Part shown: positions 1-64,000 of the stretch, piece after piece
Position numbering within the stretch: the first letter of the stretch is position 1
Layout of the letters: each line of letters begins with the position of its first letter
Assembly: GCF_964355755.1 (NCBI RefSeq)
Contig: NC_092676.1
Location: forward strand, 27,138,288-27,202,287
Direction of reading: 5' to 3'
DNA length: 64,000 nucleotides
DNA from: Antedon mediterranea
Lineage: Eukaryota; Echinodermata; Crinoidea; Comatulida; Antedonidae
Notes under the pieces: model-generated
What the model was told of the DNA's origin: nothing
Databases searched by the model: none
The model's input: the letters and a program-made list of their open reading frames with translations, nothing else
Position numbers and translations under genes: made by a program

Positions 1-370
1 ATCTACAAGATATAATATATTTTATGTAGGCCTATATATATATGTCATATAAACCATTTGTATAGGGAAAGTATATACTGTACAGTTGTTATGTACAGAT
101 CTGAGATCACATCAGCACACCACTTTTACCTGGTATCTTTGTTCAATAATTTAAATACTACACTAATCAGTATTTTTGTACACTAATTACAGCCTCAAAA
201 TTACCAATTTAATTATTTTGTTCCTTTTATATTAAAAGATATAATATTGGTAGTTTTATGTCAATTAATTTCTAAAATGATTGGTTTGAATATTTATTGC
301 GATTCAGCCACTCTCACACAGAGCATTGTTGTATTGTCAGTAATTTGTCTTTGAATTTAATTTTACTTAC

Positions 371-3300
371 TTCATATTTTCCATTTGTATATTGTATGTT
401 TATTCCAGGTTTTATTATTCCATCTTTATATAACACTGCTGTTATAACTCTTGCAGCTGTTGTCTTAACTTCCTCAACTATATCACCATTATTATCTGTT
501 GTGTATGTTGTGTGATGATTATCAATGTTACTGCATCGATCTATGAACAGATGAGTGTCACCAATCCGAACTGCAACTCCACAGTTACAAGTCACAGACC
601 AACAAGGAGCAACTCGAGTTTGAACCTGTAGATTTTTAAGCAAGAAAATTCCAGTGGAACAATAGAATCATGAAATGTTTAAATTTGACAATCAATGGTG
701 TGCTGCTAGTAATAGAAAATGTAAAACTTTTAATATAATTGTTTAGCTTTTTAAGATACTATAAAACCTAAAAAATAAGAGATACTTTTGCAAACTAAAG
801 CGGAACCTCTTTTCGAAATGAATGCTGTGCATTTTGTGAATTGCTACTAAATAATACATTTTTTTATAAATTTAATCCTATTAAATATCTTTCAATCAAA
901 TTACAAAATACAACAAAAATTGGAACTGATAAACTTTGTAGGAATTTACTATCAATAATTAGTGTACAGTATAACAAGTATGTATAAACACATACTGTAT
1001 CTTAAGTTTATAGTGCTACACAATATTTATTTATTCTAAACTTGTTTAAATAAAATTTATAAAGTGTTTTGTAGTGTACCTCTAACTCAAGGCGCTTGTG
1101 TCTGTAAAAAACATAATCACCCTGTTCATAAAGATGATAATACCTTTAAAGAATAAACAAGATAAAAATAATAAAAACATTGTTACTTTGTGCAAACAAT
1201 ATTGGAATAATGGAAAAAAAAGACTTATTTTAAAGCACTAAACATCATAAAAACGTAAATAATATAAGATAAGTATGTTATGTACTTCAATATTCATTGT
1301 TTCATGAAAAACAATTTTATTATGTTCAAGCTCTGTCTACACTATCAAACTAGTTTGACAAAAAAACTGTGATGTGCCCAAATATGGTAGTATTATGACA
1401 TCATGTCGTACAATTATGGCCACATCACATTTTTTTGTCATATAAAATTTGATAGTGTTATTAAGCTTAATCCAGGCACTTGATAATAGTAATCAATCTC
1501 ACCTCCATCTTTTCAAGTCACTAATTCACAAAATAAATCAATTTAATTAATAGCATTATTCACACTATGTATCAAAACAAATTTATTAAATCTTCAGAAA
1601 CGCATTCAAAAATAAAATCAACAGTGGTTTGGAAATTATTGAACAGAGTTGAACTTTAAACTTTAAAAGAAATTGACTAAAGTCAAAGAACAATTATTAA
1701 ATTATATATCTCAAAAGCTATGGTCTTTTAAAAGTTTTTTTTTTACAAATGTATTGTAGAAACTTTTAAGTACTGTATACTATATAGTTATTTTAGTTAT
1801 ATTTTAAATCATACTTTTAAAATGTGTAATTTGACATATTATTACTGAAAGCTTTGAATGAATAAAGGTAAGTTACCTCACAAAAGAGAGAGAGAGAGAA
1901 ATATCAATAACTACTTATTCAATTACAAAGAATTTTAGGAATCCTGTCTGCCTGGTTTTGTGTGATGTTTTCTTGTTTATGTCCATGTTGTTTTTATATT
2001 GTATTTTTATGAGACAAAATAAATGAAATGAAATGAAAAAGAGCAATATTCAAGACAGAGTTTTGTTTAGGAGCATACCATTTATCAAATGTAGTAATGT
2101 GCGGATCCCCAGTTGATGAGCAGATTGTTGAACTTGGATCATCTTTGGAAATAACCTAAAAAATTTAACAATATATTTATATTATAACCCTTTGCTGGTA
2201 CAGTAGAAAAATAGCATTACAAAGAAAACTAGAAAGCCACTAAGAGAGTGCATACCTCTGCCTACTGTAAAATTCTCCTACATAAGATTTCCCTTGGGCA
2301 AATATATATATATATTTGTGTGTTTCTTAATGCTGTTTGTGATTTAGGCTACTTTCACTACAAGGATGCGTATGCGAGTTTGGTGTAATGGTTATGTAAC
2401 AAGCCTTTCAATTAACAATAGCTTTCAGTTGACTAACAATAGAAAAGCAACGCGAAAATCAAACGAGTGAATTTGAAAAGAAATAGGTTTTTTAAACTAC
2501 TCGCATCAAAAAACGTGCACATTAAATCAAATTATGTTTTAAAATTACAAATCACAAATTATAACTCTTGCCTCTTGTACAAAAATGAAGTTTTTTGGAC
2601 AAGTAGTTCTCGAGAAAATGCAATTTCAGTTTACTTGTTACTTTAAGACTGCTCGCCGGCTTTTGAAAAATTCTGTCCTATTTTAACACTAGCAGGTCTG
2701 AAAAGTATACTAAGAAGTGGTCCAGAATTGGGACCATGGTCCCAAATTTTAATGGAATGGTCCCTGACCACATATCTATCTGTACATTCATTTTGGTAAA
2801 GATCTTGTAATTATTTTTTGAGTAATCCTGCTAACAAACAAACAGACAAACAAACACACGCGACCGATTACATATACCTCCTTGGCGGAGGTAAATAAAA
2901 CAAGCAGTTTGATATTGCACTGTATTATCACCTGCATATTTAAGACTGATAATACTGAATTCTAATTTATTGTTGTTGGAAAACAAAATTAATTTATTGT
3001 ACAATGTTAATTTGGAGAATAATACCATCAGGTAGCAATCACAGTACTTGAACATTTTAAATAACTGATAAAAAATATTACCACATTTTATCTTACAAAG
3101 TAAATAAACTTCAAATTTAAATTCAATACAGCTATAAGAATTGTAGTAATAAAAAAATACATTCATTTATTGAGTTCTTTGCGAAGAAGAAATAAAACTA
3201 GAAAAAAATAAAACTTGTAGCTACGTTCTTATAGTGGTTGCTGTATACATTATCCTTTACTTACTGTGAAGTGTGGCAATTTGTTTTCTTGATTTTGCCA

Positions 3301-6300
3301 TATCCTGGACGATTCATAAGAAAAGGTAGTCACATCCCCTTGAAACTTTAAAATTGCAATATCATCCCCATCATCAAAGTTGTCACCCTTTGCCTTGATT
3401 GAGTATGATGCAGGAGAATTATTTGTTATTTTTTGTGAACATTCAGTTTTAAATAATGCTATTGTATTTAACACTACATGAATTTTGACTGCCGGTGTGT
3501 CTTTGTTGCTTTGATGTCGCCAAACTATCGGAAATGTTGAGTAAATGTAAATAGTTTGATCATCATCATTTTCACTGATAACAAATGTTTTATTGTTTGG
3601 TTGAATCTGAAAAATAATATGGTGATGATAATAAGATCAATCACCTAAAAATTTGATAATAGTGATGTTTATTTCATTGATTATATTTTAAGATAACTTT
3701 CTTGTTAAAAATTAATGAAGCAAACTTTTCTATAAAATACAAAAAGAATTATGATGAATTTTCCTTTTATTAACTTACAAGAAGTCCAGCAAAAAGGATG
3801 TTGCTTTGAACTCCCAATGAAAAAATGTCATCTCCACTGTTACTAAATTTCGCTCTAACTTCACATTGAATCTAAAATATAAAGAAAGCAAATGCTTGAA
3901 ATGATGAGGATGAGTTACTTATTCTATCAAAATACTATGGTACATATTGAAACTACTCGTATTAATTAAATATAATATTTTGAATGGAATACACATTGAC
4001 TGCTTTTTTATAATTTGCAACTTAGCTATTGAGCCATCTTTGTCTTTTTGAGTAAAAGTTGATTCAGACTTCAAAAGCTGTTAGATTAAGATTTTTATTT
4101 TTCTCTCTTTTGCTATGGATTTTATATTATGTCACCATGATATTCCGAAATAAAAAGATAAATGAAATGAAATGAAAAGAGAAAAAAAAAGTTTGATTGT
4201 CAACATTATTTGAAATTTGAAGAAGACTTGAAATTTTCTTAATGTGAAACAAAATGAGATTGGTGAAATTTGATAATACAATTTTAAAAAGAACATACTT
4301 CTGAGTTGAGTTTCTCATTTAGAATGCACTGGTTTGCTTCACAATCTTCACAATCACACTCATCACTAATAAACGCATCAATTTCATTCTCATTAGGTCC
4401 ATTAATTGTCTCATTATAAACAAAAAGACCATTTATAAACCATTTTACAAGAAAGTCCAATTGTTCTTGATATTTGTCAGATTTATAATGGCAAACTGTT
4501 GATATTCCAGTAGGTCTCTCCTGAAAAGTTAAAGTTGTGTTTCCTTCCAATTCAGGGAGATTATCTGTAATTCAAATATGCACGTCAAATCTTGGGAAAA
4601 AGTTTCTCATGCATTTTTCCTCACACATAGTTTTTAATGTGAAAAATGATAATGAAATCTACATGTTTAAAGTATAAGATAAAGAATGCATTACTTTTAT
4701 CTCCAAATCCAAAACAAACCTTTACATACACTATTTTTTAACTTTCATTGCCCCATAATTCAGATAGGACATTTTAGCAGTTGGTCCTGTGTACGCACAA
4801 ATACATTTTAGAAGAGAATAACTTACCACTACATGGTGGAAATGTAAATGGTAAAGTAGTTCCATTGTTGCATGGTAAAGCTGAATCTGAAGTGTTAAAT
4901 ATCAAATTTAATTACAATCTTTGAGAAAAAATAAAGTAAAGAAAAGAAAGGAAAAGTGCTTTCTGAAATCTTTTTTGCTATTTATTTGAATTTACGGTAT
5001 ATCGTTTTCATTTAATACCTGTTTGATAATTATTTGTATCTCCATTAAGATCTAATCAAAATGTAATCAAAATATTCTTCCGACATTTATAATTTGTATA
5101 GCACTTTTTTATTACGGTAATACTAATAATACAATACAATACAATATGATGAATTTTGAACTAAAATACCATATAATAATGTTTAAAGGTGATATTCATA
5201 CCTGTACAGTAGGCCATATTTGTTCCAGGTGATGGAGAAAGAAAGTGAACATAATAGACACCTTCTGTTGAACTACATGCCTTAATGCAAATAATTTGTT
5301 TGTTTGCACATGAATCTTGACCGTTATCAACACAGGTAGTCACGGTTTTAATACCATCACCAGTTCCAGGATAAACAGTACCTGAAAATATTAAATGAAA
5401 GATATATTCTCAAATCATGTCACGGTATTTCAAGGTTTGGGTCATATCAAACACATATATATTTGGGACATCACACAGGAGCATATTCATGATCATGATA
5501 ATTAATAATCAATCAATTATTGATATTAATTATATCAATATTAAAGTTTGTGTTTGGATGATAATATACCCAGTGAGAATGCTCCTGTCATTTTGATGAT
5601 CTGAATATAGCTATAAAAATGTTCTTGACACAATTATTTAAAAAAAACCAATTTTGATTTAAACTTTAGCAATAAAAATTGTTTATTGAAAAAGTAAAAG
5701 TATGATTGTGTCAATAAACAAACACAAATTACCACTTTGGAGCCGCATTGGGTATTTGGTGAAGAATAAAAGCTAATTTGATAAAATAATTTATAAAATA
5801 TGAAACATTATTGTGTTTATAAATAAGGTGATAATTTGATTATTGACTACAATGATGATGATAATGACAGGTAATCAATTACCACTTTTGAGCGACATTG
5901 GGTATTTGGTTCCACAGTGATACATTCCTGGACTAGAAGTTGGCATTTTGATATCAATCCTGTCACCCTCATTTCTAAATATATACCAACCATGCTGAAG
6001 AGTAAAATCGTTTATATAACTATTTCCATTAGTTGTATATTGGTTACTACGATGCCAGTTAACCACATCAAGTTGTGATTTGCACGGATCTTTAGCATTA
6101 TAATGACATGCTGCAAAGAAAAAGTAGAAACTCAGAGCCTCACACTTAGGTATAAACATAGACTCAATGAAAGTCCCACCGTAAGCTTCTTGCTCACTTC
6201 AAGCCCACATCAACCTCAAAAATTGAAGTTAATTCATCCATGCTCTCCACACCTATCTTCTGTAGGTTGCCCACACACCTTACAACCAAAATTAATAATA

Positions 6301-6441
6301 CAACCCGACATAATTTTATGTTTTAGTGTATGGAAAATAAGATAGAAGTGAATAAAAAAAGGAAAGAAGTAGCCTACCATGTCCATTTACCAAAGACACA
6401 AAACTAGCTGAACAGAATATAAAAACTTTTAACACGTCCAT
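371..6441 (-). CDS. VWDE-like protein (D8C + VWD domains), 5' part, 3' end outside window
   Basis: Secreted or membrane protein related to von Willebrand factor D and EGF domain proteins. Ten exons read on the minus strand, all with GT..AG borders and continuous phase: 6378-6441, 5883-6110, 5202-5381, 4827-4886, 4299-4564, 3779-3871, 3265-3606, 2079-2155, 1080-1143, 371-625. The start ATG at 6439-6441 opens a hydrophobic signal peptide of about 20 residues. Exons 2-3 carry a D8C-like domain (GWY, then YHCGTKYP, then MAYCT). Exon 8 starts the VWD domain with ICSSTGDPHITTFD; exon 10 gives its cysteine core (CNCGVAVRIG). Exon lengths match the divergent paralogue at 8850-16338 almost one for one (60, 266, 93, 77 and 64 nt are identical). 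By that comparison the rest of VWD, the EGF-like part and the membrane anchor should lie left of base 1. Function is not known from sequence; adhesion or extracellular matrix is an inference. Confidence 0.85.
1328..1468 (+). mobile_element. M1 MITE copy 1
   Basis: Short non-autonomous inverted-repeat element in an intron of the minus-strand VWDE-like gene. The left tip AAGCTCTGTCTACACTATCA is intact; the right end is degenerate. It is the only M1 copy seen in the VWDE gene pair. Confidence 0.8.
2017..2042 (+). repeat. AAATGA-type simple tail
   Basis: The words ataaatgaaatgaaatgaaa end a short stretch that resembles a truncated LINE/SINE 3' tail. A similar tail occurs at 4146-4184 in the same gene. 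Only the tail is recognisable. Confidence 0.4.
2236..2894. mobile_element. Putative interspersed element with GGCGGAGGTA-type ends
   Basis: The segment opens with gtgcatacctctgcc and closes with acctccttggcggaggtaaa, preceded by a CAAA-rich run (caaacaaacagacaaacaaa). The opposed gcatacctc.gcc and ggcggaggta words suggest short inverted ends of a non-autonomous element lying in an intron of the VWDE-like gene. No coding potential seen; family not assigned. Confidence 0.45.
4146..4184 (+). repeat. AAATGA-type simple tail
   Basis: The run gataaatgaaatgaaatgaa matches the tail at 2017-2042 and lies in an intron next to the 4299-4564 exon. Probably a truncated retroposon 3' end. Confidence 0.4.
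5732..5766 (-). pseudogene. Decayed partial copy of the D8C exon 3' end
   Basis: Bases 5732-5766 repeat, with a few changes, the 3' end of exon 2 and its splice donor (5876-5911): both read attaccactttt(t)gag, then cattgggtatttggt on the plus strand. The copy ends about 35 nt in, so it encodes only a KYPM-like fragment. It looks like a short local duplication inside intron 2. Confidence 0.6.
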
Positions 6442-7427
6442 GATCCCCAAGTTATCTTTCAGACTGTCTATCATAATAGTGGCTGTCTAAAGTTAACTAG
6501 GTACCAATTTGGGGGAATATACCTTTAGATAATATTAAGATAAAATGATTGATTACAGGTTTATTCATAATAGAGAAACTAGATAACATTGGCACCAGGG
6601 TGGCTAAAATAATCAAAGAATGATAACTAAATGTTGTTACTTGTTTCCATGGTTTTTAACTGAGGGGAAATTTGTATCCATTTTTTCCCCATGAATTCAT
6701 TAGAAGAAAAGTCCAGGAACAGAGCCACTGAGCCTGAGGTCTTGTTTTCGTGTTCTAACAATTGATTTTTTAAAATATATTATTGATCTAAATACATAAA
6801 TTACAACTATTTACATTTTGTACTGAATCTCAGTATTCACATGATGCTTTTGTTATTTAACAAGAGTAAAAGTAGTTTTTTCTCTTACCATTGTGTCATT
6901 GCTATCTTTATTAATGGAGATAGTCACTTCACTGCATCATGTTAACCATAGATTCAAATCTCACTCTCATTCAGTTTTCCAACTAGCTTGTTCCAACTGT
7001 TTTGATTGATATTATTAATGATTAGATAATAATTAATTAATAATACTTTCATGTTATAAAATGAATATGAGAAATACAAATATTAATTAGTTAACCTTAT
7101 TTTGCTATGCAACCTTGCAACAGCTACAACAAACAATCAATTTTATATTATATTACATCACAAATTTGAATAAAATAACAAAATAGTTTGTATTAAAACT
7201 GTTTTCTAAATAGTTTCTGATGTTTTTATCATTATTATATTTTATAATTTGTACCAACTAAGTATTTGTTATTTTTCAATATTCCTAAGAAATAGTTATT
7301 CTTTTATAGTATTGTTGAAGAATATTTTCAGTACAGTTCAACAAAATATATCGGTTTCCACAATGTTGTATAATTAACTACAAAACAATGTACCGAAAAT
7401 AAGATATTTAAATGTTTGCCAATACTT

Positions 7428-7592
7428 TTCACACCTGTTCCAGCACAAATGCAATCAAACATCAATGTTTAGTTTTCACACGGCTATGCGCATATTGATT
7501 GGCGCATAGCCGCATGCAGTATCATGAAAACGAAACAATGACGTTCGATTTGATTTTCCGGTGCCAGAACCGTGCCGAAAACGTGTGAAAGA
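7428..7592. mobile_element. Palindromic MITE-like element (tip TTTCACAC)
   Basis: The segment starts cttttcacacctgttcc and ends gaaaacgtgtgaaagacc, with an inner dyad ggctatgcgcat / atgcgcc-type and the words gttcgatttgatttccgg. A related copy lies at 21600-21780 in an NCAPD3 intron, sharing catagccgtgtgaaaa-like and tgttcgatttgatttgccgg words. No coding capacity. Confidence 0.5.
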
Positions 7593-8783
7593 CCCTTTAA
7601 ACTTGGACCATATAAACTATTGTCTGCAGATGTTAGCAGTATAAACAGTACTTTAGTATATCAAATGTATCATCTCATTAAACTGATAAAGGATTGTAGA
7701 GTTGTGGAGGAGGGAAACTCCAATAAATTTCCAAGTTAAAAGTAAACAAACTTAGGTTGTCAAATATAGTTTACAGAGATTCTAATCTACAGGTTTATGT
7801 TTCATATCAGTAATTGTCAAACAAGTAACACTCTAGTACTCACTAATGTAATAAAATCAACCTTATTACCTGATTAGTTGTCAACCACAAACATAATTAA
7901 CTTCATTAATAGGTGATATAATATAATATAAGGAATTAATAAAATATCAGTAATATTGAAATAATATGTGTTCGTAATTTGTTGTGCCAAAGTTCAATTT
8001 TTTTAATGAAGGAAAAGAGTAGGCCATTATTATTAAAGACATACATTTTTTTATTACATTTTATTTAAAATTTTTACAGTGTGAACTGCATTAGACAAAT
8101 GTAAACTTCTCACTATGTCATACTCTATAGTTTCAGGAAAGTTCAAACTTGTAAAACTATTTTATAATTGTTTAACCAGAGAGGGCAGCATACAATATAT
8201 TTCCTATTTTCTGAAGTATTTATTATTTCATGTTAATCATGCATATAAATTAAAAGTTCATAATGTTAGGTTATTAGGCCAAATGTTGGTGCGTGTTAAC
8301 ATAAATTGTTAACCAAACTGATTTGTTGTAACTGCAAACAATAATATTGTTCAAAAATTGTAGTTCTCCTTCAATTGAGTCCAGATTTTACATGAACACT
8401 AAATATAAAAAACAATCTATCTTTGTTGTTTTCACTAAAGCCTACTATTTCTGGATTTCCCCTTCTCATATTCTCATCATAATAATTTGATTTGCTGATG
8501 TAGGCCTACTGTTTATATTACCTACTACAGTACTCACTATACACACATGTTAAATATTCGTTTGTCTGCATTACTTTTTTGGCAAATATCAAATTTGCTT
8601 AATTTCCTTCTAAAGTTGACTTTACTGTTTGACAACAAAGAAAAACTAAAAAATACCATATAAACTTATTGTTTGGTAAACTTTCCTGGGTTTTCCCTTT
8701 TAAACTTCAAATATTAATCCTGCTTAAAATATTTTATTACTTTTCCAAATAATAAAGTAAATTTGATCATCACTCCCTAGTGT

Positions 8784-8793
8784 GTATATATAG
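8784..8793 (+). promoter_or_regulatory. TATA-like box upstream of VWDE-like gene
   Basis: The string gtatatatag lies about 60 nt before the ATG at 8850, a plausible core-promoter spacing for a short 5' UTR. In AT-rich DNA chance occurrence is likely. Confidence 0.35.
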
Positions 8794-8849
8794 TGAATGT
8801 TTTAGATTAGATATCACATAACTGGACAAAAACAGGAGAAGAAAAAGTT

Positions 8850-11800
8850 ATGAAACTCTACATTGTTTTGCTATACTTTATAGCAAAATTTATTTCAATA
8901 AATGGACATGGTAAATATTTATATGTTATTGTAAGTTAGATAGCATAATTAATATTTTTCTAAATATTATTTTTCTCATCAATCTTTTCATGTATTTTCT
9001 GTTGAATTTATACTATTATCTTTTCTTTATTATTTTAGCTCAACTTTTATCTTAATAGCTAGTTCTTATTTTTTCTATATTAAACAAAAAAAAATCACCA
9101 ATTAATATATTAGTATTACACATAAAGAAGTTGCAACCATGTTCATAAAACATCGGTTTAAAATCAGATTATTTCACAACTCATGTTATCTATGTGTTGG
9201 TAATTTTGAGATAAAACATTAAACGTTAAGTTTTAAAAACTGCATTTTAGTGTGCGGAGGCTGAATGGTTGATATTTTTGTTTTAGATTAACGTGAAATT
9301 GTATATATTCCATTCTACAGGATGTCATTTTACAAATGATGATGATCCTTGTGACACAAACCTCAAGTTGACTGACTGGCAGCGGAGTGTCCATCATGTT
9401 GCTGATTCTGAATATATTGACGATTTCAATCTTCCAACTGGATGGTACCGACTTATGAACGAAGGTAACAGGATCAACATCACCATGCCAACCATCAGGC
9501 AAGAGAGATATCACTGTGGAACCAAATACCCAATATGGATTGATGGTAATTAATGAAGAAAAGAATTATATTAAACAGAATTTAATTATTGTGGAGGGTT
9601 TAATCATGAATTTTCTCTTCATTTTCTCATTACATATCCAACTTCCTAACTTGCTGTGTCCCGCCATGATTTGTATGAGGGATGCGCATACTAAAGGAAG
9701 CATCTTGGTATGTCCCTGTGATACATCATCTTTAATAGAATTTACATGTTTTTTAGGTGTTTATCCAAATCTCTCTGAGGGGTATAAATCTCAAAAGACC
9801 TGCATTGATATTGGAAATTATGACTGTTATGAAGGACCATCAATTTGTATCAAGGCCTGCAACTCAACTGATGGTATCTACTTTGTACATCTGTTGTACA
9901 GTTCACCGGGAAGTAAAATGGCATATTGCACAGGTTTGTTTCTTTTATCAATTCTTCGCAGTTCAAAAGTATGTACAAATGAACTAAAACTATAGACACA
10001 AAGTATGGTTATATAATATTTTGCACTCAAGATTATGGTTAGGTTCAGGTTACATATCCTAAAATCAGTGGTTGCAACCTGAACATAGGCCTAAAACCTA
10101 AAGATAATCTCAGTAGGTGCGAAACTACAGTAGTGTCTTATATCAACAATTTTCAAATAGAGCTTCTTTTGGAGAACTTTTCTTATAAACAATGAAAATA
10201 GTTTAGATTTAGATTTATTTGTTTCCTCCCATTCTGTTATACATCCAGTATAAGTATACTGAGGTATAATGTAACGAGAGGAAGACAAACATTTAAAAAA
10301 TTGAATAACACATTCTTATATTTAAATATAATTGCAGATTCTCTTCTACCTTGCCAGAATGGAACAAATTCAGGAACAGGATTTTCACCATGCAGTTGTG
10401 AGTGTTTTAAGAAGGCCTACTACATATTACCTTTATCTCATTTTAGTAAATTAACTTGACTAGTAATTACTCTCCTCACACTTGAGCGGACACAAAATGG
10501 TTTTCCAGAAATTTTTTGGAATTTTACGAATAGCAAAGAATTCAGGATCTTAGTCATTTTTTATTTCTGAAAAATCTCTGGTTTTCCATTTAGAGGGAAC
10601 TGATCAGGAATTGTGTAGAAATTGTATGGGCCTAAATTAATAGTATTTCAATAATAATTAATTTTTAAAAAAAATGTATTAATTATTGTACAGATAGCTA
10701 CCCCATACTAAAAGGAAAACCAACAGTAGCATTCCAAGAAAAACCAACAGGACTTGCAGTCATATGTAATTATATAAATGGGAATATTGATGATGAAGAA
10801 ATGGATTTTCTTGTAAAGTGGTACATAAATGATCAATTTGTGTATGAGGAAGTTTATGAAAACAGTAACAATACAGTGTCTGCATTCATTAGTGATGAAC
10901 ATGATTGTGGAGATGGCGAGCCTAATCAATGCATTCTAAACGAGAGACTGAACTCACATGTAAGTACCCAAGGTTCCTTCTTTCTGAACACTATTTTGAT
11001 AATTAATTGAATCCCTTCATGATGGCATGCATTCCATTACTTGAAGTATTGATTACCTTTATGGCAACATTTATATACAAAATGAAATTCCTGTATTGTA
11101 TTTTAGATTCAATGTGAAATTAGAGCAAGATTCAGAAACACAAGCTATGTTGAGTTTCCACCAGGAGTCAAAAGCAACACCATCTATGCTGGGCTTATTG
11201 TAAGTTTATAAATAGGAACATTAAATGACAATGTTAAATTTCTATTTCTTGTCTAAAATAAAACATTTGTAATCACTTTGATATAACCTCAATGGAGATA
11301 CAAAATAAAATAAGCAAAACAATTAAGTAAAACAGCAAGAAAAATTAGCAAGGGCTTTCGGGCAACACTTAATGTGTATATATATTGTCATCAATTAATG
11401 CCAGTGATAAAATGACAATGTTAATTACAACATTAGCTACAGACATAATAAAATGTATTTTCCAGGTTCAACCTAATGCTACTGTGACTATAAGCGAAAA
11501 TGATGATGGCCAGGAATTTATTATTAAATCAACATTTCCAATAGTTTTACAAGAAGATACTCAAGAACCGGCAAAAATCAAAATACACATTAAAAAGACA
11601 GATAAGAATAATAATAATGTAGTAAACAGCTGTTGCCAATCGATAACAAATAATGCTCCTGCCAAGTACAATGTCTTAGCAATGCGAGACCACTACAATG
11701 ATGGGGATAAATATACCTCCATCCAGTTTACAGGCGATTCTACTACTTTTCAAGAGGCATCAAGAATATGGAGAGGTCATGAAAATGAATTGCCACCAAT

Positions 11801-14800
11801 CACCGTAAGTAAAGTGCTTTTTGTAATAATTTTTTGTTCGGATAGAGGATATGCTGAAGTTGTCAATTTCTTTCTGAATGTGGATTATTATTTATATCAT
11901 GCTGTGAAAATTGTAAGTTTCTATTGGAATTAACAGTAATCACAAGTTTTGGTTAAAAAGTAAAAAAAAAAAACTGTACATAGAAAATGCATTCAGTAAA
12001 TAACCAGAAATGAAGGTATTACTGTTTTGTTTACACATAAAAGTTCAAAGGTAAAATAAAAATGCATCAACACTATAATACTGAAAGGATTTGTTTTCGG
12101 ATACTAATAAAAGTAAACAATAAAAATGATTAAACTTTTCAAATTTATTCTTCAATTGAACACTATGTTTCTCAAAATATTGTATGTACATCAACCTGTA
12201 TTTTACATGCAGCATATAATAAATCAATTGAATTAATTGTATAGGTAATTGTAAAAGATGTTCCAAGTGATACAATATGTTCAATAACTGGGGATCCACA
12301 CATCACAACATTTGATAACTGGTAGGTTTTCATTCCTATTACTTTGGCTTCACCAATGATTTAGTGTTTGTTGATCATCTGCATATGAGTAAGGCGCAGG
12401 ATTGTTTTTGTGCTTAGACCAATATTGTGCCTAGGTGCTGCATACAAGTATGTAGAATTTTGAACCATTACACATTCAGTCTTATTGATTACTTCTTAGT
12501 ATAACAGTTTTAATTTTAAAAAATGATTAAAACCTACTCTGTTTATTTATAGGTATTATCATCTTTACGAACCTGGAGATTTCTTATTGTATAAACACAA
12601 CTTCTTTCCAATACAGGTTTGTTATACAAATAATACAATTTATGTTTATCAGTTACAGTTTTTCTGAAATTTAGTCTTGTGTTCATTTATCTTATTTAAA
12701 AAAATACGCTCTTTTCTGACCATATATACAATTTTGTTTTTAATGGAGTTTATTGTTTCTGTAAAATATAGATTCAGGTGCGAGTTGTACCTTGTTGTAA
12801 TTCTAGAGGTACCAACTGTGCTGTTGCATGTATATGTGGAGTTGCTGTACAAATTGGTCATACTCATCATTACATGGTTCGATGCAATGATACCCTAGCT
12901 ACCAATAAAAACCATGTAGTATACAGAAGAACTGCAACCGGTGAACTAGTTTCAACAGTACAGAAATCAGATGAAAGGGTTCGACTCGCTACGTATGAAG
13001 ATGGGAAACCAATATCTTCATCACAGATCGAACTAACAGATACAAAATATACAGTAAGTATGGTAGCACTTCAAAATCATATCTTCAACTGATCTAGGCA
13101 GTCTAATTAAAATTAATTCTCTGTAGCAAATGTTTTATAATTCCAAAAATTGTGTGATTTATGCTAGATCAAATTACCGACTGGATCAGTATTAACAGCT
13201 AGCACATATCAGAGTACATACATCCATGTGTCATTAAACGCTTCCTCTGATGATTCTGAAAATGTTGAAGGTCTGTGTGGCAATTTTGATACAATAGATG
13301 AAAATGATGTGTGTTATAAAAATGGGAGTATTAATTATGATTGCACATCTGATTGCGAAAAAATTGGATATGATGAAGAAGCAACAGAAGAATTTGCTAA
13401 AATTTGGAGGTAGGCCTTAAAATTTTTTTTAAATAAATTGTTATAAGCTGGTTTTGCCAACTAAATTAAATACCAATGCCAAAATAATAAAAATAAAATA
13501 TATAAAATAAATTGTTTTGTATGTCAGGGTTGATGACAGCAAGAGTTTCTTTTCTGGTAACCTTCAGTATATTGATTGGTATAAGTTTGTGTCCTATTGC
13601 TCATGTAAAAACAATACATGTGATGGTGACATAGATTGCAACTACTGCAATGGGCAACCTGACACAACATTACAATGTAGTAATAACACAAGTGCAAGAA
13701 GAAAGAGGGCAGTAGAAGATGACTCAGATGACCTAGTTGGGGATTTTAAGTTTGGACCAATTGTTTATGATCCAAACTTTAAAAAAACGGTATTCTGAAT
13801 TCTATACTTTTAGTTACAATTACTAAATTATGCAAATTTGAAATATGATACGTAGAAAATAGTTAGAACATAACAAACCATTTATTCCAAGCTTGAAGAA
13901 ATTAAAATCTATACAAGTAACATTAGAAGCTAACCATTTAAATCTAACTAGTACACTATTTTTTAAAATAGGTTCCAGAATTTCCAACTCCAAATGGTTT
14001 AACTGAAGAGATTACAAGAAATCTTTGTAATGAGACACTTGTAAATTCAACTACTTACAGTTTGTGTTTAAATGTAATCAACAATGGTTCTGTTGTTATT
14101 GAAGATATTATTGAAGGATGTATTGTTGATGTCAAGGTAGGTTCTATAAAGTACAAATATGTATTATAATATATAGATGAAAATTAGCTATATGAAAAAT
14201 ACTTTAAAAATATCTATATATATATACTGTATTTCCTGGTGGTTTGGTATGATTGTTTAAAAAATATTTTTAATAGCTAATTGACATTATTTTTCATCCC
14301 TGTAGGTATTTGATGACGTATCTATTGCCAAAGATACAATATTAATCCTGCAGGAGCGTTGTAAGGTTGTCCTTACCAAAAATCCATTCTATTGGGAAAA
14401 GACGGAAAATGGTACTCTAGCTCCACCTACAGATATACTAGATAAAATATGTGTAAACGAGTGCAATGGAATGGGTGAATGTGTAAATGGTACATGTCAA
14501 TGTTACGATGGATTAGGAGGAAGTGATTGTTCAATCTCTCTGGTTGAACCCCCTCTAGTGTTTGCTGTTCTTGGAGATGGAATCTGTGATGTGCAAGAAA
14601 GGCCATGTAAATCAGCAAAAGTTTTTGGTAAAAACTTTTTGGAAGAAATGAATATCACCTGTCATCTACAACACATTGGTGTAAGTTTTTAATCTATATT
14701 TGGACTTTTGTGTCCATTAAATGGAAAAAAAAAATATTTGCATTCTCACTTACAATGGCTAGTCATGGAGCAATATTTTTATCTTAGGAATTCTATTAAT

Positions 14801-16338
14801 GGCTTAAAGCTTTTCTGTATTGAAATTGTAAGCGTTCTGTGGCACTGGGAAATGGCATATCAAAAAAATAATACAGTATATTAATTCTTTTCCGTAGGTT
14901 AATGAAAATGGTATTGTGGTACTTACCAAAGAACATGTGCTTCCTGGTATATTTAGAACGCCTGAAGAGGTTAAATGTCCCCTACCAGAACCCGCCAATC
15001 AACCTGATGCACCTGGAGGGGGCACTGTTGCCAGTGGCTACCTGATAGCAATCAGTAATGACGGTGAATTGATCAGTGAAAGTATGGCAGCAATGTTTCT
15101 GTACGATTCAGTTTGTCAAAGTTGTAACGCATCAGCTGGAAAGTGTACATTCAAGGTAGACAATTTTCTATTTTGTCTCTAATCCATCGATCTAAATAGT
15201 GAAAAGTTAAAAACATCGTCTGTATCATCTTCACAATTTAATGTTAGTTTAATCAATTTTGTTTCAGGATAATTCATGTAATATTAATGGTCATTGCTAC
15301 GCAGCATTAGAAACAAACCCAGCTGATGACTGCGAACACTGTCTGCCAGAAGAAAGCGTTGATAAGTGGTCAAGAAAACAAGGTTTGTTCCTTACCATAA
15401 AAACTGGGTCCCAATCTGTTGCAACTGCAATATTTCAGTATTCTATGTTTTCTCAAGTCCAAAAACAACTTTCCTTTCCTTTGTCTTCTGTAACAAAAAT
15501 ATGTACTAGTAGAGAATAAAAGATATAGAGAATATTTGTTTAAATGGAATATTGTTCATATTATAATTTACTTATATCTGCCTCCTAAGCAGGCAAGGCA
15601 AGTTTAAATACATTTTTATCAGCCAGGAAAACACAAAGATCATACCTGTCATTACTCTAACCCTGTATGTTCTCAGCAAATACTATTTGTTTATCATATT
15701 CAGAAGACAGTGTTTGTAAGGATGATGTCTCTCAGCCTCAGTCTTACACCACTTTGATTATTTGTTCAGTAGCTGGAGTAGTAGTCTTTCTTCTAATACT
15801 GATAGGAATGGTTGTAATCTGCAAAAGGTAAAATACGCAATTCTTCAATTATTCTATCAATTGTTAGATTTATTTTGAACTATTTTTAAACATACACACA
15901 TGTTCAGTAAAAAAATCTGAAATATTGTAAATTTAATATTTTGCTTTCAGATGCACAAGCAGATCCGACACAGATTCAAAAAATACAATAGTAGTCTACT
16001 CAAAAGAAACAAAATCAGGTATTTCTAAAATTGTACTCACAATTTATAGAATAGTAAAATAAAATTTGTATAAACATTTTGGCAAAAGCTTCGCTATAGA
16101 TGTTTGTGAATAAAGGACATTGCCAAGATTTGTAGGAAGGGGTACCTAAATGATTAGTGAGATTTATTCTGAGTGTTTTGTTTGTGGAGGAAATAGAAAT
16201 CAATTAAATACTGTAAATATGATCATAAAAATTGTGCATTAAAAGCTTTGTAAAAAACAACAAACGATACATATGGTAATTATTTTCATACTTTTTCTTG
16301 TAGGAGTGGACAATTTGCAAGGAAACTTTTATACATAG
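8850..16338 (+). CDS. VWDE-like type I membrane protein (D8C, VWD, EGF, TM), complete
   Basis: Nineteen coding exons with GT..AG borders and unbroken phase give 1095 codons: 8850-8910, 9321-9545, 9757-9933, 10338-10397, 10694-10959, 11107-11199, 11466-11804, 12245-12321, 12553-12616, 12772-13053, 13168-13409, 13528-13789, 13972-14136, 14306-14680, 14898-15155, 15268-15382, 15704-15827, 15951-16018, 16304-16338. Residues 1-20 are a signal peptide; about 21-154 form a D8C-like domain (GWYRL, YHCGTKYPIW, MAYCT). VWD spans about 408-628, opening ICSITGDPHITTFDNW and closing with GLCGNFD. RRKR at about 686-689 is a furin-type site. An EGF-like unit (CNGMGECVNGTCQC) lies near 820-848, and a hydrophobic helix near 1036-1062 precedes a 33-residue basic tail. 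Domain order resembles VWDE, but the membrane anchor is a clear addition. Cell-surface adhesion is inferred. Divergent paralogue lies at 371-6441. Confidence 0.9.
11286..11372 (-). repeat. Intronic copy of the 'tctccattgagat' repeat
   Basis: Plus strand reads ctcaatggagatacaaaata then gctttcgggcaacact. This is the reverse complement of 46862-46930, which reads agtgttgcccgaaagctc and tttgtatctccattgaga. It is a dispersed non-coding repeat in the VWDE-like gene; a short piece also occurs near 5036-5056. Confidence 0.6.
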
Positions 16339-16424
16339 TTCATCTATGGTGACACAAAATGAAAACCATATTGAATAGCAAGAAAGATATTATTAGATAA
16401 TTTTTCAATATGCAACTCAGCAGT

Positions 16425-16430
16425 AATAAA
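16425..16430 (+). terminator. Candidate poly(A) signal of VWDE-like gene
   Basis: AATAAA lies 87 nt past the TAG stop at 16336-16338 and is the first canonical hexamer downstream. Confidence 0.5.
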
Positions 16431-16462
16431 TTAGTCATTTTAAATATAAATATTATATACTT

Positions 16463-16545
16463 CAGGCCCGTAGCCAGGGGGGGTTTTTATGGCCCAAATA
16501 TTTAGTGTCCGAACCCCCCCTTGACAGATCCTGGCTACGGCCCTG
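16463..16545. mobile_element. Short MITE with CAGGGCCGTAGCCAGG-type ends and TACTT target repeat
   Basis: Ends are caggcccgtagccagg and cctggctacggccctg, near-perfect inverted repeats, enclosing a G-run and a C-run. The flanks read ..atacTT|CAG and CTG|TACTT.., consistent with a 5-bp TACTT target duplication. About 83 bp, no coding capacity. Transposon superfamily not assigned. Confidence 0.7.
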
Positions 16546-17792
16546 TACTTACCCACTATATATTTTATGTTTTACATAATAATAAGCAGATGTATATTTT
16601 TATACCATTAAATATAAAAGATGGAAAATAATACAAAATATACAATATAATTACTAAGATGATAATGATGAAACAATGTTATAGATAGTTGAATTTAAAA
16701 TGAATTGCTTGAAATATGCATTATGCTCTCATATTGTAGGTGATTAGTGAGTACATTTGAACCTAATACATTTAATATTAATAATTGCAAGGGAAGAAGG
16801 TATGCTTATTATTCAGGAAATTTAGTTGATTAATTTTATAGATAAATTAAGAAATGATAAGAAGATAAGTAACAATTTACCTATAAAATAAAATACATTA
16901 AAAAAACTTACCTACCATAAAATTGACTGTTTACTATGGAATGCATTGTCTTCACCATACATCCACTCCTAGAAAAATAAAAGAATCTTAGCACAGTTAG
17001 GGGAACAAAGTGAGTTGTCAAAACAATATATCTGAAACTTAACCACATACAACTCTTAGAAAGTAGGAAGCCTTTTGCCATTTCCCCCCAGACTGAGCAC
17101 AAAATTGTAACACAATTTTACTACAATAATGTATTAGTGTTTTTATGTTTCTTGTTTCTATTCAATCAATATTTGGTATTTTTACATAATAAGTACATAA
17201 TAATAAGTTTCAAGAAACTACAATAATAAAATAAACAATATAAAAAAATCTCCATTGTAATGGTGGAAATTGAACTTACCATAGCTGGCATATATATAAA
17301 AATATCCTTTTCAGATCTGTTAAAATTATACATTGAAATACATAAAAAATAAACAATGATAATGATAACAATGATATAATATAATAAAACTATTTATTGA
17401 AAAAAAGACTGGTTTTATTTATACATAAAATATAAAGAATGTGTAAATATGGATAATATAATGTACAATTTTTGAGAAAATAAGTGGTACATTTTAATTT
17501 TCGTGTTTGTAATCATAATAGACACTCATTGATTCTTTGACAAATTTAAAAAAAGCTGATTTTACCATGAAATTAGTATCCATTCATCACATACATTCAC
17601 AATTCAAATCTAAATACAGTATCTTAATTATACAGTTAAAGGAAATCACACTTTTGTAATTTTCAATTTTACTATCCTATATTCAGTTTCTATTATTTTC
17701 AAACCCACAATTCACGATTTGTATATTTTAAAAAGCGCAAAATTTGCAACTATTATTAAGCTTTTATTCTCTGTCAGTATTAAGGGATTTGA

Positions 17793-20700
17793 TCACTTCC
17801 TACGTGATCGAGGGCTTTTTCGTGGGGCAGGTTGTTTAGAAGCCGATCTGGTTTGACGATGCAAATGCTGCTGTGAATCTGACAGGTTGTCCATACATAG
17901 TTGATCATCTGGTGCTTTAGCTGAACTTTTTCGTGGGGCAGGTTGTTTAGAAGCCGATCTGGTTTGACGATGCGAATGCTGTTGTGTATCTGACAAGTTG
18001 TCCATACACAGTTGATCATCTGGGGCTTCAGCTATGCTGTTCATTTTCTTGGCAACTGATTGTGACGAGGATTTTACGTTCCACTTCCTTGGTTTCGGAG
18101 CTCTAAAAAACATATTTCATTTAGTAGAAGAAAAGCTAAAGGTGTACATTCATTCATTTCCTTTATTTCGGATATTATAAATTATAAAAAACAAAAAGAG
18201 AAACAAATTTCACCAGGAAATTAACAATAGCAACAAAACCTACAATATTCTAAAATACCAATTTGCACCAACGCTGATGTAGGTTGGATTGCGGAAGTAT
18301 GTTAACTATGGTTTGAATCAGACTATTACAACTGTCATGAATTAGCACCAACGATGATGTAGGTTGGATTGCGGAAGTATGTTAACTATGGTTTGAATCA
18401 GACTATTACAACTGTCATGAATTCTGTTCTTATAAATAGAATGAGGGAACGTTATTTGTTACAAACATTATATAATGTTAAAATGTTAATTATTAAAGAA
18501 TTAATGAAGAAGCCCATCTAATTTTTCAATTTTTAAAGAGGGGCTAGAGCAATTTTTTCTTTAAAAAAAAATCATATATGTGACATACTTTTCTATTTAC
18601 AAAAGGTAATAACATTAGACCAGTTAGCATTTTCAGAATAAAATGAGTATTAATATTTACAATTTTTAAACATTTACCAATGGGTAATCTCTGCAATGAA
18701 ATTAAAATTCTTTCACATGCATACACTCATACTTACGGTTGTTCCGGTGAGAACATAACAAGGATGTCATTTGGTTGATCATTATTTTTATCAGATTCAA
18801 GTTGTGCAGTCCAACTTTTTGTACCAGGAACTACAAACAAACAAAGAAAGAATAGGAAACTAATACATTATGTAAAATCAATTTTGTTAATAAAATAAAA
18901 GCCCTCTTTTTGGCACCCCTATTAAGGGGATACTTTCCCATGAAATGAGCACTCTGCTGCCTGACTGTAAACAATGACAATACATTGTTATTATAAGAGC
19001 TAATGTGCATATCATTACTCGGGTATTTATAAGGGGTTGAGATTGTAAAGTGTACGTGTTATACCTTGTTTCGGGTCCACATCTGCATACAATCGTATAG
19101 GCATTGATGTTGGTATAGGCGATGATGGTATAGCGCTGACGTCCATTGGTTCCATAAATGTAATACATCCTATAGTTGTGTCGGGAGTGCTAATGGCTCG
19201 GTTTGGTTTTTTCTTATCATCTCGAATTGGTGTCTGAAGGGAAAAACATTGCGATTTAAGACAACACAGAAAACATCGGCAAGGGCTAGAGTGTAGTTAG
19301 GGAAGTAGGATGTTTAGAACACAAGTGGAGTTGTGGTTTGCTGGTTATGATGCTTGACTACCAATCCAAGGGTCCTGTGTTCAAATCCTGTCGATTTTTT
19401 CTAATGACAATTTACAACTCCACTCCCAAAGACTAGTAATAAGACTTTGTTTATGTAGAGCATCTTGTATATGTTTGTCTTGTGTACAGGATTGCCACCT
19501 TTAAGAAGGATAGTGAATGCTATGATAGCTTATGGTTATCCTTGGCAATTTGTATAAATATATTAAAGATGTATTGTCCCTTTGACTAATTCCAAAAAAA
19601 TAAAAAATAAAAGATTTTGGAAAAAGGTGGCTCATTTTGAAGTATCATAATAATTATTAACTATCACCAAAAATTTGTCCAAAAAAAAAATCATATAACT
19701 GAAATACAGACGTTTTTTTGTTAAAAAAATTACTTTGACTTCCAGTCAAAGTTTTCCATCAAAACATATCCCATAATGAAACGCGCTTGTTTGGCTACTC
19801 TGTATGCATAATCATAAAACTTCCTTATGATCTGTGTGAAAGTACCTTCTCAACCGTGACGAGTTGTAAACAATCTTAATTAGCATGGTTTGAAATCTTT
19901 GTTTACTTTCGCTCGCGACGATTTTCCAGATGAAATGTAATAAAACTAATTTACCTGTTAATTATGTAAACTTCTTGTTTTTGGCTCAAATTTTCGACTT
20001 AAAGTGAATAACTTTAACATTACTTTGATATGGCCACTTTAAATTTAGAATATTTTGACCTTCAATTTTTTGTGTTTCAAGGGACAATATATCTTTAAAT
20101 AAAACCAACTTTCTTAGGTCCCAAATAAGAAGAGGTGGTCCTTATTTGAAAACGGTTTTCAAGATTTAATTATAATAATAATAATAATTATTTGATAATA
20201 ATAATTTGATTTAAAATGGCATCATAATAATAACAATGGGCGTTATATTTTGAACTAAAGTGTTTTTCAATATTATAACTAGTATTGACATTGGAAATAA
20301 TACTGTAGCTTGTTGTTTATATGATTAACAATATTATGGTAAAGGTCACAGTATCATGCTTAATGGTAAGAAACAGCCCCACTTTACTTTACTACTTATT
20401 ATACTTACTTTAAACATCATCCTTTTCCCTTGTACTTCACATCTCATATTCCCTCTGCTAATATTTTGGTTTTTATTAGATCTTGTTTGTCCGTTTTCCT
20501 CTGTTACTGACACCCTATTGTTTCTGGTTCTCCTATTTTCAGTAGCCCCATTCTCACTGTTTTTAGTAGCCCCATTCTCACTGTTTTTAGTAGCCCCATT
20601 TTCATTGTTTTTACTAGCCCCATTTTCTTTGTTTTTAGTAGACCCATTTTCATTGTTTTTAGTAGCTCCATTTTCATTGTTTTTAGTAGCCCCACTTTTA

Positions 20701-23700
20701 TCATTGGCAACCACTTGCCCATCTGGACTAGCAGCAACAGCTGGGTTGGAACCTTCATCTGGTAATCGCTGTATGCTTGGGCTAGTTGGAAATTCAAACA
20801 CATCGATACCATCATCTTTCTTTGATTGTTCTTTTTGTTTTGTTCTTCCTACAGAAGCTAACATTTTCCTGGCCGAGTTGACTATTGCCATAACAGCCAG
20901 TGAATTTGGACTGCAATGCAAAAAAAAAATGTCTATGTTAGTACGAATGAACCAACGTTTGAAATCCTCACTTCTTCCACTTTGGCTTCGTTTGTACATT
21001 TGTTGGTTATACAAATCTACATGACTGGAATTGTACTGAGAAGGTTTTAACTACCTTTGAAACCCACTCTCAGGTAGGCATCTTTGCTAGTGTACAAACT
21101 AAAGATATACCACAAACACAATCAGCAATGGTTGCCATCAATCTTCCATGTTTTAAAAGCTAATAGACACAAAAATATGATTATTTATTGAAGCCAAATC
21201 TAAAGCTATGTCTACACTATCAAACTTTATGTGACAAAAAGGTGTGATGTGCCCAAATATGGTAGTGATATACCCAAGGTGATATGACATCATTATATCC
21301 ATATATGGGCACATAACATTTTTGTTTGTCACAAAAAGTTTGATAGTGTAGACACAGCTTTAGTCACAAGTAGATTACATATTACAGAAATTCATCACAA
21401 AAATTCCTCAAGTCAATAAACAAGAATAAGTCTTACTTTGGTGTTTTTGGTGGTACTGGTAGATTCACATGTTGTATGTTCTTTAGTGGTTGTAACACAA
21501 CTCGTGGTGATAGGTTTGCCACCATGTTAGGAGTAAGTGGGGCTTCAGGCTGCTGTAGAGGATGTAAACTCTGAAAAACAAATCAACAGAATAAAGCGCA
21601 AGATCAAGTCGATGTTTCACGACGCTTCATGCAGCAATGCACCAATCAATATGTGCATAGCCGTGTGAAAATGAAACATTGTTCGATTTGATTTGCCGGA
21701 GCTGGACTGGAAATGTGCCGCAGCAAGTATGAACGTCGCTTTACACATGGTTCTCAATTTTTTGTTTTATCAAAGGGAAAACTTGCTGTGAGGGGAAATA
21801 TATGTTTTAACACTACGGCCATCCGTCCTTATTCAGGGGACACAATAAAATACGGCCATCCGTCCGTATTCAGGGGACACAATAAAATACGGCCATCCGT
21901 CCGTATTCAGGGGACACAATAAAATACGGCCATCCGTCCGTATTCAGGGGACACAATAAAATACGGCCATCCGTCCGTATTCAGGGGACACAATAAAATA
22001 CGGCCATCTGTCCGTATTCAGGGGACACAATAAAATACGGCCATCCGTCCGTATTCAGGGGACACAATAAAATACGGCCATCCGTCCGTATTCAGGGGAC
22101 ACAATAAAATACGGCCATCCGTCCGTATTCAGGGGACACAATAAAATACGGCCATCTGTCCGTATTCAGGGGACACAATAAATACGGCCATCTGTCCGTA
22201 TTCAGGGGACACAATAAAATACGGCCATCCGTCCGTATTCAGGGGACACAATAAAATACGGCCATCCGTCCGTATTCAGGGGACACAATAAAATACGGCC
22301 ATCTGTCCGTATTCAGGGGACACAATAAAATACGGCCATCCGTCCGTATTCAGGGGACACAATAAAATACGGCCATCCGTCCGTATTCAGGGGACACAAT
22401 AAAATACGGCCATCCGTCCGTATTCAGGGGACACAATAAAATACGGCCATCTGTCCGTATTCAGGGGACACAATAAAATACGGCCATCCGTCCGTATTCA
22501 GGGGACACAATAAAATACGGCCATCCATCCGTATTCAGGGGACACAATAAAATACGGCCATCCGTCCGTATTCAGGGGACACAATAAAAGGTGTACCATA
22601 GTAAAGGTTCTACTGTAGTAAATACAGCTCATAATAAAATATAATTTTCATATAAAGTTCTGAGAAGGTTTCAGATGTATTATTTATTATTATATTGTAT
22701 ATTACAGAATGTCAAAGGTCAAACAAATATAAATCTAACATGAATTTCTTTATTTCTAAAGCTGTCTACACTATCAAACTTTGTGACAAATGTGATGTGC
22801 CCATATATAGACATGATGTCATATCAATACCATATTTGGGCATATCATTACCATATTTGGGCACATCACACTTTTTTGTCAAACTAGTTTGATAGTATCG
22901 ACTGAAGTGACAAATCTGTCAAATTAATAAGGTTGTATGGCTACCTGAGGTGTACCAGGTCTAGAATTCACCTGTGCTGGAGACTTGCCATGTACTGAAT
23001 GAGGAGAAGCATTGCTACTTGACTGCGGCGTATTGATAGACGCTGCTGCTATGGTCTGCTGACGGAGGGCTTCGAGTCTCATCTCTTCTTGCTGCTCGTC
23101 AAACTTGCGGAGGTCATACTCAATCTCGCTGGCCAATTGGTGATCAGCAGACATAATGTCTTAAGAAAAAAAGAGTTAAAAAAACAAATTACTAAAAGTC
23201 ATGTTAAAGAATTAAAAAACAATATAACAACAAAATAACACAATATAATATTTAAATAAAAAACGCTTCTTTTGTTTATAACTCACCTTTGACCTCATTT
23301 CTATAATCTTTCATCAATTCTTTTAAGTACATCATAAGATATTTCACCACAGGTGAACGATGTTTTTCCAGCTGTAATAAACAATAGAAAATAGTTAATA
23401 TCAAATCAAATGGCAGTGAAGACAAATATATAATGAAAATACATTAGAAAACAGGTACTATACAAATATACAGAATTTCTATGTTTTTCCTAAAACAAAT
23501 GATAATAAATCATACTTGACTTGACTTGACTTGATATAATGAAAAGAAAACAGAATTGGATATAAACCTTGGAAATAATAATAGATAGATATATATATAT
23601 ATATAATATAAATTTACAAAAATCATTTTCAACTTACTAAATGTTTTAGTGAGACAATGATAGGAACTATATTCTCAATAACGTTCTTTTTGACAACTTG

Positions 23701-26700
23701 CGTAATGAGCTTCGTTTTTGCTTGTTGCATTACTGCCCCCGCCATCTCCATCTCATCAGCTGGTTCGTCGATGGATTTACTGCGTAATGACGACAGCTTT
23801 ATTTCCTGGGTTAAAAATAAAAATTTCAATTGACAGAAATATCTTGTATGTCAGACTAGAACTTGTGGATGTCAAAAAAAGGATAATTTCTTTAAATGAT
23901 TGTAAACAAATTGTAAAATAGCGTTACTTCAATCGTCAACCTATCTAGGTAATAATGTCGATGTCTATCTAACAGCAGTTTTTAGAATGTACCACTTCTT
24001 TGCATTTAGTTTGAACTTAATACATACTTTACTGCTCATGATTGTGAGTGTGTCCTGTAGAAGAATGGATGTGTGCTTATCCAATGGTAGTATGTCATCA
24101 ACAACAGAAGCGATAGTCTGAAAAATACAAGAAAGTCGAAATAAAATAACTGTGAAAATCTAAGTCACATATTTTCCGAAACAGGGGTTTGTAAAGGACA
24201 ATGTGGGGTATGTACATATAGGGGTTAGAGAGTCACTATCAATCAAAATTAAATGTTTCCAGTGGTCTAAATTGGTCATACAATGAATGTCCAGTGGTCT
24301 AAATTGATCATACAATAAATGTCCAGTGGTCTAAATTAGTCATAGAATGAATATTCCAGTGGTCTAAATTGGTTATAGAATGAATATTCCAGTGGTCTAA
24401 ATTGGTTATAGAATGAATGTCCAGTGGTCTAAATTAATCATACAATAAATGTCCAGTGGTCTAATATTAGAATATCTATCACATCAAGCAAAAGATACTA
24501 AGATGTGAACATGTTAAGACCATCTAGGTGTTTGATACATATATGGTTTTAACCACGCCTTTTATGGTTCCAACCACGCCTTTTTACTCTGACACCTCTA
24601 CTCTCATACCTCTTGAGTGAGTTTAGCCACGATCTGAAACCTATGTTCATCTTTCATATTCTCCAGCATGAAGGCATACAGTTTGAGCCGTTTCTCTTGG
24701 TTTTCTTGCCCTTTCAGTGAAAACGTCTGTTTTTCTTTATCAGTCTGAGGAAAACGGTTATAAACTACAAGACACAGACGAAATTAATTATCATTAAAGC
24801 TTTTCTTGAAGTTTGGGTTGGTTTGGCTTGGGTAATATCATTCTATTTTAAAGACTTTGGTGTGTAAAGCTGTAACAAAAAATGTAATGTGCCCATATAT
24901 GAACACGGTGATGTCATATCACTACTATATTTGGGCACATCACACTTTTTTGTCAAACTAGTGTGATAGTGTAGACAGAGCTTAATTATTGTATTCAGTA
25001 AGAACATAGGAAGAGAACTAGGTGAAATACAAAGATATGTTATAGGGTTTTTATAATGATAAACATAATATATACAAAAAAAAATAAAATATTCAGTAAC
25101 CTTACCATTGTGTTTCTCATATGAATTTAAGTGGTAAACACACTCCACGAAATGTTGAAACAAAAGGTTAGGATGTCGTGGCAACAGAAGCTGTTTAAAA
25201 CACAGTTGAGCTGTTGAGAAACACAGAATAAGTATTAAGCTCTGCCTACACTATCAAACTAATTTGACAAAAAAGTGTGATGTACCCAAATATGGTAGTG
25301 ATATGTCCAAATATAGTAGTGATATGACATCATCATGTTCATATATGGGCACATCACATTTTTTTTGTCACATAAAGTTTGATAGTGTAGAGAGAGCTTA
25401 AAATCAAGACAACTAACATTGTGTAGTAGGTTCTGAAGTACTGCACAATCTAGAATAAAGTATTTGAAGTATTGCATCAGACATACTATCAGAGTTACTT
25501 GAGAAACCACATATGCTTTCATTTTATTTACCAAAATCTTGAATTTCCTGTACTTCGTCCACCATTGTTACGATAAAACGGAAAAATAAGCATCCACGCC
25601 ATTTGATGAAATCTTCCTGTTAAGCGAAAATACAATAATCAATAGTAATATTAATGATGATTTGATTGGTTACCAGTTAATAATGATGATGATAAAGGGT
25701 GTTTAATGTTAATATTTTGACTGAGCTAATATAAATCAAATATTATGTTTGTGTGTTAACTTAAATATTTTTGGCTTACCAGTAATAAATGGGTGAGAAG
25801 CGTCAGGGTCTGTCTACGAATTAATGGACACTTATCCTTCAAACAGGAAGCTATGTTTGGTATGTAATGATTCACGAGATTGGGATACCTTAAAAAGAGT
25901 AGAATTATATATAGATATAAATTAAGTGAGTGGCCGAGCGGTTAAAATAGTGGAACCGGAATTACGCAGCCATAACATCGGCAAGCGTTCAAGGCTCACT
26001 CACTCCATGGTTCTGGTGGTAGAACGAGTCTTCTCGGATAATGACTATAAACTGTAGGTTCAGTGTACACATTTGGCTCATGTGCAATTTAAAGAACCGA
26101 GTTCATCTTTCGAGATGAGTAGGGGGTTACCCCGGTGTACTAGTCCACACAAACACAGCCACTGTCACACACAGCCACTGTGCAAGCGGGACTGGACTGT
26201 TTACCATCCTTTACTAATGTACATACATCTTAGTGAGAAGTTGAATAATTAAAATAATTAAAAATGTTTATGTAAATGATAAGTGAAATATGAAAAGTCT
26301 ACCTACCTTTTGCAAAGGTCACACAATACAATAACAACATTGTTCCTAATTGCTGTGTCTGTTGATGTCTCCAACTCTCGTGCGATGGCAGCGATGGTTT
26401 GCTTCGCTAAAGACTCGTGTTGTAGACACAGCTTTCCAATGGTAATAAACGCAAACGCACGCACCCTGTTGGACATCTTTGAGCCACAAAACTGCGAGAT
26501 AGGCACCTGTGTCTGTGATGGCTGGGATGATGCTTGTGATGATGGTAAGCAGTTTTCTAGATTATGAAGAAAGTAGGTTGGGTAGGTATTACTGAATTTA
26601 TCACAAGTACAGGAGTAAGTAGGTATTACTGAATTTATATCTTGGAAGATTATGAAGAAGTTAGTATTAGTACGGGGGTTAGTAAGTATTACTAAAATCA

Positions 26701-29700
26701 GCATATCTTTTGGAACTAAAAGTTAATGACATTTTCAAGAACTTTATATAAATATATATCTAATATTGAAAAATCATTTTTTTAGGATACCTTATGAATT
26801 TCTGTAGTATTCTACCTTTATAATGTCGATCTCTGGAATTAACAGTAAGAGGCTTTCTGAACATTTGAAAATAAGCTTTTGATATGTGTAAAACAAGGCT
26901 TATTCAGTGTTACAAGTCCAAATAAAATCAATTAAAATATAATCATATATTTTAGAGTTTTTTAATAGCTAGATTCAACATTTACTATTTTTTAATTTGT
27001 TTAAACTTTGTTTAATGAGGGTGACTCGTAACAGCCAAGCCAGACATGCATGAGGCCTCAACACTTTCATTTAAGTGGGAACATTTGGAAACCATATCTA
27101 TTAAATTTTAGATTTGTTACCTCCAGTTATGCCAAGATCGCCAGGCCCTGCGAGTATTGACTGAACAAGCATGAATATCCTAGATGAGACGTTTTTAGGG
27201 CAGAGTTGAGCCATCTCGCCTAACGTAAACAAATGCTTCACTAGGCTTTCTTCATCCCAGCTAGTCTGTGATTGGTCCTCTGTCAGGACGACTTTTGATA
27301 AGTAACGGTCACATGACTTTAGAATATCTGCACTGATAACAGCAATGGATTTCTGAAAATCTTCTACAGCTGGATTTTGAGCTGAGCACAACTGAGAATA
27401 TAAAGTAAGCAAGTAAACAAAGTGTCCCCTTAATAGCGGGGTGTCCCCTTAATAGGGGTGTCCCTTGAATAGGCTGTAGTGTTAAAACATATAATGTCCT
27501 AAAGAAGGGTTCTAATGTAGTAGAATATAAATAGAGATCAAATATGCTTTAAAGATGTATTGTCCTCCAAAATTCTGAAGATTCCCCTAAAATCCAACTT
27601 TGAATACGCCATTTTGCAACTTTGCAAAATTAATCACTTTCGTAGAAAAAAAAAAATCAAAAAATAATAATTTCACTTGTAAAGACAAAATAAACAGTTA
27701 ATAATAAACACATTGTCTATTTGACTATTTTTTGCTTTTAATTAATTTTTTCAGGTAGATAATTTGTTTGCCGTTTTTTTGGTCAAAATGACTAATATAA
27801 ATTATGTGACATTAAAATGGAATATTCAACAAAAAATGTAAACAACTCATTTTTTTCAGGGGACAATATATCTTTATGGTTCATATGTTTGAATTTTGAC
27901 CAAAGACCTCGATATTGGTAAAAATGCTAACTAAAACTCTGTCTACGCTATAAAATTTTGAAAAAAAAGTGTGATGTGCCCAAATATTGTAGTGATATAC
28001 TTAAATATGGTAGTGATATGACATGACATCATGTCCATATATATGGGCACATCACATTTTTTTTGTCACATAAAGTTTGATAGTGTAGACAGGGCTTAAC
28101 CCAAACCATAATTCAAAATATCAAATCAGCATTTAAATATCACCTTGCTTATAGTACGAACATAATCCACAATAAGTTCCGTTGGAGAGTTAAACCTTTC
28201 AAGACGTAAACTCAGATCATCTGTAAGAGTATTGGCCGTGTCAGAGTCCAGTCGGTCAGCTACCAATCCCAGAACAGTCAAGACACAGCTGAGGGTTTGC
28301 AAGTTAACGTTCGAATCTGGTGATGTGTAACGATTCCATGATTCGATTACAAAGTTTGGGTTCAAGTCTGTTGTACACATTGCAGTGTATGAAAGCAGCA
28401 TCCATGCGGACTAGAATTTTATAAAAAAAAATGAAAAAAAATAAACAATTTTAATTAATTAATTAAGAATTAATTTTTTTTATCCAATGAATAAAAAAAA
28501 ATGTTTACCTCTCTATTGTGAGTATCAATATGTGTGATAAGTGCCTCTACTATTTTTTTGTTTAGTTTCTTCTGGCGAGCCCACATTGAACATGCTTTCT
28601 GCAAGTATTTTCTGTAAACAAAATTATTCTTATTTATAAATCTGATGGAATAACTCGTGTCTTGCAGTTTAAAAGGGCTGAGTTGCAAAAAAATGTTGTC
28701 TCCTCTAAGTGCGTAGGTTGCGTTACTAGTGGGAGCCATGCTTAAGGGTAAGTTTGTGCCGTACAGCTGCCAGTATATGGCACTCATTCGTTTGTCCACA
28801 ATGACAGGGGCTGAGATGGACATCCTTTTCTCTAGTAAATGAATTGGGGCCAAATATCTACACTGGACCTCCAGTGTCCAGTTCTTATAATTCAGAATCA
28901 AGTTCATCTATATCATCATTATCATTACAATCACTGTCTCACTTAGTTGATACTTGCCTCACAGCAAAGCCTTCCGGTCCAGCTATGAAGCTCAACAGGC
29001 TCCAAGCTAGGGTATGGCAATCCTTAGTTGATTTATTCACATGCGTGATCTTCTGCAAGATCACTTCCTCTAACAACTGTAAACAGCGTTCTTGGGCCGT
29101 CATCTCCTTGTCTAACACCATTGGTAGAACAGCATTCAACCACATTCTAAGATAGGAAAAAGAGCTCTTTTTTTTAATGCATATGCCATCAACAAAATCT
29201 AAATAAATATGAGGTTACACACGAAATGAGGGAAATAGTAACTCTGTTGATGTTAAAAATGCGAGTTGGGTATAGATTTCAAATAAAGACAATCTCCCCA
29301 TGTTTTTGTATGCAGTATAGTGATATGTAAAATATGTGTAAAACCATATATACAAAATAGCACTAAGGAAATGTTTACAATGATTCCTGGTGTAGCATAG
29401 GTAAATGTAAAAACATTTTTTATGGTGTATATAATAGATGCCATTTCCCTTAACACTACCTACAAAAATGTTTGAATATGTCACATGATTTAATAGAACA
29501 GGCAAACCTTTGTTGGACTTGATTCTCAGGTCGAAGGAGTAATAGATTTGTAATGGAATTCAGTGCTTGCTTGCGGACGGATAACGCTGGATCCAAACAA
29601 TGCTTGTACAGTACTTCCACTTCACGTTCATTCACGGACATACCATCTAATGCTATTATGTTTGATAAGGCCTACAAAAAAATTACTGAAATCTAAAGCT

Positions 29701-32700
29701 CTGTCTACACTATCAAAATAACTTGACAAAAAAAGTGTGATGTGTCAAAATATGGTAGTGATATGCCCAAATATGGTAGTGATATGACATCATCATGTCC
29801 ATATTTGGCCACATTACATTATTTTGTCAAATAAAGTGTAATAGTGTAGACAGAGTTTTAGTTTGGTTTTAAGGCTAGTTCTCACTTAACTATTAATATT
29901 TTAAAATTGTTGCTTACCTGAATTGCAGCCTTTCTGACTCCGACCTTAAGGTCACCAACTCTGGCTCGTAGCATAGCAACCATGCTTGGTCCATCTTGTG
30001 TTGCTATTAGTCAAAAAAAGGAATTTAAAGATTGGCGGGATGTGTATGTTAGCCAAAGACTTCATTATAAAATTACAGAGCCATTGGTATTAAGAACAGT
30101 AAACAATTGTCAACAGAATTGATAAAAACTTGATGTATTCAATGAAATACAACAATAAATAGTAGATATGGGGACATCTCCAAGGTTCAACAAATTGTCC
30201 CCTTATTATAGGGATGTCACAAAAGATGGTTTTAATGGAATAAAAACAAAATATATTACATGTATCACCAGATAGTTCAAGTAGCATTGCAGGTGAACCA
30301 CCAAACAGGTTCCCAGGTGTGGCACCATCTTTCTTCACATGTCTTTGATCCTCCACGCCTCCTCCTTCATTATCTGTTGCCTCATCTGTAGTATTACCAT
30401 CAGTGGTTGGTTTATTTGCGGGCTGCAGATTGGCTGGTGTGCAATTAATCAATTGGTCCGATTTGTTGAACAAACTTGTGAGTGCTTGTAGGACGGTTGG
30501 GTCACCAGATGAAGTGAACATTGCAAAACAAGACAGCGCTTTTGCACGAACCCTGTAACAATGATGATGATATAACAATGTTAGATAAGAAGTTAAAGAT
30601 GGGAACGTATACTCAGCCTCGTTTTAACCTTACAATCCTCTTTAAAGCTCTGTCTACACTCATGTATATAGATGTGATTATTGGCCGTGATAACCCATGA
30701 TCATGGTCAATTTTGGTAGCGCCTTGAGCACTTCTAGTGGATATGTGCGCTTTATGAATTATTATTACTATTTTGACAAAAAAGTATAATGTGCCCAAAT
30801 ATTGTAGTAATATGTTTAAATATGGTAGTGATATGACATTGTAAGGTAAAGTTCTTATGATTATAAATGATATCATCTGTGTTGCAATAAACTTACGTCG
30901 GTGCTTTGTCAGAGCAGCGACCTATCAACATCATAAGTAACAGTTGGTAAGAGGCTACTTGCTCAGCATCAGGTGTCCCATCACCTAAAATAAATAATAA
31001 ATATTTATTACAATCAACTCTCCCAATAATTTTCTTAAATCCGGAAATTCTCCCAAAACATTTCTTGACGTCTAAACAGTCCCAAATTCATTTCTACCAT
31101 TAAAAACACATTCCAAATACCAGACTTTCCAGAAAACCACACATATTAGGCCAGCCCACAGGTGTCTGGTATTGGGAGTTGATTAAAAATAATTAGAAAA
31201 TACAAAACGTTAAGAATAAATGTTAGCTCTGGGTTAAAAATAAAGAAATAAAAAGTTCAAACCTTGTTGAGAAGTTTTCTGTGAATTTTCTAACATTACA
31301 CTAACCACTTCTAAAGCAAAAACACGGAAACCAGTCTAACAAGAAAAAAGAAAATAAAAAATAATAAACAATACATAAACAATTGTCACAAAAAAATTTA
31401 ACATCTGTCTCAAATATCAAACCCAACTATGTTGTGGGTTTGAATTTTATCTATCTTTCCACTTATTGACTACACAGCATATTTTTTTTATCAGATAAGC
31501 AAAATATATATTAAAACTGCCTTATCAAGATAATCATATTTTTAAGTATACACTACATAATTGAATATACCTTAGTATTTTTAGAGTATTTATAAAGCCA
31601 TTGCATAAAGGCAGCATTAAAATTGCTTGGTAGGACGGCTAAGATGCTAGTCATGGCAACAGCAATGCGTGGACGATATTCTGACCTGTCGGGAACCTTG
31701 ACGCAAAGGTGCTGAAGAAGAACTCGAACACTGACGTGCGACAACTCACCTAGGTGCTTTATCAAATAACTACAAGAAAAGATAACAAAATGTATACAAT
31801 ATAGTCTGCTTAAAGCTCTGTCTACACTATCAATGTAGTTTGACAAAAAAGTGTGATGTGCCCAAATATGGTAGTGATATGACATCATTGTGTCCATATA
31901 TTGGAACATAACATTTTTTGTCACATAAAGTTTGATAGTGTAGACAGAGCTTTATATTTTCAATTTTATTTTTTCAGATTATTGATTTAAATGTCACACA
32001 TCAGCAGAGTGAATCAGAGTGGACTGTGGGTATCATACAGCATTAGTCTTCTTTAGAGATTGTTAGCCCAGAGCCATGATATCACTGCGTTCCACTGGGG
32101 CACTCTAGAATACATATCATTACCCCCTTTATATTTTCAATCAAACAAGTATGGCAACAAACTCCAATAATGCAGCTAGTAATCAGCAACAATTTGTGTC
32201 TTGACCTTACCAGGTACCCATTTGTATACCTGGGTGGAGAAAAGCAGATATTTTTGGCTTGGGAGAATTTACTTTATTATGTTCACACTGAAATACTAAC
32301 CAGACATATGCAACAGCATTATCTTTGATGTTTTGAATGTCTTTAGGAATGGATGAGGCAGATACCCCTTCATTTTCACCAATAAGCATAAGTATACTTG
32401 GCATCAAATGTTTGAATATCTAAAAAAACACAAATGAATATTAAGCTCTGTCAAAGTTTATGTGACCATATATGGACATAATTATGTCATCACTACCATA
32501 TTTGGGCATATCACTACCGTATTTGGGCACATCACACTTTTTTTGTCAAACTAGTTTGATAGTGTAGACAGAGCTTTAGATAACAATAATAAATCAAAAT
32601 TTATTTCACAAACTTTCAATTGCATGATGTCATGCCAAACTGTACTATGCTATCCTAACCCAACATTTTTCGTTAAACATTGACTGACCAATTTGTTCTG

Positions 32701-35700
32701 CGCTTAGAGGCACCCTGAATTTTGCGATATATTATTGAACATTATTATCAGTCATCATCATATCTTTATTTGTCCATTAAAAAGAATTGACATATCAAAG
32801 TAACTGGCATATCAAATATATATCAAACAGTAAAAATACACAGAAAAACAAAACACAAAACAACACAATTCTTGATAAAAAGTGGCTAAACTATTATAAA
32901 GTTGTTTGTATGCTTACCGTTTTAACTGTTGTGTCCACCTCACCGTGTACTGGTGTACAGAGACTAGTCAGCCCAATGAACGCTAGTTCAGTTGGTGATT
33001 TTGTGTTACTGTAAAAATAAGTAAACATAAACATTATTCTCTTTCGTGCATAGCATTATTTTTTTAAAATTGTTTTGTTTTATCTCAGCCTGTTATTGGA
33101 GGTATTTTATTCTCTGTTGAATAAAATAAAAATATTTACTTACTGAGTATTTGTAAACTGGATATTGTGAATATTTGGTTCTGATTTAGTGAGATCTGTT
33201 AATACCTGAAGCACGAACTGACAACAATGTTCAGACTGCTTCAACGAATAATTATTCAACAAACTAACTAACTCCTGTAAAAAAAGATGAAAAATTACTC
33301 TTATATGGCTCATGTGTACATCTCCTATGAAAATAGGGGATCGTCTCCTATGAAAGTAGAGGATCGTCTCCTATGAAAGTAGGGGATAGTCTCTTATAAA
33401 AATAGGGGATCGTCTCCTATGAAAGTAGGGGATCATCTCTTATGAAAGTAGGGGATCATCTCTTATGAAAGTAGGGGATCATCTTCTATGAAAGTAGAGG
33501 ATCGTCTTGAAAGTAGGGGATCATCTCCTATGCCCTGCTTAGAATGAGTAAGTCCAATATTTTGTTAAAAAGATTATGACAATTGATTAATCAAAATGAC
33601 CCTTATCAATTTATATCAATATGATTGGGCTCATTTATATCAGTCGAATGTCTTTGTTGGAGCAGAGGTAAGAAAAATATTTTACCTTTAAGGCGTTGAC
33701 TATACATCCTTTGAGTTTATGTACATCACTAGCAGTAAGAGTAGTAATAACATCGTCCTCATCGCTGTCATCACTATCATCCATGTCTATTTGATTGACA
33801 GCCCCAGTCTGCTGCTGGGTATCACCCCGGTGTTGCCTTTTACCTGGTCCTTGGCTGGATGAAGTTTGGCTTTCATTACGTTTTCTCTTACCAGGTACTA
33901 AAAATGCATTTTACGAACATGATTATTTTTGTTGGGAGGTAGATAAGTTATGCTAACTTCGACTTACAGATTTGTAAAAAAAATGCTAGGCCTAGGCCAC
34001 GCTACGGCTAGTAGACCCTGTCGCAATCGCGGCCCACCACACGATGAGGCTTCTTGAATTGAGTTTGCTTAGCTAGCTAGGCCTAATAAATGCTAAGCCT
34101 CCTTTATCAGCAATGACAAACTGTATTTTCTTTATGGTTTAGCCGTAACAATAAGAAAACGTATAATAAATACATTTTGGTTCTTATTCGAAATCGTTAT
34201 CCATTGTTTATTGCCATCTGTCTAGCACAAAATGGGTACCCACAAAACTCCGCTCAAGTTCTCAACGCTAAAACAACTCACAGATATTATACTAGCGCGA
34301 GTTATAGGACGCCGCCTATCCTATTTAACCTGCTTGAGAGAACCGATATGGTCCCACATTATCACCTCTGTCGTTTGTTTATCGAATTATGTACTTTTTT
34401 TTTAGCGCGTTGTGTGTGTATTCGGACCGCTGAAAGACGTCGACTTAGACGAATTTCGACTTAGAAAAATTCAACTTACAAATAAAAATTACACAGTAAT
34501 GTATAGGAAAGAATTGGGACTTTCATAAAAATTCGACTTTCGCGATTTTTCGAATTACACGAATTTGACTTAGGCGGAGTCGACTGTACTTTGATGCTAA
34601 CTTTGTAAGTATTAGCAGGTTTAAAAATAATAGTCAACCAAAAAATGGAAATATAATTACCATTGTCAGGCCACAACTTGAACGTTTCCAAAGCTTTCTC
34701 AAATATTATAGGATGTAGAATATTAAAGGCGCCACTACCTAATAAATAGAAAATATCAGCTTCAGTTTTTGTAAATGTTGGCATTCAGGCTCTATTTTTT
34801 TCTTCTCTCATTTTAAACTTGTGTCATACAACAACAAAAACAAACATACATTAATTCAAGATTTCCCAGGGTCATATATTCTCAATTCTGGTCAAGTGCA
34901 AAGTACCATGGTAACAAAATGCCGTGGGAGACACACTGATCTTGTATCAAACCTGTTAGTGGCGGTAATTATCGCTGTTGGTTTCGATTGAATAAAATAA
35001 AAATAAATAAATAAATATAAATGTATTTGAGTTGTAGCACTCTTATAGGGTTATAGGCCATTATCTGTTTATCCAGGTAAGCTAGGCATGAAATAGACTA
35101 GCAAAGTAACAGATTCTGTACAAGGATTTACCTGGAATTTGCAAGATAATCAGGTACAAAGTGGTAGCCAGGGTAGCTGCTTCTCTTTGATATATATTGG
35201 ACAGATATCTGTCAGCCGAATCTAACAGATGACACAAAAGAACTAACACAGTCCGAGGAGACAACTCTTTATCTTGAAAGATCCCCCAAAATTCTGAAAC
35301 ATACAAAATTATAGTCATTTTAAAAACAATATGTGAAAAAACACACTATGCAGAATTTTTAGATAAAAATAATCCAGCAGACTACCAACCCACAAAATCG
35401 TGGGCCATCGAATTGAATGCTTGTAAATGATTACAGATTCCACAATGGTACAGTAAGTCACATGTCAATTGTGTCATACTCAAACGCAAGAATAGATGTT
35501 TACTTTTTTACTGTATGCCTCAGCTCTTCAGATTAATTAGGAGAATTGGTACTGTGTTGTGTACGTAAATGTACTTATGTAAAAATAAGAAATAAAGGAA
35601 CACACTTAAAAAATAAATCAGGGGAATACTGTATCTCTAGGCAAGATTTTCTCTCTCATTTGTGGTATAAACAACACTTTTTAATTATTCACATTAATAT

Positions 35701-36449
35701 CATCTTTAATGTCATCACTATAAAATCATCATGTCGATGTAAGTTATTAATGGTGCTGCTGCACAACTGGCTACCATTATGGGAAAGTAAATTCATTCAT
35801 GTCTCTGCTTTTTGTTGTTGCAAATTGAATTGCAAATTACTAACCCTTGGAATCTGTTGCATCGCTTGTCCAACACCTGAATGCTTCCACGGCACTCTTT
35901 AACTGCGGCACAAGGTATCGTTCATCAGCAATACATTGTTTTAAGTTTTCTGGGATGACTATTTCATCAAGCAGATCCTGATTCCACAAACTATCTAAAT
36001 CTGGTATTTCTGCAGAAGAATATCAACATCATCAGTTAAAATCAACGTAAAAAATTATCATATTCATTCTTATTATTTATTAAATTAGGCCATTTGAAAT
36101 TCAGCTCGGCCTGTTATATAACACTAGTACTCTAGACCTAGCTAGGCCCATGTAAACAAGATTCACAGCGAAGACATGATGGCAAACGCGCCGGAAAGAC
36201 CCCGTTCGGGATCGGGAGGTTGACTAGACTCGCTGCCTAGCTTTTAAAACGTTTAGGCCTAGGCCTAGCCTAGTCTAACGCAAAACAGTTGCTGCAAGCC
36301 TAATTACAAGCTAAAACTATTGCAATTAATATTATGAAAGTAAATCATAACGAGGCGTAAATAGAAAGAGATATAATATTTAGACCTTTACTAATTTCTT
36401 CAATTTTAAGACAATTTAGGACATTCGAGGTGCGAGTTATATTATCCAT
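17793..36449 (-). CDS. NCAPD3: Condensin-2 complex subunit D3
   Basis: HEAT-repeat subunit of condensin II, acting in the nucleus in chromosome compaction. Exons in transcript order: 36386-36449, 35845-36009, 35132-35293, 34661-34738, 33686-33897, 33144-33274, 32918-33008, 32301-32419, 31571-31769, 31263-31335, 30897-30984, 30269-30552, 29918-30003, 29508-29671, 28958-29146, 28509-28611, 28144-28410, 27121-27391, 26307-26556, 25780-25888, 25532-25616, 25106-25210, 24610-24764, 24028-24117, 23638-23805, 23287-23371, 22945-23159, 21437-21570, 20409-20910, 19065-19233, 18737-18830, 17793-18102. They sum to 5217 nt, 1738 codons, in phase. Family marks: [15 protein letters not shown]; the Cnd1-type region [17 protein letters not shown] to [19 protein letters not shown] (about 945-1035); [24 protein letters not shown]; a basic KWNVKS tail. 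It is longer than vertebrate NCAPD3 (about 1500 residues), partly from repeats near 1455-1510 and 1662-1735. Exon 15 uses a GC donor. Confidence 0.95.
17805..18026 (-). repeat. NCAPD3: Two-copy 111-nt coding tandem repeat in last NCAPD3 exon
   Basis: A 37-residue unit starting [13 protein letters not shown] and ending SKQPAPRKS plus three residues is present twice (18026-17916 and 17915-17805). The units differ at only a few codons (DT/DS, HS/HL, and the last residues). The protein then ends RRK. The unit is basic and contains QTRSASK and PAPRKS, which look like phosphorylatable or nuclear-targeting tail sequence. High identity suggests a recent duplication. Confidence 0.9.
18262..18423. repeat. 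80-bp tandem duplication in NCAPD3 intron
   Basis: Two nearly identical copies start with gcaccaacgctgatgtagg and gcaccaacgatgatgtagg at 18265 and 18345, each running through aactgtcatgaatt. Non-coding. Confidence 0.9.
19326..19562 (+). mobile_element. tRNA-derived SINE-like element
   Basis: Contains a tRNA-like head: gtggagttgtggtttgctgg, an A-box-like tggttatgatgc, and a B-box-like tgttcaaatcc followed by a paired acaactccac arm. A tail about 150 bp long ends in a t/a-rich run. It lies in an NCAPD3 intron in antisense orientation. It is too long and imperfect for a working tRNA gene. Confidence 0.55.
19564..20098. mobile_element. MITE family M2, copy 1
   Basis: Ends taaagatgtattgtccctt and aagggacaatatatcttta are inverted repeats. 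The same tips bound a shorter copy at 27550-27875. About 535 bp, no coding capacity, in an NCAPD3 intron. Confidence 0.75.
20535..20690 (-). repeat. NCAPD3: 24-nt coding minisatellite in NCAPD3 exon 29
   Basis: Six full units and a partial seventh encode the octapeptide ATKNNENG and variants ([24 protein letters not shown]), about residues 1455-1510. The unit is an exact multiple of three, so copy-number change keeps frame. The segment is predicted disordered, between a conserved basic helix and the RAISTPD region. An antisense frame over the same bases is also open, as expected of a repeat without stops. Confidence 0.9.
21202..21362 (+). mobile_element. M1 MITE copy 2
   Basis: Both tips present (aaagctatgtctacactatc and gatagtgtagacacagcttt), with the inner dyad gatgtgcccaaatatgg / ccatatatgggcacat. 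NCAPD3 intron. Confidence 0.9.
21600..21780. mobile_element. Relative of the 7428-7592 palindromic element
   Basis: Shares tgttcgatttgatttgccgg, catagccgtgtgaaaa and tgccg words with 7428-7592 and is similarly bounded by ttcac/gtgaa-type words. It directly precedes the 37-bp minisatellite. Boundaries are approximate. Confidence 0.4.
21815..22589. repeat. 37-bp minisatellite, 21 copies
   Basis: Unit: acggccatccgtccgtattc followed by aggggacacaataaaat. I count 21 units by their attcaggggacac word; one is 36 bp. Variation is nearly limited to catcCgt/catcTgt and a few others, so the array is very homogeneous. It has no non-repeated spacers, so it is not a CRISPR array. It lies in the NCAPD3 intron between exons 27 and 28. 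Confidence 0.97.
22758..22903 (-). mobile_element. M1 MITE copy 3
   Basis: Reverse orientation: gctgtctacactatcaaact at the left, gtcaaactagtttgatag at the right, with two copies of the internal accatatttgggca subunit. It lies 42 bp from NCAPD3 exon 27. Confidence 0.9.
24257..24466. repeat. 32-bp minisatellite, about 7 copies
   Basis: Unit ccagtggtctaaattggtca plus tacaatgaatgt, with variants. NCAPD3 intron 23. Confidence 0.9.
24864..24983 (-). mobile_element. M1 MITE copy 4 (left end truncated)
   Basis: The left tip is reduced to taaagctgtaacaaaa; the right tip gatagtgtagacagagctta is intact. Internal gtgcccatatatg / catatttgggcacatc pair kept. Confidence 0.85.
25236..25401 (+). mobile_element. 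M1 MITE copy 5
   Basis: Tips ttaagctctgcctacactat and gatagtgtagagagagctta. Two internal atagtagtgatatg-type subunits. NCAPD3 intron between exons 21 and 22. Confidence 0.9.
25926..26215 (+). mobile_element. tRNA-derived SINE
   Basis: Starts gtgagtggccgagcggttaa, with an A-box-like tggccgagcgg and a B-box-like gcgttcaaggc closed by gctcactcac, the pattern of a Leu/Ser-type tRNA head. A tRNA-unrelated body follows (ttcatctttcgagatgagta, ggggttaccccggtgtacta). Similar tRNA-derived SINEs are known from sea urchins, as I recall. Antisense in NCAPD3 intron 19. Confidence 0.7.
27550..27875. mobile_element. MITE family M2, copy 2
   Basis: Ends taaagatgtattgtcctcc and aggggacaatatatcttta match copy 1 (19564-20098), but the interior is shorter and different. 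NCAPD3 intron 18 side. Confidence 0.7.
27933..28099 (+). mobile_element. M1 MITE copy 6
   Basis: Tips aaaactctgtctacgctat and gatagtgtagacagggctta; 45 bp from NCAPD3 exon 17. Two internal subunits. Confidence 0.9.
28956..28957 (-). promoter_or_regulatory. NCAPD3: GC (non-GT) 5' splice site of NCAPD3 intron 15
   Basis: Exon 15 must end at 28958 because only then does the frame join the AGA AAA TAC start of exon 16 (RKYLQKAC). The donor reads AG|GCAAGT, the strong consensus seen at GC-AG introns. No GT donor nearby keeps frame. Confidence 0.8.
29694..29860 (+). mobile_element. M1 MITE copy 7
   Basis: Tips aaagctctgtctacactatc and aatagtgtagacagagtttt; sits 23 bp beyond the acceptor of NCAPD3 exon 14. 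Two internal subunits. Confidence 0.9.
30642..30845 (+). mobile_element. M1 MITE copy 8, split by a SINE-tail-like insertion
   Basis: The left tip taaagctctgtctacact is followed not by M1 body but by 30664-30772, which reads ggtagcgccttgagcacttc then atgtgcgctttatgaattat and ATT repeats, a common SINE 3'-tail type. M1 body then resumes at ttgacaaaaaagtataatg. The right M1 tip is missing. Confidence 0.75.
31812..31953 (+). mobile_element. M1 MITE copy 9
   Basis: Tips aaagctctgtctacactatc and gatagtgtagacagagcttt are perfect inverted repeats; a single internal subunit makes this a short form. About 40 bp from NCAPD3 exon 9. Confidence 0.92.
32441..32579 (-). mobile_element. M1 MITE copy 10
   Basis: Reverse orientation; left tip ttaagctctgtcaaagttta lost the tacactatc part, right tip gatagtgtagacagagcttt intact. 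Two internal subunits. Confidence 0.9.
33325..33530. repeat. 23-bp minisatellite, about 9 copies
   Basis: Unit ggggatcgtctcctatgaaa plus gta, with variants, in NCAPD3 intron 5. Confidence 0.9.
33960..34590. mobile_element. Putative DNA element in NCAPD3 intron 4
   Basis: CpG-richer than its surroundings. The right end reads aggcggagtcgactgtac, preceded by several cgactta / gaatt words (gacgaatttcgacttag). The left side has cttcgacttacag. This pattern recalls inverted-repeat DNA elements with CAGTCGACTCCG ends, but a matching left tip is not clear, so limits are approximate. Confidence 0.35.
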
Positions 36450-39215
36450 GACGTCAAACACATGACCCGCCAAATTTCAAAATAGATTCATCCATTAATT
36501 TAAGTAGGTAAGTTACGTTTACTTTTTTTGTGGAAAATAGTTTCGTGTCCATTTTAAAGTCAATTAATCATTGAAATGTTCTACCTTTAACTGTTGGATG
36601 AAAACAATAGTAATATTGATTATTAATAAACAAACACATTCGAGAAAACTAAAATACTGTGTAGGGTCTACTGAGTACAAAAATGACACCTTTAATATAT
36701 AGGTATACATTTCCCTCCACATTTTTGGAACAACCTAGTTAAGCTGTTTCTTATAATTTGAGTGGTAAATACATTTTATTCAAGTTGACATGTATTATTA
36801 TACTGTTGTGATTTAACATTATATAAAACATCCGTTCCAATACAATTACTGTTCTTCACTTATGATAAATTGCGTTATTTTATATATTTTTTTATCCAAC
36901 AAAAGAAAAATGAACGGATGTTTGAAACCTGAAAAACAGTATTGGAAACCCCTTGTGAGACTATAAATTGACCTTCATTTGATCTGAGAAGTCGACGTTA
37001 ACAATTGGTCAATTGAACATGTAAATTAATAAACGTCATTTCATCAACCAATCATTTTCATTGTTATTGAAATGGGGTTTATTATACAGTGGATGCTCTC
37101 TACATGACGGTGAGTGCAATCCTGAATATTATTTTCTGATAAAATTTAGAGGGAAAGAGGGTGTATCCGTTGTTTAGAGGTTACAGAGGGAAAATGGAGG
37201 GCTTTATTTGCAATTTTGGGTGATTTAATGCAGATTTGAAGGATGGGGTTTCGTAGAATAGTTAAAAGTTGATCATGTGCACTGATGCTATTCGTCAGTG
37301 GAGGGACACCAATGATAAATACGCAGCACTGAAAACGCGTATAACCTATCCACGATCCAGGGAATCCAAATTAATATGGCTGTTTTTTCGCCAGGTTATA
37401 GTAATAGATCACAATTATTGTTCACTTTAGGTAATTTACAGTTCCCTCATAATTATTTAAGTCCTACCTTAGGTGCAGAAGTTGTAAACTGGTAGATTAT
37501 TCTCTTGTTTTTAACATAATTATTGGCAGGCCAGTCTGGGTACAAAAAGCAAACTCAGTACATACAGTGAGTGGAGTGTGTGTATTGCTGCTGCTTGGAA
37601 GTACAGTAGTCTGTAGACATGTAATCCAAATAATTAAATACTGAGCATGCCTAACTAGTGGTATATAATGATATGAAGGCCTAGGCTATTTATTTTTTAC
37701 ATTTACCTTCTCTTGTGGTCTAATTATTTCTCTAAGGCCTAAAATGAGTGAGATTAGAATTGAGTAGTTTGTGTGTGAACACCTTGAATGATGTGAAAAA
37801 TCAATCAACATATTTTTTATAAAAGGCTACATCCGCACTATTAACCTTTAACATCACATCTTTCCCCACCAAAAAGTAAAACAATATGTTTTTTGTTACA
37901 TCAATCAATGTTTTTAAAATTCCTTTCTGTGGTTGGTCAACCTTACCTGGTCAGATCAAGCAGAAGTAGGGCTGAGAGAGGAACAAATCGCATACACATC
38001 AAGCTTTTCTTATTTTTTTTTTATCTGAAGCAGTATAAACTATAATGAATTTGATGGTTGTGAATAATTTACAAGTGTATTGAAATTTTCCTTCGATAAA
38101 ATCCGGATTAATGATTAACATGCCCATTTCCATTAGTTTTTCTACATTATTATTTTTAACTACTCTCATAAGACAACAAGGTATCACTTTATAAGACAAT
38201 CATCATTAATCAATAAGCGAATGCAAATCAATCAATAATTAACTGACCTAGTGCAATTTTTGTTCACTTTCTATGATAAATGGTTCACATAAAATGTACC
38301 TAAAACTATCTAGATACATTTTTTCCATTTATTAAGGAAACTCGCATTATTAGAATTTGTAGATGCCCTTCTAAATGCTTGAAGTACCATCGGTATTCAA
38401 ATGTTTGAAAATGCAAGTTATTCCAAAATAAGAAATCTTGTGTGGAAAAGGAATGATCCTGTGCCAAGTAAATAGACCTAATGAGTTTGATTACTAAAAA
38501 TGGAACATTCTGTGGTTAGCTAATGGATCAGTCCAGGTTTAAGCTTTGCAGTCTCCGCCTTTGGATAGCCATTGGTCCAACTCCAGGTTGAGTCATCCAT
38601 TTCACATATGTTGTCAAATGTTTACACAACAGGAAAAAAAAGAAAGGAAGATTTATTTGCTTGTTTAATCAGAAACCTTAAAAAACTAAAGTGAAATCTG
38701 TCAATCTTTTTGTTGACATAGCTCATTTACATATTAGGTTTTCTTTCTAGTACTCATAAACATCTTGTAATATTTATATAATATTAATAATAAATATTAA
38801 AATAATTATTAAGACTACTGTAATAAATTGTGTATTTGAATAGATTATATAGATTAATGGATAATTTACAATAGTCACCAATATCAATTGTTTTGCTTGA
38901 ATGGCCTAAATTTCCCCAAAAAATATTATAGTACCACCTTGACCTCCTAAAAAGCCTTTTATAATTGCTTTGCTGATTTTTACCCATCCTATTATATTAT
39001 TATGAGAATCTAATTAATTGATCTGAGGGATTTACACATCAATCAATAAGTGCCATTCTTAGAAAACTTTTAAAATTAAAGTACAGTATAATATTTTTTT
39101 CAGATTCAATTGTTTCGATTCACTAAATGGAACTTTTATTCATTAATTTTTAGAATTTTATTTAGAATTATTTTAATTTAAATATTTTACAGGTGAATTT
39201 TTTTGACCAAGGGTC
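36450..39215. promoter_or_regulatory. Head-to-head intergenic region NCAPD3 / BICRA-like
   Basis: The NCAPD3 ATG is at 36447-36449 and the first BICRA-like ATG at 39216, with opposite directions, so promoters of both lie here. A splice-donor-like atgacg|gtgagtgc at 37105-37118 could end an untranslated first BICRA exon; the coding exon is preceded by an acceptor at 39191-39192 (ttttacag). No convincing coding frame is present. Confidence 0.55.
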
Positions 39216-42200
39216 ATGGACGATGATTGCCAAACCCTTTTGGACGTGATTAGGTGAGTGTTTCTATATAATATTGGAACATTTTTTTCCCAATCTTAAT
39301 TGCTACTAAAACAGTTGCATGCTACCACAGTAGTTAACATTCCTTTGGTTAACAATAACAGTTAGACTAATATAAATTTGTAGAACATAATGATAACAAT
39401 ATGCATGATGCTCTTCTTTCTCTTAATACATTTCCCTTGTCATTCCTATCTTAGACCTATCGCAAAATATTTTCACTTGCATCTTTCTCGCCTTTATTCT
39501 TGAATCATCAAACTTTATGTGATAAAAAAATGTGATACATGCCACGATGATGATCACTACCATGGGAATATCACACTTTTTTGTCAAACTAGTTCGCAAG
39601 CATACAGCTGGAGCTGAACTTATATGTTTTGTTCCTTCCTGAAACTTGCTAAAGAAAATTTGAGAAGTTTGTAACATTCTTTATTACTCATGGAGACATG
39701 TTATAGGATTCTTAGGACATTATATTGTTTTCACATTTTCACACTCATAAAGCTCTGTCTACACTATCATTGAACTAGTTTGTGTGATGTGCCCAAATAT
39801 GATAGTGATATGCTTAAATATGGTAGTGATATGCTTAAATATGGTAGTGATATGATATCATCATGTCCATATATAAGCACATTGCACTTGACATTGTTTT
39901 GTCAAACTAGTTTGAAAGTGTAGAGAGAGCTTAAGACTATGGTATCCAAGACCTTTCCCAGTTTTATTCCAACTTTGTTCAACTTTCCTGTAAATATACA
40001 AACAATAGTTTCTTTGCAGGTTTCTAATTTGTATGATTACATTTTGACAATATTGCTTCTAAACTAGGATTATTAATAATAATTTTAAAAAACAATTAAA
40101 GTTTCTTTCATTGATTGGCCACAGTATTATCATTTTGTCTAAATCGAATTGTTGGCTATTCTAGCCTAAAGCCCAACACAATTGTAGTTAAAACGAACTT
40201 GTGTGCAATTCTTCACAGTGACGTGGATGCGTTTGATTGCTTCTTGGATGTTGACTTGGAGCATAGTAAGCCCAGTCATGCACAGGTACTGTACATTGGT
40301 GTTGTTGTACAGCTTACTGTTTGTACAAGTAAAGCATGAAGCATTTATACAGTACTAGTACTTAACAGACTTTATTAAACATAAAATGTCCACCCATACA
40401 TATATTTTATGTGTGCCCCTCCTTTCTTTACACCAAAGCATTCATGAATACAAGTCTGGGATAATAAGTCCACATATACCATACTGTATCTAGATAATAA
40501 CAACCTGATAATATATAATACTGTAATTGTATTTCAATGTTGTGTTGTTTATAATTTAATTTAGATCATTGTTGTTGTCTAAACTATGCTTTCATATGAA
40601 TTGTTAAATTGCTTTATCTTTTATCAATTTCTGTGCTTTGCATTTCCCAAATAAAAACATTTTACAGTTTTTTTGCTTTTGTCTGTTCATTTGACTTCTA
40701 ATTTTGATGTGAAAACATTTTGTGTTTTCTGTTTGTATTTAGTTGTGATTTATTATTAATATTGTTTTGTAGATTATAGATAAAGCATGCATTAAGCTCT
40801 GTCTACATTATCAAACTAGTTTGACAAAAAAAGTGTGATGTGCTCAAATATGGTAGTAATATCCCAACATCATGTCGATATATGGGCACATTGCTTTTTT
40901 TTCACATAGAAGTTTGATAGTATAGACAGACAGAGCTTTAGCATTGTAATGTAAGTATTATAAATATTCTTAACATTTTGTGGTTAATTTAACAGATAGA
41001 CAAGATGCATGAATGTAATTTTTTAGTACACTTTTTCATTGGTGTCATCTCTCTGATCTAATAAATATTCATTTTCAAAATTGTTTGTAAGTTGTAAAAT
41101 AAAGCTTAAATAAAACTTACTTTAGTGTTATTAGATTAGTTTTGTTCTTTAGAAGTGTCCTTAAAATTAGATCGTAGAATTCACTCTGATGAGTTTTAGA
41201 AATTGAAACATAACAAACTTTCACAAGCCGAAGTGTTCGGAAGTAAACCAATTCATTACCAAACCAAGCATTAATTTGGAATGCTCAAATTTTGATTTAG
41301 AAATAGTTTTTCAAGTTTATATTAAGATTATTTAGCTGGCATTACCGTAAGCATTTCTTTTTTATACTTTAAAAAAAATATATATTAATATTGCCTGAAA
41401 AAAATGCATTTTGTATTTCTATATAATCTTGTAATTATTTTTGTGAATTTGTTATTAATTATTTATACTAAAAGTATATATAGTTATAATTATTATAGAT
41501 ATTTTGAGTATTTCAAATGTCTAACTATACAGATAAGATTTCAGATAAGATTTTATCATGATTTTTGTTATTTAATTTGTATATAGGAAACTACAGATGA
41601 ACCAACAAGCAAGAATATATTATCGCTTGCCTTAGTAGCGTCGTGTATTAACGAAGAAACAGTAGAAGACAAAGCCAACGGCATTGATGATGCGCAAAAT
41701 GTGATAATCGCAAATGATAATGCGTCTGGGCTTATAACCGCTACATTTGACCCAGGTGGTCAACAAACTATTATACAGCAAGGTCAAGAACCAGCTGTAG
41801 CCATGGATGACCATTCTTTAATGATGTCATCGTCACATGATCAAAGTTCAGTCAGCATGGATGCGCAACTAAAAGATATTTTCGGCGATGACGATCTTTT
41901 TTCCGATTCACCGATGGAGACTACGACTAACGCGAATCCATTTGATTCATTGTTGAGTCAAGCAGCTGCCGAAGCGGGCGTGTTTCCGTTTATGGATGAT
42001 CTGGATGAGCCGATAGATTCCACGACCACGGAACCGGTTCAAACGCAACCGCCACTTGTTACAAATCAACTGGTAATTCCGACAGGGCAACCAATGGTGC
42101 CTCAACCAACATTGCAACAACAAACATTGTCACAGAAAGTGAATACAATGCCTATGTTTAACCAGACGTTACAGCCTATGATGACGAACCAGTCCGGTCA

Positions 42201-45200
42201 ACCTACTACTGCTGTGCTACAGGTTGGGCCGTCTGGTCAGCAGATCATCCAGCAGATTCCTGCCAATGCTCAAGGAGGTCAGCAAATTGTTATCCAAGGC
42301 CTGGTGCCTCAATTGGCCTCTGTAAAAACTTCGCAGGGCATTATAGGAACTGTACAACTGCAGCAAGGGTTACAAGGGCAGCAACAACCACTCACCAGCT
42401 TTGTTTTAAATACTGGTGGAACAAGAATCCCAATACAAACTGTTATAAATTCACCATTGCAACAAAAGCTTGGTAAAGCTATTAAAAGTGGTCCTGTTGC
42501 GATCAGCCCAAAACCGATTTCAAAAGGACCAAGGCACATTAGTCCGAAGCCTCTTCCAGGACAGAAAGTAATTCAGATACTCCAAAACCAGCCAATGACG
42601 AGGACTTTACAGATTGCACAGAGAGCACCGGGCCAACCACAAACGTTTTTAATTCGTAATCCTAACATACCTGGAAACCTTCAACTTGTTCAGGGAATTA
42701 ACGCTGGACAAACTGTTATCGCAAATAGCGGTATGGTGAGGGCGCCAAACTATCAGGTCATTCAAGGTAATAACCCTCCTGTCACAAACATGTTGCAGAG
42801 TAGAATGACAACACAGTCTAGTAGTAATCTTGCGTCTACACCGCCAACTACCACTTCGTCTAAAAGGAAATCTAGAAACAATGCACAATCAAATACGCAA
42901 ACAACGCAATCAAAATCTATCGCATCGTCTGGTAATCTGACATCATCATCATTTGTGTCAAATTCTATGAATTTTACGCAGCCGGTGAATTCACAACCGA
43001 CCATCGTGACTGTGACCGAAACCGGTAATAAAACTTTGAATCCTGTCATTACGATAGGTGCGAGTGGAAGTATGATTTTTGTGAAGCAATCCAAACCCAT
43101 TACCGTTACTGCTAAGAATCCAGGCTTAGGAACTGATACAGTGCCATCTTTCTCCATTCAGAAATCTATGGTACAATCAAACATACCTAACCAACAAACC
43201 GTCTTAACCTCGACGAAAGAAATAAAAGTAGAGCATCAACCGTCTGGTTCCTTTAGTGGTAGTAGCAATATCGGGATATCAGATCCTAGAATGCCGTTCA
43301 ATGCGAACAACAGCGGTTCTTACCAAGTGCCATCACCGCAACTGGGACGAACCCTGACCAAACAACAAAACATTCCAGCATTTGTAAACCCCTCGCAGTC
43401 TGTTTCGCAGAGTAACACTATGACCTCGTTTGTCAATACAGGCAGTAACCAGATTCAATATTCAACATCATCACTGCAAACAGTAGCTCAACAGAATTCA
43501 GGTGTTCAGAATACAGGTGTTCACAACCAAACCTTCACCCATCAAGTGCCAACTCCAAGTATTTCGTTAACGCACAGAAAAGTTGAGATACAGACGGACA
43601 GCGCCAGCAGTTCATCTTTCTCGGTTGGACTTCCTTTACCGCATCAACCAGCCTTATCCCAACCTTTACAAGCATCACCTTCAGTTGTTCAGAATGATGG
43701 CATGAAAGAACCAGCGGCAAACACTGGTGATCTTCGTACTGCAAATCTGCACAACAAAAACATCCTTAAAGAGATGATTTTGAAACATCCTGCTGTTTTT
43801 CAGAACTCGTTAAAAAATAATCCACAAATGCAACAGAAATTTCAAGTCATGTTGCAACAATTCCAGCAACAAAATGCTGCAACTAACAGCATGCAGAATG
43901 TAGCTGGTAATGCAAGTCAATCTGCAACTCAACCGCAACCCACTGGTAGCATAACCTTAGTACACAATCAATCCAATCCGCCGTCACAGGTCACTTTTCA
44001 ATCTAACTCGCAAACTAGCCAAGTAATCGGAGTACCTCATACACAGGTTAATCAACCCGTGTTGAACGCAAACAGTAACCTTGGTAACAGTATTCAACCA
44101 GTAATCAGTCAACAACAGCCTGTTATCTCTGCCCAGGCTGCTGCTATTATGAAGTATCCACCAAAAAAACAAACCGTTAAAAATGCAAAGCCAGCATCCA
44201 CACCATCCTTCAGCACGTCCTCAAGCATAAATCCAAACAGTATTCAAAAAAGCGTTGTTCAACAATCGGTAGTTACAACATCATCTGTTGCAACCACCCC
44301 TGCCACAAACCAGGGACTTAACCTGCCACAGACATTCCAGATCAGCATCAAGGCTCAGGAGCAATTGCAGACGATTCAGAACCATATACGGACATTGACT
44401 GGAATGCCAAGCTTGAACGATCAACAGTCACGCCTTCTGCAACAGCTTCAGATCATCCAACAGAAGATTGTGACTCAGGCTAGGCAGCAGATGCTGGTTC
44501 AGCAGCAGCAGACAAGGCAGCCTGCTGTAAACACGGTCATTCTTCCACAACCAAGTGGAGGGAAAGGAAACAAGAAGATTGCATCAAAGAGCCCTAAACA
44601 GAACACAACTTCACCTGCTGGCAGTGACACTTTGACAGTTAAACAAGAAACAAACGTCGTAAGTACTTATGAATTTAACTATGTAGAGCTCTGTCTACAC
44701 TATCAAACTTTATGTGACAAAAAAAATGTGATGTGCACATATATGGACATGATGATTTCATATCACAACCATATTTGGGGCACATCACACTTTTTTTTTG
44801 TCAAACTAGTTTGTAGACATGAGATAAAGGTGATGTTTGGCTACAATATTACTAAACTTGATCGTCGCAAGCATACAGCTGGAGCTGAACTTATCATGTG
44901 TTTTGTTCCTTCCTGAAACTTGCTAAAGAAACTTTGAGAAGTTTGTAACATTCTTTATTATTCATGGAGACATGTTATAGGATTCTCAAGACATTATATT
45001 AATTGTTCAACAATTTCACACTAATAAAGCTTGTTTTATATAGAGCTTATTGTATATATTTATATATATATTTATATTTGTATATATATTTGTATATATA
45101 TTTGTATATATTTATATATATATTTATATTTGTATATATTTATGTCTATTGGAGTAATAATGATATTCTTTGATCTTTGTTTATAGAATATTGGTGTGAA

Positions 45201-48200
45201 ATCCATTAATTTGACACCAACTCAACAGCAGATTGTGAAATCAGTTCAAGAAAAGTTGAAAACGATGACTCCAGAGGAACAGCAAGCCTACATCAAGTCT
45301 CAGCAATCATTGCTACTCAACTTACAACAACAAAAACAGGTTAATATCATATGTTTACTGGTTTATGTAGGCTTAATCTACAGTTAAGTCCTAGTTTAAA
45401 CTCAGCCCAAAGAAGATGTGAGGGTTATAAGTCAGTCTGGGTATCTTCCATTGGAGGTCTTTAATTAAATTGCTGAATTAATATTATGTAGCTGTCATCA
45501 GGAGAATGGTGATGATCTCTGCACTGTGTGTACTACAATCTAATGATTATGAATTGTTTTGTTACAGGCTAAACAAGGGCAGACTTCTAGTGGTACTCAG
45601 TTTATCAAGGTAAGCACATACTCAATGTAATCAATAACAATTTCAAACAGTTTTTGTTTTGTATTGGTCAAAAGTTAGTCCATAAAAATTCATGCTATAA
45701 ATAATCAAAATTTTAATTTTGAAGACTGATTTAAATAATATACCATAAATAAATATGTAAGTTACTGTATATTTTTTTAGATTGAAAGTAAAGGCACAAA
45801 ACGTCCAGCACAGTACCAGCTTACAAGAAGTTCATTGTAAGTAATATAATTTCTTTTTTTCAGAGGATTTCTTTGAAATAAAAGAACACTTCAATATTTA
45901 AATGTAATGTAAATGTGTTTTAGTAACGCTGTATCGATATGTCCCCTATTGTGCCAATACAATATGGAGACATTGAAATATTGAATCCCAACACAATATA
46001 ATGGTGTCTATTTCTATTTTTATATTGGCGTATAACAATACATCAATCGTATATGGCGCTAAATGCACAAAGTGCTTCACATTATTACCCCAGTCATTTT
46101 TTGGATCAAACACGTATGGAAACATACTCCCATAATGTTTCAGCCAGTAATCATGTTGTGTTTTATGTTTATTTAGAATGCTCCATCAAGTAAAGCAAAA
46201 TCAAGAGAAGATGATTGGACCAGATTTAAAGACGCCATTTAAGAACTACAAGGACGCCATTCACCGACTCGTAGACTACCATGTGGTGACAGACCACACG
46301 CCCACCAGTGACCAACTCGAAGAAAGTAAGACACTATTTGATAAATAAAAATTTGATTATTTATATTGAACATCACTTTTATACCAGCGTACTAGTGTTT
46401 CGCACAAAATTTTTTTAAAATGAACAAGTCTTTGGACAGGATTTGAACACTATACTATAAAGCTACACTATCAAACTTTATGTGACAAAAAAATGTTATG
46501 TGCCCATATATAGACATGATGATGTCATATCACTACCCTATTTGCACATATCACTACCATATTTGGGCACATCACACTTTTTTTGTCAAACTAGTTTGAT
46601 AGTGTAGACAGAGCTTAAGATTGGTAGCCAACCACCAAGTTACAACCTCCCTGTTTACTTTGTCAAAGGAGTTTAATTGTGAATATGAGAATTAATTTTA
46701 ATTTTCTTTATAATTGTTGTTTAGTTGATGAGGCCTTTGAGGAGGTGAGCGCCACTATTCTGGAAAAGAAACAGAAAATGTATAACAAGTATCAGCAGTT
46801 AATTATGCAAGATAGTATGGTGAGTAAATAAATACAAATGTAATATGCACAAATAAATGGGTAGTGTTGCCCGAAAGCTCTGTAAATTTTTTAACATTTT
46901 ATTTTGTATCTCCATTGAGATCCAGCCACTGATACCCACAGCATTGTAATTTTTTTCATTGCTTATTTTATTTGTATCTCCATTGAGATACAGCCACTGA
47001 TATCATAGAGTATCACGGTGTGACGTCACAACGATAGAGGGTGCTGCTAGCCAACCAAAAAATGCGTTCAGCTTTACTATGTTGATAAACAGTAAAGATC
47101 TGTATTTCTATCAAATTATGTATCTTAGCTTGATTTTTTTTAACCTTAACTGCAGTTGAAGAATAAATAGATTATTAAAAACAAATATTTAGTGATCTTT
47201 TAGTAGGTATCCCAATGAAGCGGATTTTCGTTACCGCGATTTTAACACGTTCGTGAAAATTCAAAAAGTGACGTGTCTTTGAAGTTACAATGAACTTCTT
47301 GTAAGCTGGTACTGTGCTGGACATTTTGTGCCTTTAAAAATATACTATTTCTTATATACACATGTGAATAAAAATTATATGTCTGGAAAGATCTTGTTTA
47401 AGGGATTATTTTCATATATTTTTAATCTATGTTTATTAAATATTTTAATAGAAAACGCGAGTTAAAAATGAGGTACAAAAGCCGGCGAGCCGAAATCCGC
47501 GCGCTAAAAATAAATTTGGAAAACACCTACCCATTTTCAAAACACGATCGCACGAGGTCCATAATAGGTGGTGGAGTAATTTTTGTTGCATGTTATCAGG
47601 CTTTAAATACTCTTTATTTTGATATGTAAATCGGTTATTATTATTATGTACATCCGCCTCAAATGTCAATTTTAACGATAAAAATTGAATTTTTTAGTCT
47701 TTCTCATTATCAAAATCTGGCTAATTTAGTATTGAATTGAAGCTAATTTATATTTCTGTTTGATAAACCACATCGTTTTATTTGACTTTGCGTGGACCTC
47801 GTGCAAAGAGGCCAACAAGACCAACCACTGAAAAAAATAATCCCTACCATAAATATCAGTGTTTACCATTTTCCTTACGGGGGGGATTCAGTTCTCCGCT
47901 TATTACTAAATTACCGTCGCCCAGACAATGTGCATGGTATGCATGTATTAGCGCGTTAATTAATGATTGGATAACCCCTGCAGTGGACTGTTCCATTTTC
48001 TGAACTAGTCTTCGCCGTACACGAGGCATGTCGAAAAATGTCGCCTCTCATGGAATATTTGCTTCGAAACGTCAATTTTACCGATTTATTAAATTATTTA
48101 ATAAGTGGAATATTTATAAATCTACTATATAAAGCAAGTACGTTAGGAAGAAATGTACCGAAGAAATTTAAGAAGCTTTGATTTTGCTATGCAGCAGCCG

Positions 48201-51200
48201 TAAGCCATTCTATGTAGGCGGCCGAAACGCGCTTTGGCCTGTGTTGCTGTTGTATGTCTACGCTGTTTCTAGGCCTAAATTTTATTCCGTATATTTCAAT
48301 TCAAAGTGCAACTTTCGGTTAGAATTATCGAAAGAGAAATAAAATTAAACATGTTACAATTATACCATTGAGGTAATTACTTTGTTAAATAACAAATTTC
48401 TTCCCGATATTTCTTAGGCAGAATTTTCGTCAGGCTTTTATTTAGACCTTAGCTAGGGGCCTATATAACTTAACTTGTAGTAGGCGCAGCCGAGTCTACG
48501 TTCGGCCCGGCGCTCCAAATGGAATCGAACACATAATAAGCACGGGCTTAATTCTTATTTTTGGCGGTTCGAAAATCAATTAAAATAATATATGATTATA
48601 AATATAACTTTAAATACTAGAATTATTTAAAAAATGTATACTTACGAAAAATAATATTTAATGAAAAGAAACAATACCCACACAGTTTTTTAACGCAATA
48701 TTTTTTTTTCCACATTTTAACATTTTTTAACAATATTTTATGTTGTATTTCAGAATTACCTACCTGTCAATATAAATAACCTTACTAAAATACATATTAC
48801 ATTTTATGCAATGCAAAAAAAAAGAAGTTAATTCACACATTGGTTCAAAAGTTATGAATCATTTAAAGACAGGAACTTTTTGGGCATTTTTGAGACATTG
48901 GGAAAATCACGCGTAAAAAGCCCTCGGACGAATTGTATCTATGGGTTTGGAAAAAATAAGAACTTTAAAATTATTAGTATAAAAGTTATAACCCTTCAAA
49001 AATGGGTTCAAATATAATTAGAAAAAGTGCCATTTTTCAAGCAAAAATCACTGTTTTTTGGGCACTTTAACGGACCATAACTTTTGAATGGATAATCCGA
49101 TTTCAATCATTTAAATTGCAAAAGTTTATGTTCAGTAAGTTCCTTCTGATTAACTGAAAGAAAAAGTACCATCATTAATTTGAATTTTTACATTGGGATA
49201 CCTACTTTTAGTGTTTTTATTAAAAATTATTAAGTTTTAAAATGACTACTTCAATAAGCCTATTCCAAATCATTGGTGATCTTGGAGTCACTCAGGCAGG
49301 CTGAACGCATTTTTGGTTGCGCTAGCAACCACGCAGCGCCACCTACCGCTGTGAGGTCAGCACCGTGATACTCTATAGCATTGTCATTTTTTCATTGCTT
49401 ATTTTATTTGTATCTCCATTAAGATCCAGCCACTGGTATCATAGCATTGTCATTTTTTCAGTGCTTATTTTATTTTGTTTCTCCATTGAGATCCAGCCAC
49501 TGATATCATACCGTTATCAATTTTTCAGTAATTTGACTTTGGATTTCAATATAGTTAATAGACAGGTTCCATTTCTCAAAAAACGGCCTAGAAAACGAAT
49601 CAAGAAGCATTTTTGGGTAGAAGCTGGGATCCACTTGGTTTAGGATATTTCGACCTCGCTGATTACGAATATGGCGGATCCCAAGCGAAATTCGGCCATC
49701 TAAGCCCTTAATTTGCATAATTAAAAATGGCGGCCATTTTTTATAATTACCCTATATCTCGAGAACCACTAGTCACAGATAATTAATTTTGGTGTCAAAA
49801 TGTTTTAAATATATGTTTTTATATTCACTTTAATGACACATTTTCTCAAAAAATTGATGCAAGTCGTATTTCTGACATTTTGACCTTTGACCTTGATTTA
49901 TCGTATCTCAGTAACCAATAATCGGAGAGACACGAAATAGGGCTCAAATTGTTCAGAAACTATACATTCATATTTATTATAATGAAATGTTTTTACAAAA
50001 AATGGCCGATTCTACAACTATTGACCTTTGAACTATTAGTCAAATATAATAATATAATAATAATATAACTTTGAAAATTGTGGTCTTATGAATTTTTTTT
50101 TCTTTTTAAATTGTTTAAAACATGTGTGTTTCTATCCAGTCTAATGGCATATTTTGTACAAGAATGGCCGATAGTATGGTTATTGACCTTTTAACTACAG
50201 CATAGGCCTACTGTATACTAAATATAATATAATTGCATAACTATGAAATTATTTATACACAATAATAATTAGTAAAATTATAAAATTCACTGCCATCAAA
50301 TATGATGTGTTATGATTTATATAGATTTAAAAAGGAATTTGAATACGCAAGTTACATTTTTTGAAATTTGAAATTTGAAATTACCTGCCATCAATATGAG
50401 GGAGTGTGCTTATAGATTTTCTAAAATGTGAACATGTCAGCTACATTTGGAAATTACCTGCCATCAATATGATGGATTATGATTATAGATTTAAATAAAA
50501 ATTTGAACACGTAACCTACATTAGAAAATTACCTGCTATCAATATGATGGATTATGATTATAGATTTAAAAAAGAATTTGAACACGTCAGCTACATTTGG
50601 AAATTTGGAAATTACCTGCCATCAATATGATGGATTATGATTGTATAGTACCTGCCATCAATATGATGGATTATGATTATAGAATTAAAAAAGAATTTGA
50701 ACACGTCAGCTACATTTGGAAATTGGGAAATTACCTGCCATCAATATGATGGATTATGATTATAGATTTTAAAAAGAATTTGAACACGTAAGCTACATTT
50801 GGAAATTTGGAAATTACCTGCCATCAATATGATGGATTATGATTGTATAGTACCTGCCATCAATATGATGGATTATGATTATAGATTTAAAAAAGAATTT
50901 GAACACGTAAGCTACATTTGAAAATTACTTGCCATCAATATGATGGATTATGATTGTATAGATTTAAAAGAAAATGTGAACACGTACGTAAGCTACATTT
51001 GGAATGAACATGTTAAGGGCATCAGTTAAGATCATTCATGCAAAGGTTTCCGTCATCTTTAGCGTTGTTACAGCGGCATAAAGCTGTACATGGTAGTTTT
51101 GACTTCTTGCACCTACATCTATTGGTTATGTATCGTGTCTTGCATCCACAATAAATCATCTCTAACGAAGCAGTAGGAATAGCTTCATTTTTCAGAAGCA

Positions 51201-54200
51201 CTGGTTGAAGTTTACCATTAGATAGCTCCCAACCAAAATATGTTGGTGATGGCAAATGCTAGATTGGCGACGATACAGCTTTTTTCCATACGAGTGCTTG
51301 GAAGTGTGCTCTTTTTATATGTTGGTGCACTGCATCGCTTGTTGGAGGTAATGCCTTTTTTTTTAAAGCCTAACTTTATTGGTACTTTCAACTTGACCAA
51401 CACCGTAAACGTAGCAAATGAATCTTTCCGATTTCATAATAACTTGGTCACTGATAGGTTTTCTCCCAGGTCTTTAATTAGTTCATACCTTTTTTAATAC
51501 TTCCCATGCCGATGCCTTTGAGTGACCACTTAGATATGAGCAGTGAAGAGTTAAATTACTGTATGTATGTATTAATGTAATTTAACTCTTCCCTGGATAT
51601 GAGGTAGTATCGCATCCACTAATAGTGTGGAATGGAATCAGTGCTTTTGCAGAACCCTCGGGCAAGGCGTGAAAAATGTCTTTTATAGATACTTTCTTTT
51701 TTTGGATGTCCCTGTCATCATCCATTTGGATACCATGCTTTGGTAGTGAGACACTAGAATCACTAGTACGTCTGTATCCCTAGAAGCAACTACAACTGTG
51801 TCGTATCGGACATTGGCAGCATGACAAGTCTCGTGTCCGATTCTTCATGGTCTGACCAGAGACAACGTATTCGTGTACAATTTTGATGATTTAACAACTG
51901 ATTCTTTCATAAATCCACCAGCTGTGACAATTTCTTTGTCTATAGGAGCTTGACGAATCAACTCCTCTGATAGAAATCGTGTCAGATCTGCATTATTATC
52001 TTGTAATGCCAACAAGTTTGACCAGCAATTTGGCAGCGGTATTTCACCACTTTCTATAATTCGACGAATTGGTCTCTGTGTTTTGGTTCATCTTTGTCTG
52101 GTGGTGTCCTTTATCGACAGTTTTAAGTTAGGCATGCCATGTTTAAAAAAAAAAAAAAATTACCTCCAACAAGCGATGCAGTGCACCAGCATCATATAAA
52201 AAGAGCACACTTCCAAGCACTCGTATTGAAAAAAGCTGTATCGCCAATCCAGCATTTGCCATCACCAACATATTTTGGTTGGGAGCTATCTAATGGTAAA
52301 CTTCAACCAGTGCTTCTGAAAAATGAAGCTATTCCTACTGCTTCGTTAGAGATGATTTATTGTGGATGCAAGACACGATGCATAACCATATAGATGTAGG
52401 TGCAAAAAGTCAAAACTACCATGTACAGCTTTAATATGCTACTGTAACAACGCTAAAGATGACGGAAACCTTTGCATGAATGATCAAAACTGATGCCCTT
52501 AACATGTTCATTCCAAATGTAGCTTACGTGTTCACTATTCTTTCAAACCTATACAATTATAATCCATCATATTGATGGCAGGTAATTTCCAAATTTCCAA
52601 ATGTGGCTGACGTGTTCAAATTCTTTTTTAATTCTATAATCATAATCCATCATATTGATGGCTGGTACTATACAATCATAATCCATCATGTGATGGCAGG
52701 TAATTTCCAAATGTAGCTGACGTATTCAAATCCTTTTTTAAATCTATAATCATAATCCATCATATTGATGGCAGGTAATTTTCTAATGTAGCTTATGTGT
52801 TCAAATTCTTTTTTAAATCTATAATCATAATCCATCATATTGATGGCAGGTAATTTCCAAATGTAGCTGACATGTTCACATTTTTAAAAATCTATAATCA
52901 TACTCCATCATATTGATGGCAGGTAATTTTAAATTTCAACAAATGTAACTTGCGTGTTCAATTTTTTTTTAAATCTATATAAATCATAACACATCATATT
53001 TGATGGCTGTGAATTTTATAATTTTACTAATTATTATTGAGTATAAATAATTTCATAGTTATGCAATTATATTATATTATATTCAGTATACAGTAGGCCT
53101 ATGCTGTAGTTTAAAGGTCAATAACCATACTATCGGCCATTCTTGTACAAAATGTGCCATTAGACTGTATAGAAACACACATGTTTTAAACAATTTAAAA
53201 AGAAAAAAAAATTCATAAGACCACAATTTTCAAAGTTATATTATTATTATATTATTATATTTGACTAATAGTTCAAAGGTCAATAGTTGTAGAATCGGCC
53301 ATTTTTTGTAAAAACATTTCATTATAATAAATAAGAATGTATAGTTTTTGAACAATTTGAGCCCTATTTCGTGTCTCTCCGATTATTGGTTACTGAGATA
53401 CGATAAATCAAGGTCAAAGGTCAAAATGTCAGAAATACGACTTGCATCAATTTTTTGAGAAAATGTGTCATTAAAGTGAATATAAAAACATATATTTAAA
53501 ACATTTTGACTCCAAAATTAATTATCTGTGACTAGTGGTTCTCGAGATATAGGGTAATTATAAAAAATGGCCGCCATTTTTAATTATGCAAATTAAGGGC
53601 TTAGATAGCCGAATTTCGCTTGGGATCCGCCATATTCGTAATCAGCGAGGTCAAAATATCCTAAATCAAGTGGATCCCAGCTTCTACCCAAAAATGCTTC
53701 TTACATCATATTTCAGAGGAAATAGAACTTGTCTAATATATAGAATACATTTTTTGTGAATGCCCTATGGCCTGTATTCATGCATAACTCTAACATATAT
53801 TTGATTTAAATTAATTTTGTGTACCAAAATTAAATTGTTTACAATGCAATGCAACTGCTGCTATTAAACTTTATCAAAATATGATGTGCTCATATATGAC
53901 ATGATGTCATATCACTACCATATTTAAGCATATCACTATCATATATAGGCACATCACACTAAAGTTTGATAGTGTAGACAAATTTGTAGTTACTATTAAT
54001 TCAAAAAGTTCGGAGGTTTTTCTACTAGTCTAGAATTTGTGAGTGTTTCCAAATTTAATTCCTTTTATCATTTTTCTTAACTTTAGAAAACTAGCGAGTC
54101 ATCTGAGATGGTAATGTTGGGTAGAATGATGTTACAAGATGAGAAGAATCATTTTGAGGAAGAAAAACAAATGCCTCAGGATCAGTTAAGTAAGTTGTAA

Positions 54201-55329
54201 TCCTAAATAGTTTATTTATTGAACTTTATTTTCTAAGGGCAGCCCCAACAGCTGTACAGGTGATCTGAAGAAACCCTCTATAGAAAATCAATACAGAAAA
54301 ATGTTAATTTCATTTTTCTGAATTTTTTCAGTTGCAAAAATATGTTAATTTCACTTTTTCTGAATTTTTTCAGTTGCAAAAATTCGAACTTTACCAGGAT
54401 TTGAATTAAATGAAGATGACGCTGATTTGAAATCACAAACAAAAGAAAGTGATGTCTCAACCGATTTGTTATCACCCGTTAAAAGTGATATCGCTGAAAC
54501 ACAGGACAATATAGGGCTTGATGCCACGGAATTACAGACAAAGTTTGTTCCAGAAGTTGTTAAAAAAGAAGAAATTCCATCAAGTGATATTGTATCACTT
54601 GATGTTAGAACTACAGATAAATCTGCAGAAATGCTGGAGCTAGGCCCCAAAGACTGCAATGGATTTATAACGAGAGAGTTAACGGTCAACGATGAAGGGC
54701 GGCAGAAGCCCTTAAAGTTAAAAATCAAATTGCGTCGGCCTAGCACTCTCCAAGACCTGCTTGGGGAACAGGAACATGGGTTAGAGGTCAATGATTCTCT
54801 GTCGCCGACCTTTGATAACTCCTTAAACGGAGAAGTGAATCCGAATAGCAATAGTTATGATGCGTTTGAAATGTCTGATATAGAGGATGATTTAGACGAA
54901 AAGCGTGTTGACACACAGAATACAAAGGATGGATCTGTCGCTTCAGATGTTGCCAGTGAGGAGGAGGATGAGGACACAGAAGAGAACTCGTGTGGTGCTT
55001 TGAGCGAACAGAATGAAAGTGCTATCAACCACATACTTAGTTTTCGAAACAATGAAAATCCAACCATCCCCTCCTCACATGACAACCGAACGGATGTATA
55101 CAAATCAACAGACGATAGAATCGTCAACGGTTTGGAGTACGAGTTTGATGATGATGACGATGCTGATGATTTAACAATTCCTAGTTTTTCTCGTATACAG
55201 AGGTCATCCAAGCTCGAAGAAAGTTTCGACGACTTTGATAAAACAAACAGTAGTTACGATGAATTTTCAACAATGAGCAATTTGCGGGATCCAGATTTGG
55301 AGGAAGCCGTAAATAGTATCTTATTTTAA
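39216..55329 (+). CDS. BICRA: BICRA/BICRAL-like (GLTSCR1 domain) chromatin-remodelling subunit
   Basis: Ortholog of the vertebrate BICRA/BICRAL pair, subunits of the non-canonical BAF (SWI/SNF) complex that also bind BRD4; nuclear. Ten coding exons: 39216-39253, 40219-40285, 41587-44658, 45187-45339, 45568-45609, 45781-45836, 46177-46325, 46725-46819, 54087-54189, 54374-55329. They total 4731 nt, 1576 codons, in phase, close to human BICRA length. The N-terminus MDDDCQTLLDVISDVDAFD matches the family start. Exon 3 encodes 1024 residues of Q/S/T/P-rich low-complexity sequence. Exons 7-9 (about 1143-1260) form the GLTSCR1 domain: KTPFKNYKDAIHRLVDYHV, then EKKQKMYNKYQQLIMQDS. The C-terminal exon is acidic (DDLDEK, EEEDEDTEEN, DDDDDADD) and ends EEAVNSILF. 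Intron 8 is 7.3 kb and full of mobile DNA. Which vertebrate paralogue is closer cannot be told here. Confidence 0.9.
39506..39594 (-). mobile_element. M1 MITE copy 11 (partial)
   Basis: Only the inner part remains: atcaaactttatgtgataaa to ttttgtcaaactagtt. It is fused at its right to the duplicated segment 39590-39745. Confidence 0.75.
39590..39745 (+). repeat. Copy A of a 155-bp intragenic duplication
   Basis: Begins ttcgcaagcatacagctgga and runs through gaacttatatgttttgttcc, tgaaacttgctaaagaaa and tggagacatgttataggatt. A copy lies at 44866-45026 with few differences. Both copies follow an M1 remnant, so the pair moved as a unit or is part of a larger dispersed element. Confidence 0.85.
39749..39932 (+). 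mobile_element. M1 MITE copy 12
   Basis: Tips aaagctctgtctacactatc and gaaagtgtagagagagctta. Three internal subunits (aaatatggtagtgatatgct) make it one of the longest copies. BICRA intron 1. Confidence 0.9.
40793..40938 (+). mobile_element. M1 MITE copy 13
   Basis: Tips aagctctgtctacattatca and gatagtatagacagacagag. Single internal subunit. BICRA intron 2. Confidence 0.9.
44685..44820 (-). mobile_element. M1 MITE copy 14
   Basis: Starts 27 nt after the donor of the large BICRA exon 3. Left tip agagctctgtctacactatc; right end decayed (ctagtttgtagacat). The open frame of exon 3 continues through it only because it lacks an early stop. Confidence 0.9.
44866..45026 (+). repeat. Copy B of the 155-bp intragenic duplication
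   Basis: Matches 39590-39745: gcaagcatacagctggagct, tgaaacttgctaaagaaa, tggagacatgttataggatt. It differs by small indels (ttatcatgtg versus ttatatg). Confidence 0.85.
45055..45140. repeat. TA-rich microsatellite
   Basis: Repeats of tatatatttgtatatat in BICRA intron 3, 46 bp before the acceptor of exon 4. Confidence 0.9.
46458..46618 (-). mobile_element. M1 MITE copy 15
   Basis: Left tip shortened to aagctacactatcaaact; right tip gatagtgtagacagagctta intact. BICRA intron 7. Confidence 0.9.
46862..47006 (+). repeat. 'tctccattgagat' repeat array, left part
   Basis: Two units of gtatctccattgagatccag and ccactgatac/tcat separated by ttcattgcttattttattt. The array resumes at 49375-49512, so it was interrupted by the 47007-49374 element. 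Confidence 0.85.
47007..49374. mobile_element. 2.4-kb inverted-repeat DNA element in BICRA intron 8
   Basis: Perfect 12-bp tips AGAGTATCACGG and CCGTGATACTCT. Inverted similarity continues inward: a ggtgct.ctagc / gctagc.gcgcc-type block, aatgcgttcagc / gctgaacgcatt, and ggtatcccaatg / cattgggatacc, giving terminal repeats of about 200 bp. It interrupts the tctccattgagat array; the neighbouring intact unit (atcatagcattg) shows the empty site and implies an AT target duplication. No transposase frame is visible. The interior has a CpG-richer part (47450-47560, 48000-48250) and a captured exon fragment at 47285-47335. Confidence 0.8.
47285..47335 (-). pseudogene. Antisense copy of BICRA exon 6 / intron 6 boundary
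   Basis: These 51 bases are the reverse complement of 45790-45840 with one mismatch (gacattttg versus gacgttttg). The source is the last 47 nt of BICRA exon 6 plus gtaa of the following intron. Because intron bases are included, the copy was made from DNA or unspliced RNA. It lies inside the 47007-49374 element, in the same gene and opposite direction. Confidence 0.9.
49375..49512 (+). repeat. 'tctccattgagat' repeat array, right part
   Basis: Two further units, with tttgtatctccattaagatc and tttctccattgagatccagc, each followed by cagccactg.tatcata. Continuation of the array at 46862-47006. Confidence 0.85.
50360..51015. repeat. Tandem units inside left arm of the foldback element
   Basis: Repeated units of about 80-95 bp, each with cctgccatcaatatgatgga, ttatgattatagatttaaaa and gaacacgt.agctacatttgg. 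About eight units by the catcaatatgatgg word. The right arm (52500-52990) has the complementary array with fewer units, so the arms have unequal lengths. Confidence 0.85.
51022..52110 (-). pseudogene. Degenerate transposon-type gene (DTDVLV motif, Cys-rich C-terminus)
   Basis: Read on the minus strand from about 52110 the frames give RRIIESGEIPLPNCW, then FLSEELIRQAPIDKEIVTAG, then VVVASRDTDVLVILVSHY, then a stop and IFHALPEGSAKALIPFHTIS. The part at 51022-51255 reads MPSPTYFGWELSNGKLQPVL and a Cys-rich end (CGCKTR, NRCRCKKSKLPCTALC). This order recalls repetitive proteins common in invertebrate genomes, with an HEEADTR/DTDVL region and a C-terminal Cys block; family name not assigned. Frameshifts and stops show it is dead. 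The Cys-rich part is duplicated in inverted form at 52144-52500, there broken by a 1-bp insertion. Confidence 0.7.
53864..53980 (-). mobile_element. M1 MITE copy 16 (degenerate ends)
   Basis: Left end reduced to aaactttatcaaaatatgatg; right aagtttgatagtgtagaca. Two internal subunits. 106 bp before BICRA exon 9. Confidence 0.8.
54301..54383 (+). promoter_or_regulatory. Tandemly duplicated 3' splice site before last BICRA exon
   Basis: Two 41-42 bp copies (54301-54341, 54342-54383), each reading atgttaatttca, tttttctgaattttttcag, then ttgcaaaaat. Both contain a polypyrimidine tract and CAG. Use of the second (after 54373) gives IAKIRTLPGF; use of the first gives IAKIC then a stop, removing the acidic C-terminal region. 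Confidence 0.85.
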
Positions 55330-55551
55330 GTATTAACTATTGTTTATTTAATTGATAATTAATGATAGCAGATATTTTTTCTAATTCATGTTTGTAATGT
55401 TACTATTGTGTGCCATTTTGTATGTTTTGTCAACTCTCTCAAAACCGGACAGCAAATAAGAATTTTATTCTGAATACTGGAAAAATAATATATAACTTAT
55501 ATTGATCAGATTGTTGGTCAGTTATTTAAAAAGTGATCATGATAATTGCTA

Positions 55552-55583
55552 AATAAAATATTTATGATGCTAAAAGCAATAAA
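55552..55583 (+). terminator. Candidate poly(A) signals of BICRA-like gene
   Basis: AATAAA at 55552-55557 and 55578-55583, about 225-250 nt past the TAA stop at 55327-55329. Confidence 0.55.
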
Positions 55584-55710
55584 TTATGTCAACATTATTC
55601 TGTTGCATTAATTTCATTTAGCTTAGAAATTAATTTAAAAGTTAAAAACGGTACACTACTAAATAAAATGCAAATTGTCATACTTTATCCATTCATTATC
55701 ATCTATTGGG

Positions 55711-56130
55711 TATAAACAAAGAACTTATAACACAAGAATCTTCTGTTCGTCCGAAGTGCGTAACAATTTCGAAAGGCATTGTGGGATAGAATAGAGCTAT
55801 GGGTGGCACCATTGTGAGCCATGGAGTAGGGCGCCCGCATCAAATTAGAAAGTCAATATCATAGAGGGGATCTGCTAATGCTCTAGGGGGTATAGAGTAA
55901 TTGACTGAGGAGTAGGGTGCCCGCATCAAATTAGAAAGTCAAAATCATAGAGGGGGTCTGCTGATACGCTAGGGGGGTAGAATAATTGACTTCCTAGTTT
56001 GGAGGGGGCGCTGCTCCATGCTGTGAAATGGCGTCGCCCAGTTTGACCTTTTAACCCTGTACTTCCGATACTGTGTTTTGAATGCAAATTGAAGAACAGG
56101 AGATTCTTGTGTTATAAGTTCTTTGGTATA
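55711..56130. mobile_element. 420-bp MITE with 97-bp internal duplication
   Basis: Ends tataaacaaagaacttataa / ttataagttctttggtata, continuing cacaagaatcttctgttc / gaacaggagattcttgtg. The interior holds two copies of a unit of about 95 bp: agtagggcgcccgcatcaaa, ttagaaagtcaa, catagaggggatctgct, gtaattgactgagg. GC-rich relative to flanks. Confidence 0.8.
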
Positions 56131-56198
56131 AACCAAACTCTTAACATGATTAAGGGATGTGACCTCATATTGAACAATCTTTGATGTACAGTAATGAT

Positions 56199-56309
56199 AT
56201 GACAAAAAAAGATATGCCCAAATATGGAAGTGATATGACGTCATCGTGTCCATATATGGGCACATCACATTTTTTGTCACATAAAGTTTGATAGTGTAGA
56301 TAGAGCTTT
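56199..56309 (+). mobile_element. M1 MITE copy 17 (left end missing)
   Basis: Starts in the body (atgacaaaaaaagatatgcc); right tip gatagtgtagatagagcttt. It begins 70 bp after the 55711-56130 element. Confidence 0.85.
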
Positions 56310-56849
56310 AGGGTATGGAACTACATAAAACCCTAAATTTGAAGATCGTCCCTCTACACCATAATATATCCTCCTGTATCCATCAACACAAAGGCCTTCC
56401 AGATTTAAAACCCTTTACATTTTTCTATGAAATGGCATACATTACTCTCAATTGTCATCCATAATGCTAATAGTATCTAATGCATCCAAGGTCTGAAGTG
56501 TTTTAATGTACGTTTAATTTCCTTTTTTGCACCCCAATGGGTTCCACATCTCTTGGCCGCCAACATTATAAAATCATTAGAATTATCCTGGAATGCTTTA
56601 AACATACTAATGTAAAGATGATTATACCACAGGTGGTTTGTGAGCAAACTAAACTAGTAAGAAAGATATTAAGGTTGATTAAAAACACTAGTGTTTATAA
56701 AACCTATTTGTAATAGAACATCAGTTATAACTTATAAATACATTGAATTTACTCCCCTTTAAACAGTTTCTATAAAAGATGTTTGCTCCCATTGCAAACC
56801 CTCGTCATTACTATAAATTACAATTTTAAATCTGTACATTTTAAACTTG

Positions 56850-57201
56850 ACATCTATGGCATTACATTTACCATACATCTATGGTAGTACATTTACCATA
56901 CATCTATGGTATTACATTTACCATACATCTATGGTATTACATTTACCTTACATCTATGGTATTACATTTACCATACATCTATGGCATTACATTTACCATA
57001 CATCTATGGCATTACATTTACCATACATCTATATAATTACATTTACCATACATCTATGGTATTACATTTACCATACATCTATGGTATTACATTTACCATA
57101 CATCTATGGTATTACATTTACCATACATCTATGGTATTACATTTACCATACATCTATGGTATTACATTTACCATACATCTATGGTATTACATTTACCATA
57201 A
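56850..57201. repeat. 25-bp minisatellite, about 14 copies
   Basis: Unit ggtattacatttaccataca plus tctat. Since 25 is not a multiple of 3, each frame cycles through all phases every 75 bp; none meets a stop, so two overlapping frames of 103-120 codons arise. I treat them as by-products. Confidence 0.95.
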
Positions 57202-57507
57202 TGAAATAAGTAAATAGTAAATTTAGACTAAAGCTGTACTGATTCTTATTTACGCTTTTACCAAATGTAAATTGTGGGAGTTTTATAACGAATGAAAATC
57301 TGTATGTACAGTATATTCTAATATTGGAGAAACCACAAATTAATTCTGGTAAAAAAGCAATTTTTAAAATGAAAATTATACATTATCATTCGATGTATAC
57401 TTTTTAACATCTGTTTAGTTCAATCAGATATACATGTTTAGTTCAATCAGATATACATGTTTAACCTTTTTCTACTCGGGGATCTTATTGCTTGAATATT
57501 TGTACAT

Positions 57508-57690
57508 AAAGCTCTGTCTACACATATCAAACTGTGCCAAAAAAATGTGATGTGGCCATATATGGACATGATGATGTCAAATCACTACCATATTTAAGGA
57601 TACCACTACCATATTTGGACATATCACTACCATATTTGGGCACATCACCACCATATTTGCCAAACTAGTTTGATATTCTAGACAGAACTT
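57508..57690 (-). mobile_element. M1 MITE copy 18
   Basis: Tips aaagctctgtctacacatat and gatattctagacagaactta. Four internal accatattt-type subunits, the most seen in this window. Confidence 0.9.
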
Positions 57691-60349
57691 AACACAAAAC
57701 CAATTCTCAGGTATGTTTCACAGTTTTTTGTAAGAGTGATATTATTTTTACATTAGTTATTAATTAGCCACCTGACTATGCAGCTGTTGAGTCTAACAGT
57801 CATTCTGCTCATACCTTTTACATTTGACAACATTTGATTGATGTAATTTGGAAGGATAACTACTTTTATATAACTGAAATCAGTAATAAATTTACATTAA
57901 ATCTTTACATTTGCTGAAACTTAACCATTTTTATATTTTGAAGATTTTTTTTTAATTTATTAATGGATTAAAAGTTTGTTTGGATCCAATTATTTTTGTA
58001 TGCTTCAATAAAATACCAAACGAGCACATAATAAAGCTTAATTTTATGAATAAAATACAGGAAAAATAATTTTGTTTACCAATACAAGTGGTTTTATCAA
58101 CTTTTCCAGTGTCACACAGCAGAATACAGTTACATTATTAAGCATTAAAATAATTATTAAATAATTTTTTTGCAAAGATGTTTGTATTTGGGAAGAAAGT
58201 CGATAAATAAATATGTCATGAATAATTGTGGTGCTTCTGTACTTTTTTTATCTGTTGCCCCTTTTTTATAACTGTTACAAAAAAAAAATACCCTTAAGGG
58301 TGTATAATTATTTTCTGAGGTTTAATTACAATACTGTATATACATCGTATAGCTTAAATAAATAAATGCAATTCTAGGACATCTGTGATCTATGATGTCA
58401 TTATGAAGTTCAAATTATATAAACAAATGGCCTTAATTTTAATTGAATCACTGCAGAAACAAGTGATTGAGAACCGTGTATTTTGTACATATGGTGTGGT
58501 AGGCATTGTGTTAAACATACTAAAACAGAGAGTCACTTTGCTGCTAACATGCATACAAACTGCACATATGTTCGTTGCTGTTTAAGCATATTGGCGTGGG
58601 ATGGGCTGGAACTCGGTATAAGACAGACTCATATGAACCAATTTTTGGTGGTGTACTGACTATGACTAATATAATAGATCTATTGTTACGTTTAGCGAAT
58701 TTGGAATCAATTGTGTTTGACAATATGATGTGTGTGAAATTCACCGGTACAATATGGTTTGATGTAGGTCGTGCAATATGTTACAGTTTCAAACAAATTC
58801 AAAATTCATTTAAAATTAATACTGAAACAAAAAAACCTTGATTATTATTTACAAAATATATAAAATACTCTATAAACCAGACATCACCGTATTTAAAAGA
58901 ATTTATTTACACAGAAAATTAAAAAAAATTAATAAAAGAGGTCTTTATTTTTATCCAAAACAGATTACAAAAAATAAGCTATTGATATTGCACTAAATTG
59001 ATATGGTTAACTTGTTGATTGATACTAGATTTGTAATAAAAACAAGTTTTATTCAATTATTCAATTCTATTTTTTTTTAACAAAAGGGTGTTTAAATTAG
59101 TTTTGTTTGTACTGTATAAAATTTTACAACTCCCTGTTTGTATGTACCAGCAATATACAGCATTCAATAACAATATATTATCTTGTTTGCCGCCCTCTAT
59201 AATTCTTACATCTCATAACTTTTATCATAGAAAGATATTTTCCACACAAGTATAATAATATTATTCCCATTAAACAGTGACATAGTTCACTTTTGTGTTT
59301 TTTTTTATTAATGCCTGTGTATTTTTGTTCATTTTTTATTGAAAAAAAAATTTGAAATATTTTGAAAAAAACAGCGAAGTTTTTAAAATGGAAAGTATTT
59401 TTTAAATTGATTTCCAGCTCATCTCATTTACAATGGTTTCTGTTGCAATGAACATGCTTATTCATAGTACAATGACATTCCATTATATATTGTTGTCAAG
59501 TGAAACTCATTAATACACATATTATATAATAGTAATATATTTCATGCTTCGTTGCACATCAAATTAATAAAAAAAATGTACATAACCTTGCTTCCCAGGG
59601 GTGGTATTTACAGTAAATGAAGCTAATACCCAACAAAGACCATTTAATTTCAAAAACCCTTCATAGTACATCAAGTACCCATTTGCACTCCTGATGGGGA
59701 AATTCATCCATTACTAAAGTGGCTAATTCAAGGACGAAACATGGGGTCTCCTACTAAAAACCAACAAATAATATTATCACTAATGGGCCATCTTTAACTA
59801 GATATACATTATCATGAAAAATGAATACTTAAAGTACTCATTTTTACTCAATCTATTTTATGTTTTTGTTTAACATTTAATTTTTATTATACACAAAATA
59901 TGTTGTTTTTTTTTCTGTATCTATATATGGTATGGATCATGTAATTATATTAATGATTAATTTTCAGCAATAAAGAAATTATCTTTGCCAATTAAAACAT
60001 TGTATAACAAATTGTAACATTAGGATTTGAATAACAAAATGTCTGTAAATTAAAATGTTTATCTAAATTTGAAAAAGTATTTTATAATTTGTTTTCAAAT
60101 TTAACAATACTGTTTGGATTCTAGAAATTTAATTTGTTTAGTATGATAATTTTAGAAAATGTATATGTATAAAATTATCAGGTGGCGTACTATTCAATAT
60201 CTCAGCATATTTTCTAAAAATTTACATCTGATATTATAAATTCTTAAAGATAAAAAAATGTCAGTAAACATAATTTCTAATTAAGTTTTCTTGAATGAAA
60301 ATTACATTAATTTGTTTATAGTTAAAATTGTCCTCTTTTTTTGCCCTAG
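57691..60349. other. AT-rich intergenic region
   Basis: No gene recognised. Two short plus-strand frames (58385-58585, 58575-58841) lie in a slightly less AT-rich patch, but show no domain, splice support or family resemblance I know. Otherwise homopolymer-rich A/T sequence. Confidence 0.6.
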
Positions 60350-60408
60350 GCATCATCCAGCTTCAGGTCAATAATGGAAGATAGTATAACAGCAAATGAG
60401 AACAAAAA
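60350..60408 (+). CDS. Isolated exon-like segment, gene unknown
   Basis: Bounded by a good acceptor (cctctttttttgccctag) and a strong donor (aaaaa|gtaagt). The 59 bases read ASSSFRSIMEDSITANENK in one frame; MEDSITANENK could be a protein start. Codon texture is richer than the surroundings. No neighbouring exon to the right within the window is convincing, so it may be the first coding exon of a downstream gene or an alternative 3' exon linked to the BICRA-like locus. Product not recognised. Confidence 0.4.
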
Positions 60409-60938
60409 GTAAGTTTGTCTTGGTTTTTCTTGGGTTAATGAAACGTATATGTGTACTTTTTACAATTATTTTCCTTTTAAAATCTGGGTAGGTGTAATAC
60501 ATTTCTATAAACATAAAATAAGATAAATTCTTATCAATAAAAATAGGTGATCACAAATTGAATGACGCCTTTATTAATTCTCGGCCATTTTCTCCATGTC
60601 ATGATTGGACATGGCTAACTGCTAGTCATATTATGTTATCAGTATACATATTTCTACGTAACATTATAAAATTGTAAAACTTCTTTTCGTTTCTTAATTA
60701 AATACTATGACACATAATTATTGATAAAGTATTTCTATAGAAATGTATGTGATAAATAGAACAATTATTATATTACCACCTGTAACTAGAAACCTATAAC
60801 TTTCCACAGCTTTCTACTTCTATAAAGCCTGATATTTTAGACTATAAAAATTAATTATTACGGTGCGCATAGAAGACGGTGGATGAATAATTAATTCTGT
60901 TGTATATAATACTGTGAGAAAGACGTGTTTAAGTACAG

Positions 60939-61290
60939 GTGCTCACTGGATTCATTTACGTTCTCAGGTGACCGTAATATTAAATTGTGTGTATTTTAAG
61001 CCGTTTGCGAAGGGAGGATTGTAGTGGGGAAGGTTTTTGTGATATGCTTAAATATACAGGTGGTCACAAGATTATTTACATGCTCAGGGGGCTGATATTA
61101 CATTGTGTGTGTGTGTAGGGAGAATTGTGTTGGATAGTGGGAAAGTTTTTTGTGATATGTTTATAACTACCGGTGTTCACAAGCTTCTTTACATGCTCAG
61201 GTGGCTGGTATTACATTGTGTGTAGGGAGAATTGTAGTGGGTTTTGGTATTATGGGAGGGGGATATTTTTGTGAAATTTTTAAGTACAGG
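60939..61290. repeat. Three diverged tandem units of about 115-125 bp
   Basis: Each unit has caggtg.tcac.agatt, ttacatgctcaggtggctg, tattacattgtgtgtaggga and gaattgtagtggg, then tttttgtgatatg. The copies differ by indels, including a (GT)n expansion. Confidence 0.75.
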
Positions 61291-63478
61291 TCCTGCTTCA
61301 AAAATTGTGTCCTTCCTCCAATGAAAAATATTAAATTGTGAATTGCATTTCAGTAATGCATCATGTGAAGGGTAACTAATGTTTAATGATATTTGGAAAG
61401 GCTGTCTATCACATGAAATCTTGCCTGGGGTTGTTTAGTTTTAGATGTGTTTGGTCTTTGTCTTTTGGACTTCTTGGAAGTTCTCTCGGTGCTTCTATAT
61501 CTTTCACTAGGGCTCTAATATGCCTTCTCTTTCTTCAAGTGATGTCTTGTTTTTAGTAAAATATTAAAGTTTTCTTCAGCCAGAGGATATTCTGTATCTT
61601 AATCTTTGTATGGTGAACAAACAAGCTGACCCAATTGCAATGTTATTATTATGTTATGCCATCAGCATTTTCTAGGCACAGATCTTTTGTTTTTACTGGA
61701 GTATTTACACGGTATTGTTATGGCTCAGTAATTACTATAACACACTCTTATTAACTTCTTCATAACTCTCAGTTGTACGATTGTTCGTCAACGGCAAGAA
61801 GGTATTACATTATATGTGCCGATATTATTATTATTATGTTTAATTAAGATCAAATTTAGTTGCAACAAAACAGTCAGAAAACCTTGAGATCAGAAAAGCA
61901 AAGTCAATAAAAATTGAATTAAGTGATGTTTTGATTCTGACGATATTATAACCAAATTAGAAACATGGATGTTATGAAGAAAAACACGTTGTTTTCAAAT
62001 GATTGTCATCCATTAAAGAAATTATGACTTAAATAGCATTAAAATAGGATTTGTTTCTTCCGTTTATATATTTATTTAAAATAAATTTTTAAATATTGTT
62101 TTTAATTGACTGGATATAGTCATAATCAAAATACATTATAATTTCGTAATAATTGTAAGTAAGTAAATTTTACAATCTTTATGATCCAGTTGGATGCCTT
62201 AAGAAATTTTTTAAGCTTTTCTACATCAAAGCTGGGAGCGGACAGTAAACAATGAAGTATAAAAGACGGTTCATTCACTCCTCAAACTTTGACCCCTGAT
62301 TTTATTTTAATAATGCCACAATTGTTAATTTTAATATATTTTTTCAAAACAATTCGTAGGCCTAATTTAAAACATTTTTTCACATATTTAAATTTTTCCT
62401 CTCTGAAGACTGTCTTTATACTTCATGGTCAAACTGTGTGGAAATAAAATAAATTCATTTTAAGAGAAATAAAATTATTCACATGCAAGGCCAAATAATA
62501 ATGGAAAAGAATATTTATTGACAAGAGAATATAAAGAAACTAAAACGTTCATTTTCCATTGTGACTAATAATAAGGTGTCTGTCAAAATGAATTCAAATT
62601 TGGAAATAAGCCAACCTACAAAAGTTGGTTGGTGGGCTTACAAAAGAGGACCAGCATTAAATACCTAATATGACATGAGCAATTTTGTATATCACTTAAG
62701 TATACATTTGTATGGGGACTCATGTATCACTAGGAGGTGGGCTTATACAACAGGGAGGGTGGGCTTATATTCAACAACTGTAATGGGCTATATCCTCTAT
62801 TTTGCATTGTGCCAAGAAAGCACAGTAATTGGAATAAAAAACAAATGTATTTTATTTCATACACATAAGCCTATATTGGACAAATAAGAATTTTCTTTTC
62901 TAAAAAAAAAACCAAAAAAACTTCAGTAGATGAAAATATTAATACGCATACACTCTAGCCAACGCTTTTTTTAAAAAATGAATAAATTCGCCTAGTGTAT
63001 TTTAGTATCATTATTTCTGTTTTTTTTTTTTTAAAGATTCAATTATAATCCACATATTTATATCTTCATCTCATTTACTCTCAACTTCAGTCCTTTCCAA
63101 GTTCAGTAATTAATTTAAGATCTTCAACATTCCGCTGCAAAGAGATAAAAAAAGGACGAATGGCAATTCTTGTTGTGAATGTCCCTCTCGCTCCCTCTCT
63201 GATAAACTATTGAACTAGACAAACTCAAAATAAAATTGCACAAAATGAATGACATTAAACTTCATAATTTATTCAAACTGATATATTAACTCATCGTATT
63301 AAGGTTTTTGTACAATTTTTTTACGGGGTTCTTAAATCCATTACAATAATACACACTGCACTATACTTTATAAATAAACAGAATTACTAAGAATTATAAC
63401 CTTTGGTTTTCAGAGCATATTTAAAATTGGACGTATATAGCAAGTTATTAATTTCATTATTACTTTTGCACTACTGTG

Positions 63479-63549
63479 CTTACCGTACTAACTTGGGAAT
63501 AAGCCCATGTTACCCCATCATGGGCTTATACCCGAGTAAACACGGTAAG
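63479..63549. mobile_element. 71-bp near-perfect palindrome
   Basis: Left half cttaccgtactaacttggga, ataagcccatg; right half catgggcttatacccgagta, aacacggtaag. The centre is ttaccccat. The halves pair almost completely, as in a tiny MITE. Words 'gtgggcttat' also occur near 62630-62770. Confidence 0.7.
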
Positions 63550-63667
63550 TATAACAACTTAATGATATATTGCAAGATAACTTAATAAAATTGTACTCGG
63601 ACATTTTTTCATCATGATGGTTTACAGTAATATGAATGTCCGAGATTTCTCAAATGCCTCGGAACCC

Positions 63668-63800
63668 AACCAAAGGGACCCTGGACCCCAATTGAACAAA
63701 GGGATCCTGGACCCCAATTGAACAAAGGGATCCTGGACCCCAATTGAACAAAGGGTTCTGGACCACAAATGACCGAGGGATTCTGGACCCCAATCAACCA
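63668..63800. repeat. 26-bp minisatellite, 5 copies
   Basis: Unit aagggatcctggaccccaat plus tgaaca; the last two copies are diverged. Open minus-strand frames over it are repeat by-products. Confidence 0.9.
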
Positions 63801-64000
63801 AGAAGGAAAAAACCATGTTTCTAAAATTACATTTATGCAATGATCAAATATAGCAAGAAAATATAAGAATAAATTGTATTCTAAAAAATTAATAACACTA
63901 ATATTTGTATGATCAAATTTGGATGATTTTATAAAGTTAATAACTCATATGAGAATGTAATAAGTTATTTTTTTTTAGTTCATAGTAAATTGAAAAAGCT

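What the first reader, a model, noticed from the sequence alone, without database searches (positions are those of the whole stretch)
47285..47335. A DNA element inside a BICRA-like intron carries an antisense copy of an exon of the same gene
Seen directly: 51 bases equal the reverse complement of the exon 6/intron 6 boundary (45790-45840) with one mismatch, and lie inside an element with 12-bp perfect inverted tips. Intron bases in the copy argue against a spliced-RNA source. Inference: the element captured the fragment during local movement, or gap repair copied it in. In the BICRA pre-mRNA the copy can pair with exon 6 across about 1.5 kb and cover its 5' splice site, so it could affect exon 6 splicing, make double-stranded RNA or promote a circular RNA.
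Basis: partly seen in the sequence, partly recalled or inferred. Interest (0 to 1): 0.72.

Follow-up and report, generated by a model that had tools for sequence, protein, structure and literature searches.

The report
Repair scar copying a nearby exon
A 49-base scrap of a nearby BICRA-like exon was copied backwards into a jumping-gene copy in a downstream intron of the same gene, almost certainly by DNA repair or replication that switched template; it is a clear example of a known kind of mutation, and no function is shown.

Summary
Window 47285-47336 is the reverse complement of 45789-45840 (52 aligned bases, one mismatch). A 35-base core occurs only twice in the 354-Mb assembly: in the exon and in this copy. 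The host is a young ~2-kb non-coding DNA transposon (47204-49204; tips TAGGTATCCCAATG; intact 7-bp target duplication CTTTTAG). At least 40 other copies of the inner element cover the insertion point and none has the insert; their uninterrupted sequence GAAG-TTA-AAAA shows a clean net gain of 49 bp. TTA lies at both edges of insert and donor, so there is 3-bp microhomology. Best explanation: after the transposon had landed here, a break or stalled fork was healed by briefly copying the exon 1.4 kb away in inverted orientation (polymerase-theta-type or SDSA repair, or fork template switching). Capture during transposition is unlikely. In silico the two copies pair well in pre-mRNA, but this does not make the 5' splice site less accessible than shuffled controls, and no RNA data were available. 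A new member of a known kind (templated insertions), with low to moderate interest.

The parts
45781..45836 (+). Donor exon of the BICRA-like (GLTSCR1 family) gene, peptide IESKGTKRPAQYQLTRSSL, followed by 5' splice site GTAAGT
   Evidence: Reading frame continuous with flanking exons (sequence); joined exons hit Pfam GLTSCR1 PF15249, E=1.3e-18
45789..45840 (+). Donor segment that was copied: 48 exon bases plus GTAA of the intron
46177..46325 (+). Next exon of the same gene, lying between donor and insert
   Evidence: splice sites and open frame read from the sequence; GLTSCR1 domain
46725..46819 (+). Following exon of the same gene; the nested elements lie in the intron after it
   Evidence: splice sites and open frame; GLTSCR1 domain
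47005..49376 (+). Outer MITE (~380 bp when uninterrupted) with 16-bp perfect tips ATAGAGTATCACGGTG, split by the inner element
   Evidence: inverted repeat I6; at least 39 other genome copies, uninterrupted in the aligned ones
47197..47203 (+). Left 7-bp target-site duplication CTTTTAG of the inner element
   Evidence: 7-bp TSDs at the sister copies
47204..49204 (+). Inner ~2-kb non-coding DNA transposon, tips TAGGTATCCCAATG / CATTGGGATACCTA, young family (0.25-1.0% from majority)
47285..47336 (-). Antisense copy of the donor; net insertion 49 bp (e.g. 47288-47336), bounded by TTA on both sides; one mismatch (CG to CA, at 47323)
   Evidence: absent from at least 40 sister copies
48933..48934 (.). 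Site of a second private change of this copy: 71-bp deletion with 2-bp (TT) microhomology
49205..49211 (+). Right 7-bp target-site duplication CTTTTAG of the inner element

Best explanation
A local templated insertion. After the inner transposon had inserted into the MITE in this intron, the DNA broke (or a fork stalled) at GAAG-TTA-AAAA inside it. A 3' end finishing in TTA annealed to the complementary TAA just inside the donor intron (45838-45840), 1.4 kb upstream and in inverted orientation. About 49 bases of exon were copied, and the new end was rejoined to the other side, either at the second TTA or bluntly. No transposon bases were lost. Shown: source, private status, order of events, clean junction, 3-bp microhomology. 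Inferred: the break and the enzyme (polymerase-theta end joining, SDSA, or fork template switching/MMBIR). The insert is most likely a neutral passenger with no selected role.
For: Only two matches genome-wide, donor and insert. Every sister copy covering the site has the uninterrupted sequence. The donor is 1.4 kb away, where a random donor in 354 Mb would have a chance of about 1e-5. TTA is shared at both junctions between donor and acceptor. The inner element has an intact TSD, so insertion preceded the event. The same copy has another private repair-type change, a 71-bp deletion with TT microhomology. The mismatch is a CpG transition, like 4 of this copy's 9 private substitutions, as expected from decay after copying. 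Literature: POLQ templated insertions of 2-35 bp in mouse class switching come from adjacent or many-kb-distant templates, and POLQ insertions in cells often start and end with microhomology (PMC7454005); MMBIR junctions have 2-5 bp microhomology and can be inverted (PMC2621351).
Against: 49 bp is longer than the 2-35 bp cited for polymerase theta, and 1.4 kb is beyond the +/-100-nt short-range template-switch window (PMC7954356), so the exact pathway is open. Microhomology totalling 3 bp has a chance of about 8% by my own estimate. The locus was seen in one assembly only.
Confidence: 0.85

Rival explanations
1. The transposon captured the exon fragment during its own movement: an earlier insertion near or in the gene picked up the fragment and then hopped locally to its present site.
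For: Transposons are known to carry gene fragments (established knowledge); donor and host share the gene.
Against: No sister copy carries the fragment. The event needs two local steps. The fragment sits 81 bp inside the left end with no transposon bases lost.
Confidence: 0.05
2. The patch was copied from BICRA RNA (unspliced, or spliced with a one-base addition) by reverse transcription during break repair, as proposed for class 2 templated sequence insertions.
For: The copy is mostly exon (48 of 52 bases). Only one intron base is diagnostic, because TTA is already in the acceptor. The RNA route is described in PMC5110952.
Against: Origin 1.4 kb away on the same chromosome favours a DNA template in cis. 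The diagnostic C does not fit spliced exon-exon RNA. No poly(A) and no TSD of 5 bp or more.
Confidence: 0.07
3. The inverted copy has a role: its RNA pairs with the exon, covers the 5' splice site and changes splicing, editing or circular RNA output of the BICRA-like gene.
For: Predicted duplex -88.5 kcal/mol; mean donor-insert pairing probability 0.956 in a 1.85-kb pre-mRNA fold.
Against: In the same model the 5' splice site is no less accessible than with shuffled inserts (mean unpaired 0.26 versus 0.12). Only 4 intron bases of the site lie in the duplex. A 1.2-kb, 95% inverted repeat lies at 49602-53702, most likely in the same intron. The element is young and there is no sign of selection.
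Confidence: 0.04
4. Assembly or library artefact (inverted chimera).
For: Inverted chimeras with short microhomology occur in amplified DNA (established knowledge).
Against: The sequence leaves and returns at the exact next transposon base, carries a mismatch, and the copy has other private differences. A chimera would continue into inverted DNA rather than return.
Confidence: 0.03

Closest known systems
Polymerase-theta templated insertions (TMEJ), e.g. PMC7454005
   Same: Short copied insert, source nearby or kilobases away, microhomology at start and/or end, no large loss at the site
   Different: 49 bp is longer than the 2-35 bp cited for mouse class switching; enzyme untested here
Class 2 templated sequence insertion polymorphisms (Onozawa and Aplan, PMC5110952)
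   Same: Germline-transmitted patch from elsewhere with microhomology, no poly(A), no LINE-type TSD
   Different: Those are described as derived from distant regions, with an RNA patch proposed; here the donor is 1.4 kb away and a DNA template is enough
Inverted template switching (four-point model, PMC7954356) and MMBIR/FoSTeS (PMC2621351)
   Same: Reverse-complement copy of nearby sequence, return to the original template, 2-5 bp microhomology
   Different: The short-range scan looked within about +/-100 nt; here 1.4 kb. MMBIR events are usually much larger

Membership tests
Templated insertion from DNA break repair / template switching | Insert matches a unique donor elsewhere in the same genome | tested here: met
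   Two hits only in 354 Mb with up to 3 mismatches
Templated insertion from DNA break repair / template switching | Ancestral uninterrupted site known, insertion derived | tested here: met
   At least 40 sister copies without the insert
Templated insertion from DNA break repair / template switching | Microhomology at one or both junctions | tested here: met
   TTA shared by donor and acceptor at both edges; 3 bp, modest against chance
Templated insertion from DNA break repair / template switching | Dependence on polymerase theta, Rad51 or fork restart factors | not testable with these tools
   needs genetics
Class 1 TSIP / LINE-mediated retrocopy | TSD of at least 5 bp and poly(A) tract | tested here: not met
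   3-bp TTA only, no poly(A) belonging to the insert
Transposon gene-fragment capture | Captured fragment present in mobile copies or carried to other sites | tested here: not met
   Absent from all other copies examined

The most novel reading that the evidence does not exclude
A DNA-repair patch has created, in one step, a built-in antisense to an exon of the same gene, which modulates BICRA-like pre-mRNA (exon skipping, editing or small RNAs).
Probability: 0.03. Interest if true: 0.6.

Novelty: new member of a known kind. Interest (0 to 1): 0.27.

Why it matters
It is a clean example of how a near-perfect exon-intron inverted repeat can arise in a single repair event in an animal germline: donor, acceptor, ancestral state and order of events are all visible. 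High-copy young transposons act as ready-made recorders, because each copy supplies the unbroken reference. That makes the rate and reach of local inverted template switching measurable in non-model genomes. The locus itself is probably neutral.

Tried and rejected
Transposon-wide presence of the 51 bp: rejected. Further copies of the exon fragment in the genome: none. A second local inverted pair in the window (55717-55748 / 56094-56125): rejected as a parallel case, because both arms belong to a dispersed repeat. Other private insertions of at least 12 bp in 30 other aligned copies (about 60 kb): none, so no rate could be estimated. Splice-site masking: not supported by the fold. Species identity: a bryozoan was considered (Membranipora, 339 Mb and 11 chromosomes, PMC10290214), but the assembly size differs (354 Mb); left open.

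Full report
OBSERVATION. The pair is exact as described. 47285-47335 is the reverse complement of 45790-45840 with one mismatch, and the match extends to 52 bases (45789-45840 / 47285-47336) before similarity stops on both sides. A search of the whole 354-Mb assembly with a 35-base core and up to three mismatches found two places only, the exon and this copy, and no control hits. Chance is excluded.

GENE. The donor lies in a short exon (45781-45836) that joins in frame with its neighbours. The joined exons encode the GLTSCR1 domain (PF15249, E=1.3e-18), so the BICRA-like label holds. The insert lies in the intron after exon 46725-46819, two exons downstream of the donor.

HOST ELEMENT. The outer one has 16-bp tips ATAGAGTATCACGGTG (47005-47020 / 49361-49376) and is a ~380-bp MITE with at least 39 other copies; in those that could be aligned it is uninterrupted. 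Inside it sits a ~2-kb element, 47204-49204, tips TAGGTATCCCAATG / CATTGGGATACCTA, flanked by the 7-bp duplication CTTTTAG. Sister copies also show 7-bp duplications. The family is young: aligned copies differ from the majority by 0.25-1.04%. I saw no long open reading frame in it, so it is probably non-autonomous; I did not assign a superfamily.

IS THE 51 BP PART OF THE FAMILY? No. In 30 other copies aligned base by base the site reads GAAG-TTA-AAAATATAC without the insert (one copy has a single-base difference beside it). A search with a sister copy spanning the site found 40 places, all of uninterrupted length, none being the window copy. The net gain here is 49 bp with no loss of transposon bases. 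TTA stands on both sides of the insert and at both ends of the donor segment, so there is 3 bp of shared sequence in total. By a simple estimate of mine (30% match per base) 3 bp or more would occur by chance in about 8% of cases, so the microhomology is supportive but not proof.

ORDER AND AGE. The inner element keeps both 7-bp duplications, so it had inserted before the patch was added. The copy has 9 private substitutions in 1,948 compared bases, 4 of them CpG transitions. The single mismatch between insert and donor is also a CG-to-CA change, as expected from decay of methylated CpG after the copying (inference). The same copy carries a second private change, a 71-bp deletion at 48933 with TT shared at the junction, a typical end-joining scar.

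MECHANISM. The simplest account is a break or stalled fork inside the transposon, with a 3' end finishing in TTA that annealed to TAA at the exon/intron boundary 1.4 kb away, copied about 49 bases in inverted orientation, and returned. Polymerase-theta insertions with microhomology at start and end, and with templates adjacent or many kilobases away, are documented (PMC7454005). Template switching with 2-5 bp microhomology is the MMBIR model (PMC2621351). Short-range inverted switches are prevalent in great apes but were sought only within about 100 nt (PMC7954356). I cannot tell these pathways apart. Class 2 templated sequence insertions in humans show the same kind of junctions, with an RNA patch proposed (PMC5110952). 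Here an RNA patch is possible but not needed.

FUNCTION. The 52-base duplex is strong (-88.5 kcal/mol) and dominates a fold of 45600-47450 (mean pairing 0.956). The 5' splice site is nevertheless not less exposed than in three controls with shuffled inserts (0.26 versus 0.12 unpaired). Only four intron bases of the site are in the duplex. The region also holds a 1.2-kb, 95% identical inverted repeat (49602-50804 / 52511-53702), probably in the same intron, which would be a far greater source of double-stranded RNA. With no RNA data the fair reading is a neutral passenger.

BACKGROUND. Among window repeats of at least 28 bases and 94% identity, the one other local inverted pair that looked comparable (55717-55748 / 56094-56125) is part of a dispersed repeat. 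A 28-bp pair at 3852-3879 / 11099-11126 was not followed. In about 60 kb of sister-copy sequence no second private insertion of 12 bp or more was found, so the event is not frequent in this family.

VERDICT. Real, well explained, and a new member of a known kind: a local, inverted, templated insertion. Its value is as a clean worked example and as a way of using young transposons as recorders of such events.

Noticed in passing
49602-53702: Very large inverted repeat: 1.2 kb arms, 95% identical, 1.7 kb apart, containing internal tandem repeats; probably in the same BICRA-like intron.
   Followed up: no
47204-49204: Young ~2-kb non-coding transposon family with 7-bp target duplications and tips TAGGTATCCCAATG; at least 40 near-identical copies; superfamily not assigned.
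   Followed up: partly
48933: Private 71-bp deletion in the window copy with TT microhomology; a different copy (L002) has a private 21-bp deletion in the same stretch.
   Followed up: partly
46869-47007 and 49373-49510: Tandem ~67-bp repeat units (CTCCATTGAGATCCAGCCACTGATATCATA...) into which the MITE inserted.
   Followed up: no
21814-22589: Tandem array of 37-bp units (TACGGCCATCCGTCC...), 97-99% identical between units.
   Followed up: no
3852-3879 and 11099-11126: 28-bp, 96% inverted pair 7.2 kb apart, apparently not low-complexity; not checked against the genome.
   Followed up: no
55717-55748 and 56094-56125: 32-bp inverted pair that looked like a second local copy; both arms belong to a dispersed repeat with hundreds of candidate places.
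   Followed up: yes
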